Assembly (NCBI GenBank): GCA_023015825.1
Contig: JALKAW010000003.1
Coordinates: 186,001-250,000, forward strand
DNA: 64,000 bases
Direction: 5' to 3'
Origin: Flavobacteriaceae bacterium S0862
GTDB taxonomy: Bacteria > Bacteroidota > Bacteroidia > Flavobacteriales > Flavobacteriaceae
Both the position numbers and the translations under genes were made by a program. The first letter of the stretch is position 1. Each line of letters begins with the position of its first letter. Below the pieces are notes generated by a model. It saw only the letters and a program-made list of their open reading frames with translations. It was not told the DNA's origin and did not search any database. Shown here piece by piece: positions 1 to 64,000 of this stretch.

Positions 1-1100
1 TCACGAATGGGTTCTTCTAAATTAAATTTTGAGACATCCATGTCTTCAAATTTTCCATCTGTAATAAGTTTAGGCATCAATTGAAAATGTGGTAGATATA
101 AGTTTCCTTTTTCTCCAATAAACATAGCGCCTTGATCGTGTAGTTTTTCGTTATTCGGTAACATCAAATCCTCGTGCTGCTTAGGTGCGCCTTCACCATC
201 GTACCAAATCCATTTAAAATTTTCAGTGGTATACTTTGTTCCTGGAAATTCGTAGGTGACTACATTTTTTTCAGGGAACCCAAAACCTGTTGGTTGTCGG
301 CATTCTGTTTTAATGGTATTCGGAACATCCAGAGCCAATGCATTGTAAGGCGTGTCAAATATATGAACTCCCATATCACCTAAAGTACCACAACCATAAT
401 CTAATACTTTTCGCCAATTCATAGGATGGTAATACCCTTCTTTATATGGGCGTTCTGGAGATGTGCCTAACCAAAGATTCCAATCTAAATGATTGGGAAC
501 AGGATCGGAACCTTCTGGAGCTGCACCATCAAATCCCCAATTTTTAGGAGACCAAGCGTGAACTGTACTTACTTTCCCAATAATGCCAGACTGAATTAAT
601 AAGGTTGCTAGTTTATAATCGTAAAAGGAATGTACTTGAATTCCCATTTGTGTTACTAAATTTTTGTCTTTTGCCATTTTTTGCATGGCTCTAGCTTCTG
701 TAACATGATGGGTTAAAGGTTTCTGGCAGTATACAGCTTTATTCATTTCCATAGCCATAAGTGAAGCAGGAGCATGTGTGTGATCTGGAGTAGATACCAC
801 AACCGCATCAATTTCATTTTCGAGTTCTTTTAGCATCACACGATAATCCTTATATACTTTCGCATTAGGAAACATTTTATGCGCAGCGTCAAGATAATTA
901 GAATCGACATCGCAAAGTGCTGTGACATCTACAGATGGATGTGAAGACATCGCTTTTAAATCTTCCATTCCCATACCACCGACACCTATGTGAGCAGATC
1001 TAATACGTCCTGGAACCATATTTTTACACGAATTAAGAATTGGCATTATTGCTATTGACGATGCTATAGCAGACGTTTTTATAAAATTCCTTCTTTTCAT
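1..1100 (-). CDS. Gfo/Idh/MocA family oxidoreductase, 3' end cut off by window edge
   Basis: NAD(P)-dependent sugar oxidoreductase family. About 366 residues are present and the stop lies left of base 1. The start ATG (1098-1100) opens a twin-arginine-like leader (MKRRNFIKTSA) followed by a possible lipobox (LNSC), so the enzyme is probably exported or membrane-anchored. The Rossmann motif GVGGMGM follows, and the family EKP motif appears as CQKPLTH, the form common in exported Bacteroidota members. Trp-rich segments (GYYHPMNWR) match the C-terminal substrate domain. The next gene on the same strand is a DUF1080 lipoprotein, a pairing seen in 3-keto-sugar catabolism. The substrate cannot be read from sequence. 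Confidence 0.9.
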   Translation of the reverse strand, partial: MKRRNFIKTSAIASSIAIMPILNSCKNMVPGRIRSAHIGVGGMGMEDLKAMSSHPSVDVTALCDVDSNYLDAAHKMFPNAKVYKDYRVMLKELENEIDAVVVSTPDHTHAPASLMAMEMNKAVYCQKPLTHHVTEARAMQKMAKDKNLVTQMGIQVHSFYDYKLATLLIQSGIIGKVSTVHAWSPKNWGFDGAAPEGSDPVPNHLDWNLWLGTSPERPYKEGYYHPMNWRKVLDYGCGTLGDMGVHIFDTPYNALALDVPNTIKTECRQPTGFGFPEKNVVTYEFPGTKYTTENFKWIWYDGEGAPKQHEDLMLPNNEKLHDQGAMFIGEKGNLYLPHFQLMPKLITDGKFEDMDVSKFNLEEPIR

Positions 1101-1115
1101 TATATAGCTCTGGTA

Positions 1116-1832
1116 TTATAATTTTTTAATTTTTATGTTTTTAAACCATAATGGACTGTCATGATCTTGAAGTCCAATAAATCCTGTTTTTGAAGTTCCG
1201 TAATTTGGGTAGTCTTTCCATTTTCCTTTTACTCTCCTAGCGTTCCAATCGTCTGACCAAGGCACAAACGACAATACTTTTTTACCATTGAGCCAATGTT
1301 CTACTAATTCTTCAGTAAAAATAATTCTAGTAGTATTCCATTCACCAGCAGGTTTAGTGATTTTTACATTATTATCAGGTACATACATAGCATAATCAGC
1401 AGCTGTTTTTTGCCATTCTTGTAAAGTAGCTTTATTGATTGCTTCCCAGCCTAAATCATCAAGCAGTTGATATTCAGGAGAAATTTCTGGAGGACTGTTA
1501 TAACCTTCCTTTAAATGGTAAAAGACACCACTATTGCCACCAGCAGGTAGTTTCCATTCTAGATAGAGTTCAAAATTATCAAATTCTTCCTTTTCATAGA
1601 TTATGTCTTTACCTCCTTGTTTTTCAGATTCTAATCTCTTTTCGGTATCAAAGGTTAAAGCACCATCTTTAATAACCCATTGTTCTGGAAGTGATTCGCC
1701 ATTATAGGCTCGCCACCCTTCTGTTGTTGTACCATCAAACAGGTATAGCCATTCGTCAGTTTCTGAAGTTGATTGGTTTTTGCAAGATGAAATCAATACG
1801 AATATTGAGAGGAATAATAAAAAGTGTTTCAT
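1116..1832 (-). CDS. DUF1080 (3-keto-disaccharide hydrolase family) lipoprotein
   Basis: A 238-residue lipoprotein with signal peptide and lipobox ending ISSC, so it is anchored in the cell envelope. The body matches the DUF1080/3-keto-disaccharide hydrolase fold, a concanavalin-like beta sandwich: the motifs LFDGTTTEGWRAYNG near residue 31, GNSGVFYHLKEG in the middle and the final GFIGLQDHDSPLWFKNIKIK are all diagnostic. Members hydrolyse or eliminate 3-keto-glycosides made by Gfo/Idh/MocA or GMC oxidoreductases. The upstream gene is such an oxidoreductase 15 bp away on the same strand, so the two probably form an operon for periplasmic sugar breakdown. Exact substrate unknown. Confidence 0.88.
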   Translation of the reverse strand: MKHFLLFLSIFVLISSCKNQSTSETDEWLYLFDGTTTEGWRAYNGESLPEQWVIKDGALTFDTEKRLESEKQGGKDIIYEKEEFDNFELYLEWKLPAGGNSGVFYHLKEGYNSPPEISPEYQLLDDLGWEAINKATLQEWQKTAADYAMYVPDNNVKITKPAGEWNTTRIIFTEELVEHWLNGKKVLSFVPWSDDWNARRVKGKWKDYPNYGTSKTGFIGLQDHDSPLWFKNIKIKKL

Positions 1833-1877
1833 ATTTGGTTGGTTGAGTTGCTACTAAGTTAATAAAAAAGAAAGTTT

Positions 1878-2817
1878 TTAATCTTCCTGATAGGCTTTCC
1901 ATTTTTCAGCAAAGGTTTCATTAATGAGCCAAGAAGCATTTTCTGTATTATTCGGATAGTCATCAAAATTGTATATCTCTTTAGTTGTATTGTTTCCAAA
2001 CCATCCTGAATTTTCTGGAACAGACATGAGTGTGTTTGTATCTTCATTCAATCTTCTATCTAAAGCCGCTGATAAAAAAGCTCTTGTTAATCGCCAAGAA
2101 GTGAATAATCCTCCAAAGTGATCCATATCTGGTTCTATTGCTAAACCAAAAAGACCTCCTTCATCACGTTTTGAAAGTACTACATTTGTCATTCGTTGGT
2201 TTCTTGATGATTCGTCGTTTTCGCCTAATAACATCAACCCTGGAATATGATTATTTGTACTAGATGTTGTGCCAATACCACCACCTCGAATGTTTACAAA
2301 GGCAATGACCCGTTCTGGTTTAAAATGTGAAAAGTTGTAGCTATAAACACCTCCAGCGGAATATCCTTGCAGCAATAAAGGCAGTTTACCTACGTCAGGT
2401 ATGTTATTTTTAAAAGATATGGTATCGTGCTTTAATTAATGCGCTGCCGCTACCTTGTTCTGGGTCAACATAGTTACCCCCTCGAAGTGTAACTCCCATG
2501 AGAGCTAATTTTTCATTTTCTGCATAAGTTTTCCATTCGTCTAGAGTTATGTCGCCAAAAGAGCTGCCATTGCTAAAACTTAATATGACTAATACAGCTT
2601 TTATATCATGATTGTTTTCTGGAAGCCATAATCTAAATTTAGCTTCGTCAAAGTCAAGAGATGTTTTTGAAAATACACTAAATGTCCAATCGTCAAGAAA
2701 CTCACCCACTGGTTGAGATATAACAGGAACATCTGAAGGTTTTCTGTCGAGCGCATCAAAGCTACAAGCTGTAATAGACAGAATTACAATACATATTATT
2801 GGAAAATGTTTTTTCAT
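1878..2817 (-). pseudogene. Alpha/beta-hydrolase-fold lipoprotein gene broken by a frameshift
   Basis: Two open frames on the minus strand look like one gene. The first (2817-2410) encodes a lipoprotein leader (ITACS lipobox) and 135 residues, ending at a stop just after ...GSALIKA. The second (ending at 1878) continues in the next frame with DTISFKNNIPDVG and then LLLQGYSAGGVYSYNF, whose GYSAGG is the nucleophile elbow of an alpha/beta hydrolase; the C-terminal part includes DMDHFGG with a plausible catalytic His. The shift is equivalent to one inserted base near 2412-2430. The repaired product would be about 308 residues, a normal esterase length. It could be a true pseudogene or a sequencing error; no slippery site suggests programmed frameshifting. 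Confidence 0.75.
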
Positions 2818-2932
2818 GACGTTTTTTTAAACTCGAAAGACATAGCTTTAAATATACGACTAATTGGCTAGTAAATAACTAGTTTTTTTAGGCTAGAAAT
2901 TTTTAATTACCTTTAAACAAACACCAACCACG

Positions 2933-4195
2933 ATGAAAAAAAGAGACTTTATTAAAACGTTATCCTTCGCTGCATTGGCAACACCTTTATATGGAAGTGT
3001 ATTGCATTCTTCTTTGGAGGAAGTAGTGTCAACAACAGCAACTAACCTTGCTTCAAACGAAGATTTTTGGCTAAAAGTAAGAAGTGATTATAAACTAAAG
3101 CCAGATTATATAAACCTTGAGAGTGGTTATTATAATATCATTCCAACGCCAACACTCGAGGCACTTCATAAGCATATAAACATGGTCAATTATGAAGGGT
3201 CTTATTATATGCGTACCAAAAGAGTTAATGACAAAAAACGAATGGCAGCAAAACTGGCCGCTATTATTAAAAGTCCCACTAAGAATGTAGTAATCACTAG
3301 AAATACGACAGAGTCTTTAGATTTAGTGATTAAAGGAATGAATTGGAAATCTGGAGATGAAGCTGTTTTTGCCATTCAAGATTATGGCGCTATGAGAATG
3401 ATGTTTGAACAAGTAGCAAATCGTTTTGGAGTTGTTAATAAAATTGTTTCTGTTCCCAACCATCCAAAATCTGACGAAGAAATTGTTGAGCTTTATGCCA
3501 ATGCCATTACTCCAAAAACGAAATTGTTGATGGTATGTCATATGATTAATATTTCTGGACATATTTTACCTATTAAAAAGATTTGCCAAATGGCACATAG
3601 CAAAGGCGTAAAAGTAATGGTTGATGGAGCGCATTGTGTGGGTCATTTCGAATTTGATATTAAAGAATTAGAATGTGATTATTATGGTTCTAGTTTGCAT
3701 AAATGGCTAGCTGTTCCGTTAGGAACAGGATTATTATATGTTGCTGATGAACACATAGATACTACGTGGCCTATTTTTGCTTCGCATACAAAAGAATCGG
3801 GAAATATTGCAAAGTTAAACCATACAGGAACAAATCCTGTGTATCATGATTTATCAATAGAAGATGCTATTGACTATTACAATATGTTAGGTGGCGCTAG
3901 AAAGGAAGCTAGATTAAGATATCTTCAAGAATATTGGACAAAACAAGTGAGAGCTTTGCCAAAGATTATTCTTAATACTCCAAAAGAGTCTCATAGAGCC
4001 TGTGGAATTGCCAACGTGGGAATTGAAGGCATCATTCCAACGGATTTAGCTAAAAGATTAATGGATGAATATAAAATTTTTACCGTAGGAATAAATGGAA
4101 AGGTAGTTCGAGGCTGTAGAATAACTCCTAATGTGTTCACAACAATTGAAGAGTTAGATATTTTTGTAGCAGCATTAAAAGAAATGGCTGCCTAA
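2933..4195 (+). CDS. Exported aminotransferase class V-fold PLP enzyme (isopenicillin-N-epimerase-like)
   Basis: A 420-residue fold-type I PLP protein. The N-terminus MKKRDFIKTLSFAALATP resembles a Tat leader with a single Arg, so it is probably exported. The class-V signature is clear: the segment around residues 200-265 includes DGAHCVGHFEFD and SLHKW, with Lys257 the expected Schiff-base lysine. The family includes isopenicillin-N epimerases, cysteine desulfurase-like enzymes and kynureninase-like enzymes; the reaction here cannot be assigned. The gene stands alone on the plus strand, diverging from the hydrolase pseudogene and converging directly on rodA, whose stop codon begins at the next base. 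Confidence 0.85.
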   Translation: MKKRDFIKTLSFAALATPLYGSVLHSSLEEVVSTTATNLASNEDFWLKVRSDYKLKPDYINLESGYYNIIPTPTLEALHKHINMVNYEGSYYMRTKRVNDKKRMAAKLAAIIKSPTKNVVITRNTTESLDLVIKGMNWKSGDEAVFAIQDYGAMRMMFEQVANRFGVVNKIVSVPNHPKSDEEIVELYANAITPKTKLLMVCHMINISGHILPIKKICQMAHSKGVKVMVDGAHCVGHFEFDIKELECDYYGSSLHKWLAVPLGTGLLYVADEHIDTTWPIFASHTKESGNIAKLNHTGTNPVYHDLSIEDAIDYYNMLGGARKEARLRYLQEYWTKQVRALPKIILNTPKESHRACGIANVGIEGIIPTDLAKRLMDEYKIFTVGINGKVVRGCRITPNVFTTIEELDIFVAALKEMAA

Positions 4196-5476
4196 TTACC
4201 ATTCGTTAATTCGGTTTGAGTCTAACTTCACAAATACAAATAGCAGTAAGGTAAAGCCCCAAAGTCCTGAGCCTCCATAACTAAAGAAAGGCAATGGGAT
4301 ACCAATGGTAGGAATTAATCCCATAACCATTCCAATGTTAATCATAAAATGAAGAAATAATATTGATGCAACACTATAGCCATAGATACGACTAAATTGT
4401 GATTTTTGTAACTCAGCAAGATGTAAAATTCTAATAAGAAGTAATACAAACAAAATTACTACAAAACTACTTCCTAAAAAGCCCCATTCTTCACCAACAG
4501 TACTAAAAATATAATCTGTGTGTTGTTCTGGTACAAATTTACCAATGGTACGTGTGCCTTCCATAAATCCTTTTCCAGTAACTCCACCAGAGCTTATCGC
4601 TTTTTCAGATTCATTTAAATTATATAAAATGGTACGTTTCATCTGTTCTAATTTTACTGGATCTTTTTCTAATCGTAGCCAAAGACTAATTCTATCTTGT
4701 TGGTGAGGTTGTAGAATATTGCTATAGAAAAAGTGAACGCCAAAACTAAAAACAATACAAGCTAGCGTAATAAATATGGGTTGAAGGATAGTCCCTTTTT
4801 TCTTCTTTATAAAAAAGTGATATACAAAAATTAAAACAGTAACTATAATTGAAGTTATTAATATCGAAAATTTTAACGCAGAGACTGATAGTAAAATAAT
4901 ACTTAAAAGTAATAGTAAATATATTTGCGGAATACCTTCACGATAAAACACAAAAAAGAAAGCTGCATAAACAATAGTACTTCCAGCATCATTTTGAAGT
5001 AAGATTAAAAACGCAGGTACAAAAATGATTAAAGCAGTTTTAAGCTGGTCCTTAAGAGTTTTTATATTGGTTTGTAGGTCACTTATGTATTTGGCAACAG
5101 CCAAAGCAGTTGCAAATTTGGCAAACTCACTTGGCTGTAATGTAAACCCACCTATGGCATACCACGAAGTTGCACCATTAACTGTTTTTCCAAAAAGAAA
5201 TAAACCAATTAAAGATAGCATTGAAACAAGGTATATGACACTTGCAAAACGTTCATAAAACTTAGCTTCAATAGATAAAACTAAAATGATAAGGACAAAG
5301 GTGAATAAAATAAAAACCAACTGCTTCCCATATGGCTGACTCATATCAAAATAGGAAGTTATTTCACCAGAAGACGATGCAGAAATAATATTAAGCCAAC
5401 CAAAACCAAGCAATAGTAAAAATAGTACTATGGTTATCCAATCAAATTTAAAATTTCGAGTTCTGTTTAAACTCAT
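4196..5476 (-). CDS. rodA: Rod-shape SEDS peptidoglycan polymerase RodA
   Basis: A 426-residue integral membrane protein of the SEDS family (FtsW/RodA/SpoVE), which polymerises lipid II glycan strands with its partner PBP2 during cell elongation. About ten hydrophobic helices are visible. Family motifs include GGFTLQPSEFAKFA near residue 110, GKGFMEGTRT and FVPEQHTDYIFSTVGEEWGFLG near residue 310, and the terminal GIPLPFFSYGGSGLW. Its ATG overlaps the mrdA stop by four bases (ATGA), so translation is probably coupled. It is the last gene of the mreB-mreC-mreD-mrdA-rodA operon. Confidence 0.97.
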   Translation of the reverse strand: MSLNRTRNFKFDWITIVLFLLLLGFGWLNIISASSSGEITSYFDMSQPYGKQLVFILFTFVLIILVLSIEAKFYERFASVIYLVSMLSLIGLFLFGKTVNGATSWYAIGGFTLQPSEFAKFATALAVAKYISDLQTNIKTLKDQLKTALIIFVPAFLILLQNDAGSTIVYAAFFFVFYREGIPQIYLLLLLSIILLSVSALKFSILITSIIVTVLIFVYHFFIKKKKGTILQPIFITLACIVFSFGVHFFYSNILQPHQQDRISLWLRLEKDPVKLEQMKRTILYNLNESEKAISSGGVTGKGFMEGTRTIGKFVPEQHTDYIFSTVGEEWGFLGSSFVVILFVLLLIRILHLAELQKSQFSRIYGYSVASILFLHFMINIGMVMGLIPTIGIPLPFFSYGGSGLWGFTLLLFVFVKLDSNRINEW

Positions 5477-7416
5477 TCTATATCTGTTTGAGTTTGCTCG
5501 TTTTCGATTTTCTTTAAACGTGCATATTGTTCAACAGTCATTAATCCTGAATTGGCATTTATTCTAAATGGTTTCCCAGAAGTAGGTTTTTCGTATTCAT
5601 GTTCTAACGTGTAATCCATGACCCATTTTTCTAAATCGGTTCGTGTAATGTCCCCTTTAATGTATTTTTCAATCATCAAACTGGCAATTCTTCCAGCAAA
5701 ACGAGCTCCAAAATAGCCATTTTCAACTAACACAGCAATGGCAATCTTTGGATTATCTTTAGGGGCAAACGCTACAAAAATAGAATGGTCTGTTAGTTGT
5801 GTTTTTACACCATCAATAACTGTAAAATTTTCGGCTGTACCAGTTTTACCACAAATTTCTATATCTGGAACTTGCAAAAAATATGCAGTTCCTCCAGGTT
5901 TGTTATAAACATCAAATAGCCCTTGAATTACTGGCTCAAAATGTTGCTTATCAATTGAGGTATGATGTTCTGTAGTGTAAGTACTATCAATAGGTTGTCC
6001 TTCAATGGACTTGATAATATGCGGTGTGTAATAGTGTCCTCTATTGGCAATAGCAGCCATCATATTAGCCAATTGTATTGGAGTTACTAGTACTTCTCCT
6101 TGACCAATGGAGTTAGAAATATTGGTGGTTGCTCGCCATCTAAAATCTGGATACATTTTATCATAATAAGTACCATCTGGGATATTTCCTTTTTTTCCAA
6201 TAGTAAGATCATAACCGAGATAATCGCCTAGTCCGAAGCTTTTAATATGACTACTCCAAACATCCATTGCATGGGAGGCGTCATCATATTTATCGATGGT
6301 TCTTCTATATAATGTTGCAAAATAAGAGTTACAAGATTCTGAAATTCCATTAAAAATATTTCTAGTTCCTGTGCCGCAGTGACAACCCATTGGACGCCTA
6401 CCACCATAATTGTATGCTCCTGAACACCTCACCGAAAAGTTTTCATCAATAACTCCTTCTTGCAACGCAGTTAATGCAACAAGTGCCTTAAATGGTGATC
6501 CAGGTTCGTGCATTCGTAACAAACCTTTGTCAATTAAAGGTAAATGGATGGAGTCATTACGTAGCTTTATGTAATTGTCGGAGCGTTCTCGACCAACCAT
6601 TAAATTTGGATTGTATGAAGGTGCAGATACCAAGCTTAAAATTTCGCCACTACTAGGTTCAATAGCAACAATACCACCAACTTTGTTTTGCATGAGCATT
6701 TCTCCATAAGCCTGCAATTTGGCATCAATTGACACTATAATATCTTTTCCAGGTGTAGGAATTGTGTCTTGTTTACCATCATCAAAAGGGCCTATGTCTC
6801 TGTTAAATCGGTTTTTTTGAATAAACTTAACGCCTTTAACACCTCTTAATTCCTTCTCATAAGATTTTTCTATGCCTTGTTTTCCAATAAGATCACCCAT
6901 TTGGTAAAAACCATCAGCTTCAATTTCACCTTGGTTAGCTTCTGCAATAAACCCTAAAACATTAGCACCAATGGTGGTTTGATAATCTCTTAAGGAACGC
7001 TTTTGAATATAAAACCCTTTATATTTCCACATTTTTTCTTGAAGAACAGCATAATCTTTTTTTGATAATTGAGGTACGAAAGGTGATGGTAATCGTGGAG
7101 AATAATTATTTGCTCTACTGAATTTCTTTTTAAAATCGTCTTTACTAATTTTTAATAAAGAACAAAACTCCAAGGTGTCTAAAGGTTCAACTTCTCTTGG
7201 AATTATCATCACATCGTACGATGGTTGGTTGGCAACCAATAACTCGCGATTTCTGTCGTACACATACCCTCGTTTTGGGTAGTAGAATACTTTTCTTATA
7301 GCATTGTCTTCATAAATATTATACGCTTTTCCTGTATATACTTGAAGATAGAAGAGTCTAGCAATAAAAGTGATTCCCACTAAAACAATTATAGAAAAGA
7401 GTAATAGCTTTCTCAT
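5473..7416 (-). CDS. mrdA: Penicillin-binding protein 2, elongation-specific transpeptidase
   Basis: A 647-residue class B penicillin-binding protein, the transpeptidase partner of RodA. It has one N-terminal membrane anchor (residues 4-24), a dimerisation/pedestal region (RGYVYDRNRELLVANQPSYD), and a transpeptidase domain from about residue 240. The three active-site motifs are visible: SPFK (SxxK), SCN (SxN) and KTGTAEN (KTG). The stop overlaps the rodA start, and the start overlaps mreD, giving a tightly packed elongasome operon. Length and order are normal for Flavobacteriia. Confidence 0.97.
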   Translation of the reverse strand: MRKLLLFSIIVLVGITFIARLFYLQVYTGKAYNIYEDNAIRKVFYYPKRGYVYDRNRELLVANQPSYDVMIIPREVEPLDTLEFCSLLKISKDDFKKKFSRANNYSPRLPSPFVPQLSKKDYAVLQEKMWKYKGFYIQKRSLRDYQTTIGANVLGFIAEANQGEIEADGFYQMGDLIGKQGIEKSYEKELRGVKGVKFIQKNRFNRDIGPFDDGKQDTIPTPGKDIIVSIDAKLQAYGEMLMQNKVGGIVAIEPSSGEILSLVSAPSYNPNLMVGRERSDNYIKLRNDSIHLPLIDKGLLRMHEPGSPFKALVALTALQEGVIDENFSVRCSGAYNYGGRRPMGCHCGTGTRNIFNGISESCNSYFATLYRRTIDKYDDASHAMDVWSSHIKSFGLGDYLGYDLTIGKKGNIPDGTYYDKMYPDFRWRATTNISNSIGQGEVLVTPIQLANMMAAIANRGHYYTPHIIKSIEGQPIDSTYTTEHHTSIDKQHFEPVIQGLFDVYNKPGGTAYFLQVPDIEICGKTGTAENFTVIDGVKTQLTDHSIFVAFAPKDNPKIAIAVLVENGYFGARFAGRIASLMIEKYIKGDITRTDLEKWVMDYTLEHEYEKPTSGKPFRINANSGLMTVEQYARLKKIENEQTQTDIE

Positions 7417-7919
7417 TTAGTTTTTCTACTGAATAAAACGGTTATTAAAATACAAAGTATTAAAGTAAAGATACAAGAGAATAACGTCTTTTTTAAGATT
7501 AAAATTATTTTTGAGAAGTTAAAAATTTCTAAGCTAAATAAAAGGAGGTGATGTACGAGAGTGACGATTAAAAAATAGGTTAATCGCTGTCCAATATCTG
7601 TATTACTAAATTTTATGGTTTGATGCTCGTAAATAGCGCCAAAAGAAAATTTTAAAACAACAGGTCTTATGTAGGCTATCGTTACACTTGCTGCAGCATG
7701 AACACCTCCTGAATCTGTAAATAAATCAACAGTTAATCCTAGTAAAAAAGCTAAAAATATAAATAACATTCTATTGTTTTTAATAGGGAATAGAATGATG
7801 AATAAAATGTATAAATATGGATTTATATAACCCAAAAAGTTAATGTGATTAAGCACTAAAACCTGTACCAAAACCAATGCTATAAAGCGAACGATATTTG
7901 TGGTTATGGCGTTATTCAT
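7413..7919 (-). CDS. mreD: Rod shape-determining protein MreD
   Basis: A 168-residue, very hydrophobic protein with about five membrane helices, the usual size of MreD. Sequence conservation in MreD is low. The call rests on topology, on segments such as GYINPYLYILFIILFPIK and LGLTVDLFTDSGGVHAAAS, and on position between mreC and mrdA, with which it overlaps by eight and four bases. MreD links MreC and the cytoskeleton to the RodA/PBP2 synthase. Confidence 0.92.
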   Translation of the reverse strand: MNNAITTNIVRFIALVLVQVLVLNHINFLGYINPYLYILFIILFPIKNNRMLFIFLAFLLGLTVDLFTDSGGVHAAASVTIAYIRPVVLKFSFGAIYEHQTIKFSNTDIGQRLTYFLIVTLVHHLLLFSLEIFNFSKIILILKKTLFSCIFTLILCILITVLFSRKTK

Positions 7920-8733
7920 CTAAGTTGTTCAGATTAGAAATTTCTGCAGCATCTAAATTTTCTATAATATATACATGGCCTATGTTGGTCATGTCATTAA
8001 AAAGTGCAACATCAATTTCAAAGTAATTTTCGGTTTCGTCAGTTTTAAAAGATGCAACAGTCCCAATTGGGATTCCTTTGGGGAAAATAGTTGAAAGCCC
8101 TCCAGTAATAATGGTATCACCAACAACAAAAGTTGCTTGTTTAGGTAAATCGATGAGTTGTACCATATATGGTGAATTACCATTCCAAGTTAAAATACCA
8201 AAATGATTGGTTTTTTTTAGTTGTGCGTTAACACCAATATTTGAGTTTAAAATTGACCTAACTCTGCCATAATTAGGTGATACTTTGTCTATGATACCAA
8301 CGATTCCTTTGGAAGTAATCACTCCAAATTCTTCTTTAATACTATCTTTTTTACCTTTATTGATGGTCAAGTAATTATTGGTTAGGGAGTAACTGTTTTT
8401 ATAAACTTGAGCAGGCGTGTATTTATAATTGGCATTATAGTTTGAAGAGTCTATGAAGGCTTCTTTTAATTTACCTGTTTGAGCGTTAAAAAGAACAGAT
8501 TTAAGCCTATTGTTTTCTTCAAGTAGTATTTGATTTTCTTTTTTTAAACCAAAGTAACCACCAATATTATTTGCTGATTCGTAAATACCTCCTGTTAAAA
8601 AATTAGCTGAATTAATGAATTTGCTTCTGTGATAGGAATGTGATTGGAACGTAAAAATTAGAGATATACAAAACAGCAACAAAAACAAAAGAAAGGTTTT
8701 GTTTCTTATTATAAAATTTATAATCTGTTGCAT
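7912..8733 (-). CDS. mreC: Rod shape-determining protein MreC
   Basis: A 273-residue protein with one N-terminal membrane helix (about 13-29), a coiled-coil stretch containing ENQILLEENNRLKSVL, and the two-lobed beta-rich MreC core, recognised by GVITSKGIVGIIDKVSPNYGRV and by FPKGIPIGTVASFK. MreC sits in the periplasm and activates PBP2/RodA. It starts 10 bp after mreB and overlaps mreD, as expected for a co-transcribed shape operon. Confidence 0.95.
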   Translation of the reverse strand: MQQIINFIIRNKTFLLFLLLFCISLIFTFQSHSYHRSKFINSANFLTGGIYESANNIGGYFGLKKENQILLEENNRLKSVLFNAQTGKLKEAFIDSSNYNANYKYTPAQVYKNSYSLTNNYLTINKGKKDSIKEEFGVITSKGIVGIIDKVSPNYGRVRSILNSNIGVNAQLKKTNHFGILTWNGNSPYMVQLIDLPKQATFVVGDTIITGGLSTIFPKGIPIGTVASFKTDETENYFEIDVALFNDMTNIGHVYIIENLDAAEISNLNNLDE

Positions 8734-8743
8734 GAGTTATGCT

Positions 8744-9772
8744 CTATTTAATCAATACGCTTTTAAACTTTGGAAGGTTTTTTAGTACAATTCCAGTTCC
8801 TCTTACAACTGCTCTTAAAGGGTCTTCGGCAATGTACACAGGTAAATCTGTTTTTAAGGATAAACGCTTATCTAAGCCTCTAAGCATTGATCCTCCACCT
8901 GCAAGGTAAATTCCAGTATTGTAAATGTCTGCTGCTAATTCTGGAGGCGTTTGAGATAATGTTTCCATAACTGAATCTTCAACACGCAAAATGGACTTGT
9001 CTAAAGCTTTAGCAATTTCTCTATAGGAAATATTAACCTGTTTTGGCTTTCCAGTTAGTAAATCACGCCCTTGCACACTCATTTCGTCTGGTGGTAACTC
9101 TAAATCTTCTGTCGCTGCACCAATCTGAATTTTTATTTTTTCAGCAGTTCTATCACCAACATATAAGTTATGTTGCGTTCGCATGTAATAAATAATATCA
9201 TTTGTAAATACATCACCAGCAACTTTGACTGATTTGTCACAAACAATTCCACCAAGCGCAATCACTGCAATTTCGGTAGTGCCACCACCTATATCAACAA
9301 TCATGTTTCCTTTTGGTTGCATAATATCAACACCAATACCAATAGCTGCTGCCATTGGTTCGTGAATTAAATACACTTCTTTGCCATTAACACGCTCACA
9401 CGATTCTTTTACAGCTCGCATTTCTACTTCGGTAATTCCAGAAGGAATACAAACTACCATTCTTAGTGCAGGAGCGAATAATTTCTTTTTTAAAGCAGGA
9501 ATATTTTTAATAAACATGCTTATCATTTGTTCACTAGCATCAAAATCGGCAATCACACCATCTTTTAATGGTCTAATTGTTTTAATGTTTTCGTGTGTTT
9601 TTCCTTGCATTAAATTGGCTTCTTTACCAACTGCTATTATTTTTCCTGAAATACGGTCTCTTGCGACTATCGATGGACTATCTACAACTACTTTATCGTT
9701 GTGGATAATAAGTGTGTTTGCTGTTCCTAAATCTATGGCTATTTCTTCGGTTAAGAAATCAAAAAATCCCAT
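8744..9772 (-). CDS. mreB: Bacterial actin homologue MreB
   Basis: A 342-residue actin-fold ATPase that directs lateral wall synthesis. The actin superfamily motifs are intact: phosphate 1 (DLGTANTLI, near residue 16), connect 1, phosphate 2 (DIGGGTTEIAVIALGG, near 160) and the adenosine motif (AGGGSMLRGLDKRL, near 290). Length is standard. The gene is the first of the shape operon; the 94 bp upstream plus the purH terminator separate it from purH, so it likely has its own promoter, though I could not place a clear TAnnTTTG box. Confidence 0.97.
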   Translation of the reverse strand: MGFFDFLTEEIAIDLGTANTLIIHNDKVVVDSPSIVARDRISGKIIAVGKEANLMQGKTHENIKTIRPLKDGVIADFDASEQMISMFIKNIPALKKKLFAPALRMVVCIPSGITEVEMRAVKESCERVNGKEVYLIHEPMAAAIGIGVDIMQPKGNMIVDIGGGTTEIAVIALGGIVCDKSVKVAGDVFTNDIIYYMRTQHNLYVGDRTAEKIKIQIGAATEDLELPPDEMSVQGRDLLTGKPKQVNISYREIAKALDKSILRVEDSVMETLSQTPPELAADIYNTGIYLAGGGSMLRGLDKRLSLKTDLPVYIAEDPLRAVVRGTGIVLKNLPKFKSVLIK

Positions 9773-9865
9773 GTGCTATTGTAAATTATCTGAGGGTCGT
9801 TAATATTAAATTCTGATTGATTGTAAATGTAATAAAATATACGTTATTATTATGAAAATAGACTT

Positions 9866-9891
9866 CTAAAAAGCAGACTTTATTTTCTGCT
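9866..9891 (-). terminator. Rho-independent terminator after purH
   Basis: Inverted repeat AGCAGA (9872-9877) and TCTGCT (9886-9891) with an eight-base loop. On the minus strand it is followed by TTTTTA, directly downstream of the purH stop and before mreB. Confidence 0.65.
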
Positions 9892-9896
9892 GAAAT

Positions 9897-11429
9897 TTAG
9901 TGTTTAAAATGTCTAGTTCCAGTCATTACCATTGTTAAATTATTCTCATTACAATAATCAATACTTAATTGGTCTTTTATGGAGCCTCCAGGTTGAATAA
10001 CAGCAGTGATTTCTGCATTATCAGCAATTTCCACACAATCTGGAAAAGGAAAAAATGCATCACTTGCCATAACAGCACCTTTTAGATCGAAATTAAAAGA
10101 TTGTGCTTTATGAATAGCTTGATTTAAAGCGTCTACACGACTTGTTTGTCCAGTACCACTTGCGCATAACTGCTTGTTTTTTGCAAGAACAATGGTGTTA
10201 GACTTTGTATGCTTACATAATTTTGAAGCAAATAATAGGTCTTCAAGCTCTGCTTCAGAAGGTGAGTTATTTGTAGCAGTGGTTAACATATCACGAGAAT
10301 CTGTAATATTATCACGCTCTTGCACTAAAGCACCATTTAAACAGGTTCTCACTGTGGTTTGAGGTAACTCAACATCTTTTTGAACTAAAAGAATTCTATT
10401 CTTTTTGCCTTTGAGAATTTCTAATGCTTTATTTGAAAAAGAAGGAGCAATTACCACTTCACAGAATAACTTATGAATCTCATTTGCAGTAGCAATATCA
10501 ATTTCAGTATTGCTAATTAAAATGCCTCCAAAGGCAGAAACGGGGTCACCTGCTAATGCATCAACATACGCTTGATGAATGGTGTTTCTTTGTGCCAAAC
10601 CACAAGCATTATTATGTTTTAAAATAGCAAAGGTTGGTGCATCACCTTTAAATTCGTTCATTAAATTAACTGCTGCATCAACATCTAAGAGATTGTTGTA
10701 GCTTAATTCTTTGCCATGAAGTTTGTCGAACATAGCTTCAAAATCACCAAAGAAAAATCCTTTTTGATGTGGATTTTCACCATAACGTAAGACCTTACCT
10801 TGGGTTTCGCTTATCTTCAACGATGCAATCTCATTATTTTTGTTGAAGTAATTAAAAATTGCTGAATCGTAATGCGAAGAGACATTAAACGATTTTGCTG
10901 CAAAATGCTTTCTGTCAGCCTCAGTAGTAGAACCATTATTTTTAGATATTAAATCTAAAAACTCTTGGTAATCATTAACCGACGAGACACAAATCACATC
11001 TTTATAATTTTTTGCTGCTGCACGTATTAACGAAATACCACCAATATCAATTTTTTCAATGATATCTTGGTTGCTTGCACCTGAAGCTACTGTTTTTTCA
11101 AAAGGATACAAATCTACAATCACAGAATCAATTTGCGGAATATCAAATTCTGCTAATTCAGCAACGTCTTGAGCATTGTCTTGACGATTTAAAATACCAC
11201 CAAAAATCTTTGGATGTAAAGTTTTTACGCGCCCTCCAAGAATAGAAGGGTAAGACGTGATGTCTTCAGCAGGAACAACGTTAATGCCTAAATCGTTAAT
11301 AAATTTTTGTGTACCTCCAGTAGAATAAATGGTTACACCTTGCTCGTTTAATTTTTTAACAATTGGTGCTAAACCGTCTTTGCTAAAAACGGAGATCAAT
11401 GCAGATTTAATGGTTTTGTTGCCGCTCAT
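9897..11429 (-). CDS. purH: Bifunctional AICAR formyltransferase / IMP cyclohydrolase
   Basis: Catalyses the last two steps of de novo purine synthesis, AICAR to FAICAR to IMP. The N-terminal IMP cyclohydrolase domain starts with SALISVFSKDG and contains GVTIYSTGGTQKF and RVKTLHPKIFGGIL. The C-terminal transformylase domain carries the catalytic Lys-His motif as LKHNNACGLA and ends with the QPGGSIKD segment. I chose the ATG at 11429 (510 residues) over a TTG at 11456, because a TAnnTTTG promoter box covers 11454-11461 and the family begins close to this Met. Confidence 0.97.
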   Translation of the reverse strand: MSGNKTIKSALISVFSKDGLAPIVKKLNEQGVTIYSTGGTQKFINDLGINVVPAEDITSYPSILGGRVKTLHPKIFGGILNRQDNAQDVAELAEFDIPQIDSVIVDLYPFEKTVASGASNQDIIEKIDIGGISLIRAAAKNYKDVICVSSVNDYQEFLDLISKNNGSTTEADRKHFAAKSFNVSSHYDSAIFNYFNKNNEIASLKISETQGKVLRYGENPHQKGFFFGDFEAMFDKLHGKELSYNNLLDVDAAVNLMNEFKGDAPTFAILKHNNACGLAQRNTIHQAYVDALAGDPVSAFGGILISNTEIDIATANEIHKLFCEVVIAPSFSNKALEILKGKKNRILLVQKDVELPQTTVRTCLNGALVQERDNITDSRDMLTTATNNSPSEAELEDLLFASKLCKHTKSNTIVLAKNKQLCASGTGQTSRVDALNQAIHKAQSFNFDLKGAVMASDAFFPFPDCVEIADNAEITAVIQPGGSIKDQLSIDYCNENNLTMVMTGTRHFKH

Positions 11430-11453
11430 TTTAGTGTGTTCTGTTATAAAGCG

Positions 11454-11461
11454 CAAAAGTA
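11454..11461 (-). promoter_or_regulatory. Probable purH promoter, -7 element
   Basis: On the minus strand the bases read TACTTTTG, matching the Bacteroidota -7 consensus TAnnTTTG. It lies 24 bp before the purH ATG at 11429. No strong -33 TTTG was seen. Confidence 0.5.
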
Positions 11462-11579
11462 CTAATTAATAGGAAAAATGCAGAGCAAGAAGTCTTGAAA
11501 ATGAGACGATTTTTTAACTAAATAGGCAAGTTGTTAACAAGTATGTTAGAATAGACAAAAGAGAAAGATATTAGTTTAA

Positions 11580-11788
11580 TTTTCTATTGTAGCCTTAATT
11601 GTTTTATTTCTTTCATTTAATTTTTGGAACTGATTCCACATTTGGGATTAATAAAACTGGAGGTTGGGCTTGGGATATTACTAAATCACCCATTTTGGAT
11701 AGGAGTTTTTTAGTTAGTAGTTTTGGCTTTTTTAGCTATTACTATAATAACCATAGCTTTAGTTATGCTAAAAAGATTTTTCAAATAA
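11580..11788 (+). pseudogene. Decayed remnant of a small membrane-protein gene
   Basis: The 360 bp between purH and the GAF gene contain no intact gene. In one plus-strand frame (11621-11788) the translation reads as coding-like membrane sequence, with LGLIKLEVGLGILLNHPFW, then one TAG stop (11711-11713), then a hydrophobic helix ending in MLKRFFK and a stop at 11786-11788. Another frame just upstream (from 11580) gives SIVALIVLFLSFNFW before a stop. This suggests a gene broken by at least one stop and one frameshift. An overlapping 67-residue open frame in a third frame looks like a shadow. Homology is not assigned. Confidence 0.35.
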
Positions 11789-12244
11789 TCATAAAATCCT
11801 AGCAACCTCTTTACATACAAACTCTAAAAAACGCTCATCAGCTTCAGTAAAAGGGTCAGGAGTGTTTGAGTCAATATCGATCTGCCCAATATTTTCGCCA
11901 TTCACAAAAATTGGAATAACAATTTCGGCTTTCACAGTAATGCTACATGCAATATAATTGTCTTGAGCAGCAACGTCTGGCACCACAAAATTTTGGTTAC
12001 TCACAGCAACTTGACCGCAAATACCTTTCCCAAACGGAATAATAGTATGGTCTGTTGGTTCGCCTTCGTAAGGTCCAAGTTTTAGCTCTTCTTTGTCACC
12101 ATTTTTAAAATAAAAACCTACCCAATTATAATAGTTAATATTAGATTCTAACAACTTACAGATGTCATACAACCGATTTTCTATAGTTTCATTGGTGTTT
12201 GAAACAATTTCGGTTATTTTTGGTTCGAGAGCCTTTAGTTCCAT
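11789..12244 (-). CDS. GAF-domain free methionine-(R)-sulfoxide reductase-like protein
   Basis: A 151-residue single GAF domain of the fRMsr (MsrC) family, which reduces free methionine-R-sulfoxide. Family features are WVGFYF, LKLGPYEGEP, IPFGKGICG, the catalytic-type IACS, EIVIPIFVNGENIGQIDIDS and FTEADERFLE. Two of the three cysteines known in the E. coli enzyme are present (GICG and IACS). The one ten residues before GICG is His here, so the resolving chemistry may differ. The stop abuts the remnant membrane gene; the gene diverges from xrtF with about 40 bp between them. Confidence 0.85.
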   Translation of the reverse strand: MELKALEPKITEIVSNTNETIENRLYDICKLLESNINYYNWVGFYFKNGDKEELKLGPYEGEPTDHTIIPFGKGICGQVAVSNQNFVVPDVAAQDNYIACSITVKAEIVIPIFVNGENIGQIDIDSNTPDPFTEADERFLEFVCKEVARIL

Positions 12245-12284
12245 ATTGTAATTTTTTGTAAAAGTATTTAAAAATCAAATCAAT

Positions 12285-12836
12285 TTGCAAGCACTTTTAG
12301 TAAAATATAAATCGGTTATTAAATTCATTCTAACATTTGTGTTAGTGTATGCTGTTTTATCGGTTGCTTACAAACTGTATTTAGATTATTCAGATGGCTC
12401 AAATTTTTACCCCGATTATGTCACAAATCTCACTGCTAAACAAAGTGAGTCACTTTTAGATTCGCTAGGTTATGAGGCTTCAATTGAAGCGCACCCTGAT
12501 GAGCCATCTATGAAGTTAATTATAAATAACAAATACGTTGCAAGGGTTATTGAAGGTTGTAATTCCATTAGTATTATTATTTTATTTATTTCGTTTATCA
12601 TTGCTTTTGCTGGACGATTAAAACCGACCATTTTTTACCTTTTAGCTGGAAGTGTTTTGATTTATGTTGTCAATTTGTTTCGAATTGTTATTCTTTCAAT
12701 TGGCTTATTTCATTACCCATGGAGACGTGATATTCTACATAATATAATATTTCCATTAATTATTTATGGTATGGTATTTTTATTGTGGATGGCTTGGGTA
12801 AATCGTTTTGCTACTTTTAAAAAACAAGATGCATAA
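12285..12836 (+). CDS. xrtF: Exosortase family protein XrtF
   Basis: A 183-residue multi-pass membrane protein of the exosortase/archaeosortase superfamily, which processes C-terminal sorting signals of exported proteins. The three catalytic residues are in place: Cys92 in VIEGCNSIS, Arg133 in VVNLFRIV and His152 in DILHNIIFP. About five helices are visible, and the periplasmic loop HPDEPSMKLIINNKYVAR is characteristic of XrtF. The start is TTG (12285); the next in-frame Met is residue 76, inside the conserved part, so a non-ATG start is needed. It overlaps the next gene by eight bases. Confidence 0.92.
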   Translation: MQALLVKYKSVIKFILTFVLVYAVLSVAYKLYLDYSDGSNFYPDYVTNLTAKQSESLLDSLGYEASIEAHPDEPSMKLIINNKYVARVIEGCNSISIIILFISFIIAFAGRLKPTIFYLLAGSVLIYVVNLFRIVILSIGLFHYPWRRDILHNIIFPLIIYGMVFLLWMAWVNRFATFKKQDA

Positions 12837-13257
12837 GTGGATAAAATACATAATCATTTTTGGTTTGGTAGTGCTATTAGCATTAGTTAGATATTTTGAA
12901 GATTATTTGTTTTATGATCCGTATTTGCAGTTTTTTGAAAATGACTATTTGTATATCGATTCGCCAAGACGCGAAGCTTTAAAACTTACCCTTTTTACAA
13001 CGTTAAGATATGTTTTAAATACTGTTATTTCCTTAGGCATTTTATTTGTTGTTTTTAAGGATAAAAGTGTTGTTAAGTTTTCGGTTATTATTTATGGAAT
13101 TGCATATTTATTTCTGCTAGCTGCGTTTCTATATTTTGTAATAAACCCAAAGAAAGAAGAGTATTACTTGTTTTTTAATATTCGTAGGTTTTTAATTCAG
13201 CCTTTAATTTTGGTAGTGCTATTGCCAGCCTTTTACTACAATAAAATAAGACGTTAA
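12829..13257 (+). CDS. Exosortase F system-associated membrane protein
   Basis: About 142 residues with four hydrophobic helices. This family always sits directly after xrtF in Flavobacteriia, and the segments VRYFEDYLFYDPY and KKEEYYLFFNIRRFLIQP fit it. The ATG at 12829 lies inside the end of xrtF, which indicates translational coupling; an in-frame TTG at 12808 is less likely. Its molecular role is unknown, but by context it assists XrtF or its substrate. Confidence 0.85.
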   Translation: MHKWIKYIIIFGLVVLLALVRYFEDYLFYDPYLQFFENDYLYIDSPRREALKLTLFTTLRYVLNTVISLGILFVVFKDKSVVKFSVIIYGIAYLFLLAAFLYFVINPKKEEYYLFFNIRRFLIQPLILVVLLPAFYYNKIRR

Positions 13258-13316
13258 TGTTTGTAAAAAAGCAAAGCTTATTTTTAGTTTTTATATCTTT
13301 GCTGACATCTATGATA

Positions 13317-13724
13317 ATGATAAAGCAAATATTTCATAAAGTTTTTTCACTAAGTCTCGCTCTTATTGTGTTATGCTCTACTGTCTCTTTTAAAGTTGAA
13401 AAACATTTTTGTGGTGATGCTCTAATAGATGTAGCTGTTTTTACTGGAGCAGAAGATTGTAGTGGCATTAACACAAACAATACTGATTACACAAAAAAAA
13501 GCTGCTGTAAAAATGAAATATCTGTTATTGAAGGTCAAAGTGAATTACTTGTAAAAATTTTTGATGATTTAGATTTAGAGCAACAAATTTTTGTTGCATC
13601 TTTTACTCATTCATATAGTAATCTTTTTAAAAGATTACCTCAATTAGTCATTCCTCATAAAGATTATTCTCCTCCAAACTTGGTCATCGATAAGCAAATC
13701 ATGGATCAAGTATTTTTAATCTGA
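13317..13724 (+). CDS. HYC_CC_PP family exported protein
   Basis: About 135 residues with a signal peptide (MIKQIFHKVFSLSLALIVLCS) and the three short motifs that name the family: a His-x-Cys in KHFCGD, a Cys-Cys pair in KKSCCKNE, and Pro-Pro in YSPPNLVI. Proteins of this type are found beside TonB-dependent receptors and heavy-metal proteins in Bacteroidota, exactly as here. I took the ATG at 13317 because it opens the signal peptide directly and a TAnnTTTG-like sequence (TATCTTTG, 13293-13300) lies just upstream; a longer frame begins at 13257. The role is unknown but probably metal handling in the periplasm. Confidence 0.75.
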   Translation: MIKQIFHKVFSLSLALIVLCSTVSFKVEKHFCGDALIDVAVFTGAEDCSGINTNNTDYTKKSCCKNEISVIEGQSELLVKIFDDLDLEQQIFVASFTHSYSNLFKRLPQLVIPHKDYSPPNLVIDKQIMDQVFLI

Positions 13725-13821
13725 TATTTTTTAATAGTTGTTGCTATAATTTCTAGCAATATTTACCGCAATGATTTCAATGCGAAATTCTCAAATCATA
13801 AACTATTAGAAAAAATATACT

Positions 13822-16056
13822 TTGAAACGTATTATATACATACTGCTTTTAATACCAACCTTTATGTGTTCACAAGAAGAACTTAAAGGAATAATTTTTG
13901 AAGCAAACAAAAAAAACGAGAAAATATCTTTGCCAGGAGCAAATGTGTATTGGCTTAATACTACAGTTGGTGATGTTACTGATATTGATGGTAATTTTAG
14001 TCTTCCTTACAAAAAGGAATACAAAAAACTTGTCATAAGTTATGTTGGTTTTACAACTGATACTATAACGATTACCAGTAATAAAATGGTGAAACATTGG
14101 TTAAACCCATCGTCAAATTTAGATGAAGTTACTATTAGAGGTAGAAACAAAGCCATGGCAACATCATATTTTGCGTCGCAAAATGTGATTAATGTGAGTA
14201 GTGAAGAGCTGTTGAAAGCTGCTTGCTGTAATCTATCGGAAAGTTTTGAAACCAATCCTTCGATAGACGTCAATTTTGCCGATGCAGTATCTGGAACACG
14301 ACAAATAAAAATGCTAGGTTTAACAAGTCCTTATATATTAATTACAACCGAGAATGTGCCGTCTATAAGAGGAGCATCCCAAGCCTATGGTTTAAGTTTT
14401 ATTCCTGGGACTTGGGTAGAGAGTATTCAAATCACAAAAGGTGCAGGAAGTGCTGTTAACGGTTTCGAAAGCATTGCTGGACAAATAAATGCAGAATTAA
14501 AAAAACCGCTAACAGACGATAAACTTTTTGTTAACCTATTTGCTGCAGGAAGCGAGCGTGTAGAACTTAATACACACTTAAACACGAAAGTCAGTGAAAA
14601 ATGGTCAACTGGAGTATATCTTCATGGAAACACGCATAATAAAAAGCATGATGTAAATGATGATGGTTTCTTAGACATGCCTTTGTATCATCAAATTAAT
14701 GTGATGAATCGTTGGCAGTATATTGATAATGAAAAAGGCTTTGTGAGTTTTTTAAATGTTCGATATCTAGACGATGAAAAGCAATCAGGACAGGTAAATT
14801 TTAACTCTAAAACTGATAAGTTGACCACTAATACTTGGGGTAGTGAAATAGATACTAAACGTATTGATCTGTCTGTTAAATTTGGCTATGTGAATCCAGA
14901 AATTCCATACCAAAAACTAGGCGTACAATTAGCTTATAGCAATCATGAGCAAGAGTCATACTTTGGATTGAATGCATACAATATTAAACACAATAGTTTT
15001 TATGCAAATGTGGTGTATAATTCAATAATAAGTGATTCTAGGCATAAAGTAAAAACAGGGGTTAGTTATGCTAGCGATGTTTATGATGAAGACGTAAACG
15101 CCAATAAATTTACAAGAAATGAAAACTCAGTTGGTGCATTTTTTGAATATGCTTATGATAATTTAGAAGCTTTAAATTTAACAGCTGGAGTACGAGTAGA
15201 TCATAGTAATTTACTTGGTACATTTATAACACCTAGAATTCATTTAAGATATACACCTTGGGAAAAATCGGCGTTTAGAGCATCTATTGGAAGAGGAAAA
15301 CGAAGTGCTAATATTTTTGCTGAAAACCAAAAAATGTTTGCAACCTCTAGGACTATTAATCTTGTCGATACTGGTGGTGATATTTATGGATTAGATCCAG
15401 AAATAGCTTGGAATTACGGTGTATCTTACCTACAAGGGTTTAATCTTTTTGGACAAAAAGCAGATATAACATTTGATTTTTATAGAACTGATTTTAAAAA
15501 CCAAGTAGTAGTAGATTATGAAAACTCACAGGAAGTTAGTTTTTATAACCTAGAAGGAGATAGTTATGCCAATAGTTTTCAAACAGAATTTAACTACAAT
15601 ATATCAGAAGGTTTAGATGTAAGATTGGCATATAAATTTTATGATGTAAAAACCCAATACAATTCTGGAAAATTTGAAAAATCATTAACACCAAAGCATC
15701 GGTTATTTGCAAATGTCTCTTATATGACTAAAGTAAAAAACAATTCTAGATGGAAGTTTGACGCAACATTTAATAGGTTAAGTAAGCAGCGTTTTTCATC
15801 AACACAAAATAATCCAATTCAGTATCAACTTCCTGATTATTCAAATAGTTTAGCAACACTTAATGCACAAGTCACTAAAGTGTTTTCTAATAAATTTGAA
15901 GTATATTTAGGAGGTGAAAACATCACGAATGTAAAACAAAATAATCCAGTAGTTACTGCTGATAATCCATTTAGCAGTAGTTTTGATACTACATTTGTTT
16001 ATGGTCCAATTTTTGGAAGTAACTATTATGCAGGTTTAAGATTAAAAATAAATTAA
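13822..16056 (+). CDS. TonB-dependent outer-membrane receptor with carboxypeptidase-like domain
   Basis: A 744-residue outer-membrane transporter energised by TonB. After the signal peptide come a carboxypeptidase-regulatory-like domain (residues about 20-100, with PGANVYWLNTTVGDVTDIDG), a plug domain (about 105-230, with QIKMLGLTSPYILITTENVP and GAGSAVNGFESIAGQIN), and a beta barrel ending GLRLKIN. The plug contains an unusual AACCNLSESFE segment. The start is TTG (13822). The flanking HYC_CC_PP and HMA genes suggest a metal or metallophore substrate such as copper; this is inferred from context. Confidence 0.93.
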   Translation: MKRIIYILLLIPTFMCSQEELKGIIFEANKKNEKISLPGANVYWLNTTVGDVTDIDGNFSLPYKKEYKKLVISYVGFTTDTITITSNKMVKHWLNPSSNLDEVTIRGRNKAMATSYFASQNVINVSSEELLKAACCNLSESFETNPSIDVNFADAVSGTRQIKMLGLTSPYILITTENVPSIRGASQAYGLSFIPGTWVESIQITKGAGSAVNGFESIAGQINAELKKPLTDDKLFVNLFAAGSERVELNTHLNTKVSEKWSTGVYLHGNTHNKKHDVNDDGFLDMPLYHQINVMNRWQYIDNEKGFVSFLNVRYLDDEKQSGQVNFNSKTDKLTTNTWGSEIDTKRIDLSVKFGYVNPEIPYQKLGVQLAYSNHEQESYFGLNAYNIKHNSFYANVVYNSIISDSRHKVKTGVSYASDVYDEDVNANKFTRNENSVGAFFEYAYDNLEALNLTAGVRVDHSNLLGTFITPRIHLRYTPWEKSAFRASIGRGKRSANIFAENQKMFATSRTINLVDTGGDIYGLDPEIAWNYGVSYLQGFNLFGQKADITFDFYRTDFKNQVVVDYENSQEVSFYNLEGDSYANSFQTEFNYNISEGLDVRLAYKFYDVKTQYNSGKFEKSLTPKHRLFANVSYMTKVKNNSRWKFDATFNRLSKQRFSSTQNNPIQYQLPDYSNSLATLNAQVTKVFSNKFEVYLGGENITNVKQNNPVVTADNPFSSSFDTTFVYGPIFGSNYYAGLRLKIN

Positions 16057-16058
16057 AA

Positions 16059-16436
16059 ATGAAAAAAGTATTAGTATTAACAATTATGCTACTTGGTGTA
16101 ACATCATTTGCACAAAACAAAAACGCAAAGGCATCGCTTGAAGTTGATGGGGTTTGCTTAATGTGTAAAGAGCGAATAGAAAAAGCCAGTGTAAAAACTA
16201 AGGGTGTGAAATCGGCAGTTTGGGATGTAAAAACTCACGAACTTAAATTAATTTTCGACGAGCGTAAAACAAATTTAGACGCTATTAGAAAAAATATTGT
16301 AGCTGTAGGTCACGACACCAAAGAACTTAAAGCTACAGACGAAGCTTATAACAGTGTTCATCCTTGCTGTAAATACAGAGATGAGGATGTAAAAAAAGAT
16401 CACGAAAACGAAACAAAAACGAAAACAAAAAATTAA
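16059..16436 (+). CDS. Exported heavy-metal-associated (HMA) domain protein
   Basis: A 125-residue protein with a signal peptide (to about residue 19) and an HMA ferredoxin-like fold. The metal-binding loop is GVCLMCKERIE with Cys33 and Cys36, matching the CxxC of copper and mercury chaperones. A second soft-metal site may be HPCCKYRDED near residue 100, followed by a charged, Lys/Glu-rich tail. It starts two bases after the receptor stop, so it is co-transcribed and probably accepts or buffers metal in the periplasm. Confidence 0.9.
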   Translation: MKKVLVLTIMLLGVTSFAQNKNAKASLEVDGVCLMCKERIEKASVKTKGVKSAVWDVKTHELKLIFDERKTNLDAIRKNIVAVGHDTKELKATDEAYNSVHPCCKYRDEDVKKDHENETKTKTKN

Positions 16437-16442
16437 GTAACG

Positions 16443-16721
16443 ATGAAAAAAATACTATTAATTTTAGCATTAATGCTAAGTGCAAGTACAGTTTTAGTGT
16501 CTTGCAAAGGAGAAAAAAAAGAGCACAGTGAAGAAACTGAAATGCAAGAAAACCATGCGGCAAGTAAAGCTGATATGGCTATGAACGACATTTACCAATG
16601 CCCAATGGATTGCGAAGAAGGAAAAACTTATGATAAAGAAGGAAATTGTCCTGTTTGCAAAATGACTTTAAAGAAAGTTGAGGGTGATAAGGACGAAAAT
16701 CACTCTGAAGATAATGATTAA
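16443..16721 (+). CDS. Lipoprotein with heavy-metal-binding domain
   Basis: A 92-residue lipoprotein (lipobox VLVSC) with an acidic linker and one heavy-metal-binding domain of the YHS-like type: YQCPMDCEEGKTYDKEGNCP followed by VCKMTLKKV. Such domains occur in copper efflux adaptor proteins of the CusB type. It follows the HMA gene by six bases and is closed by a strong terminator, so HYC_CC_PP, receptor, HMA and this lipoprotein form a transcriptional group. Confidence 0.9.
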   Translation: MKKILLILALMLSASTVLVSCKGEKKEHSEETEMQENHAASKADMAMNDIYQCPMDCEEGKTYDKEGNCPVCKMTLKKVEGDKDENHSEDND

Positions 16722-16741
16722 TTTAATCTACAAATAATTGA

Positions 16742-16775
16742 AAAAGCACTTAGTTTTTACTAAGTGCTTTTTTTA
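16742..16775 (+). terminator. Strong intrinsic terminator
   Basis: Perfect 12-bp inverted repeat, AAAAGCACTTAG at 16742-16753 and its complement at 16760-16771, then a T-run. It ends the metal-handling gene group. Confidence 0.9.
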
Positions 16776-16845
16776 TGATTAAAAAGTAAAAAGTAAAAAG
16801 TAAGGAATAGAATTATTATGCGACTTTTTAGGAAGAAACTACCAA

Positions 16846-17808
16846 ATGAATTCAAAACTAATATTAATTTGTTTAGTATTAATATCTTCTTTAAGCTATG
16901 CGCAAACATGTTGCTCAGGTGGAATTCCATTATCAAATAATATAGGATTGCCAACACTGAGTAAAGGGAGTTTGCAAATTGGTATTAATTATGATTACAA
17001 CAATCTTAATACTTTAAATTTTGGTAAGGAAAAACTTGATGATGATTCTAGGTTGAGAGTGACACATTCAGCATTACTAAATGTTAATTATTCTGTTTTC
17101 AAAAATGTATCGGTAGAGGGCTTATTTACCTATGTTAACCAACGAAGAACAATCACACAATTCGGCAATAACAATTTAGATCAAACTTCAGGGATAGGAG
17201 ATGCTGTATTGCTTACAATGTATAGATATCAGCCAAATAAAATTAAAAATTTAGAGTTTAATATTGGTATTGGGACAAAAATCCCACTTGGTTCTACTAC
17301 CGAAAAAAGTGCTGAAGGCATTGTTTTAAATGCCGACTTACAACCCGGAAGCAATACTTGGGATGTTATTTATTTAATGTCGATGGGAAAAAGTTTTGAT
17401 TTTAGACCATCTTTACAAATAGGTGGAAGGATTCTTTATCGAGCAACAGGAGTCAATAATTCGTACTATGGAAATACTAGCTATAAATTTGGTAACGAAT
17501 TTTTATCGTATCTAAGTTTTTCAGATGTCTTCGTTGCTCTTAAAACCTTAATTTCACCCAGTTTATCTTTAAAGTATAGAAACGCAGTTAAAGATGAATT
17601 AGATGCGTTTTCGTTAGATAATACTGGAGGAAAGTTTGTGTCAATAATTCCGAATCTTGCAATAGATATAACACCTAGCATTACTTTTTCAACAAGGGCT
17701 GAATTACCAATTGTTAGTAATGTTGATGGGACTCAATTAGCACCAACATATAGAATAACTACTGGTCTAATTTTTAAATTTGAGGCGAGACAAACATTGT
17801 TTAATTAA
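16846..17808 (+). CDS. Outer-membrane beta-barrel (transporter-like) protein
   Basis: A 320-residue protein with a signal peptide (cleavage after SYAQ) and alternating beta-strand sequence through to the C-terminal aromatic end, as in the putative MetA-pathway/transporter barrel family. The mature N-terminus begins TCCSGGIPLSNN, with a Cys pair immediately after the cleavage site. It has no enzymatic motif. It precedes the DUF3179 gene by 11 bp and follows the metal genes after a terminator. Function unknown; a channel or metal-related barrel is plausible. Confidence 0.75.
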   Translation: MNSKLILICLVLISSLSYAQTCCSGGIPLSNNIGLPTLSKGSLQIGINYDYNNLNTLNFGKEKLDDDSRLRVTHSALLNVNYSVFKNVSVEGLFTYVNQRRTITQFGNNNLDQTSGIGDAVLLTMYRYQPNKIKNLEFNIGIGTKIPLGSTTEKSAEGIVLNADLQPGSNTWDVIYLMSMGKSFDFRPSLQIGGRILYRATGVNNSYYGNTSYKFGNEFLSYLSFSDVFVALKTLISPSLSLKYRNAVKDELDAFSLDNTGGKFVSIIPNLAIDITPSITFSTRAELPIVSNVDGTQLAPTYRITTGLIFKFEARQTLFN

Positions 17809-17819
17809 TTAGAATAACT

Positions 17820-18881
17820 ATGAAAAAAGTAAGCTTATTAATATTAATTTTTACAATTGTTTATTCCTGTGATAAAGCAAGTATATCTAATCAAGTAGAA
17901 GGTATAGCTTTAGAAGGTCAGGAGGAATGGTTAATCCCTAGACGAGAAATTAAAGATGGAGGTTCTGGAAAAGATGGAATTCCGTCTATTGATAACCCAA
18001 TATTCATAAGCGATCCTGTAGATCTTGAAGATGATGATTTGGTGGTAGGGATTTATTTTGAAGGAGAAGCTAAAGCTTATCCTCATTACATACTAGATTG
18101 GCATGAGATTGTTAATGATATGGTCGGAAACGACCCAATTGCATTATCCTATTGCCCTCTAACAGGAACGGCATTTGCTTGGGGGAGAGCTTCTGAAAAT
18201 CCAGAAGATACTTTTGGTGTTTCAGGTTTGTTATACAATTCTAATTTATTGATGTACGATAGAAAAACGGAAAGCTTGTGGTCACAACTAAAGGTGCAAT
18301 GTGTAAATGGAGATTTAGTAAGTGATATTCCATCAACTTATAGCGTTGTGGAAACCGATTGGAAAACCTGGAAAAGTATGTATCCAGAGACATTAGTATT
18401 AAGTGAAGATACTGGTTATTCAAGGGATTACGAAACTTATCCTTATGGTGATTACAGAACCAATAACAATTTTTTACTTTTTTCACCAGCTCCTTATGAT
18501 AGAAGATTGCCAAGTAAAAAAAGAGTTTATACAATTATTGACAAAACAGTTTCTAAAGCTTATTTATTTGAAGATTTTACAGGTGGAAAAGCTATTTTAG
18601 ACACGTTTAATGGCAAAGAGTATTTAATAGTTGGTAATGAATATGTTATTAATTCGTTTGTTTTAAGTCAGGAAAACCAAGAACTAACCTTTGAATATGA
18701 GTTAAGTGAATCTGGAGGGTTTTTTAAAGATAATCTAGGTACAGTAAGAAGCGTATTTGGTGATGTTGTTTCAGCCAATCAAGGTAATATTGGGGACTAT
18801 TTAACCCCAGCAATCTCAGTAGTTAGCTTCTGGTTTGCTATTGGAGCATTTTACCCTGATGCAGAAATATATATGCCTTAA
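17820..18881 (+). CDS. DUF3179 domain lipoprotein
   Basis: A 353-residue lipoprotein (lipobox IVYSC) of the DUF3179 family. Diagnostic features are EWLIPRREIKDGGSGKDGIP near residue 38, AKAYPHYILDWHEIVND, LSYCPLTGTAFAWGR with its conserved Cys, and LYNSNLLMYDRKTESLWSQL. The family is widespread in marine bacteria and has no established reaction. The conserved Cys and His residues would allow metal binding, which would suit the neighbourhood, but that is speculation. Confidence 0.88.
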   Translation: MKKVSLLILIFTIVYSCDKASISNQVEGIALEGQEEWLIPRREIKDGGSGKDGIPSIDNPIFISDPVDLEDDDLVVGIYFEGEAKAYPHYILDWHEIVNDMVGNDPIALSYCPLTGTAFAWGRASENPEDTFGVSGLLYNSNLLMYDRKTESLWSQLKVQCVNGDLVSDIPSTYSVVETDWKTWKSMYPETLVLSEDTGYSRDYETYPYGDYRTNNNFLLFSPAPYDRRLPSKKRVYTIIDKTVSKAYLFEDFTGGKAILDTFNGKEYLIVGNEYVINSFVLSQENQELTFEYELSESGGFFKDNLGTVRSVFGDVVSANQGNIGDYLTPAISVVSFWFAIGAFYPDAEIYMP

Positions 18882-18909
18882 GAGGTGTAATATTTCAATG
18901 TATTTTTGT

Positions 18910-21255
18910 TTAAAGCTTAGTCTCTTTTTTAAAAGTAATATCTTTCTCAAGAGAAATTAGTTTTCCATCTTCAGTAATACCTTCTATAATAATCTTGAAT
19001 TCTTTTTGCATTAAATTTGGGAAAGTAAGATTAAAAGTTTCGTTTGGATTTATACTAATATTTGACTTCCAGTAAATAACACCATAGTTTAAAAACAATT
19101 CATTTGTAAAGGACTTATATTTTGGTGTGTAGAATTCTTTAGATTCGCTAAAACCCATCGGAATTTTATAAACCGAGAATTTTGATTTCCTAGATTTTAA
19201 TTGAGAATCTGGTCTAGTATAAAGATAAATTCTACCGCCTTTGCTTAATGCATCAGCATCTATAAAATAAATTTCTTCAAAATCATTTACTCTAAGAGTT
19301 TCTAAAAAATATAGATCTGCAGGTTCTTCAATGTCATCAATAAAAACTGTAGTTCTTGGATTTGTTGGTGCTGACATAATAGAAAGTGTTCTACGTGAAC
19401 TACTAATTGTTAGTTGTCCTAAGTTTCTATTAATTCGAAACCCATTAGAACTGATAAAACTTAAAAGAGGGCGAGTATCATTTTTGTCAATTACTAAACC
19501 ATTCATATTAGCCGAGCTAAACCTTGGGTCATGCTTAAATTTATTTTCTCCAATTATTTCAACTTCATCTAAAACAACAGTTTCTAATATAAAATCAGAA
19601 AAAATGAGCTCTTTATCTTCTTTATTACTTACTACTTCTTTTGATGATAGTTTTTGTATTGTTTTTGGTAGCTTATTTAGCCTTTCTTGATTTACAACAT
19701 ATTTCGGTGTCTTTAATTTTTTTTGCCCTATAATTGAAAAATTAACTTCACTGGAATCTGGTAAGTATACATTGTTAAAGCTAAACCTATTACTGGTAAT
19801 GTCGCTAAATAATAAGATTTCATTGCTTTTGGACAACATAGATATTTGAGGTTTTTCCGATTTAATATTCATGTTGATTTCTCCAGAAATTGAAATGCCT
19901 TTTTCAAAGGGATTAAAATCATTTGGAGGGTTAATAAAAATATTGGACCAGCTATATTTACTCCATCCTTGGGTTAGTAGTAATAAATCTAAATCAAATA
20001 GTTTTTTTCTATTAGTATTTGTAAAATAATAATTAGGATTTTCTAAGGCTCCTTTAATAAAAGGTTCTATTAAAAACTTTGCATAAATAGAACTAGCATT
20101 TGATGTTGCTTTTGACCTCACAGGTAGAATGGAGGCACTTAAATTAATAGTATTTTGATTGTTATTAACTATATCCAGTAGTACTGAATTTTTAGTTTTT
20201 TCTTTAATATTAGAAATATCTATTTTAGAAAAGAGGTCACTATCGTAATTAAAAATAATTCTTTCCAGTAATGACTGGTTTTTGTCATTAAGTAAGGTTA
20301 TAATATTAATGCCTTTACTGAATTTTTTAGAAGGAATTAATAAATCATAGGTCAGCACATTTGGTTGAAGAACTATTTTCCTTTCTACCATAGAGCCAGC
20401 ATTATGGACAATTAAATTGTAACTTTTATTTGTTAGTAGTTTAAGAGATTTGTTGTTGGTACTTAATGTAATTTTAAAAAATGAAGAACTTGGACTCTGC
20501 ACTTGCATAGACAAGCCAATTTGTTTTGCAATTGGCACATCAACTATATGGTTTTTGCCATCAAAAGATGTTGCTTGTATCGTGTATGTGTCTTTTGCTT
20601 TATAATGAAATAAGCCCTTAGCTAAGCCGAATTTGTTAAATCTAAATTTTGAGACTACTTCGTTATTTTGATTTCTAATCTCTCCAGATTGTAGCTGAAC
20701 GCCATTGCCTTTTGCATCCTTGGCAATAATGCCAATAGACGCATTAGTATTATTTAGTAAGTGTCCACCTTCAGGTAAAACTTGAATATCTATGGATTCC
20801 TTATCATTGCTTTTTAAATCTTTATTATTAGAAATAATTGCAATAGTTTGGTTAAAGCTATCGTCTTCAGCAAAGTTTTTCATCCAACTAGTAGATGCTC
20901 TTATAACATATTTATTATCTGTAAATGTTGAATCTATTTTGAAATTTCCAGTTGCAATACCATTATCAACATATAATAATTTTTGTTGTTTAAGTCTCCC
21001 GTCTAAATCATAAATACCACAATATAAATTAGAAGTGTGTTCATGTAGTTTTCTTGTGTTTAAATTTAGTAAATAGGCTTGTAGCCATAGTTCTTCTCCT
21101 TTAATAAAATGAGTTTTGTTTAAATGCAAATAGGGAATTTCCCTTCCTTTCTCAAAATATGCTGCATAAGAAGAATCAATAGGAGTATTGATTTGAGAAA
21201 AACTAGGAATGGCAAATAGAATAAAAAAAAGTAATGTGAGTTTAAAACTTTTCAT
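18910..21255 (-). CDS. Large exported MG2/TonB-plug-like protein
   Basis: About 781 residues with a signal peptide (FAIPSFSQ). The N-terminal part looks like a macroglobulin MG2 domain (YLHLNKTHFIKGEELWLQAY, and later DLDGRLKQQKLLYVDNGIATG). The C-terminal part resembles the plug-like region found in Bacteroidota MG2 proteins (FIDDIEEPADLYFLETLRVN, then EEIYFIDADALSKGGRIYLY). These proteins are common beside surface-export genes and have no defined role. ATG at 21255 is preferred to the TTG one codon earlier. It stands alone, converging on the DUF3179 gene. Confidence 0.75.
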   Translation of the reverse strand: MKSFKLTLLFFILFAIPSFSQINTPIDSSYAAYFEKGREIPYLHLNKTHFIKGEELWLQAYLLNLNTRKLHEHTSNLYCGIYDLDGRLKQQKLLYVDNGIATGNFKIDSTFTDNKYVIRASTSWMKNFAEDDSFNQTIAIISNNKDLKSNDKESIDIQVLPEGGHLLNNTNASIGIIAKDAKGNGVQLQSGEIRNQNNEVVSKFRFNKFGLAKGLFHYKAKDTYTIQATSFDGKNHIVDVPIAKQIGLSMQVQSPSSSFFKITLSTNNKSLKLLTNKSYNLIVHNAGSMVERKIVLQPNVLTYDLLIPSKKFSKGINIITLLNDKNQSLLERIIFNYDSDLFSKIDISNIKEKTKNSVLLDIVNNNQNTINLSASILPVRSKATSNASSIYAKFLIEPFIKGALENPNYYFTNTNRKKLFDLDLLLLTQGWSKYSWSNIFINPPNDFNPFEKGISISGEINMNIKSEKPQISMLSKSNEILLFSDITSNRFSFNNVYLPDSSEVNFSIIGQKKLKTPKYVVNQERLNKLPKTIQKLSSKEVVSNKEDKELIFSDFILETVVLDEVEIIGENKFKHDPRFSSANMNGLVIDKNDTRPLLSFISSNGFRINRNLGQLTISSSRRTLSIMSAPTNPRTTVFIDDIEEPADLYFLETLRVNDFEEIYFIDADALSKGGRIYLYTRPDSQLKSRKSKFSVYKIPMGFSESKEFYTPKYKSFTNELFLNYGVIYWKSNISINPNETFNLTFPNLMQKEFKIIIEGITEDGKLISLEKDITFKKETKL

Positions 21256-21303
21256 CAAGATATTTTTGGTTAGTCCATAAACATAATCAAAAATTATTCC
21301 AAT

Positions 21304-21333
21304 AAAAAACGCTCCAATAGTATTGAAGCGTTT
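21304..21333 (-). terminator. Terminator after groEL
   Basis: Inverted repeat AAACGCT...AGCGTTT with an inner CAAT/ATTG pairing. On the minus strand it runs into GTTTTTTATT, 27 bp after the groEL stop. Confidence 0.75.
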
Positions 21334-21359
21334 ATCTATATTAACTACTAATGTGTCTC

Positions 21360-22991
<1,632 letters not shown>

Positions 22992-23006
22992 TTATTTTTT
23001 TAATAT

Positions 23007-23282
23007 TTATACAATCGCCAGAATATCACTTTCTCGCATAATTAAATAATCTTTACCATCTAGTTTTAACTCTGTACCAGCATATTTTCCATAAAGTACA
23101 GTGTCATGTTTTTTAACTGTCATTGGTTCGTCTTTGGTGCCTTTGCCAACAGCTACAACTGTTCCTTTTTGTGGTTTTTCTTTTGCATTATCTGGAATAA
23201 TAATTCCTGAAGCTGTAGTGGTTTCAGCTTCTAGTGGTTCTATTAGAACTCTATCTGCTAATGGTTTAATGTTTAAAGCCAT
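23007..23282 (-). CDS. groS: Co-chaperonin GroES
   Basis: A 91-residue beta-barrel cap for GroEL. It carries the hallmark [16 protein letters not shown] start, the mobile loop [20 protein letters not shown] with the hydrophobic GroEL-binding triplet III, and the end ILAIV. It is the first gene of the groES-groEL pair. A short palindrome ACGCTAAAGCGT (23325-23336) lies in its upstream region, but no CIRCE-type heat-shock operator was recognised. Confidence 0.98.
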
Positions 23283-23375
23283 TTTTTATGAATTTTTAAA
23301 TTAATAATTAAAATTAACGCTAAAGCGTTGTTCTAAAATTGTGCCAATAAAATATGACTGACAAACTTTCAGAAA

Positions 23376-23410
23376 CAAAAAATGCCAACTGTTTAAGTTG
23401 GCATTTTTTG
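23376..23410 (-). terminator. Terminator closing the miaB-to-secG operon
   Basis: A 14-bp inverted repeat (23377-23390 with 23396-23409) around a GTTTA loop. On the minus strand the stem ends in TTTTTTGTTTC, 19 bp after the secG stop and before groES. Confidence 0.9.
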
Positions 23411-23428
23411 TTGTATATAAACAGTATA

Positions 23429-23785
23429 CTAATTTGTTGTATCGTTGCCTGCTGGGTTAGCAGGAGTTTCAACAGGTGTCGTTGTAGTTGGAAGAGGCTG
23501 AGATGTTGTTGCATCTTGATCTAAAGCTTTAGATTCATTAGTTGCACCTCCACCACTAATTGCTACATTCGAAAGTAAAATTAAAGCAATTAATAAAGTT
23601 GCTAAAGCCCAAGTACTTTTATCTAAAAAGTCTGAAGTCTTTTTTACACCACCTAATTGCTGAGTGCCACCCCCACCAAATGAAGATGATAATCCTCCAC
23701 CTTTTGGGTTTTGTACCATTACTACTACTACCAATAGGAACGCTACTATAACGATAAGTATTAAAAATATTGAAAACGTGCTCAT
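23429..23785 (-). CDS. secG: Preprotein translocase subunit SecG
   Basis: A 118-residue subunit of the SecYEG channel with two membrane helices (about 3-23 and 56-74). The conserved region between them, VVVMVQNPKGGGLSSSFGGG, is the SecG signature. The C-terminus is an Ala/Thr/Pro-rich tail (TTTSQPLPTTTTPVETP) common in this phylum. The start lies two bases after the stop of the TPR gene, so it is the last gene of the operon. Confidence 0.95.
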   Translation of the reverse strand: MSTFSIFLILIVIVAFLLVVVVMVQNPKGGGLSSSFGGGGTQQLGGVKKTSDFLDKSTWALATLLIALILLSNVAISGGGATNESKALDQDATTSQPLPTTTTPVETPANPAGNDTTN

Positions 23786-23787
23786 TA

Positions 23788-24690
23788 CTATTTATTATTT
23801 TGTTCTTGTATTTCTTTTATTGCTTGAATTTGGTCTGCAAAGAAACCACTTTTTTCTGGATATTTCAAACTTAAAATTTTATAAGATTGAATAGCTTTAT
23901 CGTAGTTTTTCTGCTCAACATAAATTCGTGCTAGAGTTTCAGTCATTAAAGCTTCTGATTGAATCATTCTTGACTGAGCTAAGTTTTGAACTGAGGCTTC
24001 TTTTTTTATTGGTTTAATCTTTGGGCTTGTTGCAATAAACTTGTCAATTAATTCAAATTTTTTGGTTTTGGTGTCTTCTTCAGCTTCAACTGCACGATTT
24101 GTTTCATCCTGCTCTCTAATAATTGGTTTAAAACTTGTAATCTTTAACCATTCACCAAAGGAATGTACCTCATGTTTGTCGAAAGCTAAGGGCTTGCCAA
24201 CCTCTAGAACTTCTTCTGGTGTTTTTTCGATGTTTGGAACATCTACTTTAATCATTTCTTCTTGAGGAATTAACTCTTGTTTCTCTTCGAAGAGATCTGG
24301 ACGTATTGTTGGCTCAGTATCCTTAATGTGTTGTTTTAAGGCTTCATCAATAACCATACTTTTATTAACCGATATATCTTCAATATCGTTGACTTCAATA
24401 TCTTTTAAATGTGCAATATTCTTTTTTATATGTTCCGAAATTTCGTTCTGCTGAAATTCATTAGAAGTTATAAAATCGAATAAAATACTCCTATCGGTTG
24501 TATAAGCTGCAGTTGTTTTTAGCTCTTGATTGTATTTAAAACTACCTTGGTCTTTTAGTCCTTTAAGGTAGATGGCTCTAGCCGATTGAAAGTATGGAAA
24601 TTCATCAATAATAGCTCTAACATCACTTACTTGACCAGCAGGGATTTGCTGAGGTTGTTGTAATAAGTTTGTGAAATTAGAAGTGTTCAT
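23788..24690 (-). CDS. TPR-containing hypothetical protein of the lptE-secG cluster
   Basis: A 300-residue cytoplasmic protein without a signal peptide. The N-terminal region (FPYFQSARAIYLKGLKDQGS) is a helical motif conserved in flavobacterial homologues. The middle is acidic and low in complexity, and the C-terminus (YVEQKNYDKAIQSYKILSLK) forms a tetratricopeptide repeat. It sits between lptE and secG, with three and two bases of spacing. The function is unknown; a scaffold role in envelope biogenesis is only an inference from the neighbours. Confidence 0.8.
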   Translation of the reverse strand: MNTSNFTNLLQQPQQIPAGQVSDVRAIIDEFPYFQSARAIYLKGLKDQGSFKYNQELKTTAAYTTDRSILFDFITSNEFQQNEISEHIKKNIAHLKDIEVNDIEDISVNKSMVIDEALKQHIKDTEPTIRPDLFEEKQELIPQEEMIKVDVPNIEKTPEEVLEVGKPLAFDKHEVHSFGEWLKITSFKPIIREQDETNRAVEAEEDTKTKKFELIDKFIATSPKIKPIKKEASVQNLAQSRMIQSEALMTETLARIYVEQKNYDKAIQSYKILSLKYPEKSGFFADQIQAIKEIQEQNNK

Positions 24691-24693
24691 TTT

Positions 24694-25203
24694 TTACCAG
24701 TTTGATGATAATGATGCATTTACAACATCTTGTGTGATGCGTTCAAATATTTCAGCTATTGCAGTGTCTTTTTGGCTACCCACTAACTGAGCGCTTCCTG
24801 CATAATCAAAATAAAATGAGAAACGCTGGTCAAATTCAGCTTCAGGATCATTTTTATCATAAAAATGAACTTTCACAGCGATTGTTAAACGGTTTTGAGC
24901 AGCAGTATTGTTTGCAGTGGCTGTAGTAGGAGAGATGCGATACTCCACTATTTCTCCTTCGTAAACAAGGTCACCATTAGATTTTACTAAATCTAGTTTT
25001 GTTTGGTTTAATATAATTTCTTCAAGAGCTATTTTAAAATCTCGCTCTAAACCTGGCTCTATTAACGGTGCATTATTTTGAAAATAATTGACTTGAAACG
25101 TCTTCGTGTTTTCAGAAATTGAAACAGAAGTAAACGAATATTTCCAACAACTTTGAAAGGTTGTCAATAAAATTATCAATAATGAATATTTTAAAAATTT
25201 CAT
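24694..25203 (-). CDS. lptE: LPS-assembly lipoprotein LptE
   Basis: A 169-residue lipoprotein (lipobox FQSC) of the Bacteroidota LptE family, which plugs the LptD barrel that inserts lipopolysaccharide in the outer membrane. Recognisable parts are CWKYSFTSVSI after the Cys, TFQVNYFQNNAPLIEPGLE, and the C-terminal AIAEIFERITQDVVNASLS. Its start abuts the stop of the preceding 65-residue gene, and it leads directly into the TPR gene. Confidence 0.9.
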   Translation of the reverse strand: MKFLKYSLLIILLTTFQSCWKYSFTSVSISENTKTFQVNYFQNNAPLIEPGLERDFKIALEEIILNQTKLDLVKSNGDLVYEGEIVEYRISPTTATANNTAAQNRLTIAVKVHFYDKNDPEAEFDQRFSFYFDYAGSAQLVGSQKDTAIAEIFERITQDVVNASLSSNW

Positions 25204-25401
25204 TTAATAAGTGTTAGGTCTTTTCATAGTAATAAACGCATAAATATATCCTGCATTATCTGCAACATCAAAATCAATGTTTATGACTCTGTATCCTTGA
25301 TAATGTTTTTCATTTACTAAATCTTCTGCTTCTTGTCTGATTTTCTCAGAGCTATTACGTGCAAACGATTTACGGATCATAAATATTTCTATTGCCTTCA
25401 T
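25204..25401 (-). CDS. Small conserved-looking protein in the miaB-secG operon
   Basis: A 65-residue, soluble protein with no signal peptide. It reads as real coding sequence (RKSFARNSSEKIRQEAEDLV, then GYRVINIDFDVADNAGYIYAFI) with a predicted helix followed by a beta strand pair. The stop is immediately before the lptE ATG, and the gene begins 36 bp after the sigma-54 activator, so it is co-transcribed. I do not recognise the family. Confidence 0.65.
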   Translation of the reverse strand: MKAIEIFMIRKSFARNSSEKIRQEAEDLVNEKHYQGYRVINIDFDVADNAGYIYAFITMKRPNTY

Positions 25402-25436
25402 AATGTATTATTAAATTTCAAATTCTGAAACAACAA

Positions 25437-26687
25437 TTACAAATCAAACTGTTTTATTTTTCTATATAAAGTACGTTCACTTATGCCAAGTTCAGCAGCT
25501 GCTAATTTACGCTTTCCGTTGTGACGTTCTAAAGATTTTTTTATTAATTCTAGTTCTTTGTCATGGAGCGACAAGGTTTCTTCTTCTTCAATCTCTTCGG
25601 CAAAGTGGTATTTATCTTGCGTATTTACTATTTCAACTGGCTGTGTGCTTTCTTCTGGTAACGATAGGACTTCCAGCGCTTCTTTTTTAATCTCATCATC
25701 TTCACCATAAATTTTTTGTATTAGCCCTTGATTATCTTTTTGAACATCTTGTGTATTGCCTTTTTGCATTAGTTCCATGGTAAGTTTCTTCAGGTCATTC
25801 AAATCGCTTTTCATGTCGAACAATACTTTATAAAGTATTTCTCGTTCGTTACTAAAATCACTTTCTTTTTTAGCAGAGCTAATAACAGCAGGCAAATTTT
25901 GACCAGTATCTGGCAAATAATGTCTTAAAATATCGGCAGTTATTTGTCTTTTGTGTTCTAGAACAGAAACCTGTTCTGCAACATTACGCAACTGTCTAAT
26001 GTTTCCGCTCCAACGGTATTTTAAAAGCATAGCGATAGCGTCATCACTTAGCTTAATTGTAGGCATTTTGTATTTAAGGGCGAAATCGCTTGCGAACTTT
26101 CTGAATAATAAATGAATGTCTTCTTTACGATCTCTTAAAGGCGGCAAATGAATATCAATTGTACTTAGTCTATAATACAAATCTTCTCTAAACTTTTCCT
26201 TTTTTATAGCATCAAACATGTCCATATTTGTGGCTGCTACAATACGAACATTTGTTTTTTGAACTTTACTTGAACCTACTTTTATAAATTCCCCATTTTC
26301 CAAAACACGTAATAAACGTACTTGAGTTGTTAGTGGTAATTCGCCAACTTCATCCAAGAAAATAGTACCTCCATCAGCGACTTCAAAATAACCAGAACGT
26401 GTTTGTGTAGCACCTGTAAAAGCGCCTTTTTCGTGACCGAATAGTTCACTATCGATAGTTCCTTCTGGAATAGCGCCACAGTTTACCGCAATGTATTTTC
26501 CATGCTTTCTGTGAGAAAGCTGATGTATAATTTTTGGAATACTCTCTTTTCCAACCCCAGATTCTCCAGTGACTAATACCGAAATATCTGTTGGTGCAAC
26601 TTGTATTGCTTTTTCAATGGCACGATTTAAAACAGCATCGTTGCCAATAATTCCAAAACGTTGTTTTATAGCTTGAACTGATTCCAT
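25437..26687 (-). CDS. Sigma-54 dependent transcription activator without sensor domain
   Basis: A 416-residue bacterial enhancer-binding protein. The AAA+ domain starts almost at the N-terminus: Walker A GESGVGKES at residues 41-49, the sigma-54-contacting GAFTGA at 88-93, Walker B GGTIFLDEVGE, and the arginine-finger region LYYRLSTIDIHLPPLRDR. An acidic linker follows, then a Fis-type helix-turn-helix at the end (KLAAAELGISERTLYRKIKQ). There is no receiver, PAS or GAF domain, so activity must be controlled by level or by a partner. It lies three bases after miaB in the operon. Confidence 0.93.
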   Translation of the reverse strand: MESVQAIKQRFGIIGNDAVLNRAIEKAIQVAPTDISVLVTGESGVGKESIPKIIHQLSHRKHGKYIAVNCGAIPEGTIDSELFGHEKGAFTGATQTRSGYFEVADGGTIFLDEVGELPLTTQVRLLRVLENGEFIKVGSSKVQKTNVRIVAATNMDMFDAIKKEKFREDLYYRLSTIDIHLPPLRDRKEDIHLLFRKFASDFALKYKMPTIKLSDDAIAMLLKYRWSGNIRQLRNVAEQVSVLEHKRQITADILRHYLPDTGQNLPAVISSAKKESDFSNEREILYKVLFDMKSDLNDLKKLTMELMQKGNTQDVQKDNQGLIQKIYGEDDEIKKEALEVLSLPEESTQPVEIVNTQDKYHFAEEIEEEETLSLHDKELELIKKSLERHNGKRKLAAAELGISERTLYRKIKQFDL

Positions 26688-26690
26688 AAT

Positions 26691-28139
26691 TTAATTATTT
26701 TCTGAATAACCTTCTGCTTCGCCAATGAGTGTGGCAGTGGTACAATTATTCACTCTTACATATACAAAATCACCAACCTTATAGTGTTCTTTCGGGAATA
26801 CAGCAACTGAGTTATGTTCGGTCCTACCTGACCAATGCTCAGAAGATTTTTTTGATTCTTTTTCGATTAGTACCTCAACTGTTTTGTTGAGATATTCTTC
26901 AGTTCGTATTCTACTATGTTCTTGTTGTAAAGCGACCACTTCGGCTAATCTTCTTTTTTTAATTGGTTCAGGAATATCATCTTTTAGCTTTCTTGCAGCC
27001 ATGGTTCCTGGACGCTCAGAATAAGCAAACATATAACCAAACGAATACTTTACATGCTCCATTAAACTCAAGGTGTCTTGATGGTCTTCTTCAGTTTCTG
27101 TAGGGAATCCTGTGATTAAATCATGCGATATAGTGCAATCTGGCAAAATTTGTTTAATGTCATCAATCAATTTTATGTACTCTTCACGAGTATGTTGACG
27201 ATTCATTTCTTTTAATATTCTGTCACTTCCGCTTTGCACAGGAAGATGAATATAGTTACAAATATTTCTATGTTTAGCCATAGACCTCACAACATCTAAA
27301 GTCATATCCTGAGGGTTGGATGTTGAAAAACGAATACGCATTTTTGGCTGTGCTTCGGCGCATAGTTCTAACAAGTTAGCGAAACTAACTGCTGTTGCTT
27401 TTTGTATGTCGCTAGCTTTGTCAAAATCTTTTTTTAAGCCTCCTCCATACCATAAGTAACTATCTACATTTTGGCCTAGTAAAGTAATTTCTTTAAAACC
27501 TTTTGATGCTAAATCGTTCACTTCTTCAATAATACTTTGCGGATTCCTACTGCGCTCACGACCTCTCGTAAAAGGCACAACGCAGAAAGTACACATATTG
27601 TCACAACCACGAGTAATGGAAACAAATGCTGTAACACCATTGCTTTGCAATCTTACAGGCGAAATATCGCCATAAGTTTCATCTTTAGATAAAATAACGT
27701 TGACTGCATTTCTACCTTCTTCAACTTCGGCAATTAAGTTTGGTAAATCTTTATAAGCATCTGGACCAACAACTAAGTCAACTATTTTTTCTTCTTCTAA
27801 AAATTTGCTTTTTAAACGCTCTGCCATACAGCCTAAAACACCAACTTTCATTTTTGGGTTGTGACTGCGTTTTACAGCATTATATTTTTCTAAACGTTTT
27901 CTTATGGTTTGTTCGGCCTTATCTCTAATGGAGCAGGTGTTTACTAATACCAAATCGGCTTCTTCTAGTTTTTGTGTTGTGTTAAAGCCATCATTAGCTA
28001 AGATTGAAGCTACAATTTCACTATCGCTAAAATTCATAGCACAACCGTAACTTTCTATAAAAAGTTTTCTATTATTATCTTTATGTTGGTCTAAAACTAA
28101 GGACTCACCTTGTTTTTTCTCGTCTATAATTTTTTCCAT
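26691..28139 (-). CDS. miaB: tRNA-2-methylthio-N6-dimethylallyladenosine synthase
   Basis: A radical-SAM methylthiotransferase acting on A37 of tRNAs. It has the N-terminal UPF0004 domain with three cluster cysteines (SYGCAMN, NTCSIR and LGCMAERLK), the radical-SAM motif RGCDNMCTFCVVPFTRG (CxxxCxxC) and a C-terminal TRAM domain. I place the start at the ATG at 28139 (482 residues): the longer frame beginning at 28184 would lie upstream of the promoter box at 28174-28181. It heads the operon with the sigma-54 activator, the 65-residue gene, lptE, the TPR gene and secG. Confidence 0.97.
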   Translation of the reverse strand: MEKIIDEKKQGESLVLDQHKDNNRKLFIESYGCAMNFSDSEIVASILANDGFNTTQKLEEADLVLVNTCSIRDKAEQTIRKRLEKYNAVKRSHNPKMKVGVLGCMAERLKSKFLEEEKIVDLVVGPDAYKDLPNLIAEVEEGRNAVNVILSKDETYGDISPVRLQSNGVTAFVSITRGCDNMCTFCVVPFTRGRERSRNPQSIIEEVNDLASKGFKEITLLGQNVDSYLWYGGGLKKDFDKASDIQKATAVSFANLLELCAEAQPKMRIRFSTSNPQDMTLDVVRSMAKHRNICNYIHLPVQSGSDRILKEMNRQHTREEYIKLIDDIKQILPDCTISHDLITGFPTETEEDHQDTLSLMEHVKYSFGYMFAYSERPGTMAARKLKDDIPEPIKKRRLAEVVALQQEHSRIRTEEYLNKTVEVLIEKESKKSSEHWSGRTEHNSVAVFPKEHYKVGDFVYVRVNNCTTATLIGEAEGYSENN

Positions 28140-28173
28140 ATTGTACTTGAACCTGTAATAGTCAATAAGCATG

Positions 28174-28206
28174 CAAAGATACAATTAATTTAGATTTTAT
28201 GACAAA
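28174..28206 (-). promoter_or_regulatory. Promoter of the miaB-secG operon
   Basis: On the minus strand there is TTTG (28203-28206), a 21-bp spacer, then TATCTTTG (28174-28181), a full match to the Bacteroidota -33/-7 pattern. Transcription would begin about 28167, leaving a leader of roughly 28 bases. Confidence 0.7.
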
Positions 28207-28237
28207 GTGGCAGAGTGTTAAATTTAATTAAATTATT

Positions 28238-28245
28238 TACATTTG
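28238..28245 (+). promoter_or_regulatory. Promoter -7 element for the membrane protein gene
   Basis: TACATTTG matches TAnnTTTG and lies 24 bp before the ATG at 28269. It supports that start over the in-frame codon at 28215. A -33 TTTG was not found at the usual distance. Confidence 0.5.
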
Positions 28246-28268
28246 GGAGCGAACCAAATTCAATTAAT

Positions 28269-29018
28269 ATGAACTACTCCGAAATACAATCGAAAATACA
28301 GAACGCTCAACATCTAGATTTTGGAAAAATCCTCGACCTTACAATTAACATGTTTAAGGAGATTTGGTTGAAAGGTTTTTTAATGGTTTTAGTGCTTGTT
28401 GCATTTGCAGTTGGTATTTCAATGTCCTTTAGCTTTATTGGCCTAGGTCCAGAGCCTTTTGAAGTTGATTACAACGGAAATTTTAATTTCTTTGAAAACT
28501 ACACCAGTAATGCTTTTTACTCATTACCACAAACTATATTGATTTCTTTCTTAACAATTGGATTATTGGCTGGATTTTATAGAATTTGCAAACAAACGGA
28601 TTTGAATAATTTACAAAAGGATGACTTATTCTATTATTACAAAGGTGAGTTTATAGGTAAAATTTTTACGCTAGGGATTGTTTATTCTTTAATTGCCATA
28701 ATTGCTCAATGGTTATTTATTATACCATATATATACGCTTTTGTGCCTCTGTCATTTTTTGCTGTGGTATTTTCTAATAATCCTGAATTAACCGAAACAG
28801 AAATCGTAAAGATTAGTTTTAGTTTAGGAACAAAAAAATGGTTGCTAACTTTTGGGTTGCTATTTATTACTGGTATTTTAGGAATGCTGGGTATTATTGC
28901 TTGCGGAATAGGGTTGCTGTTTACAATGACCATAGTTTATTTACCTGTTTATTTTGTGTATCGTGATGTTGTAGGATTTGAAGATGATAGCGAAATAATG
29001 AAAATTGGAATTGAATAA
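28269..29018 (+). CDS. Multi-pass membrane protein of unknown function
   Basis: About 249 residues with an amphipathic N-terminal stretch (HLDFGKILDLTINMFKEIW) and roughly five membrane helices: near 36-62, 90-115, 140-175, 195-215 and 220-240. This is the type sometimes mis-annotated in Bacteroidota as beta-carotene monooxygenase or as a glycerophosphodiester phosphodiesterase membrane domain; I see no catalytic motif. It is divergent from miaB and followed by its own terminator. Confidence 0.7.
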   Translation: MNYSEIQSKIQNAQHLDFGKILDLTINMFKEIWLKGFLMVLVLVAFAVGISMSFSFIGLGPEPFEVDYNGNFNFFENYTSNAFYSLPQTILISFLTIGLLAGFYRICKQTDLNNLQKDDLFYYYKGEFIGKIFTLGIVYSLIAIIAQWLFIIPYIYAFVPLSFFAVVFSNNPELTETEIVKISFSLGTKKWLLTFGLLFITGILGMLGIIACGIGLLFTMTIVYLPVYFVYRDVVGFEDDSEIMKIGIE

Positions 29019-29040
29019 AATAACTAATAATAATCTTTTA

Positions 29041-29068
29041 AAAACCTGTATTTCACAGGTTTTTTTTA
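29041..29068 (+). terminator. Intrinsic terminator upstream of topA
   Basis: Hairpin AACCTGT...ACAGGTT with a four-base TTTC loop, followed by eight Ts. It ends the membrane-protein transcript. Confidence 0.88.
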
Positions 29069-29088
29069 TACCCAAAAGCAAACTAAAA

Positions 29089-29118
29089 TTTGCAAATAAA
29101 AAAAATCGTCTACATTTG
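29089..29118 (+). promoter_or_regulatory. topA promoter
   Basis: TTTG at 29089-29092, an 18-bp spacer, then TACATTTG at 29111-29118. This is a textbook Bacteroidota housekeeping promoter, 20 bp before the topA ATG. Confidence 0.8.
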
Positions 29119-29138
29119 TACCTCTAAAAAAACGAATA

Positions 29139-31625
29139 ATGGCGAAGAATTTAGTGATTGTAGAGTCACCTGCTAAAGCAAAAACAATTGAAAAATTTCT
29201 AGGAAAAGATTTTAAAGTAGAGTCCAGTTTTGGGCATATTGCGGATTTACCTTCCAAGGAATTAGGTGTTGATGTTGATGGTGATTTTAAACCTAAATAT
29301 AAAGTTTCCACCGATAAAAAAGCGGTTGTTAAAAAACTAAAAGAGCTAGCGAAAAAAGCCGATATGGTTTGGTTAGCAAGTGATGAAGATAGAGAAGGAG
29401 AGGCTATTGCTTGGCATCTTGCTGAAAACTTAGGGTTAGACAAAGACAAGATAAAACGTATAGTTTTTCACGAAATTACTAAGGCCGCTATTCAAAAAGC
29501 TATTGAAAATCCAAGAACTATAGATTACAACTTAGTAGATGCACAACAAGCACGTCGTGTATTAGATAGAATTGTTGGTTACGAATTATCACCAGTACTT
29601 TGGAGAAAAGTAAAAGGAGGTTTGTCTGCTGGACGTGTGCAATCGGTTTCTGTAAGGTTAATTGTAGAACGCGAAAGAGAAATTCAAGCGTTTAATCCAG
29701 AAGCATCTTATAGAATTGACGCCGAATTTTCTAATGAAGAAGGTCAAACATTTAAAGCAAAGCTACCAAAGAATTTTTCAACCAAAGCTGAAGCTCAAAA
29801 GTTTTTAGAGGATAATATCAATGCTGATTTTAAAGTTGCAGATTTAGAGAAAAAGCCTGCAAAAAAATCGCCTGCTGCTCCATTTACAACATCGACGTTG
29901 CAACAAGAGGCTGCTAGAAAATTAGGTTATTCGGTAAGTAGAACCATGAGTAATGCACAACGTTTATATGAAGCAGGTTTAATTACTTATATGAGAACCG
30001 ACAGTGTAAATTTATCTAATGAAGCTAGAAAAGGAGCACAAGCTGAAATTGAAGATGCATTTGGTGCAAAGTATAGTAAACCAAGAAACTATAAAGGAAA
30101 GTCCAAAGGTGCTCAGGAAGCACATGAGGCTATTCGTCCTACTAATTTCGCACAACATACAGCAAGTGTAGAAAGAGACCAAGCACGCTTGTACGACCTT
30201 ATTTGGAAAAGAGCGATAGCTTCTCAAATGAGCGATGCACAATTAGAAAGAACCAATGTAAAAATCTCAGCATCTACGCACAGTACTTTGTTTTCAGCAA
30301 ATGGTGAAATGATAAAATTTGATGGATTTTTAAAAGTATATCTTGAAGGTACTGATGATGAGGATACAGAACAAGAAGGCATGTTGCCAACACTAAAAGT
30401 CAATGAAAATCTTTTAAATAGATACATTACAGCTACTGAACGCTATACCCGTCCTCCTGCAAGATATACAGAAGCAGCGTTGGTTAAAAAGTTAGAAGAA
30501 CTAGGTATTGGTCGTCCATCTACTTATGCGCCGACTATTTCAACGATTCAAAATAGAAAATATGTCGAAAAAGGGACTGTTGAAGGGGAGCCTAGAAACT
30601 ATGCGCAACTTGTTTTAGAAAGTAATAATGTTTCAGAAAAACAATTGACCGAAAAAGTAGGCTCAGATAAAGGGAAGCTTGTTCCAACGGACATTGGAAT
30701 GATTGTTACTGATTTTCTAGTGAATCATTTCGAGTCTATTTTAGATTATAACTTTACTGCTAAAGTTGAAAATCAATTTGATGATATTGCAGATGGTAAA
30801 GAAGATTGGACTGAGATGATGAAAGATTTCTATAAAGAATTTCATCCACAAGTTGAAGATGTTCAAGCAAATGCCGAAAGAGAATCTGGTGAGCGTGTTT
30901 TAGGAACTGACCCAGAAACAGGTCGTCAAGTAAGTGTGAGATTAGGAAAGTTTGGACCTATGGTACAAATAGGAACTGTTGACGACGAAGACAAACCGCT
31001 TTTTGCTAGTTTGTCTCCAGATCAGCAATTAACGACTATCACTTATGAGGAAGCTATGGATTTATTTCAGCTTCCAAAAACTTTAGGTGAATATAAAGAT
31101 GAAACCATAGAAGTTAATAATGGTCGCTTTGGGCCTTACGTGAAGTTTGGAAAAAAGTATGTGTCGTTACCAAAAGGTGTCGATCCATTATCTTTAGAAT
31201 TAGACGATGCTATTGAACTGATAAAGGAAAAGGAAAAAGCTGATGCACCTATATATATGTATCAAGATTTGCCAGTTCAAAAAGGTAAAGGGCGTTTTGG
31301 TCCATTTATTAAATGGAACAATATGTTTATTAACGTCAATAAAAAATACGATTGGGACAATTTATCCGATAATGATATCATAACATTGATTGAAGAGAAA
31401 ATTCAGAAAGAAAAGGATAAATTAATTCACCATTGGGAAGCCGAAGGTATTAGAGTTGAGAAGGCACGTTGGGGACGACACAATATTATTAAGGGAAAAC
31501 TCAAAATAGAATTGCCTAAAACAGTAGATGTTTCTAAATTTACGCTTGAAGAGGTGCAAGACATTATAGAAAAGAATGCACCAAAGAAAAAAACTAGAAA
31601 AAAAGCAACCACCAAAAAGAAATAG
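29139..31625 (+). CDS. topA: DNA topoisomerase I
   Basis: An 828-residue type IA topoisomerase that relaxes negative supercoils. The Toprim domain is at the N-terminus (LVIVESPAKAKTIEKFLG, later ASDEDREGEAIAWHLAE). The catalytic tyrosine is in GLITYMRTDSVNLS near residue 290. The C-terminus lacks Cys4 zinc fingers and instead holds topoisomerase C-terminal repeats (RFGPMVQIG, RFGPYVKFG, RFGPFIKW) and a Lys-rich tail, the normal form in Flavobacteriia. It is followed after three bases by the ureohydrolase-like gene. Confidence 0.98.
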   Translation: MAKNLVIVESPAKAKTIEKFLGKDFKVESSFGHIADLPSKELGVDVDGDFKPKYKVSTDKKAVVKKLKELAKKADMVWLASDEDREGEAIAWHLAENLGLDKDKIKRIVFHEITKAAIQKAIENPRTIDYNLVDAQQARRVLDRIVGYELSPVLWRKVKGGLSAGRVQSVSVRLIVEREREIQAFNPEASYRIDAEFSNEEGQTFKAKLPKNFSTKAEAQKFLEDNINADFKVADLEKKPAKKSPAAPFTTSTLQQEAARKLGYSVSRTMSNAQRLYEAGLITYMRTDSVNLSNEARKGAQAEIEDAFGAKYSKPRNYKGKSKGAQEAHEAIRPTNFAQHTASVERDQARLYDLIWKRAIASQMSDAQLERTNVKISASTHSTLFSANGEMIKFDGFLKVYLEGTDDEDTEQEGMLPTLKVNENLLNRYITATERYTRPPARYTEAALVKKLEELGIGRPSTYAPTISTIQNRKYVEKGTVEGEPRNYAQLVLESNNVSEKQLTEKVGSDKGKLVPTDIGMIVTDFLVNHFESILDYNFTAKVENQFDDIADGKEDWTEMMKDFYKEFHPQVEDVQANAERESGERVLGTDPETGRQVSVRLGKFGPMVQIGTVDDEDKPLFASLSPDQQLTTITYEEAMDLFQLPKTLGEYKDETIEVNNGRFGPYVKFGKKYVSLPKGVDPLSLELDDAIELIKEKEKADAPIYMYQDLPVQKGKGRFGPFIKWNNMFINVNKKYDWDNLSDNDIITLIEEKIQKEKDKLIHHWEAEGIRVEKARWGRHNIIKGKLKIELPKTVDVSKFTLEEVQDIIEKNAPKKKTRKKATTKKK

Positions 31626-31628
31626 CAC

Positions 31629-32795
31629 ATGAACTTAAATTTTCTTTCTCCAGTTCAAGATTTAGTTTTAGCACACAACGAATTACTCTCAAATCAAGTC
31701 TTAGGAAGAAAATTAAAAATTCACTCAAAGCAACATGGCATGCCAGATTTAACCAATGTTAAAATGGCTATTGTTGGTGTGCTTGAAAATCGTAACGACA
31801 TAAATTATATAGGGGAAGAATTTCAATTAAACGAAATTAGAAAATCTTTATACTCCTTATTCCCAGGAAACTGGCATTATACAGTAGCAGATATTGGTGA
31901 TATACTAAAAGGTGATACTGTTGCTGATACTTATTTTGCATTACAAGAAACCATTAAAACACTATTAGATAATAATGTTATACCTATTATATTAGGAGGA
32001 AGTCAAGATTTGACCTATGCAAATTATCGTGCTTACGATAATTATTTGCCAATGGTTAATATTGTAAATGTAGATTGTAATTTTGATTTAGGAGATTCTG
32101 CTAAACCCATTAAGAATGATTCGTTCTTAGGAAAAATCATTTTAGAAAAACCTTACAATTTATTCAACTATTCAACTTTAGGCTATCAAACCTATTTCAA
32201 CGCTCAAGAAGAAATAGATTTAATGGAGAAACTTTATTTTGAAGCTTACCGACTAGGAGAAGTCTCAAATAATATAACTCTAGCCGAACCTGTACTTCGT
32301 GATGCTAATATTGTGAGCTTAGATTTAAAAAGTATACGTTCAGCCGAAGTAAGTACAAAACAAAAGCATTCGCCAAACGGATTTGATGGTAAAGAAATTT
32401 GTGCCATTTCTAGATACGCAGGTATAAGTAATAAGGTGTCTTCTTTTGGTATATATGAATATAAAGCCTCTAAAGACGACGAAGCAACTTCTATGCTTAT
32501 AGCTCAAATAATATGGTATTTTATTGAAGGAGTAAACTGTAGAGTACAAGATGATGATTTTACTTTAGAAGACAAATATCAAAAATTCACGGTTTTAGTC
32601 GACGAACAGCAACTTATATTCTATAAAAGTAACCAAACTGGTCGTTGGTGGATTGAAATACCTTTTTTTCCAAACCTTAATAATAAATTAAAGCGTCATG
32701 CGTTATTACCTTGCATGCATGATGATTACATGGATGCTTGCAAAGGAAAAGTACCAGACAGATGGTACAAAGCATTCAAGAAAAATAGCGTTTAA
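31629..32795 (+). CDS. Ureohydrolase (arginase/formimidoylglutamase) family protein, metal site degenerate
   Basis: A 388-residue protein with the arginase-like fold, recognisable by IPIILGGSQDLTYANYRAYD and by an Asp-rich strand at NIVNVDCNFDLGD. Active ureohydrolases bind two Mn ions through GGxH, DAHxD and DxDxxDP. Here these positions read GGSQD (Gln126), DCNFD (149-153) and SLDLKSIRSAEV, so at least three metal ligands are replaced. The protein is therefore probably not a hydrolase. It begins three bases after topA and lies directly upstream of gldK, an association I know in flavobacteria; a role linked to type IX secretion is conceivable but unproven. Confidence 0.8.
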   Translation: MNLNFLSPVQDLVLAHNELLSNQVLGRKLKIHSKQHGMPDLTNVKMAIVGVLENRNDINYIGEEFQLNEIRKSLYSLFPGNWHYTVADIGDILKGDTVADTYFALQETIKTLLDNNVIPIILGGSQDLTYANYRAYDNYLPMVNIVNVDCNFDLGDSAKPIKNDSFLGKIILEKPYNLFNYSTLGYQTYFNAQEEIDLMEKLYFEAYRLGEVSNNITLAEPVLRDANIVSLDLKSIRSAEVSTKQKHSPNGFDGKEICAISRYAGISNKVSSFGIYEYKASKDDEATSMLIAQIIWYFIEGVNCRVQDDDFTLEDKYQKFTVLVDEQQLIFYKSNQTGRWWIEIPFFPNLNNKLKRHALLPCMHDDYMDACKGKVPDRWYKAFKKNSV

Positions 32796-32943
32796 ACGTC
32801 GATCAAATACCCAAAATTAATCGATGAAATGCACTTTTTTTAGACAAAATGCATTTTTTTTGCTTAAAAAGTTGTTTTTATGGAAATATATAAATATGTT
32901 TACACCCTTAAAATATTTAAGATCATTAATTAACCTCAAATTT

Positions 32944-34308
32944 ATGTGTATTAAGAAGTTATTAACATTAACAGCAGTCTTAGCTATATTAACTAGTTGT
33001 GGAACCGGAGATAAAGGCGAACTAGTTGGAGTTAAGGGAAAAAAGTGGCATCCTGAAAAACCTTATGGAATGAGTTTAATTCCAGGAGGAGCTTTTATTA
33101 TGGGTAAGTCGGATGACGATAGAGCAGGTGTTAAAGATGCACCTACCAAAACTGTTACAGTAAGAGCATTCTATATGGACGAAACAGAAATCACAAATAG
33201 TGAGTATCGTCAATTTGTAGAATGGGTTAGAGATTCTACGCTTAGAACTAACCTTGCTGAAATGGCAGACCTCGAAGGTAAAGAACCAGGAAATGGTGAT
33301 ATAGGTGAATTTGCATATAAAGATGTAAATCCTGAAGAAGACATGACTCCTTACGAAAAGTACATGTTCGAAAACTACGAAGGAGAAATTAGAAAATTAA
33401 ATACAGATATTGATTTAATTTTTGACACCAGCGAGTATCCAGATGAATTGTATGCCGAGGTAATGGACAATATGTACTTACCATTAGAAGAATCATATAA
33501 TGGACAACGTACTTGGGATGTAAAGCAATTTAAATTCCAGTACACAACTATGGATATTCAAACAGCAGCTAAGTATAAAGAGCTAAGTCGTAGTGATGTA
33601 ATCGAGCAAGAAGAAGTAGAAGTATATCCAGATACTACAGTTTGGATTCGTGATTTTGCTTATTCTTATAACGAGCCAATGCATAACGACTATTTTTGGC
33701 ATGATGCCTATAGTGACTATCCTGTAGTTGGTGTTACTTGGAAACAAGCACAAGCATTTTGTCAATGGAGAACATTGAATAAAAATGCATATCAAAAGAA
33801 AAGTAAAAAACAAAACGTAAATAGATTTAGATTGCCATCTGAAGCAGAATGGGAATACGCTGCAAGAGGTGGACTTCAAGGAGCAACATTCCCTTGGGGA
33901 GGTCCTTATGCAATAAACGACAGAGGTTGTTTCATGGCAAACTTTAAACCATTGCGTGGTGATTATGCAGCAGATCAAGCGCTGTATACAGTAGAAGCTG
34001 ATGCGTTTGAACCTAACGATTTCAATTTATACAATATGGCTGGTAACGTATCAGAGTGGGTAATGTCCTCTTATGATCCAGCTTCATACGAATATTCTTC
34101 AACAGTAAACCCAAGTGTTAACGATACCGAAAACGAACGTAAAGTTGTTAGAGGTGGATCTTGGAAAGATGTTGCTTATTTCCTACAAGTAAGCTCAAGA
34201 GATTATGAGTATGCAGATTCAGCAAGAAGTTATATTGGATTCCGTACAGTACAAGACTATATGGGAACTGAAGTTACTAAAAATGCCTCAAAAAACGGAA
34301 GAAGATAA
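32944..34308 (+). CDS. gldK: Gliding motility / type IX secretion lipoprotein GldK
   Basis: A 454-residue outer-membrane lipoprotein (lipobox AILTSC) with a formylglycine-generating-enzyme-like fold, part of the periplasmic ring of the type IX secretion system with GldN. Signature segments are GMSLIPGGAFIMGKSDDDR, FYMDETEITNSEYRQFVEWV, FRLPSEAEWEYAARGG and NMAGNVSEWVMSSYD. I chose the ATG at 32944 because it opens the signal peptide; an in-frame upstream ATG at 32824 would add about 40 non-conserved residues. First gene of gldKLMN. Confidence 0.97.
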   Translation: MCIKKLLTLTAVLAILTSCGTGDKGELVGVKGKKWHPEKPYGMSLIPGGAFIMGKSDDDRAGVKDAPTKTVTVRAFYMDETEITNSEYRQFVEWVRDSTLRTNLAEMADLEGKEPGNGDIGEFAYKDVNPEEDMTPYEKYMFENYEGEIRKLNTDIDLIFDTSEYPDELYAEVMDNMYLPLEESYNGQRTWDVKQFKFQYTTMDIQTAAKYKELSRSDVIEQEEVEVYPDTTVWIRDFAYSYNEPMHNDYFWHDAYSDYPVVGVTWKQAQAFCQWRTLNKNAYQKKSKKQNVNRFRLPSEAEWEYAARGGLQGATFPWGGPYAINDRGCFMANFKPLRGDYAADQALYTVEADAFEPNDFNLYNMAGNVSEWVMSSYDPASYEYSSTVNPSVNDTENERKVVRGGSWKDVAYFLQVSSRDYEYADSARSYIGFRTVQDYMGTEVTKNASKNGRR

Positions 34309-34347
34309 AACAAAAAATTAAACCAAACTTAACTAAAAACAAATATT

Positions 34348-34992
34348 ATGGCACAATCAAAAGCAAGTAAAAGGTTCATGAATATGGCCTACGGATTAGG
34401 AGCATCAATCGTAATTGTTGGAGCACTTTTCAAAATTATTCATTTCGAAATAGGACCATTAACGGGTAACGTTATGTTAACCATCGGTCTTGTAACTGAA
34501 GCAATTATTTTTGCAATTTCAGCATTTGAACCTGTTGATGATGATTTAGATTGGTCTTTAGTATACCCTGAATTAGAAGGTGGTATGTCAAAAGACAAGA
34601 AAAAAGATAACCCAAAAGACGCCGAAGGTTTATTATCTAAGAAATTAGATGATTTATTAAAAGACGCTAAAATCGATGGAGAGCTTATGGCTAGCCTAGG
34701 TGATAGTATTAAAAACTTCGAAGGTGCTGCTAAAAATATGGGACCAACTGTTGATGGTATTTCTGCAACAAAAAAGTATAGCGAAGAAATGTCGCTTGCA
34801 GCTGCACAAATGGAATCATTAAACAGCCTTTATAAAGTACAATTAGAGAGCGTAAACAAGCAAGCAACAATAAACGAAGAGTCTATTGAAAATGCAGCAA
34901 AGTTAAAAGAGCAAATGCAATCTTTAGCATCTAACCTGTCATCATTAAATGGTGTTTACGGTGGTATGTTAACTGCAATGAATAAAAACTAA
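34348..34992 (+). CDS. gldL: Type IX secretion motor protein GldL
   Basis: A 214-residue inner-membrane protein with two N-terminal helices (about 16-34 and 42-60). The second region contains the conserved Lys and Glu of the proton channel (GALFKIIHFEIGPLTGNVML, then TEAIIFAISAFEP). The cytoplasmic part is a long helix with coiled-coil character. GldL pairs with GldM to form the rotary motor that powers type IX secretion and gliding. Spacing to gldK is 39 bp and to gldM 43 bp. Confidence 0.98.
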   Translation: MAQSKASKRFMNMAYGLGASIVIVGALFKIIHFEIGPLTGNVMLTIGLVTEAIIFAISAFEPVDDDLDWSLVYPELEGGMSKDKKKDNPKDAEGLLSKKLDDLLKDAKIDGELMASLGDSIKNFEGAAKNMGPTVDGISATKKYSEEMSLAAAQMESLNSLYKVQLESVNKQATINEESIENAAKLKEQMQSLASNLSSLNGVYGGMLTAMNKN

Positions 34993-35035
34993 TTAGATTA
35001 ATTAATAACCCATTAATAATAAAAACTAATTAGTT

Positions 35036-36604
35036 ATGGCAGGAGGAAAATTATCTGCAAGGCAGAAAATGATAAACTTGATGTATTTAATCTTCATTGC
35101 GATGTTAGCATTGAATATGTCGAAAGAAGTGTTGTCGGCATTCGGTTTAATGAACGAACGTTTAACCGAATCTAACACAGCAGCAACAGAACGTAACTCA
35201 GCGTTTATGGGCGAATTAGCAACAAAAGCTAGCGAACAACCTGAGAAGTATCAACCATTAAAAGAAAAGGCAGATCAAATATCGTCTTTAGCTAACGATT
35301 TTAACTCATATCTTGATGGTTTAAAAGGAAAAATGACAGAGACTGTTGATGACCCTTCAGATTACGAGATTATGGATAAAGGTGATTACCTTGACCGAAA
35401 TTTCTTTAAAGGTGATAAGTTAAAACCAGAAGGAGAAGAATTCTTAAATCAAATAACTACTTTTAGAGATAAAGTGATTGAGGTTTTAGGAGATGACCCT
35501 AGGTTTACTGAAATTGCTAAAGATGTAAAAAGTAAGTTTTCAACAGATCCAGTTACTAATAATGACGGGAATGTGTTAGAATGGTTGGATTACCATTATA
35601 AAGGATTTCCATTAGTTGCATCTTTAACTAAGATGACTCAAATGCAGTCAGATATTAAAACAACACAGTCGGAAGTATTAGGTGCTATGTTTACAGGAAC
35701 ATTGTCTAGTGAGGTATCTATGACCAACTATACAACATTGTTAGAAACGTCAAAATCTGCTTATTTTAACGGTGAGCAATTTGATGGACAAATTGTATTA
35801 GGTCGTAAAGATGCTTCTACAAAACCTAATAGAGTAGAATTAGCATTAGATGGTCGTACATTGAGTGCAAATGAGTATTCTATTGAAGATGGTAAAGTAA
35901 AATTAAAAATTGGTACAGGAAGACCTGGCGAACATAAAATTACTGGTAAGTTAATTTTCTTAGAAAATGGAGAAGAAACTGAGGTTGAAGTAAACCAATC
36001 GTTTGCAACAGTACCAAAACCAAATTCAGCAACAATTTCAGCCGATAAAATGAATGTAGTATATCGTGGTGTTAAAAACCCAATGACTATTTCATTTGCT
36101 GGAATTTCTGATAATAAAGTTGTTCCAACTGGACAAGGATTATCTAAAGGAAATGGTGTTGGAAAATACATTATGGATGTGACTAGAGTACAAGGTAGAG
36201 AAGTAACAATTAATGTTACTGGAACTTTGCCTGATGGAAATAAAGTATCAGACAATGCTAAATTTAGAATTAAAGATATTCCAAGGCCAACTGGAACTGT
36301 TAGAGGTGAAGATGGATCTGTAAAGATGCAACGTAATAGCCTTGAAATTTCTACTATAGGTGCTAAATTGGATGATTTCGATTTTGAATTACCATTAAAT
36401 ATTTCAGGATTTAGTATTAAAGTTCCAGGACAGCCTACCATAGCTGTTAAAGGAAATAAGTTAGATACTAGAGCAAAACAAGCTTTGAAGAAAGCAAAAC
36501 GTGGAGCTGGAATTCAAATATTTGATATTGAAGCTAAAATACAAGGAAACTCAAGCTATAAGCTTAAAAAAGTGTCTCCAGTATTTGTTGAATTAACAAA
36601 CTAG
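35036..36604 (+). CDS. gldM: Type IX secretion motor protein GldM
   Basis: A 522-residue protein with one N-terminal membrane helix (MINLMYLIFIAMLALNMS), which inserts in the GldL ring, and a long periplasmic part of four domains (D1 helical, D2-D4 beta-rich). The start MAGGKLSARQKMINLMYL is nearly invariant in the family. The C-terminal domain contacts the GldK/GldN ring. Normal length. Confidence 0.98.
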   Translation: MAGGKLSARQKMINLMYLIFIAMLALNMSKEVLSAFGLMNERLTESNTAATERNSAFMGELATKASEQPEKYQPLKEKADQISSLANDFNSYLDGLKGKMTETVDDPSDYEIMDKGDYLDRNFFKGDKLKPEGEEFLNQITTFRDKVIEVLGDDPRFTEIAKDVKSKFSTDPVTNNDGNVLEWLDYHYKGFPLVASLTKMTQMQSDIKTTQSEVLGAMFTGTLSSEVSMTNYTTLLETSKSAYFNGEQFDGQIVLGRKDASTKPNRVELALDGRTLSANEYSIEDGKVKLKIGTGRPGEHKITGKLIFLENGEETEVEVNQSFATVPKPNSATISADKMNVVYRGVKNPMTISFAGISDNKVVPTGQGLSKGNGVGKYIMDVTRVQGREVTINVTGTLPDGNKVSDNAKFRIKDIPRPTGTVRGEDGSVKMQRNSLEISTIGAKLDDFDFELPLNISGFSIKVPGQPTIAVKGNKLDTRAKQALKKAKRGAGIQIFDIEAKIQGNSSYKLKKVSPVFVELTN

Positions 36605-36645
36605 TAAAGGAAAATAGCAGTCCCAAACTAAAATAAATTAAGAAA

Positions 36646-37536
36646 ATGAATTTTAAAAGTTTTGTATTAACCGTTGCATGTGTTTTAGTTGCAAATAGTG
36701 TAATTGCGCAAGCAAATATTCTAAACGCAAAAAGCCCAGAAGAAATTGGTGTAAAAACAGATGCGCAGATATTAATGGATAATGATAGACCATTAGAGTA
36801 TGGCTATGTTGATGACAGAGACATATTATACGCAACAATGGTTTGGGAAAAAGTTGTGCTTGATGAGCGAATTAATTTTCCGCTTTATTATCCTATAGAC
36901 ACTAATAATATTGGTAAAGATAGACGTTCGTTATTCGATGTATTAATGCGTAGTATAAAAAACGGAGACATTGAGAATGTTTATGACGATTCTTATTTCA
37001 CTACTAAACGTACGTTAAAGGATATTGAAGCATCAATGGTGAAAATTGACACTACTGAATTAGGTATTGAGCAATTTAACGCAGGTGAACCAATTTCTCC
37101 AGAATACATAAGTAAACGAGAAATTAGTGCTGCAGATGTTGAAGAATACCATGTAAAAGGTATGTATTATTTCGACAAACGTTTAGGTGAATTAAAATAC
37201 CGTTTATTAGGTATTGCACCTGTAATTCCTGATGTAAACTTCCTAGATGAGGAAGACCCAGGAGTGTTCCCATTATTTTGGGTGTTTTTCCCAGATGCTC
37301 GTGATGTGTTGCATCATGCAAAAGCCTTTAATGGTAAAAATACTGCAATTCCATTGTCGTTTGATCACCTCTTAAACTCTAGACGTTTTAACGGTTATAT
37401 TTTTAGAGAAATGAACGTGCAAGGCGATAGAGCTATTACCGAGTATATTTCAGATAATGCTTTAATGCAGTTATTAGAATCGGATAGAATAAAAGAAAAG
37501 ATTCGAGATTTCGAACAAGATATGTGGAGTTACTAA
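36646..37536 (+). CDS. gldN: Type IX secretion / gliding protein GldN
   Basis: A 296-residue periplasmic protein with a signal peptide ending VIAQA. It forms the outer-membrane-associated ring with GldK. Family segments include DDRDILYATMVWEKVVLDER, NFPLYYPID, GIAPVIPDVN and PLFWVFFPDARDVLHHA. It is the last gene of the operon and is followed by a strong terminator. Confidence 0.97.
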   Translation: MNFKSFVLTVACVLVANSVIAQANILNAKSPEEIGVKTDAQILMDNDRPLEYGYVDDRDILYATMVWEKVVLDERINFPLYYPIDTNNIGKDRRSLFDVLMRSIKNGDIENVYDDSYFTTKRTLKDIEASMVKIDTTELGIEQFNAGEPISPEYISKREISAADVEEYHVKGMYYFDKRLGELKYRLLGIAPVIPDVNFLDEEDPGVFPLFWVFFPDARDVLHHAKAFNGKNTAIPLSFDHLLNSRRFNGYIFREMNVQGDRAITEYISDNALMQLLESDRIKEKIRDFEQDMWSY

Positions 37537-37555
37537 AGTAACGTCCCAATAATTT

Positions 37556-37588
37556 AAACGCTCACAATTTTGTGAGCGTTTTTTTATT
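37556..37588 (+). terminator. Terminator of gldKLMN
   Basis: A 12-bp perfect stem, AAACGCTCACAA with its complement, around a TT loop, followed by a T-run; 20 bp after the gldN stop. Confidence 0.92.
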
Positions 37589-37644
37589 CTAAAACTATTA
37601 TTCAATAACTATCATTCCTGCGTATACAAGAATCCATTTTTAGT

Positions 37645-37652
37645 TACTTTTG
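37645..37652 (+). promoter_or_regulatory. Promoter -7 element for the FAD oxidoreductase
   Basis: TACTTTTG fits TAnnTTTG and ends seven bases before the ATG at 37659, so the transcript would be almost leaderless. It argues against the in-frame TTG at 37650. Confidence 0.5.
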
Positions 37653-37658
37653 CTTTTG

Positions 37659-38705
37659 ATGAAGAAAGTAGATTACATTGTAGTTGGCTCAGGTCTTGCA
37701 GGTATTATGTTTTGTGATGTGCTCATGCAGCATGGCAAAACATTTATCGTCGTTGATGATGGCTCTCAAAAATCATCAATTGTAGCTGGTGGACTATATA
37801 ATCCAGTCGTTTTAAAACGATTTACACCAGTTTGGAAATCTAAAGAGCAATTAGACTTGGCCTTACCAAGGTATAAATCTTTAGAAAAAAACCTAAAAGT
37901 ACAATTAGATTATAAAGTTCCAGTATATAGATTATTAGCATCCATTGAAGAACAGAATAATTGGTTTTTGGCAAGTGATAAAGTTGGGTTATCAGACTAT
38001 ATTAAACCGGAGATTCATCAAATAGAGAATAAATCCATTAAAAGTGATTTTGGTTTTGGGAAAGTACTTCATACAGGACGAATAGATACTAACGCACTAA
38101 TTGATGCTTTTAAAAATGAGCTTCGAAATAACAATCAATTAGTCGAAACGTCTTTCGATTATGTTGCAATTCAATTCAATAAAAGTGATGTTACTTATAA
38201 AAATATTGAAGCGCAACATATTGTATTTGCTGAAGGTTTTGGATTGAAACAAAACCCGTTTTTTAATCATTTACCACTAAAAGGCACCAAAGGAGAGTTG
38301 CTAACAATTTACGCTCCCAACCTTAATATTGATTTTGTATTAAAATCTGGAGCATTTTTAATTCCCTTGGGAGAAGACAACTATATTGTTGGTGCTACTT
38401 ATGAGTGGCATGACAAATCAAACAAAACCACACCAGCTGCAAAAACAGAGTTGATAGATAAGCTTAAAACATTTATTGACTGCGATTTTAAAGTTGTAGA
38501 CCAAGTAGCAGGAATGAGACCAACAGTTATAGATAGAAGACCTCTAATTGGGCAACATGAAAAATATAAACAACTTTACATGTTAAATGGTTTAGGAACC
38601 AGAGGCGTCATGATTGCACCTTATGTAGCAAAGAAACTGTTTTGTTTTATTGAAAATAGCGTTGAAATTGATTCCGAAATAAACATTACAAGGTTTAGTA
38701 ACTAA
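37659..38705 (+). CDS. FAD-dependent oxidoreductase (D-amino-acid-oxidase-like)
   Basis: About 348 residues. The dinucleotide-binding motif is at the N-terminus (YIVVGSGLAGIMFCDVLMQH), and DAO-family segments follow (GGLYNPVVLKRFTPVW, FAEGFGLKQNP, GTKGELLTI, LGEDNYIVGATYEW, RPTVIDRRPLIG, LNGLGTRGVMIAPY). The family oxidises amino acids or related amines; the substrate here is not known. No signal peptide, so cytoplasmic. It overlaps the DUF983 gene tail-to-tail by four bases. Confidence 0.9.
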   Translation: MKKVDYIVVGSGLAGIMFCDVLMQHGKTFIVVDDGSQKSSIVAGGLYNPVVLKRFTPVWKSKEQLDLALPRYKSLEKNLKVQLDYKVPVYRLLASIEEQNNWFLASDKVGLSDYIKPEIHQIENKSIKSDFGFGKVLHTGRIDTNALIDAFKNELRNNNQLVETSFDYVAIQFNKSDVTYKNIEAQHIVFAEGFGLKQNPFFNHLPLKGTKGELLTIYAPNLNIDFVLKSGAFLIPLGEDNYIVGATYEWHDKSNKTTPAAKTELIDKLKTFIDCDFKVVDQVAGMRPTVIDRRPLIGQHEKYKQLYMLNGLGTRGVMIAPYVAKKLFCFIENSVEIDSEINITRFSN

Positions 38706-39091
38706 GCCTTTTCCTTGGAAAGTTGTTTGTCGTAATGCATAAATAGGTTAATCCAAATATTTCTCGAAAGTCTTAAAATAATAGGTAAAAAGCCAATCAT
38801 AGTGCCAATTATAGCTATAAAAGCGGTTATAGTACTACTGCCTAAAAACACATAGGATATCACAAAAGCAGCAACAGCAAAAGCAATTCCTACGCCATAA
38901 CTAACATACATAGAGCCATAAAAAAAAGAAGGTTCTATCTTATATTTAGTATTACAGTTAGAGCAACGTTCATGCATTTTTAAAGTCTTAGAAAGTATGT
39001 AGGCATTTTTATTTACATACATATTTTCTTCATGACATTTAGGACAAGCACCAGTTAAAATGCTGTATAATTTATTTCCTTTCCTTAGCAT
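38702..39091 (-). CDS. DUF983 family membrane protein with zinc ribbon
   Basis: A 129-residue protein. The N-terminal half is a zinc-ribbon-like domain with two Cys pairs (GACPKCHEEN and ERCSNCNTKY), and the C-terminal half holds two membrane helices. This is the DUF983 arrangement, function unknown. It converges on the FAD oxidoreductase gene and diverges from the ABC-F gene. Confidence 0.9.
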   Translation of the reverse strand: MLRKGNKLYSILTGACPKCHEENMYVNKNAYILSKTLKMHERCSNCNTKYKIEPSFFYGSMYVSYGVGIAFAVAAFVISYVFLGSSTITAFIAIIGTMIGFLPIILRLSRNIWINLFMHYDKQLSKEKA

Positions 39092-39173
39092 GGTTAATTA
39101 TGTTATTTTTGTACCAAAATTGACCACAAAATTAAACTTTATTTAAGTTTTAACCTGTAACTTTTGTAACAAA

Positions 39174-41081
39174 ATGCTAAATATTCATAAGCTATCAATC
39201 TCATTTCAAGGTGAGTATTTATTTGAAGATATTTCCTTTAGACTAAAAGGTGGTGATCGAGTGGGTCTAATTGGAAAAAATGGCGCAGGGAAATCTACAC
39301 TGTTGAAGATTTTATCAAACGAGATGGAGTATGATTCTGGTCAAGTAGCCACCGAGAAGGAGCTTAAAATAGGTTTTTTAAAGCAGGATATTGATTTTGA
39401 ATACGGACGAACTATTTTAGAAGAAGCCTACGAAGCATTTTCAGAAATAAAAGAAGTTGAAGCAAGCATCGAATCTATTAATACACAATTAGCAGAACGA
39501 ACCGATTACGAAAGTGATGCATACCATCAATTAATGGTAGATTTAAATGAAAAGCAGCATCAGTATGAAATTTTAGGAGGTTACAATTACCAAGGAGAGA
39601 CCGAAAAAGTATTACAAGGTTTAGGGTTTAAACGTAAAGATTTCGAGAAACTTACCGATACTTTTTCTGGAGGTTGGCGTATGCGTATTGAGTTGGCAAA
39701 ATTGCTTTTGCAAAATAACGACATATTATTACTCGATGAGCCTACAAACCATTTAGATATTGAGTCTATTATTTGGTTGGAATCTTTTCTTAAAAACTAT
39801 TCTGGAGCTGTGGTTATTGTTTCTCACGATAAAATGTTTCTTGACAATGTGACCAACAGAACCATTGAAATCTCACTAGGCAGAATTTATGACTACCCAA
39901 AGCCATATACAGAGTATTTGGTTTTACGTGATGAATTACGTGAGCAACAATTAGCATCGCAAAAAAATCAGCAAAAGCAAATAGAGCAAACTGAAAAGCT
40001 TATTGAGAAGTTTAGAGCAAAAGCATCTAAAGCGTCAATGGCGCAATCTCTAATTAAAAAGCTCGACAAAATTGACCGTATTGAAGTAGATGAAGATGAT
40101 AATAGTGTCATGACACTTAATTTTCCAGTGTCTGTAACTCCAGGAAAAGTGGTAGTGGAAATGGAAAATATTGAGAAGCATTACGGCGACTTACAAGTGC
40201 TAAAGGATATCGATATGATGGTCGCTCGAGATAGTAAAATTGCTTTTGTTGGACAAAATGGTCAAGGTAAATCTACATTGGCTAAAATTATTGTTGGCGA
40301 AGTAGAGTTTGGAGGACATTTAAAGCTGGGTCATAATGCTCAAATTGCTTATTTCGCTCAGAATCAAGCAGAATATCTAGACGGTAATAAAACTGTTTTA
40401 GATACCATGATTGATGCTGCTAATGAAACAAACAGAAATAAAGTTCGTGATATTTTAGGTGCTTTTTTGTTTCGTGGTGATGAGGTAGATAAGTATGTTA
40501 AAGTAATATCTGGAGGCGAAAGAAACCGTTTAGCATTGGCGAAATTATTATTGCAGCCACTAAATGTTTTGGTAATGGATGAGCCTACAAACCACTTGGA
40601 TATCAAATCTAAAAACGTATTAAAAGAAGCCCTTGATAGATTTCAAGGTACCTTAATATTGGTATCACATGATCGTGATTTTTTAAAAGGTCTAACTAAT
40701 AAAGTATATGAGTTTAAGGACCAAAAAATAAAGGAGTATTTAGGTGATATTGATTTCTTCTTAGAGCAACGTAATCTTGAAAATTTAAGAGAGGCAGAAA
40801 AGCGTGATGTTGTAAAAGAGCAAAAAGACAAAACTCAAGTAAAACAAACTTACGAGGAACAAAAAAAGCTAAAATCACTTAACAATAGACTTAGCAAGAT
40901 TGAATCTAAAATCAATCAGTTAGAAAAAGAAATTAAGGAAATAGATGTCGAATTGGAGTCTAACTATGATGCGACTGTAGCAGATCCAAATTTCTTTGAT
41001 AGCTATCAAAAAAAGAAGCAAAATCTTCAAGATCTCATGGATAATTGGGAGGTAGTTCAACTGGAGATAGAATCATTTTGA
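39174..41081 (+). CDS. ABC-F family ATPase (Uup-like)
   Basis: A 635-residue soluble protein with two ABC ATPase domains and no membrane segment. Domain 1: Walker A GLIGKNGAGKST, signature FSGGWRMR, Walker B LLLDEPTNHLD. Domain 2: Walker A FVGQNGQGKST, signature ISGGERNR, Walker B LVMDEPTNHLD. The linker is the charged helical ABC-F tower, and the C-terminus (about 540-635) is a coiled coil as in Uup. ABC-F proteins act on ribosomes; resistance is not implied. Confidence 0.95.
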   Translation: MLNIHKLSISFQGEYLFEDISFRLKGGDRVGLIGKNGAGKSTLLKILSNEMEYDSGQVATEKELKIGFLKQDIDFEYGRTILEEAYEAFSEIKEVEASIESINTQLAERTDYESDAYHQLMVDLNEKQHQYEILGGYNYQGETEKVLQGLGFKRKDFEKLTDTFSGGWRMRIELAKLLLQNNDILLLDEPTNHLDIESIIWLESFLKNYSGAVVIVSHDKMFLDNVTNRTIEISLGRIYDYPKPYTEYLVLRDELREQQLASQKNQQKQIEQTEKLIEKFRAKASKASMAQSLIKKLDKIDRIEVDEDDNSVMTLNFPVSVTPGKVVVEMENIEKHYGDLQVLKDIDMMVARDSKIAFVGQNGQGKSTLAKIIVGEVEFGGHLKLGHNAQIAYFAQNQAEYLDGNKTVLDTMIDAANETNRNKVRDILGAFLFRGDEVDKYVKVISGGERNRLALAKLLLQPLNVLVMDEPTNHLDIKSKNVLKEALDRFQGTLILVSHDRDFLKGLTNKVYEFKDQKIKEYLGDIDFFLEQRNLENLREAEKRDVVKEQKDKTQVKQTYEEQKKLKSLNNRLSKIESKINQLEKEIKEIDVELESNYDATVADPNFFDSYQKKKQNLQDLMDNWEVVQLEIESF

Positions 41082-41187
41082 GGTAGTCGCATTCTTACAT
41101 GAATACCGTTTATCGAATAAAATTGGTAGTTTATCTAGTTAATTATATATTCGTGGTAGATTAGCCCCTCAATTAAAATCTACTACT

Positions 41188-42090
41188 ATGAAAACCTTAA
41201 AACTTTCACTACTGTTATGTTTTGTAACTACGTTAACATTCGGTAATGTATCAACTAAAGAAAAAGAAGCTTTAATTGCAATATGCAATGCCACTAACGG
41301 TGACAATTGGACTGTTGTCTGGGATATAGACAAGCCAATAAACACATGGCATGGTGTAGTTGTTAAAAACGATAAAGTAATTGCTTTAGATTTAAGTTTT
41401 AATAACCTTGAAGGTGTATTGCCATCTCAAATAGGCGATCTTGAAAACTTACAGACATTAAATTTATTTAGAAATAAAATATCAGGAGTAATTCCAGAGT
41501 CCATTGGGAATCTTAAACAATTAACATCTTTAAACATAGCTTTTAACGCTTTAGAAGGAAGACTGCCAAACACTATAGGAAACTTAGCGTCTTTGGAGTC
41601 TCTAGAGTTATTTATGAATAAAATTGAAGGATCGATACCAACAACAATTGGTAGTTTATTTCAATTACAAAAAATAGAAATTTTCAGTAATAATCTTACT
41701 GGAGCAATCCCACAAGAAATAGGAACGCTTACAAATCTTAAAGAGTTGTCTTTAAGTAGTAATAATTTGTCTGGATCTATTCCTAAAACAGTTAAAAACC
41801 TAGTAAATCTTGAGAAATTGAGTTTATATGACAATCAATTATTTGGAGCTATTCCATCAAGCCTTGGTAATTTGACGAAGCTTGAAGAAATTATGCTTTC
41901 AGATAATTTTTTATTTGGTAATGTACCAAGTAATTTAGCTAGCTTAAATAAACTAAAAATACTAATGATAAATAATAATGACTTACAAGGAGACTTTGCA
42001 AACTTAGCTAAGAGTCTTCCTGAAGGCGTGCAATTTGAATTCGCAAATATTGGAGAAAGAAAAAAAGCTGCTTTAGCAGGAACCGATTAA
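41188..42090 (+). CDS. Exported leucine-rich-repeat protein
   Basis: A 300-residue protein with a signal peptide (VTTLTFG) and about eight plant-type leucine-rich repeats of 24 residues (for example LENLQTLNLFRNKISGVIP, then ESIGNLKQLTSLNIAFNAL). The N-terminal cap ALIAICNATNGDNWTVVWD is typical of secreted flavobacterial LRR proteins. No type IX sorting domain is visible at the C-terminus. Probably an adhesion or binding protein. Closed by a strong terminator. Confidence 0.92.
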   Translation: MKTLKLSLLLCFVTTLTFGNVSTKEKEALIAICNATNGDNWTVVWDIDKPINTWHGVVVKNDKVIALDLSFNNLEGVLPSQIGDLENLQTLNLFRNKISGVIPESIGNLKQLTSLNIAFNALEGRLPNTIGNLASLESLELFMNKIEGSIPTTIGSLFQLQKIEIFSNNLTGAIPQEIGTLTNLKELSLSSNNLSGSIPKTVKNLVNLEKLSLYDNQLFGAIPSSLGNLTKLEEIMLSDNFLFGNVPSNLASLNKLKILMINNNDLQGDFANLAKSLPEGVQFEFANIGERKKAALAGTD

Positions 42091-42121
42091 GTAATTTGTA
42101 TTGTAATTATTTTTTTGATGG

Positions 42122-42154
42122 AAAAGCCACTTCAATTTTGAAGTGGCTTTTTTT
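42122..42154 (+). terminator. Terminator after the LRR gene
   Basis: Perfect stem AAAAGCCACTTCAA with its complement, followed by a T-run. Confidence 0.92.
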
Positions 42155-42165
42155 TAATTTTATGC

Positions 42166-42195
42166 TTGTTAAAATAGAAAAGGGTTGTATATTTG
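42166..42195 (+). promoter_or_regulatory. Promoter of the tRNA-fMet gene
   Basis: TTG (42166-42168), a 19-bp spacer and TATATTTG (42188-42195) form a strong Bacteroidota promoter about 70 bp before the mature tRNA. Confidence 0.65.
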
Positions 42196-42266
42196 CAGTC
42201 CAAAATGATTGAGTCGGCATTATGAACCGAAAGTTAAGAGCTAAGACAATTATTTTGAAATTATAT

Positions 42267-42339
<73 letters not shown>

Positions 42340-42344
42340 CTACA

Positions 42345-42374
42345 AAGCTTCACAGAAATGTGAGGCTTTTTTTA
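42345..42374 (+). terminator. Terminator after the tRNA
   Basis: A 10-bp stem AAGCTTCACA / TGTGAGGCTT with one G-T pair, followed by a T-run, six bases beyond the tRNA. Confidence 0.85.
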
Positions 42375-42379
42375 TGCCT

Positions 42380-42502
42380 TACAGTTAGCTAATAACTGCA
42401 TTGTGTGCACTATGTGCACAAACTTCTAGAATAAGTCAACTTGTCAACTTTTTTGATGAAAAAGACTCCTATGTGGTCTCCCACTAAAATCAAAAAGACT
42501 CC
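42380..42502. repeat. Cluster of small repeats between the tRNA and the integrase
   Basis: In 120 bp there are: an inverted repeat CAGTTA/TAACTG (about 42382-42398), an imperfect palindrome TTGTGTGCAC-TATGTGCACAA (42401-42421), a tandem direct repeat GTCAACTT x2 (42435-42450), and a direct repeat AAAAAGACTCC at 42459-42469 and 42492-42502. The position and form are those of integrase or excisionase arm sites of an attachment region. Confidence 0.5.
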
Positions 42503-42525
42503 CATTTTAATTAAACTAAACAATT

Positions 42526-43704
42526 ATGAAACTAAATATATTATTTACAATAAATAAGCATAAGATTAACCAGAAAGGATTTTGTGGTTTAACCTGCAGG
42601 CTAACCTACATGAAAAAAAGAAAACAATTCTCCACAGGCTTATTCATTAACCCATCCCACTGGAAAAGTAAGCAACAACTAATAGTTCCGCCAGAGCCTG
42701 ATGCAGAACTCATCAATACGCAACTAAGCCTGATTAAGACTAAACTTTCTCAGGCTTTTTTGTTTCTACAGGTGAATGGCAATCCCTTTGATGTAGAGGA
42801 TATTTATTTACAGTTTAAAGGTGAGAACATCAAGACAGAAAAGACCCTCTTAGAAGTGTTTAAAATGCATAATGAGCACATGTTAAACCTAGTCGGGAAG
42901 GATTACACTAAATCCACTTATAGCAAGTTTATTGAGGCTAGTAGTCATACAAAGAACTTTATAAAGTTCACTTACAAAAAGAATGATTTTATGTTGTCAA
43001 ACCTTAGTATGAAGTTTTTGAATGACTTTGATTATTACTTAAAATCTGAGAAGAATCATAAGCAGATTACTATCAATAAAACTATTCAGAGATTAAGGAA
43101 GATTATAAAACTGGCTATGGCTGAAGCATTTATATTGACAGATCCCTTTTTGATGTACAGACCAAAGAAGTTTGTCACCAAAGTTGTGTTTTTATCCGCA
43201 GATGAATTGGAACTAATGATGGCTTATAATTTTAGTCAACCAAGACTTCAACAGGTGAAGGATATGTTCATATTCTGTTGTTTTACAGGATTGCCTTATG
43301 CAGAAATGAGGGATTTAAGAAAAGAGCATATTGTTAATGGTTTTGATGGAGGTAAATGGATTAAGATGCATAGACAGAAGACAAGTAAAGAGTTGAATAT
43401 TCCATTAATGCCAGATGCAAAAACAATATTGGATAAATATCAATACCAGTTACCATTAATTACAAATCAGAAATTCAATTCGTATCTGAAAGAAATTGCG
43501 GATATTCTTGGAATAGAAAAAAGACTCACACATCACATAGCTAGAAAGACATTTGCAAGTACTGTATTGTTATACAATGACGTGCCCATGGAAATTGTTA
43601 GTGAGTTGTTAGGGCATTCATGTATGAAGATTACTCAAGATAGCTATGGTAAAATTGTGCAGAGGAAAATTAGTCAGGAGATGAAGAAACTAAAAGGGAG
43701 GTGA
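42526..43704 (+). CDS. Tyrosine recombinase / phage-type integrase
   Basis: A 392-residue site-specific recombinase with an N-terminal arm-binding domain, a SAM-like core-binding domain (about 105-205) and a C-terminal catalytic domain. Catalytic residues seen are Lys285 (HRQKTS), His337 and Arg340 (HHIAR), His364 (LLGHS) and the nucleophile Tyr374 (QDSYGKI). The usual first Arg, in TGLR, is replaced by Pro257 (FTGLPYAEM), a variation known in Bacteroidota integrases. Its place 190 bp after the tRNA marks it as the integrase of the island to its right. Confidence 0.93.
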   Translation: MKLNILFTINKHKINQKGFCGLTCRLTYMKKRKQFSTGLFINPSHWKSKQQLIVPPEPDAELINTQLSLIKTKLSQAFLFLQVNGNPFDVEDIYLQFKGENIKTEKTLLEVFKMHNEHMLNLVGKDYTKSTYSKFIEASSHTKNFIKFTYKKNDFMLSNLSMKFLNDFDYYLKSEKNHKQITINKTIQRLRKIIKLAMAEAFILTDPFLMYRPKKFVTKVVFLSADELELMMAYNFSQPRLQQVKDMFIFCCFTGLPYAEMRDLRKEHIVNGFDGGKWIKMHRQKTSKELNIPLMPDAKTILDKYQYQLPLITNQKFNSYLKEIADILGIEKRLTHHIARKTFASTVLLYNDVPMEIVSELLGHSCMKITQDSYGKIVQRKISQEMKKLKGR

Positions 43705-43724
43705 TTAGTTGCTTTCCTTTTTAA

Positions 43725-44273
43725 TCATTTGTTAGGTCTTACAGCATTAATCAAATTTTTATACCCTTTTTTATTATTCCATTCAAATCCCACTTCTATT
43801 AATTCATTTTCAAAGTCTGAAATAAGCTTTTCTTCTAATGGAATTAAAATAAACCAGATATTTTGAGCGCCAACTTCACCAAAGGCCTTTGCTCCTTTTG
43901 CTCTTGCGCCAGAGATGTTGTGCTCATTTCTAAGTTCATCACGAGTCTTCATATTCCCTCCATTGTTTAGATGTTTTGTGTATTTTTCAGCTACTTTACA
44001 TTGTGATTTTGAAGAAAAAATATATCTTGAAAATCGACTGGATAAACTCTGTCTTTCTGCTTTGCCAATGTATAATGGAGTTTTTTCAAATCCCCAAATA
44101 TAGATACCAGGTGAATGAAAACTTTCAACATCATTTTTTGCTTCTTTTGCAAGTTTCCAAGAAATTCTTTGATTTGTATATGAGCCTCCATCCCAAAAAG
44201 GTTTTAAAAAACTACTATTTAAGAATTGATTGTAAGCCTCAAAAAGATTAGAATTATCTATATCGAATTTCAT
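43725..44273 (-). CDS. GIY-YIG nuclease-like protein
   Basis: About 182 residues. The GIY-YIG core is visible as SPGIYIWG (GIY at 56-58), PLYIGKA (YIG at 68-70) and the catalytic-type Arg80 in SLSSRFSRY; Glu157 in FENELIEVG and the later GYKNLIN complete the fold. Flanking regions do not show a second domain I recognise. I use the ATG at 44273 since a longer frame from 44321 adds non-domain residues. It is the first cargo gene of the island on the minus strand. Could be a homing-type, repair or restriction nuclease. Confidence 0.75.
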   Translation of the reverse strand: MKFDIDNSNLFEAYNQFLNSSFLKPFWDGGSYTNQRISWKLAKEAKNDVESFHSPGIYIWGFEKTPLYIGKAERQSLSSRFSRYIFSSKSQCKVAEKYTKHLNNGGNMKTRDELRNEHNISGARAKGAKAFGEVGAQNIWFILIPLEEKLISDFENELIEVGFEWNNKKGYKNLINAVRPNK

Positions 44274-44363
44274 ATTTTGTTTTATAATTGGTAAATTTCC
44301 TTTGTATGCGATATTAAGCATTCAGGAGAAGCGTACAATTTAGTTATTTTAGGAAGAATGAAA

Positions 44364-44393
44364 CCACGCCTATTGTAAATGAGCTGTTATGCC
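44364..44393 (-). repeat. Half-site of an attC-like cassette boundary
   Basis: On the minus strand this reads CGGCATAACAGCTCATTTAC and on to AATAGGCGTGG. It begins with CGGCATA-ACA like the site at 46027, and lies about 30 bp downstream of the 131-residue gene. A matching second arm was not found before the next gene. Confidence 0.4.
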
Positions 44394-44421
44394 GTGTACC
44401 CATATCCATAGATTGTAGTCT

Positions 44422-44817
44422 TTATTTTATTAACTTATTTGTTTTGGCAAAAGGAATTTCTAAATCTGTAGTATAAAATATTTCATTTTTAAAATTGGCA
44501 TCAATGACTTCCATTTCCACCCCATCTGATGTTGTAATAAACATTGCTACAACCTTGTATTCTTCAGTTTCGCCAAAATAATCTTCACTTATCGTTAAAG
44601 TTAATCTTAGCCCAGATTCAAGATGTATAATATTAGTGTCAGACATACGATAAAGTTCGTCTAATTCCTTTTCTTTGGAACTTCTGTTGTCTTGAGTGAT
44701 GTAATTCTTAAACTTACTTTCGTCATAGACAGAGTCACCAGATACTTCCCAAATCATTAAACGCTTTAATCCAATTTCCGATAAAATCTTGTCTTGTTTA
44801 TTTATGTCTATTTTCAT
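44422..44817 (-). CDS. Hypothetical protein, 131 residues
   Basis: Soluble, acidic protein with no signal peptide or recognised family. Features: an N-terminal helical part (ILSEIGLKRLMIWEVSGDSV), a predicted beta-rich middle (NIIHLESGLRLTLTISEDYF) and VVAMFITTSDGVEMEVIDA. Small acidic proteins of this kind in cassette-like surroundings are often immunity proteins, but no toxin lies beside it. A cassette-boundary-like half-site follows the gene. Confidence 0.6.
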   Translation of the reverse strand: MKIDINKQDKILSEIGLKRLMIWEVSGDSVYDESKFKNYITQDNRSSKEKELDELYRMSDTNIIHLESGLRLTLTISEDYFGETEEYKVVAMFITTSDGVEMEVIDANFKNEIFYTTDLEIPFAKTNKLIK

Positions 44818-44852
44818 CTAAGTGAAGGATTTATATTGGCCTAATGGTTTGG

Positions 44853-44878
44853 CTAAAACCAGTTTTAATTGGTTTTAG
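44853..44878. terminator. Hairpin overlapping the 3' end of the 242-residue gene
   Basis: A 9-bp stem CTAAAACCA / TGGTTTTAG with an eight-base loop; it includes the stop codon at 44875-44877. There is no long T-run on the minus side, so termination is uncertain. Confidence 0.4.
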
Positions 44879-45603
44879 GTTTTGTTAGCAATTGCTATGT
44901 TAGTTAAATCTATATCTATTTCTAAAAGTTGACTCTCCAAAAATGTTCTTAGACCTTTCACTTTTTCATGACCGGTTCCGGTATAATTTGAAAAGTAATT
45001 ATCCTCTATTGTTAAAGAGAATCCTTCATATGATTCATGTTCTTCCTTATGTACCAAAACCAAATAGTCAACTACAAGTTCTTTGATTTTGTCAATGTCT
45101 TGCTCTTTTATTTTGTTTAATAGTTCCAATTTTAATTGGGTGTCATTTTCATAACTTTTAATAGAGAAAATAGGAGATTGATAAATTGCTTCCTTCAAGC
45201 TTTCATAATCTAACTCTAAGTCAAGACAGATTTGATATTCTAAAAATTCATCTTGATCAACACAGTCAAGCGATAAATATTTGCTGATAATTCCTAGTAT
45301 TTTTTCAATATCAAATGGGTTACCATTAAAATCTAATATATCATCGTTAATGGAAACATCCATTGATAATTCGTTATTTGAATCAAGATATAAATCATAA
45401 AAGCCGCCATAAGTTGCATTTGCTTCCCCTTCAGTTTCGTCCCATCTCCAGGCACCCCAAATTTTGTTCAAAAGATTTAATAAATTTTCGTCATTTATTT
45501 TTGTTTCAATTTCGTAGTCACCCCTAATTCCGAGATGAAGGCCATCAATTAAACCTTTTTGATAAAGGAGTAAATTTAATTCATAAGCATTTGTAAACTT
45601 CAT
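44875..45603 (-). CDS. Hypothetical protein, 242 residues
   Basis: Soluble, acidic protein without a recognised domain. Segments that could help a search: NKIWGAWRWDETEGEANATY near residue 45, DFNGNPFDIEKILGIISKYL, and LTIEDNYFSNYTGTGHEKVK near the end. There is no signal peptide or membrane helix. A large structured intergenic region lies directly upstream (45620-45899), whose outermost repeat ends 17 bp before the ATG. Function unknown. Confidence 0.65.
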   Translation of the reverse strand: MKFTNAYELNLLLYQKGLIDGLHLGIRGDYEIETKINDENLLNLLNKIWGAWRWDETEGEANATYGGFYDLYLDSNNELSMDVSINDDILDFNGNPFDIEKILGIISKYLSLDCVDQDEFLEYQICLDLELDYESLKEAIYQSPIFSIKSYENDTQLKLELLNKIKEQDIDKIKELVVDYLVLVHKEEHESYEGFSLTIEDNYFSNYTGTGHEKVKGLRTFLESQLLEIDIDLTNIAIANKT

Positions 45604-45619
45604 AATTTTTGATTGCCAA

Positions 45620-45899
45620 CGCAGGGCTATGTGAAGCCACGTTTTGGATTTTAAAAGTAAGCAATTTATTGCATAGTTTTAGAATACAAATTAAACGTGG
45701 ACAGGTTGCATATAGCTATTGATATGTACAGTTTTCCTCGAAGGCACCAAAATGTGAATATTAGTTATATACCTATCTCATAGGCCGTATGCAATCTGGC
45801 ATAGCCCTGCGATGATGTACATATCTCAAGTTGTAGGAATTGGAGCGTAGCGACAATGTAGCAACTTGAGTTCACCTTTTGGTGAATTGTACATCATCG
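45620..45899. repeat. Large nested inverted-repeat element
   Basis: About 280 bp of non-coding DNA able to fold almost completely. Stem 1 is CGCAGGGCTATG (45620-45631) with CATAGCCCTGCG (45800-45811), perfect over 12 bp. It encloses a hairpin CCACGTTT/AAACGTGG (45637-45644, 45693-45700) and an 11-bp stem (45702-45712, 45788-45798) with one G-T pair. Next to it is a three-way junction: CGATGATGTACA (45810-45821) with TGTACATCATCG (45888-45899), enclosing CTCAAGTTG/CAACTTGAG (45825-45833, 45862-45870) and TTCACC/GGTGAA (45871-45876, 45881-45886). It could be a folded recombination site or a structured RNA. Confidence 0.7.
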
Positions 45900-45904
45900 G
45901 TCTA

Positions 45905-46027
45905 GTGTATGAGTAGTAGCGGATTTCTACTCACTAACTTTTCAGTTTTAAAATGACCTTTGATTTATGTTAATACTTTTGTTTTATCACTTAAACCGCT
46001 ATTACTTATACACATTGTTGTATGCCG
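45905..46027 (-). repeat. attC-like inverted-repeat site at the 3' end of the R-M cassette
   Basis: Two 18-bp arms, GTGTATGAGTAGTAGCGG (45905-45922) and CCGCTATTACTTATACAC (45996-46013), are complementary at 16 of 18 positions, with 73 bp between them. On the minus strand the outer sequence continues as CGGCATACAACAATG, running over the stop codon of the 180-residue gene. An inner GAGTAG/CTACTC hairpin is present too. The layout (inverted half-sites at a gene's 3' end) is that of integron attC sites, but the sequence does not match the classical core. Confidence 0.55.
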
Positions 46028-46548
46028 TTTTTCTTTAGTTGTAATATTAAATCTTGTTGTGTAGAAAACTTTAGAAATTTGTCAAAGGTTCTTATTTCGA
46101 AAATGTTATTTCTAATATTTACTCCAATATTTTTAATTAACTCGCTAGTTGCTAAACCACTTAAATATACTTTAGAATCTACGGTCGCACTTCCCATGAT
46201 ACATAAATTGGTGTGGTCAATACTTATTTTGGGGTAATTGTCTGAATTAAAGGTTATTAAATGGATATTGAATCCATCAATTGAATAAACTTTTCTCTTA
46301 TAACTTTTATTCATTCTTTTATCCCAATCAAATGAAGATTTAAATAAAATGTTCTCTAATGCATATTCAGTCAAGATATTATTCATTAATTTGTTATAAT
46401 ACATTTGCCCTTCCATTCTATCTCTCAATTTCCCCATGTCTTTTAAATTCAAATGATTAAGAGCACATTCTTGAATTTTACCACTAATGTATTTTGGAAC
46501 TCTCACAATACTAAAGTGAGATAATTGCTTTAAAAATTCTACTTCCAT
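46006..46548 (-). CDS. Hypothetical protein of the restriction-modification operon
   Basis: A 180-residue soluble protein of unknown family. Its ATG overlaps the stop of the endonuclease gene by one base, so it is coupled to it. A predicted alpha/beta region contains KRKVYSIDGFNIHLITFNSD and CIMGSATVDSKVYLSGLATS. The last residues (KKNGIQQCV) and the stop codon are encoded inside the attC-like repeat, which suggests the 3' end was shaped by recombination. It may be an accessory specificity or effector subunit; this is inferred only from position. Confidence 0.7.
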   Translation of the reverse strand: MEVEFLKQLSHFSIVRVPKYISGKIQECALNHLNLKDMGKLRDRMEGQMYYNKLMNNILTEYALENILFKSSFDWDKRMNKSYKRKVYSIDGFNIHLITFNSDNYPKISIDHTNLCIMGSATVDSKVYLSGLATSELIKNIGVNIRNNIFEIRTFDKFLKFSTQQDLILQLKKNGIQQCV

Positions 46549-47564
46549 TAAAAAGACATATAATATTTACCTTCTTCAAATTTATGAAACGTAAGCCTGT
46601 CACTTCCGTACTCTTCCAGTGTTTCCATTGTCACAGGTTCATATTTTTTTAATATTCCGTGTCTCTCTAATTTACCTTTTAACCATATTCCAAAAATCTG
46701 TAAACTATTTTTTGAACGAATATTTTTATAATAATCTCCTTGTGTTCTCATTGGGATTATATAACCATCATCAGTATATGCAAGAAAATCTCCTTTAGGA
46801 TAAAAGGGTTGAGAGTTTAAGTCGTTACTAGCAATTAGTTCTATTTCATACCAAGGTCTTGGTTTTACTTTTCCAGTTGAACGGCTCCATCTACCTTTTC
46901 CGAAATAAACATTTAAGTTTGATTTTTCCTTTTCAGCAACTCTATCTAATGGAAAAATAAATTTTGGTAGTCCTTCTAAGGAAATTGTAGAAGTATCATA
47001 AGTTTTTAAATTTGTCCAAAGTCTATCTACTTTATCAAGAACAATTTTCTTTTTACCAGGAACAGTAATATCGGCTTGGTCAATTGAGACAGAGTAAGAA
47101 GGTGAGTAAAGGTCATTTAAAAATTCAATCAAATTAATTTTCTGATTCTCATCTAGAATTGGAACTGTACATTCAATGTTTCCCTTTGTACCACTAGCTG
47201 AAAAATTTGATGAACCAACATAAATGTTTGACGTCTCATCTTTGTCAAATTGATAGACTTTACCATGGTACCTTCTTCCATTTGTTACGAAAACGCCTGA
47301 ATCATTACCATAGGCTCTTAAGGAATCATTGAGTTTTGTAACTGCAATTAGTTTTTTCTGACCTAAACCTTCATAGAAAGCCATGCCTAATAGTAGTCTT
47401 GATGTACCTCCCTTTTTCGCAATTTCTATAAATGGTTTTTCAAAAGCATTAATTACATCAAGTGAAGCGTAGCCTGAAGCGACTGTAATATTATTTGATG
47501 TTTGGAATTCTTTATCTAATACATTACGAAAATCGCCTCCATATTTTTGAATGTTAGTGTGCAT
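46548..47564 (-). CDS. PLD-fold type II restriction endonuclease (NgoFVII/BfiI-like)
   Basis: A 338-residue protein. The N-terminal half is a phospholipase-D-type nuclease domain with the HxK motif at RYHGKVYQFD (His100, Lys102) followed by IYVGSSNFSASG (Ser118, Asn120), a single active site that dimerises in this class. The C-terminal half contains KPRPWYEIELIASNDL and PKGDFLAYTDDGYIIPMRTQ, consistent with the B3-like DNA-recognition domain of NgoFVII enzymes. It overlaps the methyltransferase by 11 bp. The recognition sequence cannot be read from sequence. Confidence 0.85.
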   Translation of the reverse strand: MHTNIQKYGGDFRNVLDKEFQTSNNITVASGYASLDVINAFEKPFIEIAKKGGTSRLLLGMAFYEGLGQKKLIAVTKLNDSLRAYGNDSGVFVTNGRRYHGKVYQFDKDETSNIYVGSSNFSASGTKGNIECTVPILDENQKINLIEFLNDLYSPSYSVSIDQADITVPGKKKIVLDKVDRLWTNLKTYDTSTISLEGLPKFIFPLDRVAEKEKSNLNVYFGKGRWSRSTGKVKPRPWYEIELIASNDLNSQPFYPKGDFLAYTDDGYIIPMRTQGDYYKNIRSKNSLQIFGIWLKGKLERHGILKKYEPVTMETLEEYGSDRLTFHKFEEGKYYMSF

Positions 47565-48648
47565 TAGCTTTAATGTTTTCTAGAAATGTTTTAATCTGTT
47601 TAGCAAAAGGAAAAATACCTGAAGGTGGAACTGAATTTCCAATTTGCTTTCTTACTTCTGCAATTGTACCTTCAAATACAAAATCATCAGGATAGCCAAA
47701 TAGTCTTGCTCTTTCTCTATTTGTTAGAGGTCGTGGTTCGTCATAATGATATCCCCAAGTACCACCACCACCAGCTGCGATTATAGTAGTTGACGGTTTA
47801 TTAGGATGAAGTCTTCGATAAACGTGAGAAATCATTCCTTTTACGTAGTGAGGGGAATCTTTTGGTATATCTGTAAAATTACCACCTGGCGGAATTAGTT
47901 TTAATTTCTCAATTGTACTAGCTTGTATATTTTGATGCTCGTTATTATGCTTTACTTTTTTCACTCCTTTTAAAGCTTCTTTTGATGATAAATAGTTGTC
48001 AGAATCTCTTGTTGGTGCTGGAATATCAAAAAATGTGTCTAAATCTTTTCTTACTCCTATAATTAAAACTCTTTGACGAAGTTGTGCCACTCCATATTCT
48101 GCAAAATTTACCAAATGTGCAGTTGTATTATATCCATAATCTCCTGTTTCTGAAAAATCTTTGATTATAGTCTTAATAGCTTTTTTCTTATTTGCAGTTA
48201 AAATTCCCTTTACATTTTCCGCTACAAACATCAAAGGCTGTTTTTGAGAAACTATTTCGACGAAATTTTGATATAAATTCCCTCTATCTGTTGTTATACC
48301 ACCTCTTTTCCAAATCATAGAAAAATCTTGACAAGGAAAACCACCAAGAATTAAATCTGCATCTGGTATTTGAGAGTAGTCTAATTGAGTAATATCTCCG
48401 CAAACAATGTGGTCTCCAATATTTTTTGCATAGGTTTCACAGGCTCTTTTTTCAATATCATTTGCCCATTTTATATTAAACCCAGCTTTATCGAAACCTA
48501 AATCCATTCCGCCACAACCTGAGAAAAGTGAAATAACATCAATGTTTTCTGTTTCTCTTGATTGCTCATTTGAGTTTTCAATTGGTGGTGAATACATTCT
48601 CAATTGTGGTTCTTTAGCAATGCTAATGTTTTCTGTTTCTGTGCTCAT
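47554..48648 (-). CDS. DNA (cytosine-5-)-methyltransferase, type II R-M
   Basis: A 364-residue C5-cytosine methyltransferase that protects host DNA. Motifs in order: I (SLFSGCGGMDLGFDKAGF, about 40-57), IV (GGFPCQDFS, catalytic Cys106), VI (ENVKG), VIII (QLRQRVLIIGVR), a variable target-recognition region, and IX/X (PLTNRERARLFGYPDDF and QIGNSVPP). An N-terminal extension of about 35 residues precedes motif I. It starts nine bases after the XRE regulator and overlaps the endonuclease, so the three are one operon. Confidence 0.96.
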   Translation of the reverse strand: MSTETENISIAKEPQLRMYSPPIENSNEQSRETENIDVISLFSGCGGMDLGFDKAGFNIKWANDIEKRACETYAKNIGDHIVCGDITQLDYSQIPDADLILGGFPCQDFSMIWKRGGITTDRGNLYQNFVEIVSQKQPLMFVAENVKGILTANKKKAIKTIIKDFSETGDYGYNTTAHLVNFAEYGVAQLRQRVLIIGVRKDLDTFFDIPAPTRDSDNYLSSKEALKGVKKVKHNNEHQNIQASTIEKLKLIPPGGNFTDIPKDSPHYVKGMISHVYRRLHPNKPSTTIIAAGGGGTWGYHYDEPRPLTNRERARLFGYPDDFVFEGTIAEVRKQIGNSVPPSGIFPFAKQIKTFLENIKANAH

Positions 48649-48657
48649 TCTATTCGA

Positions 48658-48966
48658 TTAATTTTGTACTGGGTGTGATTTTAAATATATTATTTTTTTC
48701 TCGGCAACTTTAAGTGCTTTACTTGCACAATCTTCGTCTGCAATTTCATAAGCAATTTTATCACTTATAAATTGTATCAATAGTTCATCTTTATCGAGTT
48801 TTAAGATTTCTGCAAGTTTGTTCAGCATTTCTTTAGTTGGTTTTCGTTCATTTCTTTCAATTTTGCTCAATATTGCTTGGTCAATATCGACATAGGCAGA
48901 AACTTGCCTTAAAAGAAGTCCGAGAGCTTGCCTTTGATTTCGTAAAATTTGTCCGATTGTTTCCAT
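48658..48966 (-). CDS. XRE-family regulator (R-M controller-type)
   Basis: A 102-residue protein with an N-terminal Cro/C1-type helix-turn-helix (TIGQILRNQRQALGLLLRQV, then DQAILSKIERNERKPTKEML) and a short C-terminal helical tail. First gene of the R-M operon, so it most likely controls methyltransferase and endonuclease expression. I take the ATG at 48966; the upstream TTG at 48987 lies inside the operator-like palindrome. Confidence 0.88.
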   Translation of the reverse strand: METIGQILRNQRQALGLLLRQVSAYVDIDQAILSKIERNERKPTKEMLNKLAEILKLDKDELLIQFISDKIAYEIADEDCASKALKVAEKKIIYLKSHPVQN

Positions 48967-48980
48967 TTGAAAATTATTAC

Positions 48981-48997
48981 TTGACAATAAGTGTCAA
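48981..48997. promoter_or_regulatory. Operator-like palindrome upstream of the R-M regulator
   Basis: A perfect dyad TTGACA-ATAAG-TGTCAA, 15 bp before the regulator's ATG. This is the position expected for autoregulation by an XRE controller. Confidence 0.55.
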
Positions 48998-49605
48998 ATA
49001 TAAATTATTGATATAATGAAAACAATGAATTTAAAAGAGTTTATAAGTAAGTTGTTAACGAAAGGTTATTGAAAACTGAACCGTATCATTTTAAATGGCA
49101 TACAACACGTAAATAAGTCTGTATTTACGTAACTGTAAACTAATATAGTAATTATTTCAAAACCCTTATTAATAATACTACAAATAACAAGACTGTATCA
49201 TGTGTTTTGTATAACATTTTCATTATTTTTATAATGCTGTTATATAAAATACCTGTATGAATTTAAAAAATAATAGAAAGCAAATCACACAAAAAAACTT
49301 AATCTTAGTAAATTTAAAGAAGCCTTTTAAAACCTCAATGGAGTACTTATCTAATAATTGCCTGTTTTAAAGCTTTTAACTTCTGTTATCGTGTTATATT
49401 CGGCATGATAAACAACCTCTGATATTCTATGATGTTTTAATTATTAGATGTTTTAATTATTTAGAATAATTTTTAATGTTAACACGTCATATTTAAATTA
49501 ATAAAACAACTAACTTTATACAATGCTTAATAAAGAATGTCATGATAAATTTTTTTTTGGTTTTGCCTATGAAAATAGAATCATCATTTTAATAAATTAA
49601 ATATC
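48998..49605. other. 608-bp gene-free stretch with a boundary half-site and small repeats
   Basis: No gene seen. It holds GGCATACAACACG (49097-49109), matching the outer part of the attC-like site at 46027 in the opposite orientation; an overlapping hairpin ACGTAAATA/TATTTACGT (49107-49115, 49122-49130); and a tandem 16-bp direct repeat GATGTTTTAATTATT(A/T) at 49431-49446 and 49447-49462. The rest is very AT-rich. Confidence 0.5.
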
Positions 49606-49782
49606 ATGCAAGTAGATTATTACACATATAAAACAGAAGACTTTACATGTTCGAAATGTGGCTGGAAAGGTAAAGGTGAAGAATTGAAGAATGGTGAATT
49701 TAGTGAAGTTCATGTAATTGGTGATTTGGAATGTCCAAAGTGCTATCATTTGATTGCTTTTTGGCAAGGAAAACTTATATAA
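49606..49782 (+). CDS. Small zinc-ribbon protein, 58 residues
   Basis: An open frame MQVDYYTYKTEDFTCSKCGW and onward, ending AFWQGKLI. It contains two CxxC pairs (CSKC and CPKC) about 30 residues apart, the layout of a zinc ribbon. The acidic middle (GEELKNGEFSEVHVIGDLE) is soluble. It lies 20 bp before the phosphoesterase gene on the same strand, so the two are probably co-transcribed. The family is not recognised. Confidence 0.7.
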   Translation: MQVDYYTYKTEDFTCSKCGWKGKGEELKNGEFSEVHVIGDLECPKCYHLIAFWQGKLI

Positions 49783-49802
49783 TAAAAAATTACTTTTAAT
49801 TT

Positions 49803-50714
49803 ATGATAGACCTTATTGGAGACATTCACGGCCACGCAGACAAACTTGAAGAATTACTTCTTAAGTTAGGTTATAAAAAAAGTAATGGAGCTTATTCTCA
49901 TCCCAACAGGAAAGTATTATTTGTTGGTGACTACATTGACCGCGGACCAAAAATTAGAGAAACACTCGCTATTGTTAAGTCTATGGTTGAGAGTGATAAT
50001 GCAATTGCTTTAATGGGTAATCATGAATACAATGCCTTATGTTTCCACTTCCAAGAAACCGAAGGTGGTCACCTTAGAAAACATTTAATTAAAAATATTA
50101 TACAGCATTACGAAACGCTTAAACAGTTTAAGAATAGGCAAGAAGAATATGAAGCGTATTTGGATTGGTTTAAAACACTTCCTCTTTATTACGAGACCGA
50201 CACATTTAGAGCTGTTCACGCTTGTTGGGACAGTAATAATATTGAATATCTAAAAAAGACATTAGTTAATGATAGATTGACGGATGATCTTATTCATCAA
50301 TCGGTAAGAAAAGGAACAAAATTAAATAAAGCAATTGAAGAAACCCTAAAAGGCAAAGAAATGAAAATGCCAGAAGGGCTTTCTTTTGCTGACAAGGACG
50401 ATATAATAAGAAGTGAAATAAGAATAAAATGGTGGGAAGACCCTTCAAAAATGACCTACAAGTCAATAAGTGTAGAGCCAATTGAAAAACTACCGGAAGA
50501 ACCAATTAAATTATCCGATTTAAAATTCCTTAACTTTTATCATGGGGATGACAAAAAAGTGTTTTTTGGTCATTATTGGTTAAGAGGTGAGCCGTCACTA
50601 TATAAAGACAACATCTGCTGCCTAGATTATAGCGTAGCAAAACAAGGAAAACTTGTGGCATATCGACTTAACAAAGAAAACATTTTAGACATAAAAAACT
50701 TTGTTTATGTTTAG
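49803..50714 (+). CDS. Metallophosphoesterase (PrpE / PP2A-like)
   Basis: A 303-residue calcineurin-type phosphatase. Metal ligands are intact: GDIHGH (residues 6-11), GDYIDRGP (about 43-50), GNHE (about 74-77) and a later conserved His in FFGHYW. The class includes diadenosine-tetraphosphatases, serine/threonine phosphatases and nucleic-acid end phosphatases. An insertion of about 100 residues between GNHE and the last His contains a helical segment. It may work with the zinc-ribbon protein upstream. A boundary-like repeat begins 27 bp after the stop. Confidence 0.88.
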   Translation: MIDLIGDIHGHADKLEELLLKLGYKKSNGAYSHPNRKVLFVGDYIDRGPKIRETLAIVKSMVESDNAIALMGNHEYNALCFHFQETEGGHLRKHLIKNIIQHYETLKQFKNRQEEYEAYLDWFKTLPLYYETDTFRAVHACWDSNNIEYLKKTLVNDRLTDDLIHQSVRKGTKLNKAIEETLKGKEMKMPEGLSFADKDDIIRSEIRIKWWEDPSKMTYKSISVEPIEKLPEEPIKLSDLKFLNFYHGDDKKVFFGHYWLRGEPSLYKDNICCLDYSVAKQGKLVAYRLNKENILDIKNFVYV

Positions 50715-50740
50715 AAAGATAAAATAACACATCTGTCAGT

Positions 50741-50767
50741 AACAATGGCTATAAGTAATAGCTGTTT
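50741..50767 (+). repeat. Single arm of an attC-like site
   Basis: AACAATGGCTATAAGTAATA followed by GCTGTTT matches 24 of 27 bases of the arm on the minus strand ending at about 45993. It lies just after the phosphoesterase stop, in the same orientation relative to the gene. The second arm is missing; the next gene ends immediately beyond it. Confidence 0.55.
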
Positions 50768-51367
50768 TCATTTAATACCCAACCTTTCCTTTAATTCGTA
50801 TTCAGGTAAATCATAAAAATCATTAAAAGGCAATTCACGTTTCTCTTTTGCTTCATGTAATCTATGATACCAATATGAGTTAAAGAATCCACGTTTTAAG
50901 TAAATATCAATAGTATGTGTTTCACCATTAAACCAATGTCTAATATCATAAACATAAAAGTAATCACTTCCTAACTTAGCTTTAATAAATGGTAAGTCCA
51001 TATTTTCTCCAATACGTGGAATATGATTTAAGTGCATACATTTAAAAGCTACGTGTTTACCATTATTTCCAGCATTAAACCATATTTCAGTTTTAGGAAA
51101 GCTAAAAACATGACCATTTTCAAAATCAAACATCTTATCATAAATTTCTTTTAGCTGTCTTCTAATGTGATACACTTTAATTCCAGTTTGTTTTTCTATT
51201 TCTTTAAATGTTGGTAAATACAAATCTTCATTGTTTAACCTCTCATCTTCAAGTATATATTTAATAAGAACTTGGTATTTATCATCCTCTTTAAAAAATA
51301 ATTTTACTTGTTCTTTAATCGACATTAAGTCTATTAATATTCGTTTTATTGAGACTCTTTCTTTCAT
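50768..51367 (-). CDS. Hypothetical protein divergent from umuDC
   Basis: A 199-residue soluble protein. The N-terminal half looks like a winged-helix or regulatory domain (LPTFKEIEKQTGIKVYHIRR) and the C-terminal half is beta-rich with many aromatics (GSDYFYVYDIRHWFNGETHT). No known family is recognised. It shares a 106-bp upstream region with umuD, so it may regulate, or be co-induced with, the SOS operon. Confidence 0.65.
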   Translation of the reverse strand: MKERVSIKRILIDLMSIKEQVKLFFKEDDKYQVLIKYILEDERLNNEDLYLPTFKEIEKQTGIKVYHIRRQLKEIYDKMFDFENGHVFSFPKTEIWFNAGNNGKHVAFKCMHLNHIPRIGENMDLPFIKAKLGSDYFYVYDIRHWFNGETHTIDIYLKRGFFNSYWYHRLHEAKEKRELPFNDFYDLPEYELKERLGIK

Positions 51368-51407
51368 GGTTTATATATTTAAATAGTATTATTTTTCAAT
51401 TTAAAGT

Positions 51408-51420
51408 TAGTTAATAACTA
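51408..51420. promoter_or_regulatory. Palindrome in the umuD / hypothetical intergenic region
   Basis: TAGTTA-A-TAACTA is a perfect odd palindrome; a further TAGTTAA half occurs about 12 bp downstream. It is a candidate operator for the divergent genes. Confidence 0.4.
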
Positions 51421-51458
51421 TTTTTAGTTAATTCTGTCTTATGAATATTATTCTTTAT

Positions 51459-51466
51459 TAGTTTTG
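51459..51466 (+). promoter_or_regulatory. umuD promoter -7 element
   Basis: TAGTTTTG fits TAnnTTTG and ends seven bases before the umuD ATG, giving a nearly leaderless transcript. Confidence 0.45.
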
Positions 51467-51473
51467 CTATAAC

Positions 51474-51923
51474 ATGAAATTAAGAAGCCTCCATACTACC
51501 AAAACAATAGAGTTCTACACTCCAAATTATTCTACAAAACTCAAATTACCCTTTGTTTCTAATGGTATTAGTGCAGGATTTCCTTCACCAGCTGATGATT
51601 TCTTAGATATTAATATTGACCTTAATAAGCATCTCATAAAAAATCCTAGCACTACTTTTTATGGTAGAGTAAAAGGTAATTCATTAATTGATGCTGGAAT
51701 ACATGATGGTGATTTACTAATCATAGATAAAAGCCTTGAACCAACTAATGGAAAAATTGCAGTTTGTTTTGTTGATGGGGAGTTTACAGTGAAAAGGATT
51801 AAGCTTGAAAAAGATGTTATTTGGCTAATTGCTGAAAACAAAGATTATCCACCTATAAAAGTAACCAAAGACAATGATTTTGTGATTTGGGGAATTGTAA
51901 TAAATGTCATTAAATACTTATAA
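51474..51923 (+). CDS. umuD: UmuD-type self-cleaving SOS protein (S24 peptidase)
   Basis: A 149-residue LexA/UmuD family protein. After RecA-stimulated self-cleavage it forms the accessory subunit of DNA polymerase V. The cleavage site is Ala34-Gly35 in ISAGFPSP; the Ser/Lys dyad is Ser70 (KGNSLID) and Lys107 (FTVKRIK). There is no DNA-binding domain, so it is UmuD and not LexA. Its stop overlaps the umuC start (TAATG). Confidence 0.95.
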   Translation: MKLRSLHTTKTIEFYTPNYSTKLKLPFVSNGISAGFPSPADDFLDINIDLNKHLIKNPSTTFYGRVKGNSLIDAGIHDGDLLIIDKSLEPTNGKIAVCFVDGEFTVKRIKLEKDVIWLIAENKDYPPIKVTKDNDFVIWGIVINVIKYL

Positions 51924-53182
51924 TGTTTGCCCTAGTTGATTGTAATAACTTCTATGCCTCTTGTGAGCGTGTATTTAACCCTGATTTAAGAGATAAGCCC
52001 ATAGTTGTGCTATCTAATAATGATGGATGTGTTATTGCACGTAGTAATGAAGCTAAAGAATTAGGCGTGCCTATGGGAGCTCCAGCATTTGAATATGAAA
52101 AAGAATTTATTAAGCACAACATTAACGTGTTTTCTTCCAATTATCCACTTTATGGGGATATAAGTAGTAGAGTTATGAATATACTCCGTGAATATACTCC
52201 AGATGTTGAAGTTTATAGTATAGATGAAGCTTTTTTAAAGTTTGATGGTTTTGAATATTACAATTTGAACAGCATAGGTCTTGAAATGCAACAAAGAGTT
52301 ACTAAAGGTACAGGAGTTCCTATTAGCGTTGGATTTGCTCCTACAAAAGCATTGGCAAAAGTTGCTAATAGAATCGCTAAGAAGTATGCAGAAAAGACCA
52401 ATAGTGTTTATGTAATAGATGATGAAAATAAGCGTGTAAAAGCCTTAAAGTGGCTTAAAATAGAGGATGTTTGGGGTGTTGGTAGAAAGCATACACAGCG
52501 TTTAAATAATATTGGCGTTATCAATGCATATCAGTTTACTAAACTGTCAGATTCTTGGGTTAGAAAACACATGTCAGTAGTTGGATTAAGGCTAAAACAT
52601 GACTTAGAAGGCAAGCCAACTTTGGATTTAGACTCTCCAGCAAAAAAGAAAATGATTGCAACTACTAGGTCATTTGAAAAAATGCTTTTGGAGTTTAAAG
52701 ATGTAAATGAAAGAGTAGGAACATTTGCTATTTCTTGTGCTGAAAAACTTAGAAAACAAAAGAGTCATTGTAATGCTATTATGGTGTTTGTGAATACAAA
52801 TGGACATAGAAAAGATTTAGAGCAATATGGTAGAAACATTGTTATCAAAACAGATTATCCAACAAATTCATCAATAGACTTAAATAAGTATGCCCAACTA
52901 GGGCTAAAAGCTATATTTAAACAGGGTTATCATTATAAAAAGGCTGGTGTAATTGTAATGGGATTAACTCCAGAGAACCAAAACCAGCTAACATTATACA
53001 GTAAGCCAAACCCTAAACATTCACCTATAATGAATATTGTAGATAGAATGAATATAGCATATGGGAATAATAAGATTAAGTTTGGGACACAATCATTGGG
53101 TAGACAGTGGAAAATGAAACAAGAAAAATTATCACCTAGATATTCCACTAATCTGAATGAAATAATCACAGTTACTGTTTAA
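51923..53182 (+). CDS. umuC: Y-family DNA polymerase UmuC
   Basis: A 419-residue translesion polymerase subunit. The catalytic core begins FALVDCNNFYASCERVFNPD, with metal ligands Asp6 and the pair in VEVYSIDEAF. The fingers/thumb contain GVPISVGFAPTKALAKVANR, then the helix-hairpin-helix VWGVGRKHTQRL. The little-finger domain and UmuC C-terminal segment (DRMNIAYGNNKIKFG) complete the protein. It follows umuD directly and precedes the SRAP gene by 34 bp. Confidence 0.97.
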   Translation: MFALVDCNNFYASCERVFNPDLRDKPIVVLSNNDGCVIARSNEAKELGVPMGAPAFEYEKEFIKHNINVFSSNYPLYGDISSRVMNILREYTPDVEVYSIDEAFLKFDGFEYYNLNSIGLEMQQRVTKGTGVPISVGFAPTKALAKVANRIAKKYAEKTNSVYVIDDENKRVKALKWLKIEDVWGVGRKHTQRLNNIGVINAYQFTKLSDSWVRKHMSVVGLRLKHDLEGKPTLDLDSPAKKKMIATTRSFEKMLLEFKDVNERVGTFAISCAEKLRKQKSHCNAIMVFVNTNGHRKDLEQYGRNIVIKTDYPTNSSIDLNKYAQLGLKAIFKQGYHYKKAGVIVMGLTPENQNQLTLYSKPNPKHSPIMNIVDRMNIAYGNNKIKFGTQSLGRQWKMKQEKLSPRYSTNLNEIITVTV

Positions 53183-53216
53183 AAACTTTTTTTAACTTTA
53201 TGAAAAAGAATAATCA

Positions 53217-53954
53217 ATGTGCTTTCATACAAGTCAAACCAAAAAAGTTATAGAGCTAGAAAACAGATATAATGTAAAAGTTAGTCACGAATCTTTAGTT
53301 GATTATTTTGACGCACCTAGATATCATTTAAATGGATTTTCACATCCAAATATGTTGGTTATACCTCAAGAAAGGTCTGACTTAATTGCTCCAGGAGTTT
53401 GGGGTATAGTGCCTAATAATAAGCAACCAGATGATATTAAGCCATATTATAAAGAAGCGGTAAAATATGGAGGTGGATTAAATGCTAGGTCAGAAAAAGT
53501 ATTTAATCATTTTATTTATAGAGATTCTATAATGGAAAAAAGATGTGTGATTCCAGTTACAGGTTTTTTTGAGCCTCATGATTACAAGAAAAAGAAATAT
53601 CCATACCATATTAAAAGCAAAACAGATGATGTTCTATCATTGGCAGGATTATATACTGTAATAGGAACAAACATCACATTTACAATTTTAACAAAAGAGG
53701 CAAGTCCATTATTTGAAAGGGTACATAACCTTAAAAAAAGACAGCCTATAATACTTCAAAAAGAATTAGAGCAAGATTGGTTAAATCCAGAATTAACTAA
53801 TGACGATGTTAAAGAATTGCTAAACAATCCATTTAATGATGATGAGCTAGATTCATATACAGTTTCTAAGGATTTATTTAATATTAAAGTAAATTCTGAT
53901 GTTGAAGACATACTTAATCCAGTTCAATATGAAGAGCTAAATACTTTGTTTTGA
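53217..53954 (+). CDS. SOS response-associated (SRAP/YedK/HMCES) protein
   Basis: A 245-residue protein that covalently traps abasic sites in single-stranded DNA. The catalytic Cys2 follows the initiator Met (MCFHTSQ), and the other family residues are in GGGLNARSEK (Asn), VTGFFEPHDYKKKKYPY (Glu) and RVHNLKKRQPII (His). Genes of this family commonly accompany umuDC in mobile elements. Its TGA stop overlaps the next small gene's ATG (TGATG). Confidence 0.94.
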   Translation: MCFHTSQTKKVIELENRYNVKVSHESLVDYFDAPRYHLNGFSHPNMLVIPQERSDLIAPGVWGIVPNNKQPDDIKPYYKEAVKYGGGLNARSEKVFNHFIYRDSIMEKRCVIPVTGFFEPHDYKKKKYPYHIKSKTDDVLSLAGLYTVIGTNITFTILTKEASPLFERVHNLKKRQPIILQKELEQDWLNPELTNDDVKELLNNPFNDDELDSYTVSKDLFNIKVNSDVEDILNPVQYEELNTLF

Positions 53955-54085
53955 TGCTATTTAAAAAGAAAGATAACCAATTAGATAATTACACTGCCAA
54001 GTATACGGATACTTTTAAACTAGGTTTAGTATATGCTGTTATTGGTGGAGTAGGTTATGTTATCTTCAAGTTATTTGTTGAATGA
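53954..54085 (+). CDS. Tiny membrane protein, 43 residues
   Basis: The frame starts in the SRAP stop codon (TGATG) and encodes MLFKKKDNQLDNYTAKYTDT then a hydrophobic helix (GLVYAVIGGVGYVIFKLFV). It overlaps the next gene by four bases (ATGA). The double overlap suggests translation coupled through the operon. One membrane segment, basic N-terminus; function unknown. Confidence 0.65.
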   Translation: MLFKKKDNQLDNYTAKYTDTFKLGLVYAVIGGVGYVIFKLFVE

Positions 54086-54315
54086 AACTAGAAATATTCA
54101 ATAAACTCAGCTATGATGAAAAGCTATTTAGAGTAGTAGACAAAGGTGCTTTCCTGGATAATTATGTAACTGAAAACATTAGAATGAATCTATTCGCAGT
54201 AGATAAATTCTATGTTGAGTTAGTTTATGATTCTGCAGAGAATAAAATATCAGAAATAAGAAGTTTTAAATCGGGCATACATTTAGATAAATATACTACT
54301 CACATAAAACTGTAA
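54082..54315 (+). CDS. Small hypothetical protein at the end of the SOS operon
   Basis: A 77-residue soluble protein (LEIFNKLSYDEKLFRVVDKG, later FYVELVYDSAENKISEIRSF) with predicted alpha/beta content. It starts with a four-base overlap of the 43-residue gene, placing it in the umuDC-SRAP operon. I do not recognise the family. Confidence 0.7.
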   Translation: MKLEIFNKLSYDEKLFRVVDKGAFLDNYVTENIRMNLFAVDKFYVELVYDSAENKISEIRSFKSGIHLDKYTTHIKL

Positions 54316-54349
54316 AATGCGGTCATTGTTTTAAGGGTGCAATCTCAAT

Positions 54350-54417
54350 GGATTAGGAAAAAAGAAAAGATTAATCTTGAAGTACTCCAATAAACTTATT
54401 TTACTTTTTCCTGATCC
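54350..54417. repeat. Long hairpin (left copy)
   Basis: Arms GGATTAGGAAAAAA (54350-54363) and its near-complement TTTTTCCTGATCC (54405-54417) enclose a small palindrome AGATTAATCT (54368-54377). The arm composition and spacing resemble the hairpin at 60277-60341. Confidence 0.5.
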
Positions 54418-54510
54418 AATATTCAAGTAACATTTAGTTAAAATTTTTATTTTTTATAATTTTTTACGTATTGTTTAGTACTATAATGTATTATCTTTAA
54501 TATTCTTATT

Positions 54511-54714
54511 ATGAAAACTGTTTATTTTATTCTTGCTGTGTTATTTTATATTGTAGGAGTCATAATTGGTTATTCTCAGAAGGTCAGTGGAGATCAGATG
54601 CGAGTCTCTCAAAGAGAAGCGAACCACCCACTATTAACATCATTAAACCCCATGGGCCAGCCATTTTTCATCTTAATTCCTATTGGCATATTTATATGGC
54701 TAGCTACTAAATGA
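54511..54714 (+). CDS. Small membrane protein, 67 residues
   Basis: Two hydrophobic helices (about 4-22 and 51-65) flank a polar loop (QKVSGDQMRVSQREANHPLL). No signal cleavage site or known family. It is isolated, with about 200 bp of non-coding DNA upstream and 380 bp downstream. Confidence 0.65.
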   Translation: MKTVYFILAVLFYIVGVIIGYSQKVSGDQMRVSQREANHPLLTSLNPMGQPFFILIPIGIFIWLATK

Positions 54715-55092
54715 TGTTTAGATATTATTGGAATTAATGTGAGAAATAATCAAAATAGCGTTGCCTTAATTAAAGACCCTTCATCCTTTTATTCGTTCAA
54801 ACCGTAAAAAAACAAACTTATTGTCAAGTTGCTAATGTTAAAATTTAGAGCATTTTAACGATTAAAATTTCGTTTTAGCTAAGATTTGCCCTATTTATTA
54901 ACATTATTGAGAAAATCATACGGTTTTGAGCCATATTATTCCCTATTAGTATAGGGCTTATTCTTTTAGTTATAATTCAAAAACATTAAAGTAGTGACTA
55001 AAGCTGCCTAAAATATTTTTAAAAAATAGTGTAACAAAAAATAAACATTTACGTATTATATAAACATCCCACTCATTTAAACATATTCGCCT
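54715..55092. other. 378-bp intergenic region upstream of the sigma factor
   Basis: No gene or strong hairpin seen. It is AT-rich, and must contain the promoter of the sigma-factor gene, but no clear TAnnTTTG with a -33 box could be placed near the start. Confidence 0.4.
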
Positions 55093-55614
55093 TTGACAAA
55101 AAACTTGCGTACCCAAGAATTGACCGAACGACCCTTGAATGAATTATTCCAAAACTACTGGACAGAAGTTTATTCATTTGCAAAATCACAAACTAGGAAT
55201 CATCACAAAGCAGAAGATTTAACTTGTGAAACTTTTACTAAAGCATTTCTTAAAATTGAAAGTTATAATCCTAATAAGCAATTTAAGAACTGGATTTTTA
55301 CAATTTGTAAAAACACCTTTTTAGATAACAGAAGAAAAGCTAGCAATACATTTAGTTACTTGGAAGACCAATTATATTCTCAAATTAACGACACTTCTCC
55401 ATCTCCTGCAGATCAGATGATTTTAAAGGAACAATACTCGAATGCCCTAAATGCAATTAGTCAGCTTGGAAAAGGTGATAAACAGATTATAACACTTTAC
55501 TATTTAGATGACTTAAGTTATAATCAAATTTCAGCCGATTTAAACATTTCTTATGCAAATGCAAGAACTAGATTGAATCGAGCAAAACATAGGTTGCGTA
55601 GTCAACTAAATTAG
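55093..55614 (+). CDS. ECF-type RNA polymerase sigma factor
   Basis: A 173-residue sigma-70 family protein with region 2 (SFAKSQTRNHHKAEDLTCET, then FKNWIFTICKNTFLDNRRK) and region 4 (KQIITLYYLDDLSYNQISAD, then NARTRLNRAKHRLRSQL). Regions 1.2 and 3 are absent, as in extracytoplasmic-function sigma factors. The start is TTG (55093). No anti-sigma gene lies next to it, which is unusual. It is the first of a run of plus-strand genes and probably directs some of them. Confidence 0.92.
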   Translation: MTKNLRTQELTERPLNELFQNYWTEVYSFAKSQTRNHHKAEDLTCETFTKAFLKIESYNPNKQFKNWIFTICKNTFLDNRRKASNTFSYLEDQLYSQINDTSPSPADQMILKEQYSNALNAISQLGKGDKQIITLYYLDDLSYNQISADLNISYANARTRLNRAKHRLRSQLN

Positions 55615-55705
55615 CTCACAATGTTTAATTTTTTACAATTACAAATACATAGGAATCTATAATTCTTGTGAGGGACACCCTATTTTAATTTTAAAAACTC
55701 TAACT

Positions 55706-56287
55706 ATGAAAAATCACACAGACATTACTGTTATTTTAGATCGATCAGGTTCAATGGATCTTGTAAAATCAGCTACCATCGAAGGGTATAACAAGTTTTT
55801 ACAAACACATAAATCTGAAGGCACAAACGTTAAGGTCTCACTTGTTAAGTTTGATCATGAATATGATTTGGCCTATGAAGAAAAGAAGATTAAAAAAAAA
55901 TATTATTTAAATGAAACTAATTATATCCCCCGGGGTTCAACAGCCTTATTTGACGCTATTGGAAAGACCATTGAGGGAGTTGACCGAAGAATAAAAAAAT
56001 ATAAGGTTGAGCCTAAAGTTATAATTGCAATAATTACTGATGGATATGAGAATGATAGCAAATTTTATAATCTAAGGGAAATAAAAAAAGGAGTAAAAAA
56101 AAGAATTAATAAACATAATTGGAATTTTGTGTATTTAGGAGCAAACCAAGACGCCATATTTGAGGGGAAACGTCTTGGAATTTCATCAGATTACTCACAT
56201 AATTTTAAAGCCTCTAAAGCTGGAGTTAAGTCAGCCTTTAATACGGTAATAAAACAATCAATGGCATTAACAAAAGAAAACTTATAA
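55706..56287 (+). CDS. von Willebrand factor A domain protein
   Basis: A 193-residue cytoplasmic single vWA domain. The metal-ion-dependent adhesion site is complete: DRSGS (residues 12-16), Thr79 in RGSTALFDA and Asp112 in IITDGYEN. There is no signal peptide or membrane segment, unlike exported vWA proteins. Similar stand-alone vWA proteins occur in phages and tellurium/stress loci. It ends two bases before the acyl-carrier-like gene. Confidence 0.9.
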   Translation: MKNHTDITVILDRSGSMDLVKSATIEGYNKFLQTHKSEGTNVKVSLVKFDHEYDLAYEEKKIKKKYYLNETNYIPRGSTALFDAIGKTIEGVDRRIKKYKVEPKVIIAIITDGYENDSKFYNLREIKKGVKKRINKHNWNFVYLGANQDAIFEGKRLGISSDYSHNFKASKAGVKSAFNTVIKQSMALTKENL

Positions 56288-56288
56288 A

Positions 56289-56717
56289 ATGGTAAAAGAC
56301 AAGCTAATTAATTTAATTTCTGAGACATTATCAATCGATAAGACATTAGTATTTGAAGATGCAAATCTTCGTTCTCTATGTCTTCTGTCAAATTACTTAG
56401 AAGGATTGGATAAAGTTGACAAGAAAAAAATAAAAATCAACAAAGACAGTTTAAAAAAGAATGTTTTTGAAAACGTAACATATAAAGGCAACTATTTGTT
56501 TGCAGATATAAGTTTCTTATTTGAAAGAAAAGAGAATAAAAGTGTAATCTACAAAGATCTGAGAGGTAGAGACGGCTTTTATAATTTTGAAATCTTAGAA
56601 GTGCTTCTTATTCTGGAAATTGAAAGCAAATTTGATATTCAAATACCAGATGAAGATTGGGATAATATTTTAACAGTTGACCAGGCTCTCAATTCTATTG
56701 AAGAAGCAATAAAATAA
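56289..56717 (+). CDS. Acyl-carrier-protein-like protein with an internal insertion
   Basis: A 142-residue acidic protein. The end, EILEVLLILEIESKFDIQIP then DEDWDNILTVDQALNSIEEA, closely follows helices II-IV of acyl carrier proteins, and the first 27 residues resemble ACP helix I. Between them is an insertion of about 65 residues, and the phosphopantetheine-bearing DSL motif is missing (the region reads DGFYNFEIL). It would thus not carry an acyl chain. It starts two bases after the vWA gene and is presumably coupled to it. Function unknown. Confidence 0.6.
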   Translation: MVKDKLINLISETLSIDKTLVFEDANLRSLCLLSNYLEGLDKVDKKKIKINKDSLKKNVFENVTYKGNYLFADISFLFERKENKSVIYKDLRGRDGFYNFEILEVLLILEIESKFDIQIPDEDWDNILTVDQALNSIEEAIK

Positions 56718-56753
56718 TAATGTAACTCACAAACAAAGTTTAAATTAAACAAT

Positions 56754-57395
56754 ATGAAAAACCTTTTAGTTTTAATCACAGTCATTTTTACGCAAATTGC
56801 CTTCTCTCAAATTAGTGAAACATCAGAATTAATCATTGAATCTGATACAGATATGGCAATATTTTATTATAACAGAGGAATAGATAAAATTGAATCAGAG
56901 GATTATAAAGGAGCTCTTCAAGATTTTGATAAATCTATTAGATTTAATCATAATGATGCAGATGCTTATTCCAATAGAGCTTATGCTAAAGAACAAATGA
57001 AGGACTTTATTGGAGCAATTGAAGATTATACCATAGCCATTATGCTAGAACCGAAGGAGGCTATGAACTATAATAACAGAGCAATGCTAAAATCTTATTT
57101 TGAGGCGTATGAAGGTGCTTTACAAGATCTTAATAAAGCCATTGAGTTTTCTCCAAAGGATGCAGACTACTTCAATAACAGAGGAGTTGTAAAACAAGAT
57201 TTGGGAGATATTATGGGAGCCATTCAAGATTACACTAAATCTATTGACCTTGACCCAAATGATGGAATATCTTATTACAATAGAGGTTTTTCTAAACAAG
57301 AATTAAAAGATTTTTTAGGTGCTTGCAAGGATGCCCGTAAATCACAAGAACTTGGCTTTGAGGCTAAAGAGTTGATTGACGAAGTTTGTAACTAA
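56754..57395 (+). CDS. Exported TPR-repeat protein
   Basis: A 213-residue protein with a signal peptide (to about residue 19, FTQIAFSQ) and about four tetratricopeptide repeats from residue 33 onward; a typical unit reads YYNRGIDKIESEDYKGALQD, and later units repeat the pattern FNNRGVVKQDLGDIMGAIQD. TPR solenoids bind peptides or partner proteins. It lies 36 bp after the ACP-like gene. Confidence 0.9.
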   Translation: MKNLLVLITVIFTQIAFSQISETSELIIESDTDMAIFYYNRGIDKIESEDYKGALQDFDKSIRFNHNDADAYSNRAYAKEQMKDFIGAIEDYTIAIMLEPKEAMNYNNRAMLKSYFEAYEGALQDLNKAIEFSPKDADYFNNRGVVKQDLGDIMGAIQDYTKSIDLDPNDGISYYNRGFSKQELKDFLGACKDARKSQELGFEAKELIDEVCN

Positions 57396-57450
57396 TTTAA
57401 TCAGCTTAGAAGGTTAGTAATAAATCACTGTATTTTTACTACATTTCCTA

Positions 57451-57996
57451 ATGAAAAAACGAAATTTATCGATGAAGTGGTTATATGTTTTAAAAAAGAC
57501 AAAAAATCTACTATGGAAATTGATGTTAGTTATGCTCTTTATAATTACTCCAATTTCTTTAACAGGCTATTTTTATCTATACGAAGAAACTAGTTTCGGA
57601 ATGGCATTAGGCCAAGGGTTATTATTAACTTTTTTTGGTTTTGTATTGTTAGCCTTCCTTCACATATCAATTTCCTTTATAATTAATTCTTTTAATAAAG
57701 ATCCTTTGATAAGAGAAGAGTCACAGGATGGGATAATAGGTTTTGTTCTTGTTTTGATCCTTCCTATTATATGGATAATTTTATCTCAGTTAGATTTTAT
57801 TAGTCCAAGTTCAAAAATTAACATTGGACTAGGGTTATTATTTCTTTTTATCGTTATTTTTTTTGGGTATGTATTTTACAAAACAATCAACGACCCCATG
57901 GTTAATAGGCAGAAAGCAATTAAACAATTGTTAATTTCCCTTGGAATAGTAGTTCTTATCGGTTTAATTGCCATAGTAATTTTTGTCTTTACATAG
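57451..57996 (+). CDS. Membrane protein, 181 residues
   Basis: Four hydrophobic helices (about 22-46, 52-76, 94-113, 124-142) plus a fifth at the C-terminus (160-181). The N-terminus is strongly basic (MKKRNLSMKWLYVLKKTKN). No known motif. It could be a membrane partner of the neighbouring TPR or secreted proteins. Confidence 0.7.
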   Translation: MKKRNLSMKWLYVLKKTKNLLWKLMLVMLFIITPISLTGYFYLYEETSFGMALGQGLLLTFFGFVLLAFLHISISFIINSFNKDPLIREESQDGIIGFVLVLILPIIWIILSQLDFISPSSKINIGLGLLFLFIVIFFGYVFYKTINDPMVNRQKAIKQLLISLGIVVLIGLIAIVIFVFT

Positions 57997-58265
57997 TATA
58001 ATTATCACAAAATTTATAAATGGATTTTAGGAAAGACCCTATTTACACACTGATTTCCAGAACCTATTAGTATTCATTTTTTTTGAAAACAAATCCTTTT
58101 TACTAGTAAAATAAAGATTAATCATATTGTAGGCTTTTTCTTTTTTTTAATTGTATGTTTGAATCTAAGTAATCCATACGACTCACTCCCTATTAATTTA
58201 TCAATTACAAAGGTTTTTTATAAGCCCTAAACCAACATTAAAATAACTTAACAAAACTTAATATT

Positions 58266-58736
58266 ATGAAATTTAAAAACTATTTAGTTTTATTCTTTAC
58301 TTTATTTTTTTTAAACTTCACTTTAACAAGTTATGCTTGTAGTTGCAAAAATTATATAGGGATGGAAGAACATATTTCTAGCTCGGAAATTATTTTCTCT
58401 GGGATAGTAAAGAATGTTGAATACTGCGAACTAGAAAGTGATGATAAAGGAAAGACACGGAAGGTTCAGTTATATACTATTGAAATACTAAATGCTTACA
58501 AGGGTATTAATGGTAAGTCAATAGAAATTATTACAGGTCTTGGCTTTGGTGACTGTGGAGATCATTTTGCTATTGGGGAGGAGTATTTAATATTTGCTTA
58601 TGATATTGGTTATACAAAAAAAAGCGATGGACTATATGAGACTAATATATGTGCATGGAATGGATTGGTTAATGAAAAAGAGGAGTATATAGAAATGTTA
58701 ACCAGATTGAAATCTGATGGGGCATTTAATAAATGA
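58266..58736 (+). CDS. Secreted TIMP/NTR-like protein
   Basis: A 156-residue exported protein with a signal peptide cleaved near TSYA, leaving an N-terminal CSCKNY. The pattern of a Cys-x-Cys at the mature N-terminus, SSEIIFSGIVKNVEYC, a conserved ...GDCGDHFAIGEEYLIFAYD and a final Cys (NICAWNG) matches the netrin/TIMP-like OB fold. In animals this fold inhibits metalloproteases; in bacteria the role is unknown. 270 bp of non-coding DNA precede it. Confidence 0.75.
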   Translation: MKFKNYLVLFFTLFFLNFTLTSYACSCKNYIGMEEHISSSEIIFSGIVKNVEYCELESDDKGKTRKVQLYTIEILNAYKGINGKSIEIITGLGFGDCGDHFAIGEEYLIFAYDIGYTKKSDGLYETNICAWNGLVNEKEEYIEMLTRLKSDGAFNK

Positions 58737-58821
58737 ATCATTTTAGTGTGTTTTGACTATCCTATCCATTTATATTACAAAACCAAATCAACATTGCAAG
58801 AACTTAACAAACTTATTTACC

Positions 58822-59763
58822 ATGAAAAAAACGATAGTATTATTAATTAGTTGGTTAATTTATTCAGTAAGCTATTGTCAAACTAATATTAACTATTCTA
58901 GTTTCGATGCTTGGAGACAAAATCCTTTAACAAAAAAAATGGAACACATTAAGGGCATTTATGAATCTGGTTATATTGAAATAGATAATAAAAAGGCTAC
59001 TGCTATTATTCATAGTTCAAAAACAAATCAGAAAGAATTATTTCAATTTACGTCATTCCGAAAAGTTGCAAATGATCACGTCATAGGTTTTGGCAGAGTT
59101 GAAAGACAACAAATGTTAACTTTTATTCCCGAGGACAGACTTCTTTTATTAAAAGTTAATGATATAGTAGTAATGCAGTTTTCTTTAATGCAATCTGATA
59201 TCATTAAATTAAAAAAAGAGTTTATGTCAATTATTAGAGAAGTAAACCTAAAGGAAAACAAAATAGATAGTTCGTTTAGTCTAGATTTTCTTGATAGTGA
59301 ATTCAATGGTGGAGGTTCATTCTCATCTAAAAATAAAGTTGACCTTTTAAGTCCAACAAGACCTCTTAATACATTAACCGTAGCACCACAGGGGGATAGA
59401 GTAGATATTTATAAGGTTAAAAAACAAATAATAAAAGATTATACGACAAAGAGTTACGACGTAACTGAAATGTACTTGGCACTTAGGTATGAAGATGACA
59501 CAAGTGAATTAGAAGAAGTTCAAATAATTCATAAATCATTAAATAGGACAGAGAAATATTATGTTACAAGTTCTGAGAAAAGTACAGAGGATGATGATTA
59601 CTATGGACAAGTCTATTATACTATAAAAAATGTCGCAGATAACAAATATTCAAGGATTATGTTAACGTTGGATTTAAACAATGAATTTGTTAGGATACTT
59701 CCTAATAATATAAATAAATCTTACACTTATACGTTAAGCCATTATCAAACAGTTTATAGATAA
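58822..59763 (+). CDS. Exported hypothetical protein, 313 residues
   Basis: A signal peptide (VLLISWLIYSVSYCQ) precedes a protein predicted to be beta-rich. No known domain. Recognisable segments are NYSSFDAWRQNPLTKKMEH, RPLNTLTVAPQGDRVDIYK and GQVYYTIKNVADNKYSRI. I prefer the ATG at 58822, which opens the signal peptide, over the frame beginning at 58753. Confidence 0.65.
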   Translation: MKKTIVLLISWLIYSVSYCQTNINYSSFDAWRQNPLTKKMEHIKGIYESGYIEIDNKKATAIIHSSKTNQKELFQFTSFRKVANDHVIGFGRVERQQMLTFIPEDRLLLLKVNDIVVMQFSLMQSDIIKLKKEFMSIIREVNLKENKIDSSFSLDFLDSEFNGGGSFSSKNKVDLLSPTRPLNTLTVAPQGDRVDIYKVKKQIIKDYTTKSYDVTEMYLALRYEDDTSELEEVQIIHKSLNRTEKYYVTSSEKSTEDDDYYGQVYYTIKNVADNKYSRIMLTLDLNNEFVRILPNNINKSYTYTLSHYQTVYR

Positions 59764-59807
59764 ATAAAGAAGTTTACTTTATTAAACAATCTTAAAAAAA
59801 CATAATT

Positions 59808-60032
59808 ATGGCAGGATTAACGGGGGGATACATTAAGGGTGGGTTAGGATGCATAGTCTTAACGATAGTAGTGGCTTCAATAGTAATGTTTTTAGAGCCA
59901 GGGACTATTATAGATGCCATAAAAGAACAATTTTCAATGTTCGCAGACGGCTTGATATATCTAATTTGCTCCTTAGTAGCTTTATATTTATTGGCAAGAA
60001 TTTTCGGGTTTTTTCAGAAAGATGACAAATAA
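59808..60032 (+). CDS. Small membrane protein, 74 residues
   Basis: Two hydrophobic helices (about 13-30 and 46-67) after a Gly-rich start (MAGLTGGYIKGGLGCI). No recognised family. It is followed after 14 bp by another small two-helix protein, so the pair may form one membrane complex. Confidence 0.65.
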   Translation: MAGLTGGYIKGGLGCIVLTIVVASIVMFLEPGTIIDAIKEQFSMFADGLIYLICSLVALYLLARIFGFFQKDDK

Positions 60033-60046
60033 AACAATCAAAAAAA

Positions 60047-60250
60047 ATGAAAAAAGAAGACAGTAATAAAAGTAATAATACTGGCTGTGTTATTGCATTA
60101 GTAATAGGGGTTCTGTGTTTTTGGGGATTATTTGGAATGATTGGCGGACATGGTTTTGGAGAGTCTATTGGGGCTAATGTAAAAGCATTAGGAATATTAG
60201 TCGTTTGTGGATTAGCTATATATGGATTTATAAAGCTAAATGATAAGTAG
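60047..60250 (+). CDS. Small membrane protein, 67 residues
   Basis: A charged N-terminus (MKKEDSNKSNNTG), then two hydrophobic helices (about 13-33 and 44-63) separated by a Gly-rich loop (GGHGFGESIGA). Unknown family; paired with the preceding gene. Confidence 0.65.
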   Translation: MKKEDSNKSNNTGCVIALVIGVLCFWGLFGMIGGHGFGESIGANVKALGILVVCGLAIYGFIKLNDK

Positions 60251-60658
60251 TTAATAATAGTATGTAATCAACTTGATTGGAATAGTAGAAAAGAAAAGTT
60301 TAGTTCAGATAATAGATAATCCTTTCTTGTTACTATTCCAAAACACAGACCATGTTTCTGAATTTTTATTTTTTTTAAAATTTTGAAAACACTTTTATAA
60401 AGTCGAACGCTAGATAATAGGCAAGTACCCCGCCCCCTTTATTGTTTTTGGGGCTATTGGGTACTGCAATTCATGTTTGGGAGTTTTTTAAAAAAGATGT
60501 TTAGTTACTTCAAAATCATTACTCCCTTCTTTACTTATTCAGTATAAACACAAAACCAAAACTTTACATTCAACTCTTTTTAGGTCTTGGGTATAATCAA
60601 ATTATACTCAGGCTAACGGTTGTGCCATTAAACAACTTCATTAAAATCATTTGAAATC
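60251..60658. repeat. 408-bp intergenic region with three inverted repeats
   Basis: No gene. It contains a long hairpin with perfect 11-bp arms TTGGAATAGTA (60277-60287) and TACTATTCCAA (60331-60341); a GC-rich hairpin AGTACCC/GGGTACT with inner GCCCC/GGGGC (60424-60430, 60459-60465, 60432-60436, 60450-60454); and a palindrome GTATAAT-CAA-ATTATAC (60591-60607) just upstream of the next gene, possibly an operator. Confidence 0.6.
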
Positions 60659-61144
60659 ATGAACAAATCACAAGTTCTTTCAAACAAGCCTTTGGTCAAG
60701 GCGCATCCTACAACAGGAGCAATTATGACCTATTTCGAGAGTGAAAAAGGGGAAACTTTTGGGAAAGTAAGAGTTGACCAGAGAATGCCTGTTATCTCGA
60801 ATGGCTTCATGTCATTTGCAAATAGGTCAGCATTCATAACTTTCGATGAAGAAATTGCAAAGGAAATGGAATCAATTCTTCAAGAGGATAAACCATACCC
60901 AATTGAGGGTAGAGTTGTCGTATCTGAAAGTTTAGAGCCATTTTATGAAGGGCAAGAACCAAAGACAAAAGGAGTCGATGGTGAGATAATAACACATTTA
61001 GGTTCACCAGTATATCGTGAGACCCAATTTGTGTTTGACTTGGAAACCAAGGACATACTTCTTGTTTCAGATAGAGATGAACTATCTACTAGTGAAAAAA
61101 CAGAAGTTACTGAACAAGTAATTGAAGAAGAACTGGTAATGTAA
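60659..61144 (+). CDS. Mobile-element hypothetical protein, 161 residues
   Basis: A soluble acidic protein (NKPLVKAHPTTGAIMTYFES, then FGKVRVDQRMPVISNGFMSF) with a predicted beta-rich fold. It lies upstream of a RecA-like ATPase and DUF3871 gene, a setting in which single-strand-binding or annealing cofactors often occur. I do not recognise a DNA-binding fold, so the role is inferred only from position. Closed by a terminator. Confidence 0.65.
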   Translation: MNKSQVLSNKPLVKAHPTTGAIMTYFESEKGETFGKVRVDQRMPVISNGFMSFANRSAFITFDEEIAKEMESILQEDKPYPIEGRVVVSESLEPFYEGQEPKTKGVDGEIITHLGSPVYRETQFVFDLETKDILLVSDRDELSTSEKTEVTEQVIEEELVM

Positions 61145-61168
61145 TTTTTATTAAATCTTTATCGAGTT

Positions 61169-61204
61169 AGGACTTATACAAACAATGTGTAGGTCCTTTT
61201 TTTA
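61169..61204 (+). terminator. Intrinsic terminator or attenuator
   Basis: Stem AGGAC...GTCCT with an inner ACA/TGT pairing, then seven Ts, between the 161-residue gene and the ATPase gene. Confidence 0.75.
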
Positions 61205-61227
61205 TTAATCAAATTTAAAATACGAAC

Positions 61228-62130
61228 ATGAAATTAAGAAAATCAGAAAGAAAACAAGCAAAAATAAAGCTAGCATTACAAGGTAGTGCAGGTAGTGGTA
61301 AAACATACAGTTCACTTTTATTAGCAAAAGGACTGACAAATGGAGATTTTTCAAAAGTAGCCATTATTGATACAGAAAATAGAAGTGCTGACTTGTATGC
61401 ACATCTGGGTGATTATAGTGTCTTATCTATGGACGCTCCATATTCTTCAGAAAAGTACATTGAAGCTATTGATATATGTCTTGAAGCTAAAATGGAAGTT
61501 ATAGTAATTGACAGCCTAAGCCACTGCTGGGATTACTTACTAGATGTACACAGTAAAATGCCTGGTAATAGTTTCACTAATTGGGGAAAGATAACCCCAC
61601 GTCAAAATGCTTTTGTGAATAAAATACTCCAATCTAATGCACATATAATTAGTACGATGAGAGTAAAACAAGATTATGTGTTAAATCAAAAGAATGGAAA
61701 GTTCGTGCCAGAGAAAGTAGGCTTAAAGGCAATCCAAAGAAATGATTTAGACTATGAATTCACAATAGTTTTTGACATAGACATAGCTCATCAAGCAAAA
61801 GCTACTAAAGATCGGAGTGGTTTATTCATTGACAAGCCAGAGTTTGTTATTAATGCAAGCACAGGTAAAAAGATACGTGAATGGTGTGACAATGGTACTG
61901 GTACAGAACAAGAGATGCTTACAACCATTGCTAATGAGATTATTTCATGTACTACAATTAGTGGATTGCATCATATTTATCAGAAGTACCCTGACTATCA
62001 AACTAAAATTAAGGATACGATACTTTTAAGAAAAACAGCTATTGAAAATGCTGCTTCACAAGTAATACCAAACAATCAAATTATTGAACAATTTAAAAAC
62101 AAAGACAATGGAATTAGTGACAACAAATAA
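61228..62130 (+). CDS. RecA-like / Sak4-type phage ATPase
   Basis: A 300-residue P-loop ATPase. Walker A is GSAGSGKT (residues 19-26), Walker B is MEVIVIDSLSH, and the segment WGKITPRQNAFVNKILQSNA is typical of phage nucleotide-binding proteins of the AAA_24/Sak4 group, which act in recombination or replication of mobile elements. No other domain. The end overlaps the start of the DUF3871 gene by 23 bp. Confidence 0.85.
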   Translation: MKLRKSERKQAKIKLALQGSAGSGKTYSSLLLAKGLTNGDFSKVAIIDTENRSADLYAHLGDYSVLSMDAPYSSEKYIEAIDICLEAKMEVIVIDSLSHCWDYLLDVHSKMPGNSFTNWGKITPRQNAFVNKILQSNAHIISTMRVKQDYVLNQKNGKFVPEKVGLKAIQRNDLDYEFTIVFDIDIAHQAKATKDRSGLFIDKPEFVINASTGKKIREWCDNGTGTEQEMLTTIANEIISCTTISGLHHIYQKYPDYQTKIKDTILLRKTAIENAASQVIPNNQIIEQFKNKDNGISDNK

Positions 62131-63088
62131 CAAAATAATTAATCAAGTTATATCAGAAAAAGATGTTATTGCTCCAATAAATCCTTTCATTGAATCGAAT
62201 ACTAAAGAAGTAACATTTGAGTATTTAAAGAATGACTGTATAATACCAGTCTTTTCTAAAGATATGGAGTGTACGCTGGCTCATCATGAGTTTATAAAAA
62301 CTACTCAAGAATGTGTAAGAGCAATATTTGAAGGACAGAATATATCAAACCCAGAAATGAGAGTAAGCCATAAAGTTATGGGACGTGTGCCTTCAGCAAT
62401 AAGTAAACCTGTTAAGGAATTATTGGAACACGAAAAGACTCAATATTTTGAAAGAATGATGTTTAAAATTGATGTACCAAGTATAACAGAGCTTGTTGGT
62501 GGCAACAGATTGTGCTTGTCTTTAATCGCAGTTAGGGCATATAACCAAGAAAATCTTTATAGCTATAAGAGCTATGAAAAATTTAAAATTGGAATTGGTT
62601 TCTTAAATTACGCATGCACAAATATGTGTTTAAGTTCAGATGGTTTAGTAGATGAGTTAAGAGCATCCTCCGCAGATGAACTCAAGAAAAAAATTATGGA
62701 TTTAATAGGAAGTTATGAAATGCAAAAGCATTTAAATACTTTAAAAAGATTTACCGAGTATTATTTGACGGAGAAAGAATTTGCTAAGTTTTTAGGGAAA
62801 TGTAGAATGTATAATTATTTGCCCAAATCAGAGAGGAAAGAAGTGGCTTCATTACAATTAAATGATGGTCAATTGAGTACAGTTGCAAAAGGTTATTATG
62901 AAGATGAAAATTTTTCACGAAATAAGGATGGCACAATTAGTCTTTACAATTTATACAACCTTTTTACTTCAAGTATAAAAAATAGTTACATAGACACTTT
63001 TCTTAGCAGGAGTGTTAATTCGTATGAGATTGCTGAAAGTCTAGCTAACTCCATGCAAAATCAATCTGAAAATTGGTTCTTAAATTAA
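62108..63088 (+). CDS. DUF3871 family protein
   Basis: About 326 residues, matching DUF3871 (EVTFEYLKNDCIIPVFSKD, then HHEFIKTTQECVRAIFEG, and ISNPEMRVSHKVMGRVPSAI). The family is confined to Bacteroidota plasmids, prophages and integrative elements, and its function is unknown. The ATG at 62108 overlaps the ATPase gene. This pair is a good marker that the right-hand part of the island is a mobile element. Confidence 0.88.
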   Translation: MELVTTNNKIINQVISEKDVIAPINPFIESNTKEVTFEYLKNDCIIPVFSKDMECTLAHHEFIKTTQECVRAIFEGQNISNPEMRVSHKVMGRVPSAISKPVKELLEHEKTQYFERMMFKIDVPSITELVGGNRLCLSLIAVRAYNQENLYSYKSYEKFKIGIGFLNYACTNMCLSSDGLVDELRASSADELKKKIMDLIGSYEMQKHLNTLKRFTEYYLTEKEFAKFLGKCRMYNYLPKSERKEVASLQLNDGQLSTVAKGYYEDENFSRNKDGTISLYNLYNLFTSSIKNSYIDTFLSRSVNSYEIAESLANSMQNQSENWFLN

Positions 63089-63117
63089 AATCATTTTATT
63101 AAATTTTAAATGATGAA

Positions 63118-63369
63118 ATGGATAAATATGAACTAGCTGAACAACTTAAATATAGTAGTTCAGAATGGCTTTACGTTGTGACATGGAATAATATATTAAA
63201 ACAGATTTTTTGTCCTTTCAAAGTCCTTGTGATGATAGATATAGGATCTTTAAGGAAAGGACAAATAGTATCTGTTGAAGCTGTGAAAGTTACAATGGAG
63301 TTGAAAACTGTATTTGTAATAGATGGCAGTGCTTACTTCTATTATTATTTTAATATTTTAATAGATTAA
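63118..63369 (+). CDS. Small hypothetical protein, 83 residues
   Basis: A soluble protein with a hydrophobic centre (WNNILKQIFCPFKVLVMIDI) and an aromatic C-terminus (AYFYYYFNILID). It follows DUF3871 by about 30 bp on the same strand. Unrecognised family. Confidence 0.6.
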   Translation: MDKYELAEQLKYSSSEWLYVVTWNNILKQIFCPFKVLVMIDIGSLRKGQIVSVEAVKVTMELKTVFVIDGSAYFYYYFNILID

Positions 63370-63896
63370 GTGCTGTACTTTATAGGAGTTTATAAATTTT
63401 GTATAACCAAACTTTTGAGAACCCTCTCCTTAAAAAAAGGATCTGAAAAAGTATTATTGCGCAAGGAAAAGTATGGTAAAAGGTTGAGTTTTTAAACTTA
63501 GCCTTTTATGCATGCCAATCCAAAACACCCACTTTTGACTGGAATATAACCGAATAAATAATACTGACATTATTATACTATGGCTATAATGTAATCCAGT
63601 TGGATTAAATTTCGTTAATAACTCTGCCTAAAACTAGTTGATATTGGACAACATCCTTAGTATCTTTTATACAATTGAAACACAAAGAACATGCTCTCTT
63701 TTTGAAAAGAATTAATGTAACAATTTAGCTATAAAGCTAATTTTATTTTAGACAGTATGTTCAGTATTTTCGAATAGTGCTTGTTTTTATTACAGGCATT
63801 TTTTTGAGATAAGTTGGTATATTTTTCCCCCAAGATTGCTATATATACAATTTAAAAGGGATAAATAAAATACCACTAATATTAATAGTATTTAAA
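63370..63896. other. 527-bp gene-free stretch with hairpins
   Basis: No gene seen. A hairpin TAAAAGG/CCTTTTA with inner AGTTT/AAACT (63477-63508) may end the preceding transcript. Smaller stems are AATCC/GGATT near 63592-63605 and TTAGCT/AGCTAA (63725-63740) followed by TTTTATTTT, another terminator-like structure. Confidence 0.45.
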
Positions 63897-64000
63897 ATGA
63901 AAATCATGGAAGTGAAGGTGAATGACGAGATGGTCATTAAAAGTAAAGGTAGTAAGTTTATTGGGGAATTTTTGGAAGATTTACCCGATAATGTAATGTT
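63897..64000 (+). CDS. Start of a hypothetical gene, cut by the window edge
   Basis: An open frame begins MKIMEVKVNDEMVIKSKGSK and continues FIGEFLEDLPDNVM to the last base. Only about 34 residues are visible, too few to assign a family. Confidence 0.5.
   Translation, partial: MKIMEVKVNDEMVIKSKGSKFIGEFLEDLPDNVM

Follow-up and report, generated by a model that had tools for sequence, protein, structure and literature searches.

Three neighboring genes in a Flavobacteriaceae genome, encoding an HYC_CC_PP family protein (HYC), a TonB-dependent receptor and an HMA-domain protein, each specify a vicinal cysteine pair that is invariant among relatives, and their association suggests an undescribed route carrying copper into the cell. 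We consider it rather likely, from comparison of sequences, that the three constitute a Bacteroidota copper-acquisition module in which the vicinal cysteines would act as Cu(I) ligands. An initial annotation of this DNA had proposed a metal route across the outer membrane and periplasm with four cysteine-pair proteins. For HYC, the receptor and the HMA protein such a route is the best reading because their pairs are invariant, their genes travel together through a large part of the phylum and the context is of a copper type, whereas the fourth protein, an outer-membrane-type protein (OMP), appears to be a passenger. If true, a receptor marked by a Cys pair and regularly accompanied by two partner genes would be a directly testable Bacteroidota copper-uptake system, and it would supply a function for the HYC_CC_PP family, on which a full-text literature search by name found no paper.

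Genes of the cluster and recurrence of cysteine pairs

The features are listed in Table 1 by their positions in the window, that is, the whole 64,000-nucleotide stretch of DNA that was analyzed. All four Cys-Cys pairs of the initial annotation are present where it had placed them, as are the CxxC of the HMA domain and the CPMDC and CPVC of a small HMBD lipoprotein. No regulator gene was seen in the window cluster.

Table 1. Genes and cysteine sites of the cluster
Feature	Position	Strand	Description and basis
HYC_CC_PP family protein	13317..13724	+	135 aa from ATG at 13317; NF047658
HYC CC codons	13503..13508	+	Read in sequence
TonB-dependent receptor	13822..16056	+	744 aa, TTG start; CarbopepD_reg_2, Plug, barrel; Pfam and synteny
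Receptor plug CC codons, C135-C136 (ELLKAACCNLSESFETNP)	14224..14229	+	Read in sequence; alignments
Receptor H268 codon	14623..14625	+	Tracked residue following the CC across the phylum
HMA-domain protein	16059..16436	+	Signal peptide by eye; CxxC 33-36, tail HPCCKY 101-106; PF00403
HMA domain CxxC codons	16155-16166	+	Read in sequence
HMA tail CC codons 103-104	16365..16370	+	Read in sequence; alignments
Small HMBD lipoprotein	16443..16721	+	VLVSC lipobox by eye; CPMDC, CPVC; PF19335; optional member
Outer-membrane-type protein (OMP)	16846..17808	+	QTCC at mature N-terminus; signal peptide by eye
OMP C22-C23 codons	16909-16914	+	Read in sequence
DUF3179 protein, OMP partner gene	17820..18881	+	PF11376, 273.8 bits

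HYC scores 118.3 bits on NF047658 (cut-off 28), and the HxC, CC and PP landmarks of the family can be read in its sequence, where an N-terminal hydrophobic segment is followed by HxC, C, CC and PP. The receptor matches PF07715 with 36.7 bits and PF00593 with 80.7 bits, both above cut-off, and has barrel strands in its model; its only cysteines are Cys16, within a signal peptide assigned by eye, and the pair at 135 and 136. With CLMC at residues 33–36, the HMA protein reaches 27.1 bits on PF00403 (cut-off 24.8), and the HMBD lipoprotein scores 41.9 bits on PF19335 (cut-off 23.6). The OMP had no match in Pfam or NCBIfam.

A crude gene call over the window and 21 stretches of the same genome gave 379 genes, 11 of which contain a CC, and six of these lie in the window. 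Four CC genes fall within six consecutive window genes; each of 213 six-gene runs from the other stretches holds at most one, a background that is if anything too high because several stretches were fetched for their HMA matches. Shuffling each protein produced a CC with a probability of 0.0075 for the receptor, 0.019 for the OMP, 0.12 for HYC and 0.095 for the HMA protein. The last two proteins are cysteine-rich, and their values speak for the recurrence in four neighbors being a coincidence of cysteine-rich proteins; coincidence of position is likely for the OMP pair. For the other three pairs coincidence is already refuted by their full invariance and by the contrast between receptor clades described below (CC in 40/40 versus 0/20), and as an account of all four it is very improbable. 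Conservation, as judged from the sequences compared, is a stronger argument than the chance statistics, and it applies to three of the four pairs.

Conservation of the pairs

Poor conservation among orthologs was an outcome that the initial annotation had set against its own proposal; for HYC, the receptor and the HMA protein, the pairs proved to be unchanged in every relative read. The HYC pair is retained in 53/53 relatives (54-row alignment) and 74/74 relatives, the family rows having been selected by similarity (E ≤1e-4), which could favor CC. The receptor pair is retained in 59/59 (60-row alignment) and 80/80 relatives, and the HMA tail pair in 58/58 and 79/79; for each protein the two sets overlap in species. 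A receptor cut by a contig end (L269) is left out of the 80-row alignment and L211 out of the HYC alignment of named loci, and the 44-row HMA alignment took 43 of the 79 relatives, the tail CC being read in all 79. Single cysteines are fixed as well, with C52, C68, C83 and C84 of HYC invariant in 74 rows (numbered on the longer ORF, 13257-13724) and C33, C36, C103 and C104 of the HMA protein invariant in 59 rows and in 44 rows. The initial annotation had suggested checking whether the pairs are conserved only in this neighborhood, and they also occur outside it: in the same genome, a second HYC with a CC heads a CusA/CopA series, after which comes a second HMA protein with the tail GCCKY.

Every one of the 50 strong receptor matches in the phylum sample carries the CC (40 with surroundings read, seven read for the CC only, and three, from the window, L176 and L177, taken from the family sample), whereas it occurs in 0/20 weaker sister receptors (20 of 24 such matches were read). 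His268 tracks the pair, being histidine in 38/40 receptors of the CC clade versus 0/20 sisters in an alignment that is approximate at such distance. M164, H252, H375 and H474 are conserved in the family yet fail to hold or to mark the CC clade across the phylum: they are kept in 22, 5, 28 and 28 of the 40 CC receptors, respectively, and residue 375 is histidine in 20/20 sisters.

Structure prediction constrains the site little. The AlphaFold model of the receptor (80 sequences) has a fair barrel and a low-confidence plug, with pLDDT <50 over residues 98-192 and most of 199-227. Foldseek matches include OprC chains, the first at rank 30, and the fold is equally close to siderophore/cobalamin receptors and to OprC. 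The HYC model (mean pLDDT 75, pTM 0.38) had no Foldseek match below E 4, and the HYC sequence had none in the PDB at E 1.

Gene neighborhoods

The uninformative geometry of the predicted plug and the nearness of the fold to siderophore/cobalamin receptors leave room for a receptor that imports something else, such as a metallophore or a thiol compound. Vicinal disulfides are known as structural elements, and the CC would then be a structural or redox disulfide of the plug, with HMA and HYC as nearby general copper-homeostasis genes. The neighborhoods make this explanation unlikely, because a CC in the plug was confined, among the receptors read, to the clade accompanied by HYC and CC-tailed HMA proteins, and these genes keep company although their order differs between loci (HYC-HMA-TBDR or HYC-TBDR-HMA). 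Among 80 named loci, which share species with the family sample and are not independent of it, the receptor strand carries HMA in 79, HYC in 74, a gene for an HMA-MauE membrane protein in 28 and CopA in 6; the HMBD lipoprotein is on the module strand in 3.

In the phylum sample, HYC and/or a CC-tailed HMA protein stand beside 31/40 CC receptors and 0/20 sister receptors, and neither neighbor was found at 9/40 CC receptors. Fisher p values for a neighbor at CC versus sister receptors are 2e-8 for HYC and 9e-6 for HMA. Under tighter limits (E 1e-5 and at most four called genes away on either side), HYC is counted at 23/40 and HMA at 18/40 CC receptors, with 0/20 at sisters. Genomes with a CC receptor, found in 50/198 of the phylum sample, have HYC in 33/50 cases versus 26/148 for those without (p 5e-10); because the genomes are related, these p values overstate independence.

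The OMP was considered as a fourth member of the module and rejected. It is rare, occurring in 6/100 family genomes and 13/198 phylum genomes (the window genome is counted in both), and it adjoins the HYC-receptor-HMA module in 2/18 loci, pairing instead with the DUF3179 gene in 14/18 (divergent in one, L380). These 18 loci exclude L392, one of 17 fetched stretches, where the OMP profile found no match. Of 17 readable N-termini, 12 carry the CC, 4 have C-x-C in its place and 1 lacks the pair. The OMP is probably a bystander that belongs to a separate OMP-DUF3179 unit.

Copper as the candidate metal and a possible path

Evidence for the metal comes from the CopA-like ATPases in or beside the module, which carry CPC, YN and MxxSS in 13/13 cases, a combination that we take to be the Cu(I) P1B-1 ATPase signature; seven of the 13 were selected by requiring CPC and none by YN or MxxSS. 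The module could instead handle another soft metal or complex (silver, mercury, cadmium or thiol-bound species), or serve defense and not copper nutrition. Vicinal thiols are not specific to copper, and HYC adjoins CusA, whose relatives transport silver as well. Copper-chaperone, MerTP and MerP models match the HMA protein weakly and with similar scores, all under their cut-offs (NCBIfam CopZ_Bs, 29.4 against 91; MerP, 24.3 against 92.55). The HMA protein shares with CopZ and MerP chaperones an HMA domain with CxxC, but differs from them in these low scores and in its additional invariant tail CC. Among seven solved relatives of the HMA protein, five are copper-ATPase chains, which speaks for copper, and two are zinc-ATPase domains. 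The ATPase signature argues against another metal, and the presence of the receptor in 67/100 family genomes would be easier to explain for an essential nutrient than for a poison that is rarely met, so that we regard this alternative as rather unlikely. The neighbors of HYC also speak for a copper context: across 30 HYC loci, CusA is the neighbor in 19 and the CC receptor in 11. The CusA-side home is an efflux-type series, which gives no argument for import. Two of the CusA-adjoining loci have the order XrtF-HYC-CusA.

For a copper-acquisition module, the following path can be envisaged. Copper, either as the ion or in a chelate, would enter through the receptor, in which the adjacent plug cysteines, perhaps together with His268 of the barrel, would make up a site for Cu(I) or gate it. 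Movement of the plug by TonB would then free the metal into the periplasm, and the soluble HMA protein could bind it there via its CxxC and HxCC tail. HYC might hold, relay or sense periplasmic Cu(I), a role consistent with its other location next to CusA genes. Many relatives have an HMA-MauE membrane protein or a CopA ATPase in the cluster that could serve the inner membrane; the window cluster is without both genes, so copper here may stay periplasmic for cuproenzymes. COX1 was found in 188/198 phylum genomes sampled, and its near-ubiquity makes presence or absence uninformative on a link to respiration. More tentatively, in a proposal that could well be wrong, the receptors would form a Bacteroidota copper-TBDR class of their own, marked by the plug CC and His268, with Cu(I) passing from the plug CC to the HMA HxCC and on to the HYC CC, and with HYC as a periplasmic Cu(I) protein common to uptake and CusA efflux.

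Comparison with known copper receptors

In OprC/NosA, the metal site consists of CxxxM in the plug and HxM in the barrel, and OprC cannot bind Cu(II) with high affinity without its plug cysteine, as described in PMC8610252, whose passages on these receptors mention no HYC or HMA partner genes. The window receptor has the TonB-dependent receptor fold in common with OprC/NosA, but contains neither CxxxM nor HxM anywhere in the protein. Another case is G2EC70, a TonB-dependent receptor of Bizionia argentinensis for which copper uptake was proposed from OprC similarity and a CxxxM-HxM motif, according to PMC11213822. Compared by that description, both receptors are from Flavobacteriaceae and both are proposed to take up copper; Bizionia arctica (L230) has the CC receptor module.

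CrtA also imports copper as a TonB-dependent receptor, and some of its operons contain copper-related genes. The account in PMC12914433 places it mostly in beta/gamma-proteobacteria, with PepSY_TM neighbors in >75 percent of loci and no conserved Cys or Met reported. By this description, the window receptor is set apart from CrtA by its invariant CC, its Bacteroidota taxa and its HYC and HMA neighbors, and none of the 10 proteins scanned at the locus had a PepSY match in Pfam at E 0.001. Among the matches listed in a search of the open-access literature, judged by title and start of the abstract, there was no paper on a Cys-pair receptor class of Bacteroidota or on HYC_CC_PP. The text of PMC12914433 names OprC, MbnT, FyuA and CrtA as copper-importing outer-membrane receptors. 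To this short list of outer-membrane copper importers, the Cys-pair receptor, if our reading is true, would add one for Bacteroidota.

Four cysteine pairs and their genes

The initial annotation described a vicinal Cys-Cys (CC) pair in each of four envelope proteins whose genes lie within 4.5 kb of one another, and all four pairs are present. Across the source genome, CC occurs in 11 of 379 crudely called genes. Four of these 11 fall here, within six consecutive genes, and each of 213 six-gene windows from other stretches holds at most one, against a background that is raised because those stretches were partly picked for HMA matches. The listed start of the HYC_CC_PP protein (HYC), also that of the initial annotation, is probably correct because a longer alternative ORF (from 13257) abuts the preceding gene and relatives are mostly 130-150 aa. 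XrtF lies upstream of HYC together with its associated membrane protein, and 61 of 80 named loci have it on the same strand; a functional connection is not apparent.

Genes of the window, in order on the plus strand, and features of compared stretches
Feature	Stretch	Coordinates
XrtF exosortase, then XrtF-associated protein	window	12285-13257
HYC	window	13317 (start)
TonB-dependent receptor	window	
HMA protein	window	
HMBD lipoprotein	window	
Outer-membrane-type protein (OMP)	window	16846-17808
DUF3179 protein	window	
OMP-DUF3179 unit	window	16846-18881
Second HYC and efflux-type series	L192 (source genome, other contig)	7514-19209
Insert between HYC and receptor	L163	3292-5277
Insert between HYC and receptor	L182	10728-12985
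171 aa protein with two CC motifs	L140 (source genome)	8759-9274

Conservation of the cysteine pairs

In a sample of 100 Flavobacteriaceae genomes, source genome included, HYC is matched in 89, HMA in 78 (E at most 1e-6), the receptor in 67 (E at most 1e-60) and OMP in 6. Alignments built from the receptor loci have CC in every row for HYC (54 rows, window counted), the receptor (60) and HMA (59); their mean column identities to the window are 38, 66 and 61 percent, respectively. The HMA CxxC is likewise kept, and HYC retains C52 and C68 throughout, with H50 in 52 of its 54 rows. CC is also found in 80/80 receptors, 74/74 HYC and 79/79 HMA proteins of the named loci, a set that overlaps the family loci in species and is skewed in favour of receptors with CC because its seed peptides included ELLKAACC; its nearest relative is Pontimicrobium aquaticum (88 percent receptor identity). 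The family sample and a sample of 198 Bacteroidota genomes were gathered by whole-protein or profile search without this seed.

A receptor profile search of the 198 genomes found matches in 64, strong in 50 (E at most 6e-118), and gave 24 weaker matches, part of them from genomes that also hold a strong one. CC is present in every one of the 50 strong receptors (40 read with their surroundings, seven read for CC alone, and those of the window and stretches L176 and L177), as opposed to none of the 20 weaker, sister-group receptors read of the 24. Adjoining the 40 are HYC in 26 by profile and three more by pattern, and HMA in 22, with the CC tail in 22/22; 31 of the 40 have one or both neighbours, and neither was found beside the 20 sisters. 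A stricter count gives HYC 23/40 and HMA 18/40, with 0/20 for sisters. Gene order differs between loci (HYC-receptor-HMA or HYC-HMA-receptor), indicating that the association is more than one inherited order. HYC occurs in 33 of 50 genomes with the CC receptor versus 26 of 148 without (p 5e-10, a value that overstates independence because the genomes are related). Among five other family-conserved receptor positions, H268 alone follows CC (His in 38/40 CC receptors and 0/20 sisters); M164, H252, H375 and H474 do not in the same comparison.

A separate OMP-DUF3179 unit

The four proteins had been proposed to pass copper or a similar ion along a common route. OMP was left out of the module because it adjoins the copper-type module in just two of 18 loci (the window and stretch L180) and DUF3179 in 14. 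It belongs to a separate unit and has its own metal-like N-terminal motif; among 17 readable N-termini, 12 have CC, four CSC or CGC, and one neither. CC or C-x-C usually stands right after the signal peptide, at the mature N-terminus. The OMP-DUF3179 gene pair recurs in several families of the phylum. Neither is on the same strand in any of the 80 named loci. The proposed route is thus supported in part: HYC, the receptor and HMA make up a module of three genes, each encoding an invariant vicinal cysteine pair, that stands in a copper-type context and is very probably copper-related.

Copper-type gene context

Same-strand genes in the named loci include HMA-MauE (28), CopA (6) and the HMBD lipoprotein (3). 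The HMA-MauE gene, which joins an HMA and a MauE domain, sits between HYC and the receptor in many relatives and is absent from the window cluster. All 13 ATPases read from the module or its flanks have CPC, YN and MSFSS, although seven were chosen by CPC. The second HYC of the source genome heads a heavy-metal efflux-type series (by eye, CusA, TolC, an HMA-plus-AraC-type regulator, CopA, CDF and a CusB-like HMBD protein), directly followed by a second HMA whose tail reads GCCKY. Of 30 top-scoring HYC loci from the family sample, 19 have CusA as the neighbour and 11 the CC receptor. In stretches L010 and L021, from genomes without the CC receptor, CusA accompanies the XrtF-HYC pair, as if an efflux gene had replaced the receptor. 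From these neighbours we conclude that HYC is a copper-linked protein of uptake-type and efflux-type loci alike.

The inserts in L163 and L182 encode an NHL-repeat protein and a 255-256 aa protein with no Pfam or NCBIfam match. The L140 protein (ACCKDK, ACCAEK) lies in a stretch with an HMA match.

Proposed mechanism and comparison with known receptors

Outside its signal peptide, the receptor carries just the two adjacent, invariant cysteines of the plug; TonB-driven plug movement could free a bound ion into the periplasm. The HMA protein, which has CxxC, an HxCC tail and, judged by eye, a signal peptide, would be a fitting first acceptor there, and HYC, whose predicted model has an N-terminal helix, a fitting membrane-anchored holder or sensor. 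We infer the uptake direction, the metal and the order of transfer.

In fold, the receptor is about as close to many siderophore and cobalamin receptors as to OprC and ZnuD receptors, and this indicates a TonB-dependent receptor, nothing more specific. The OprC site comprises C143, M147, H323 and M325 (PMC8610252); the window receptor, in contrast, lacks both CxxxM and HxM. CrtA is reported to lack any conserved Cys or Met and to be adjoined by PepSY_TM genes in most loci (PMC12914433), whereas the window receptor class has the invariant CC. A Bizionia receptor was proposed as a copper importer from OprC similarity and the OprC motif (PMC11213822). Set beside these systems, the module would be a variant form of copper uptake through TonB-dependent receptors.
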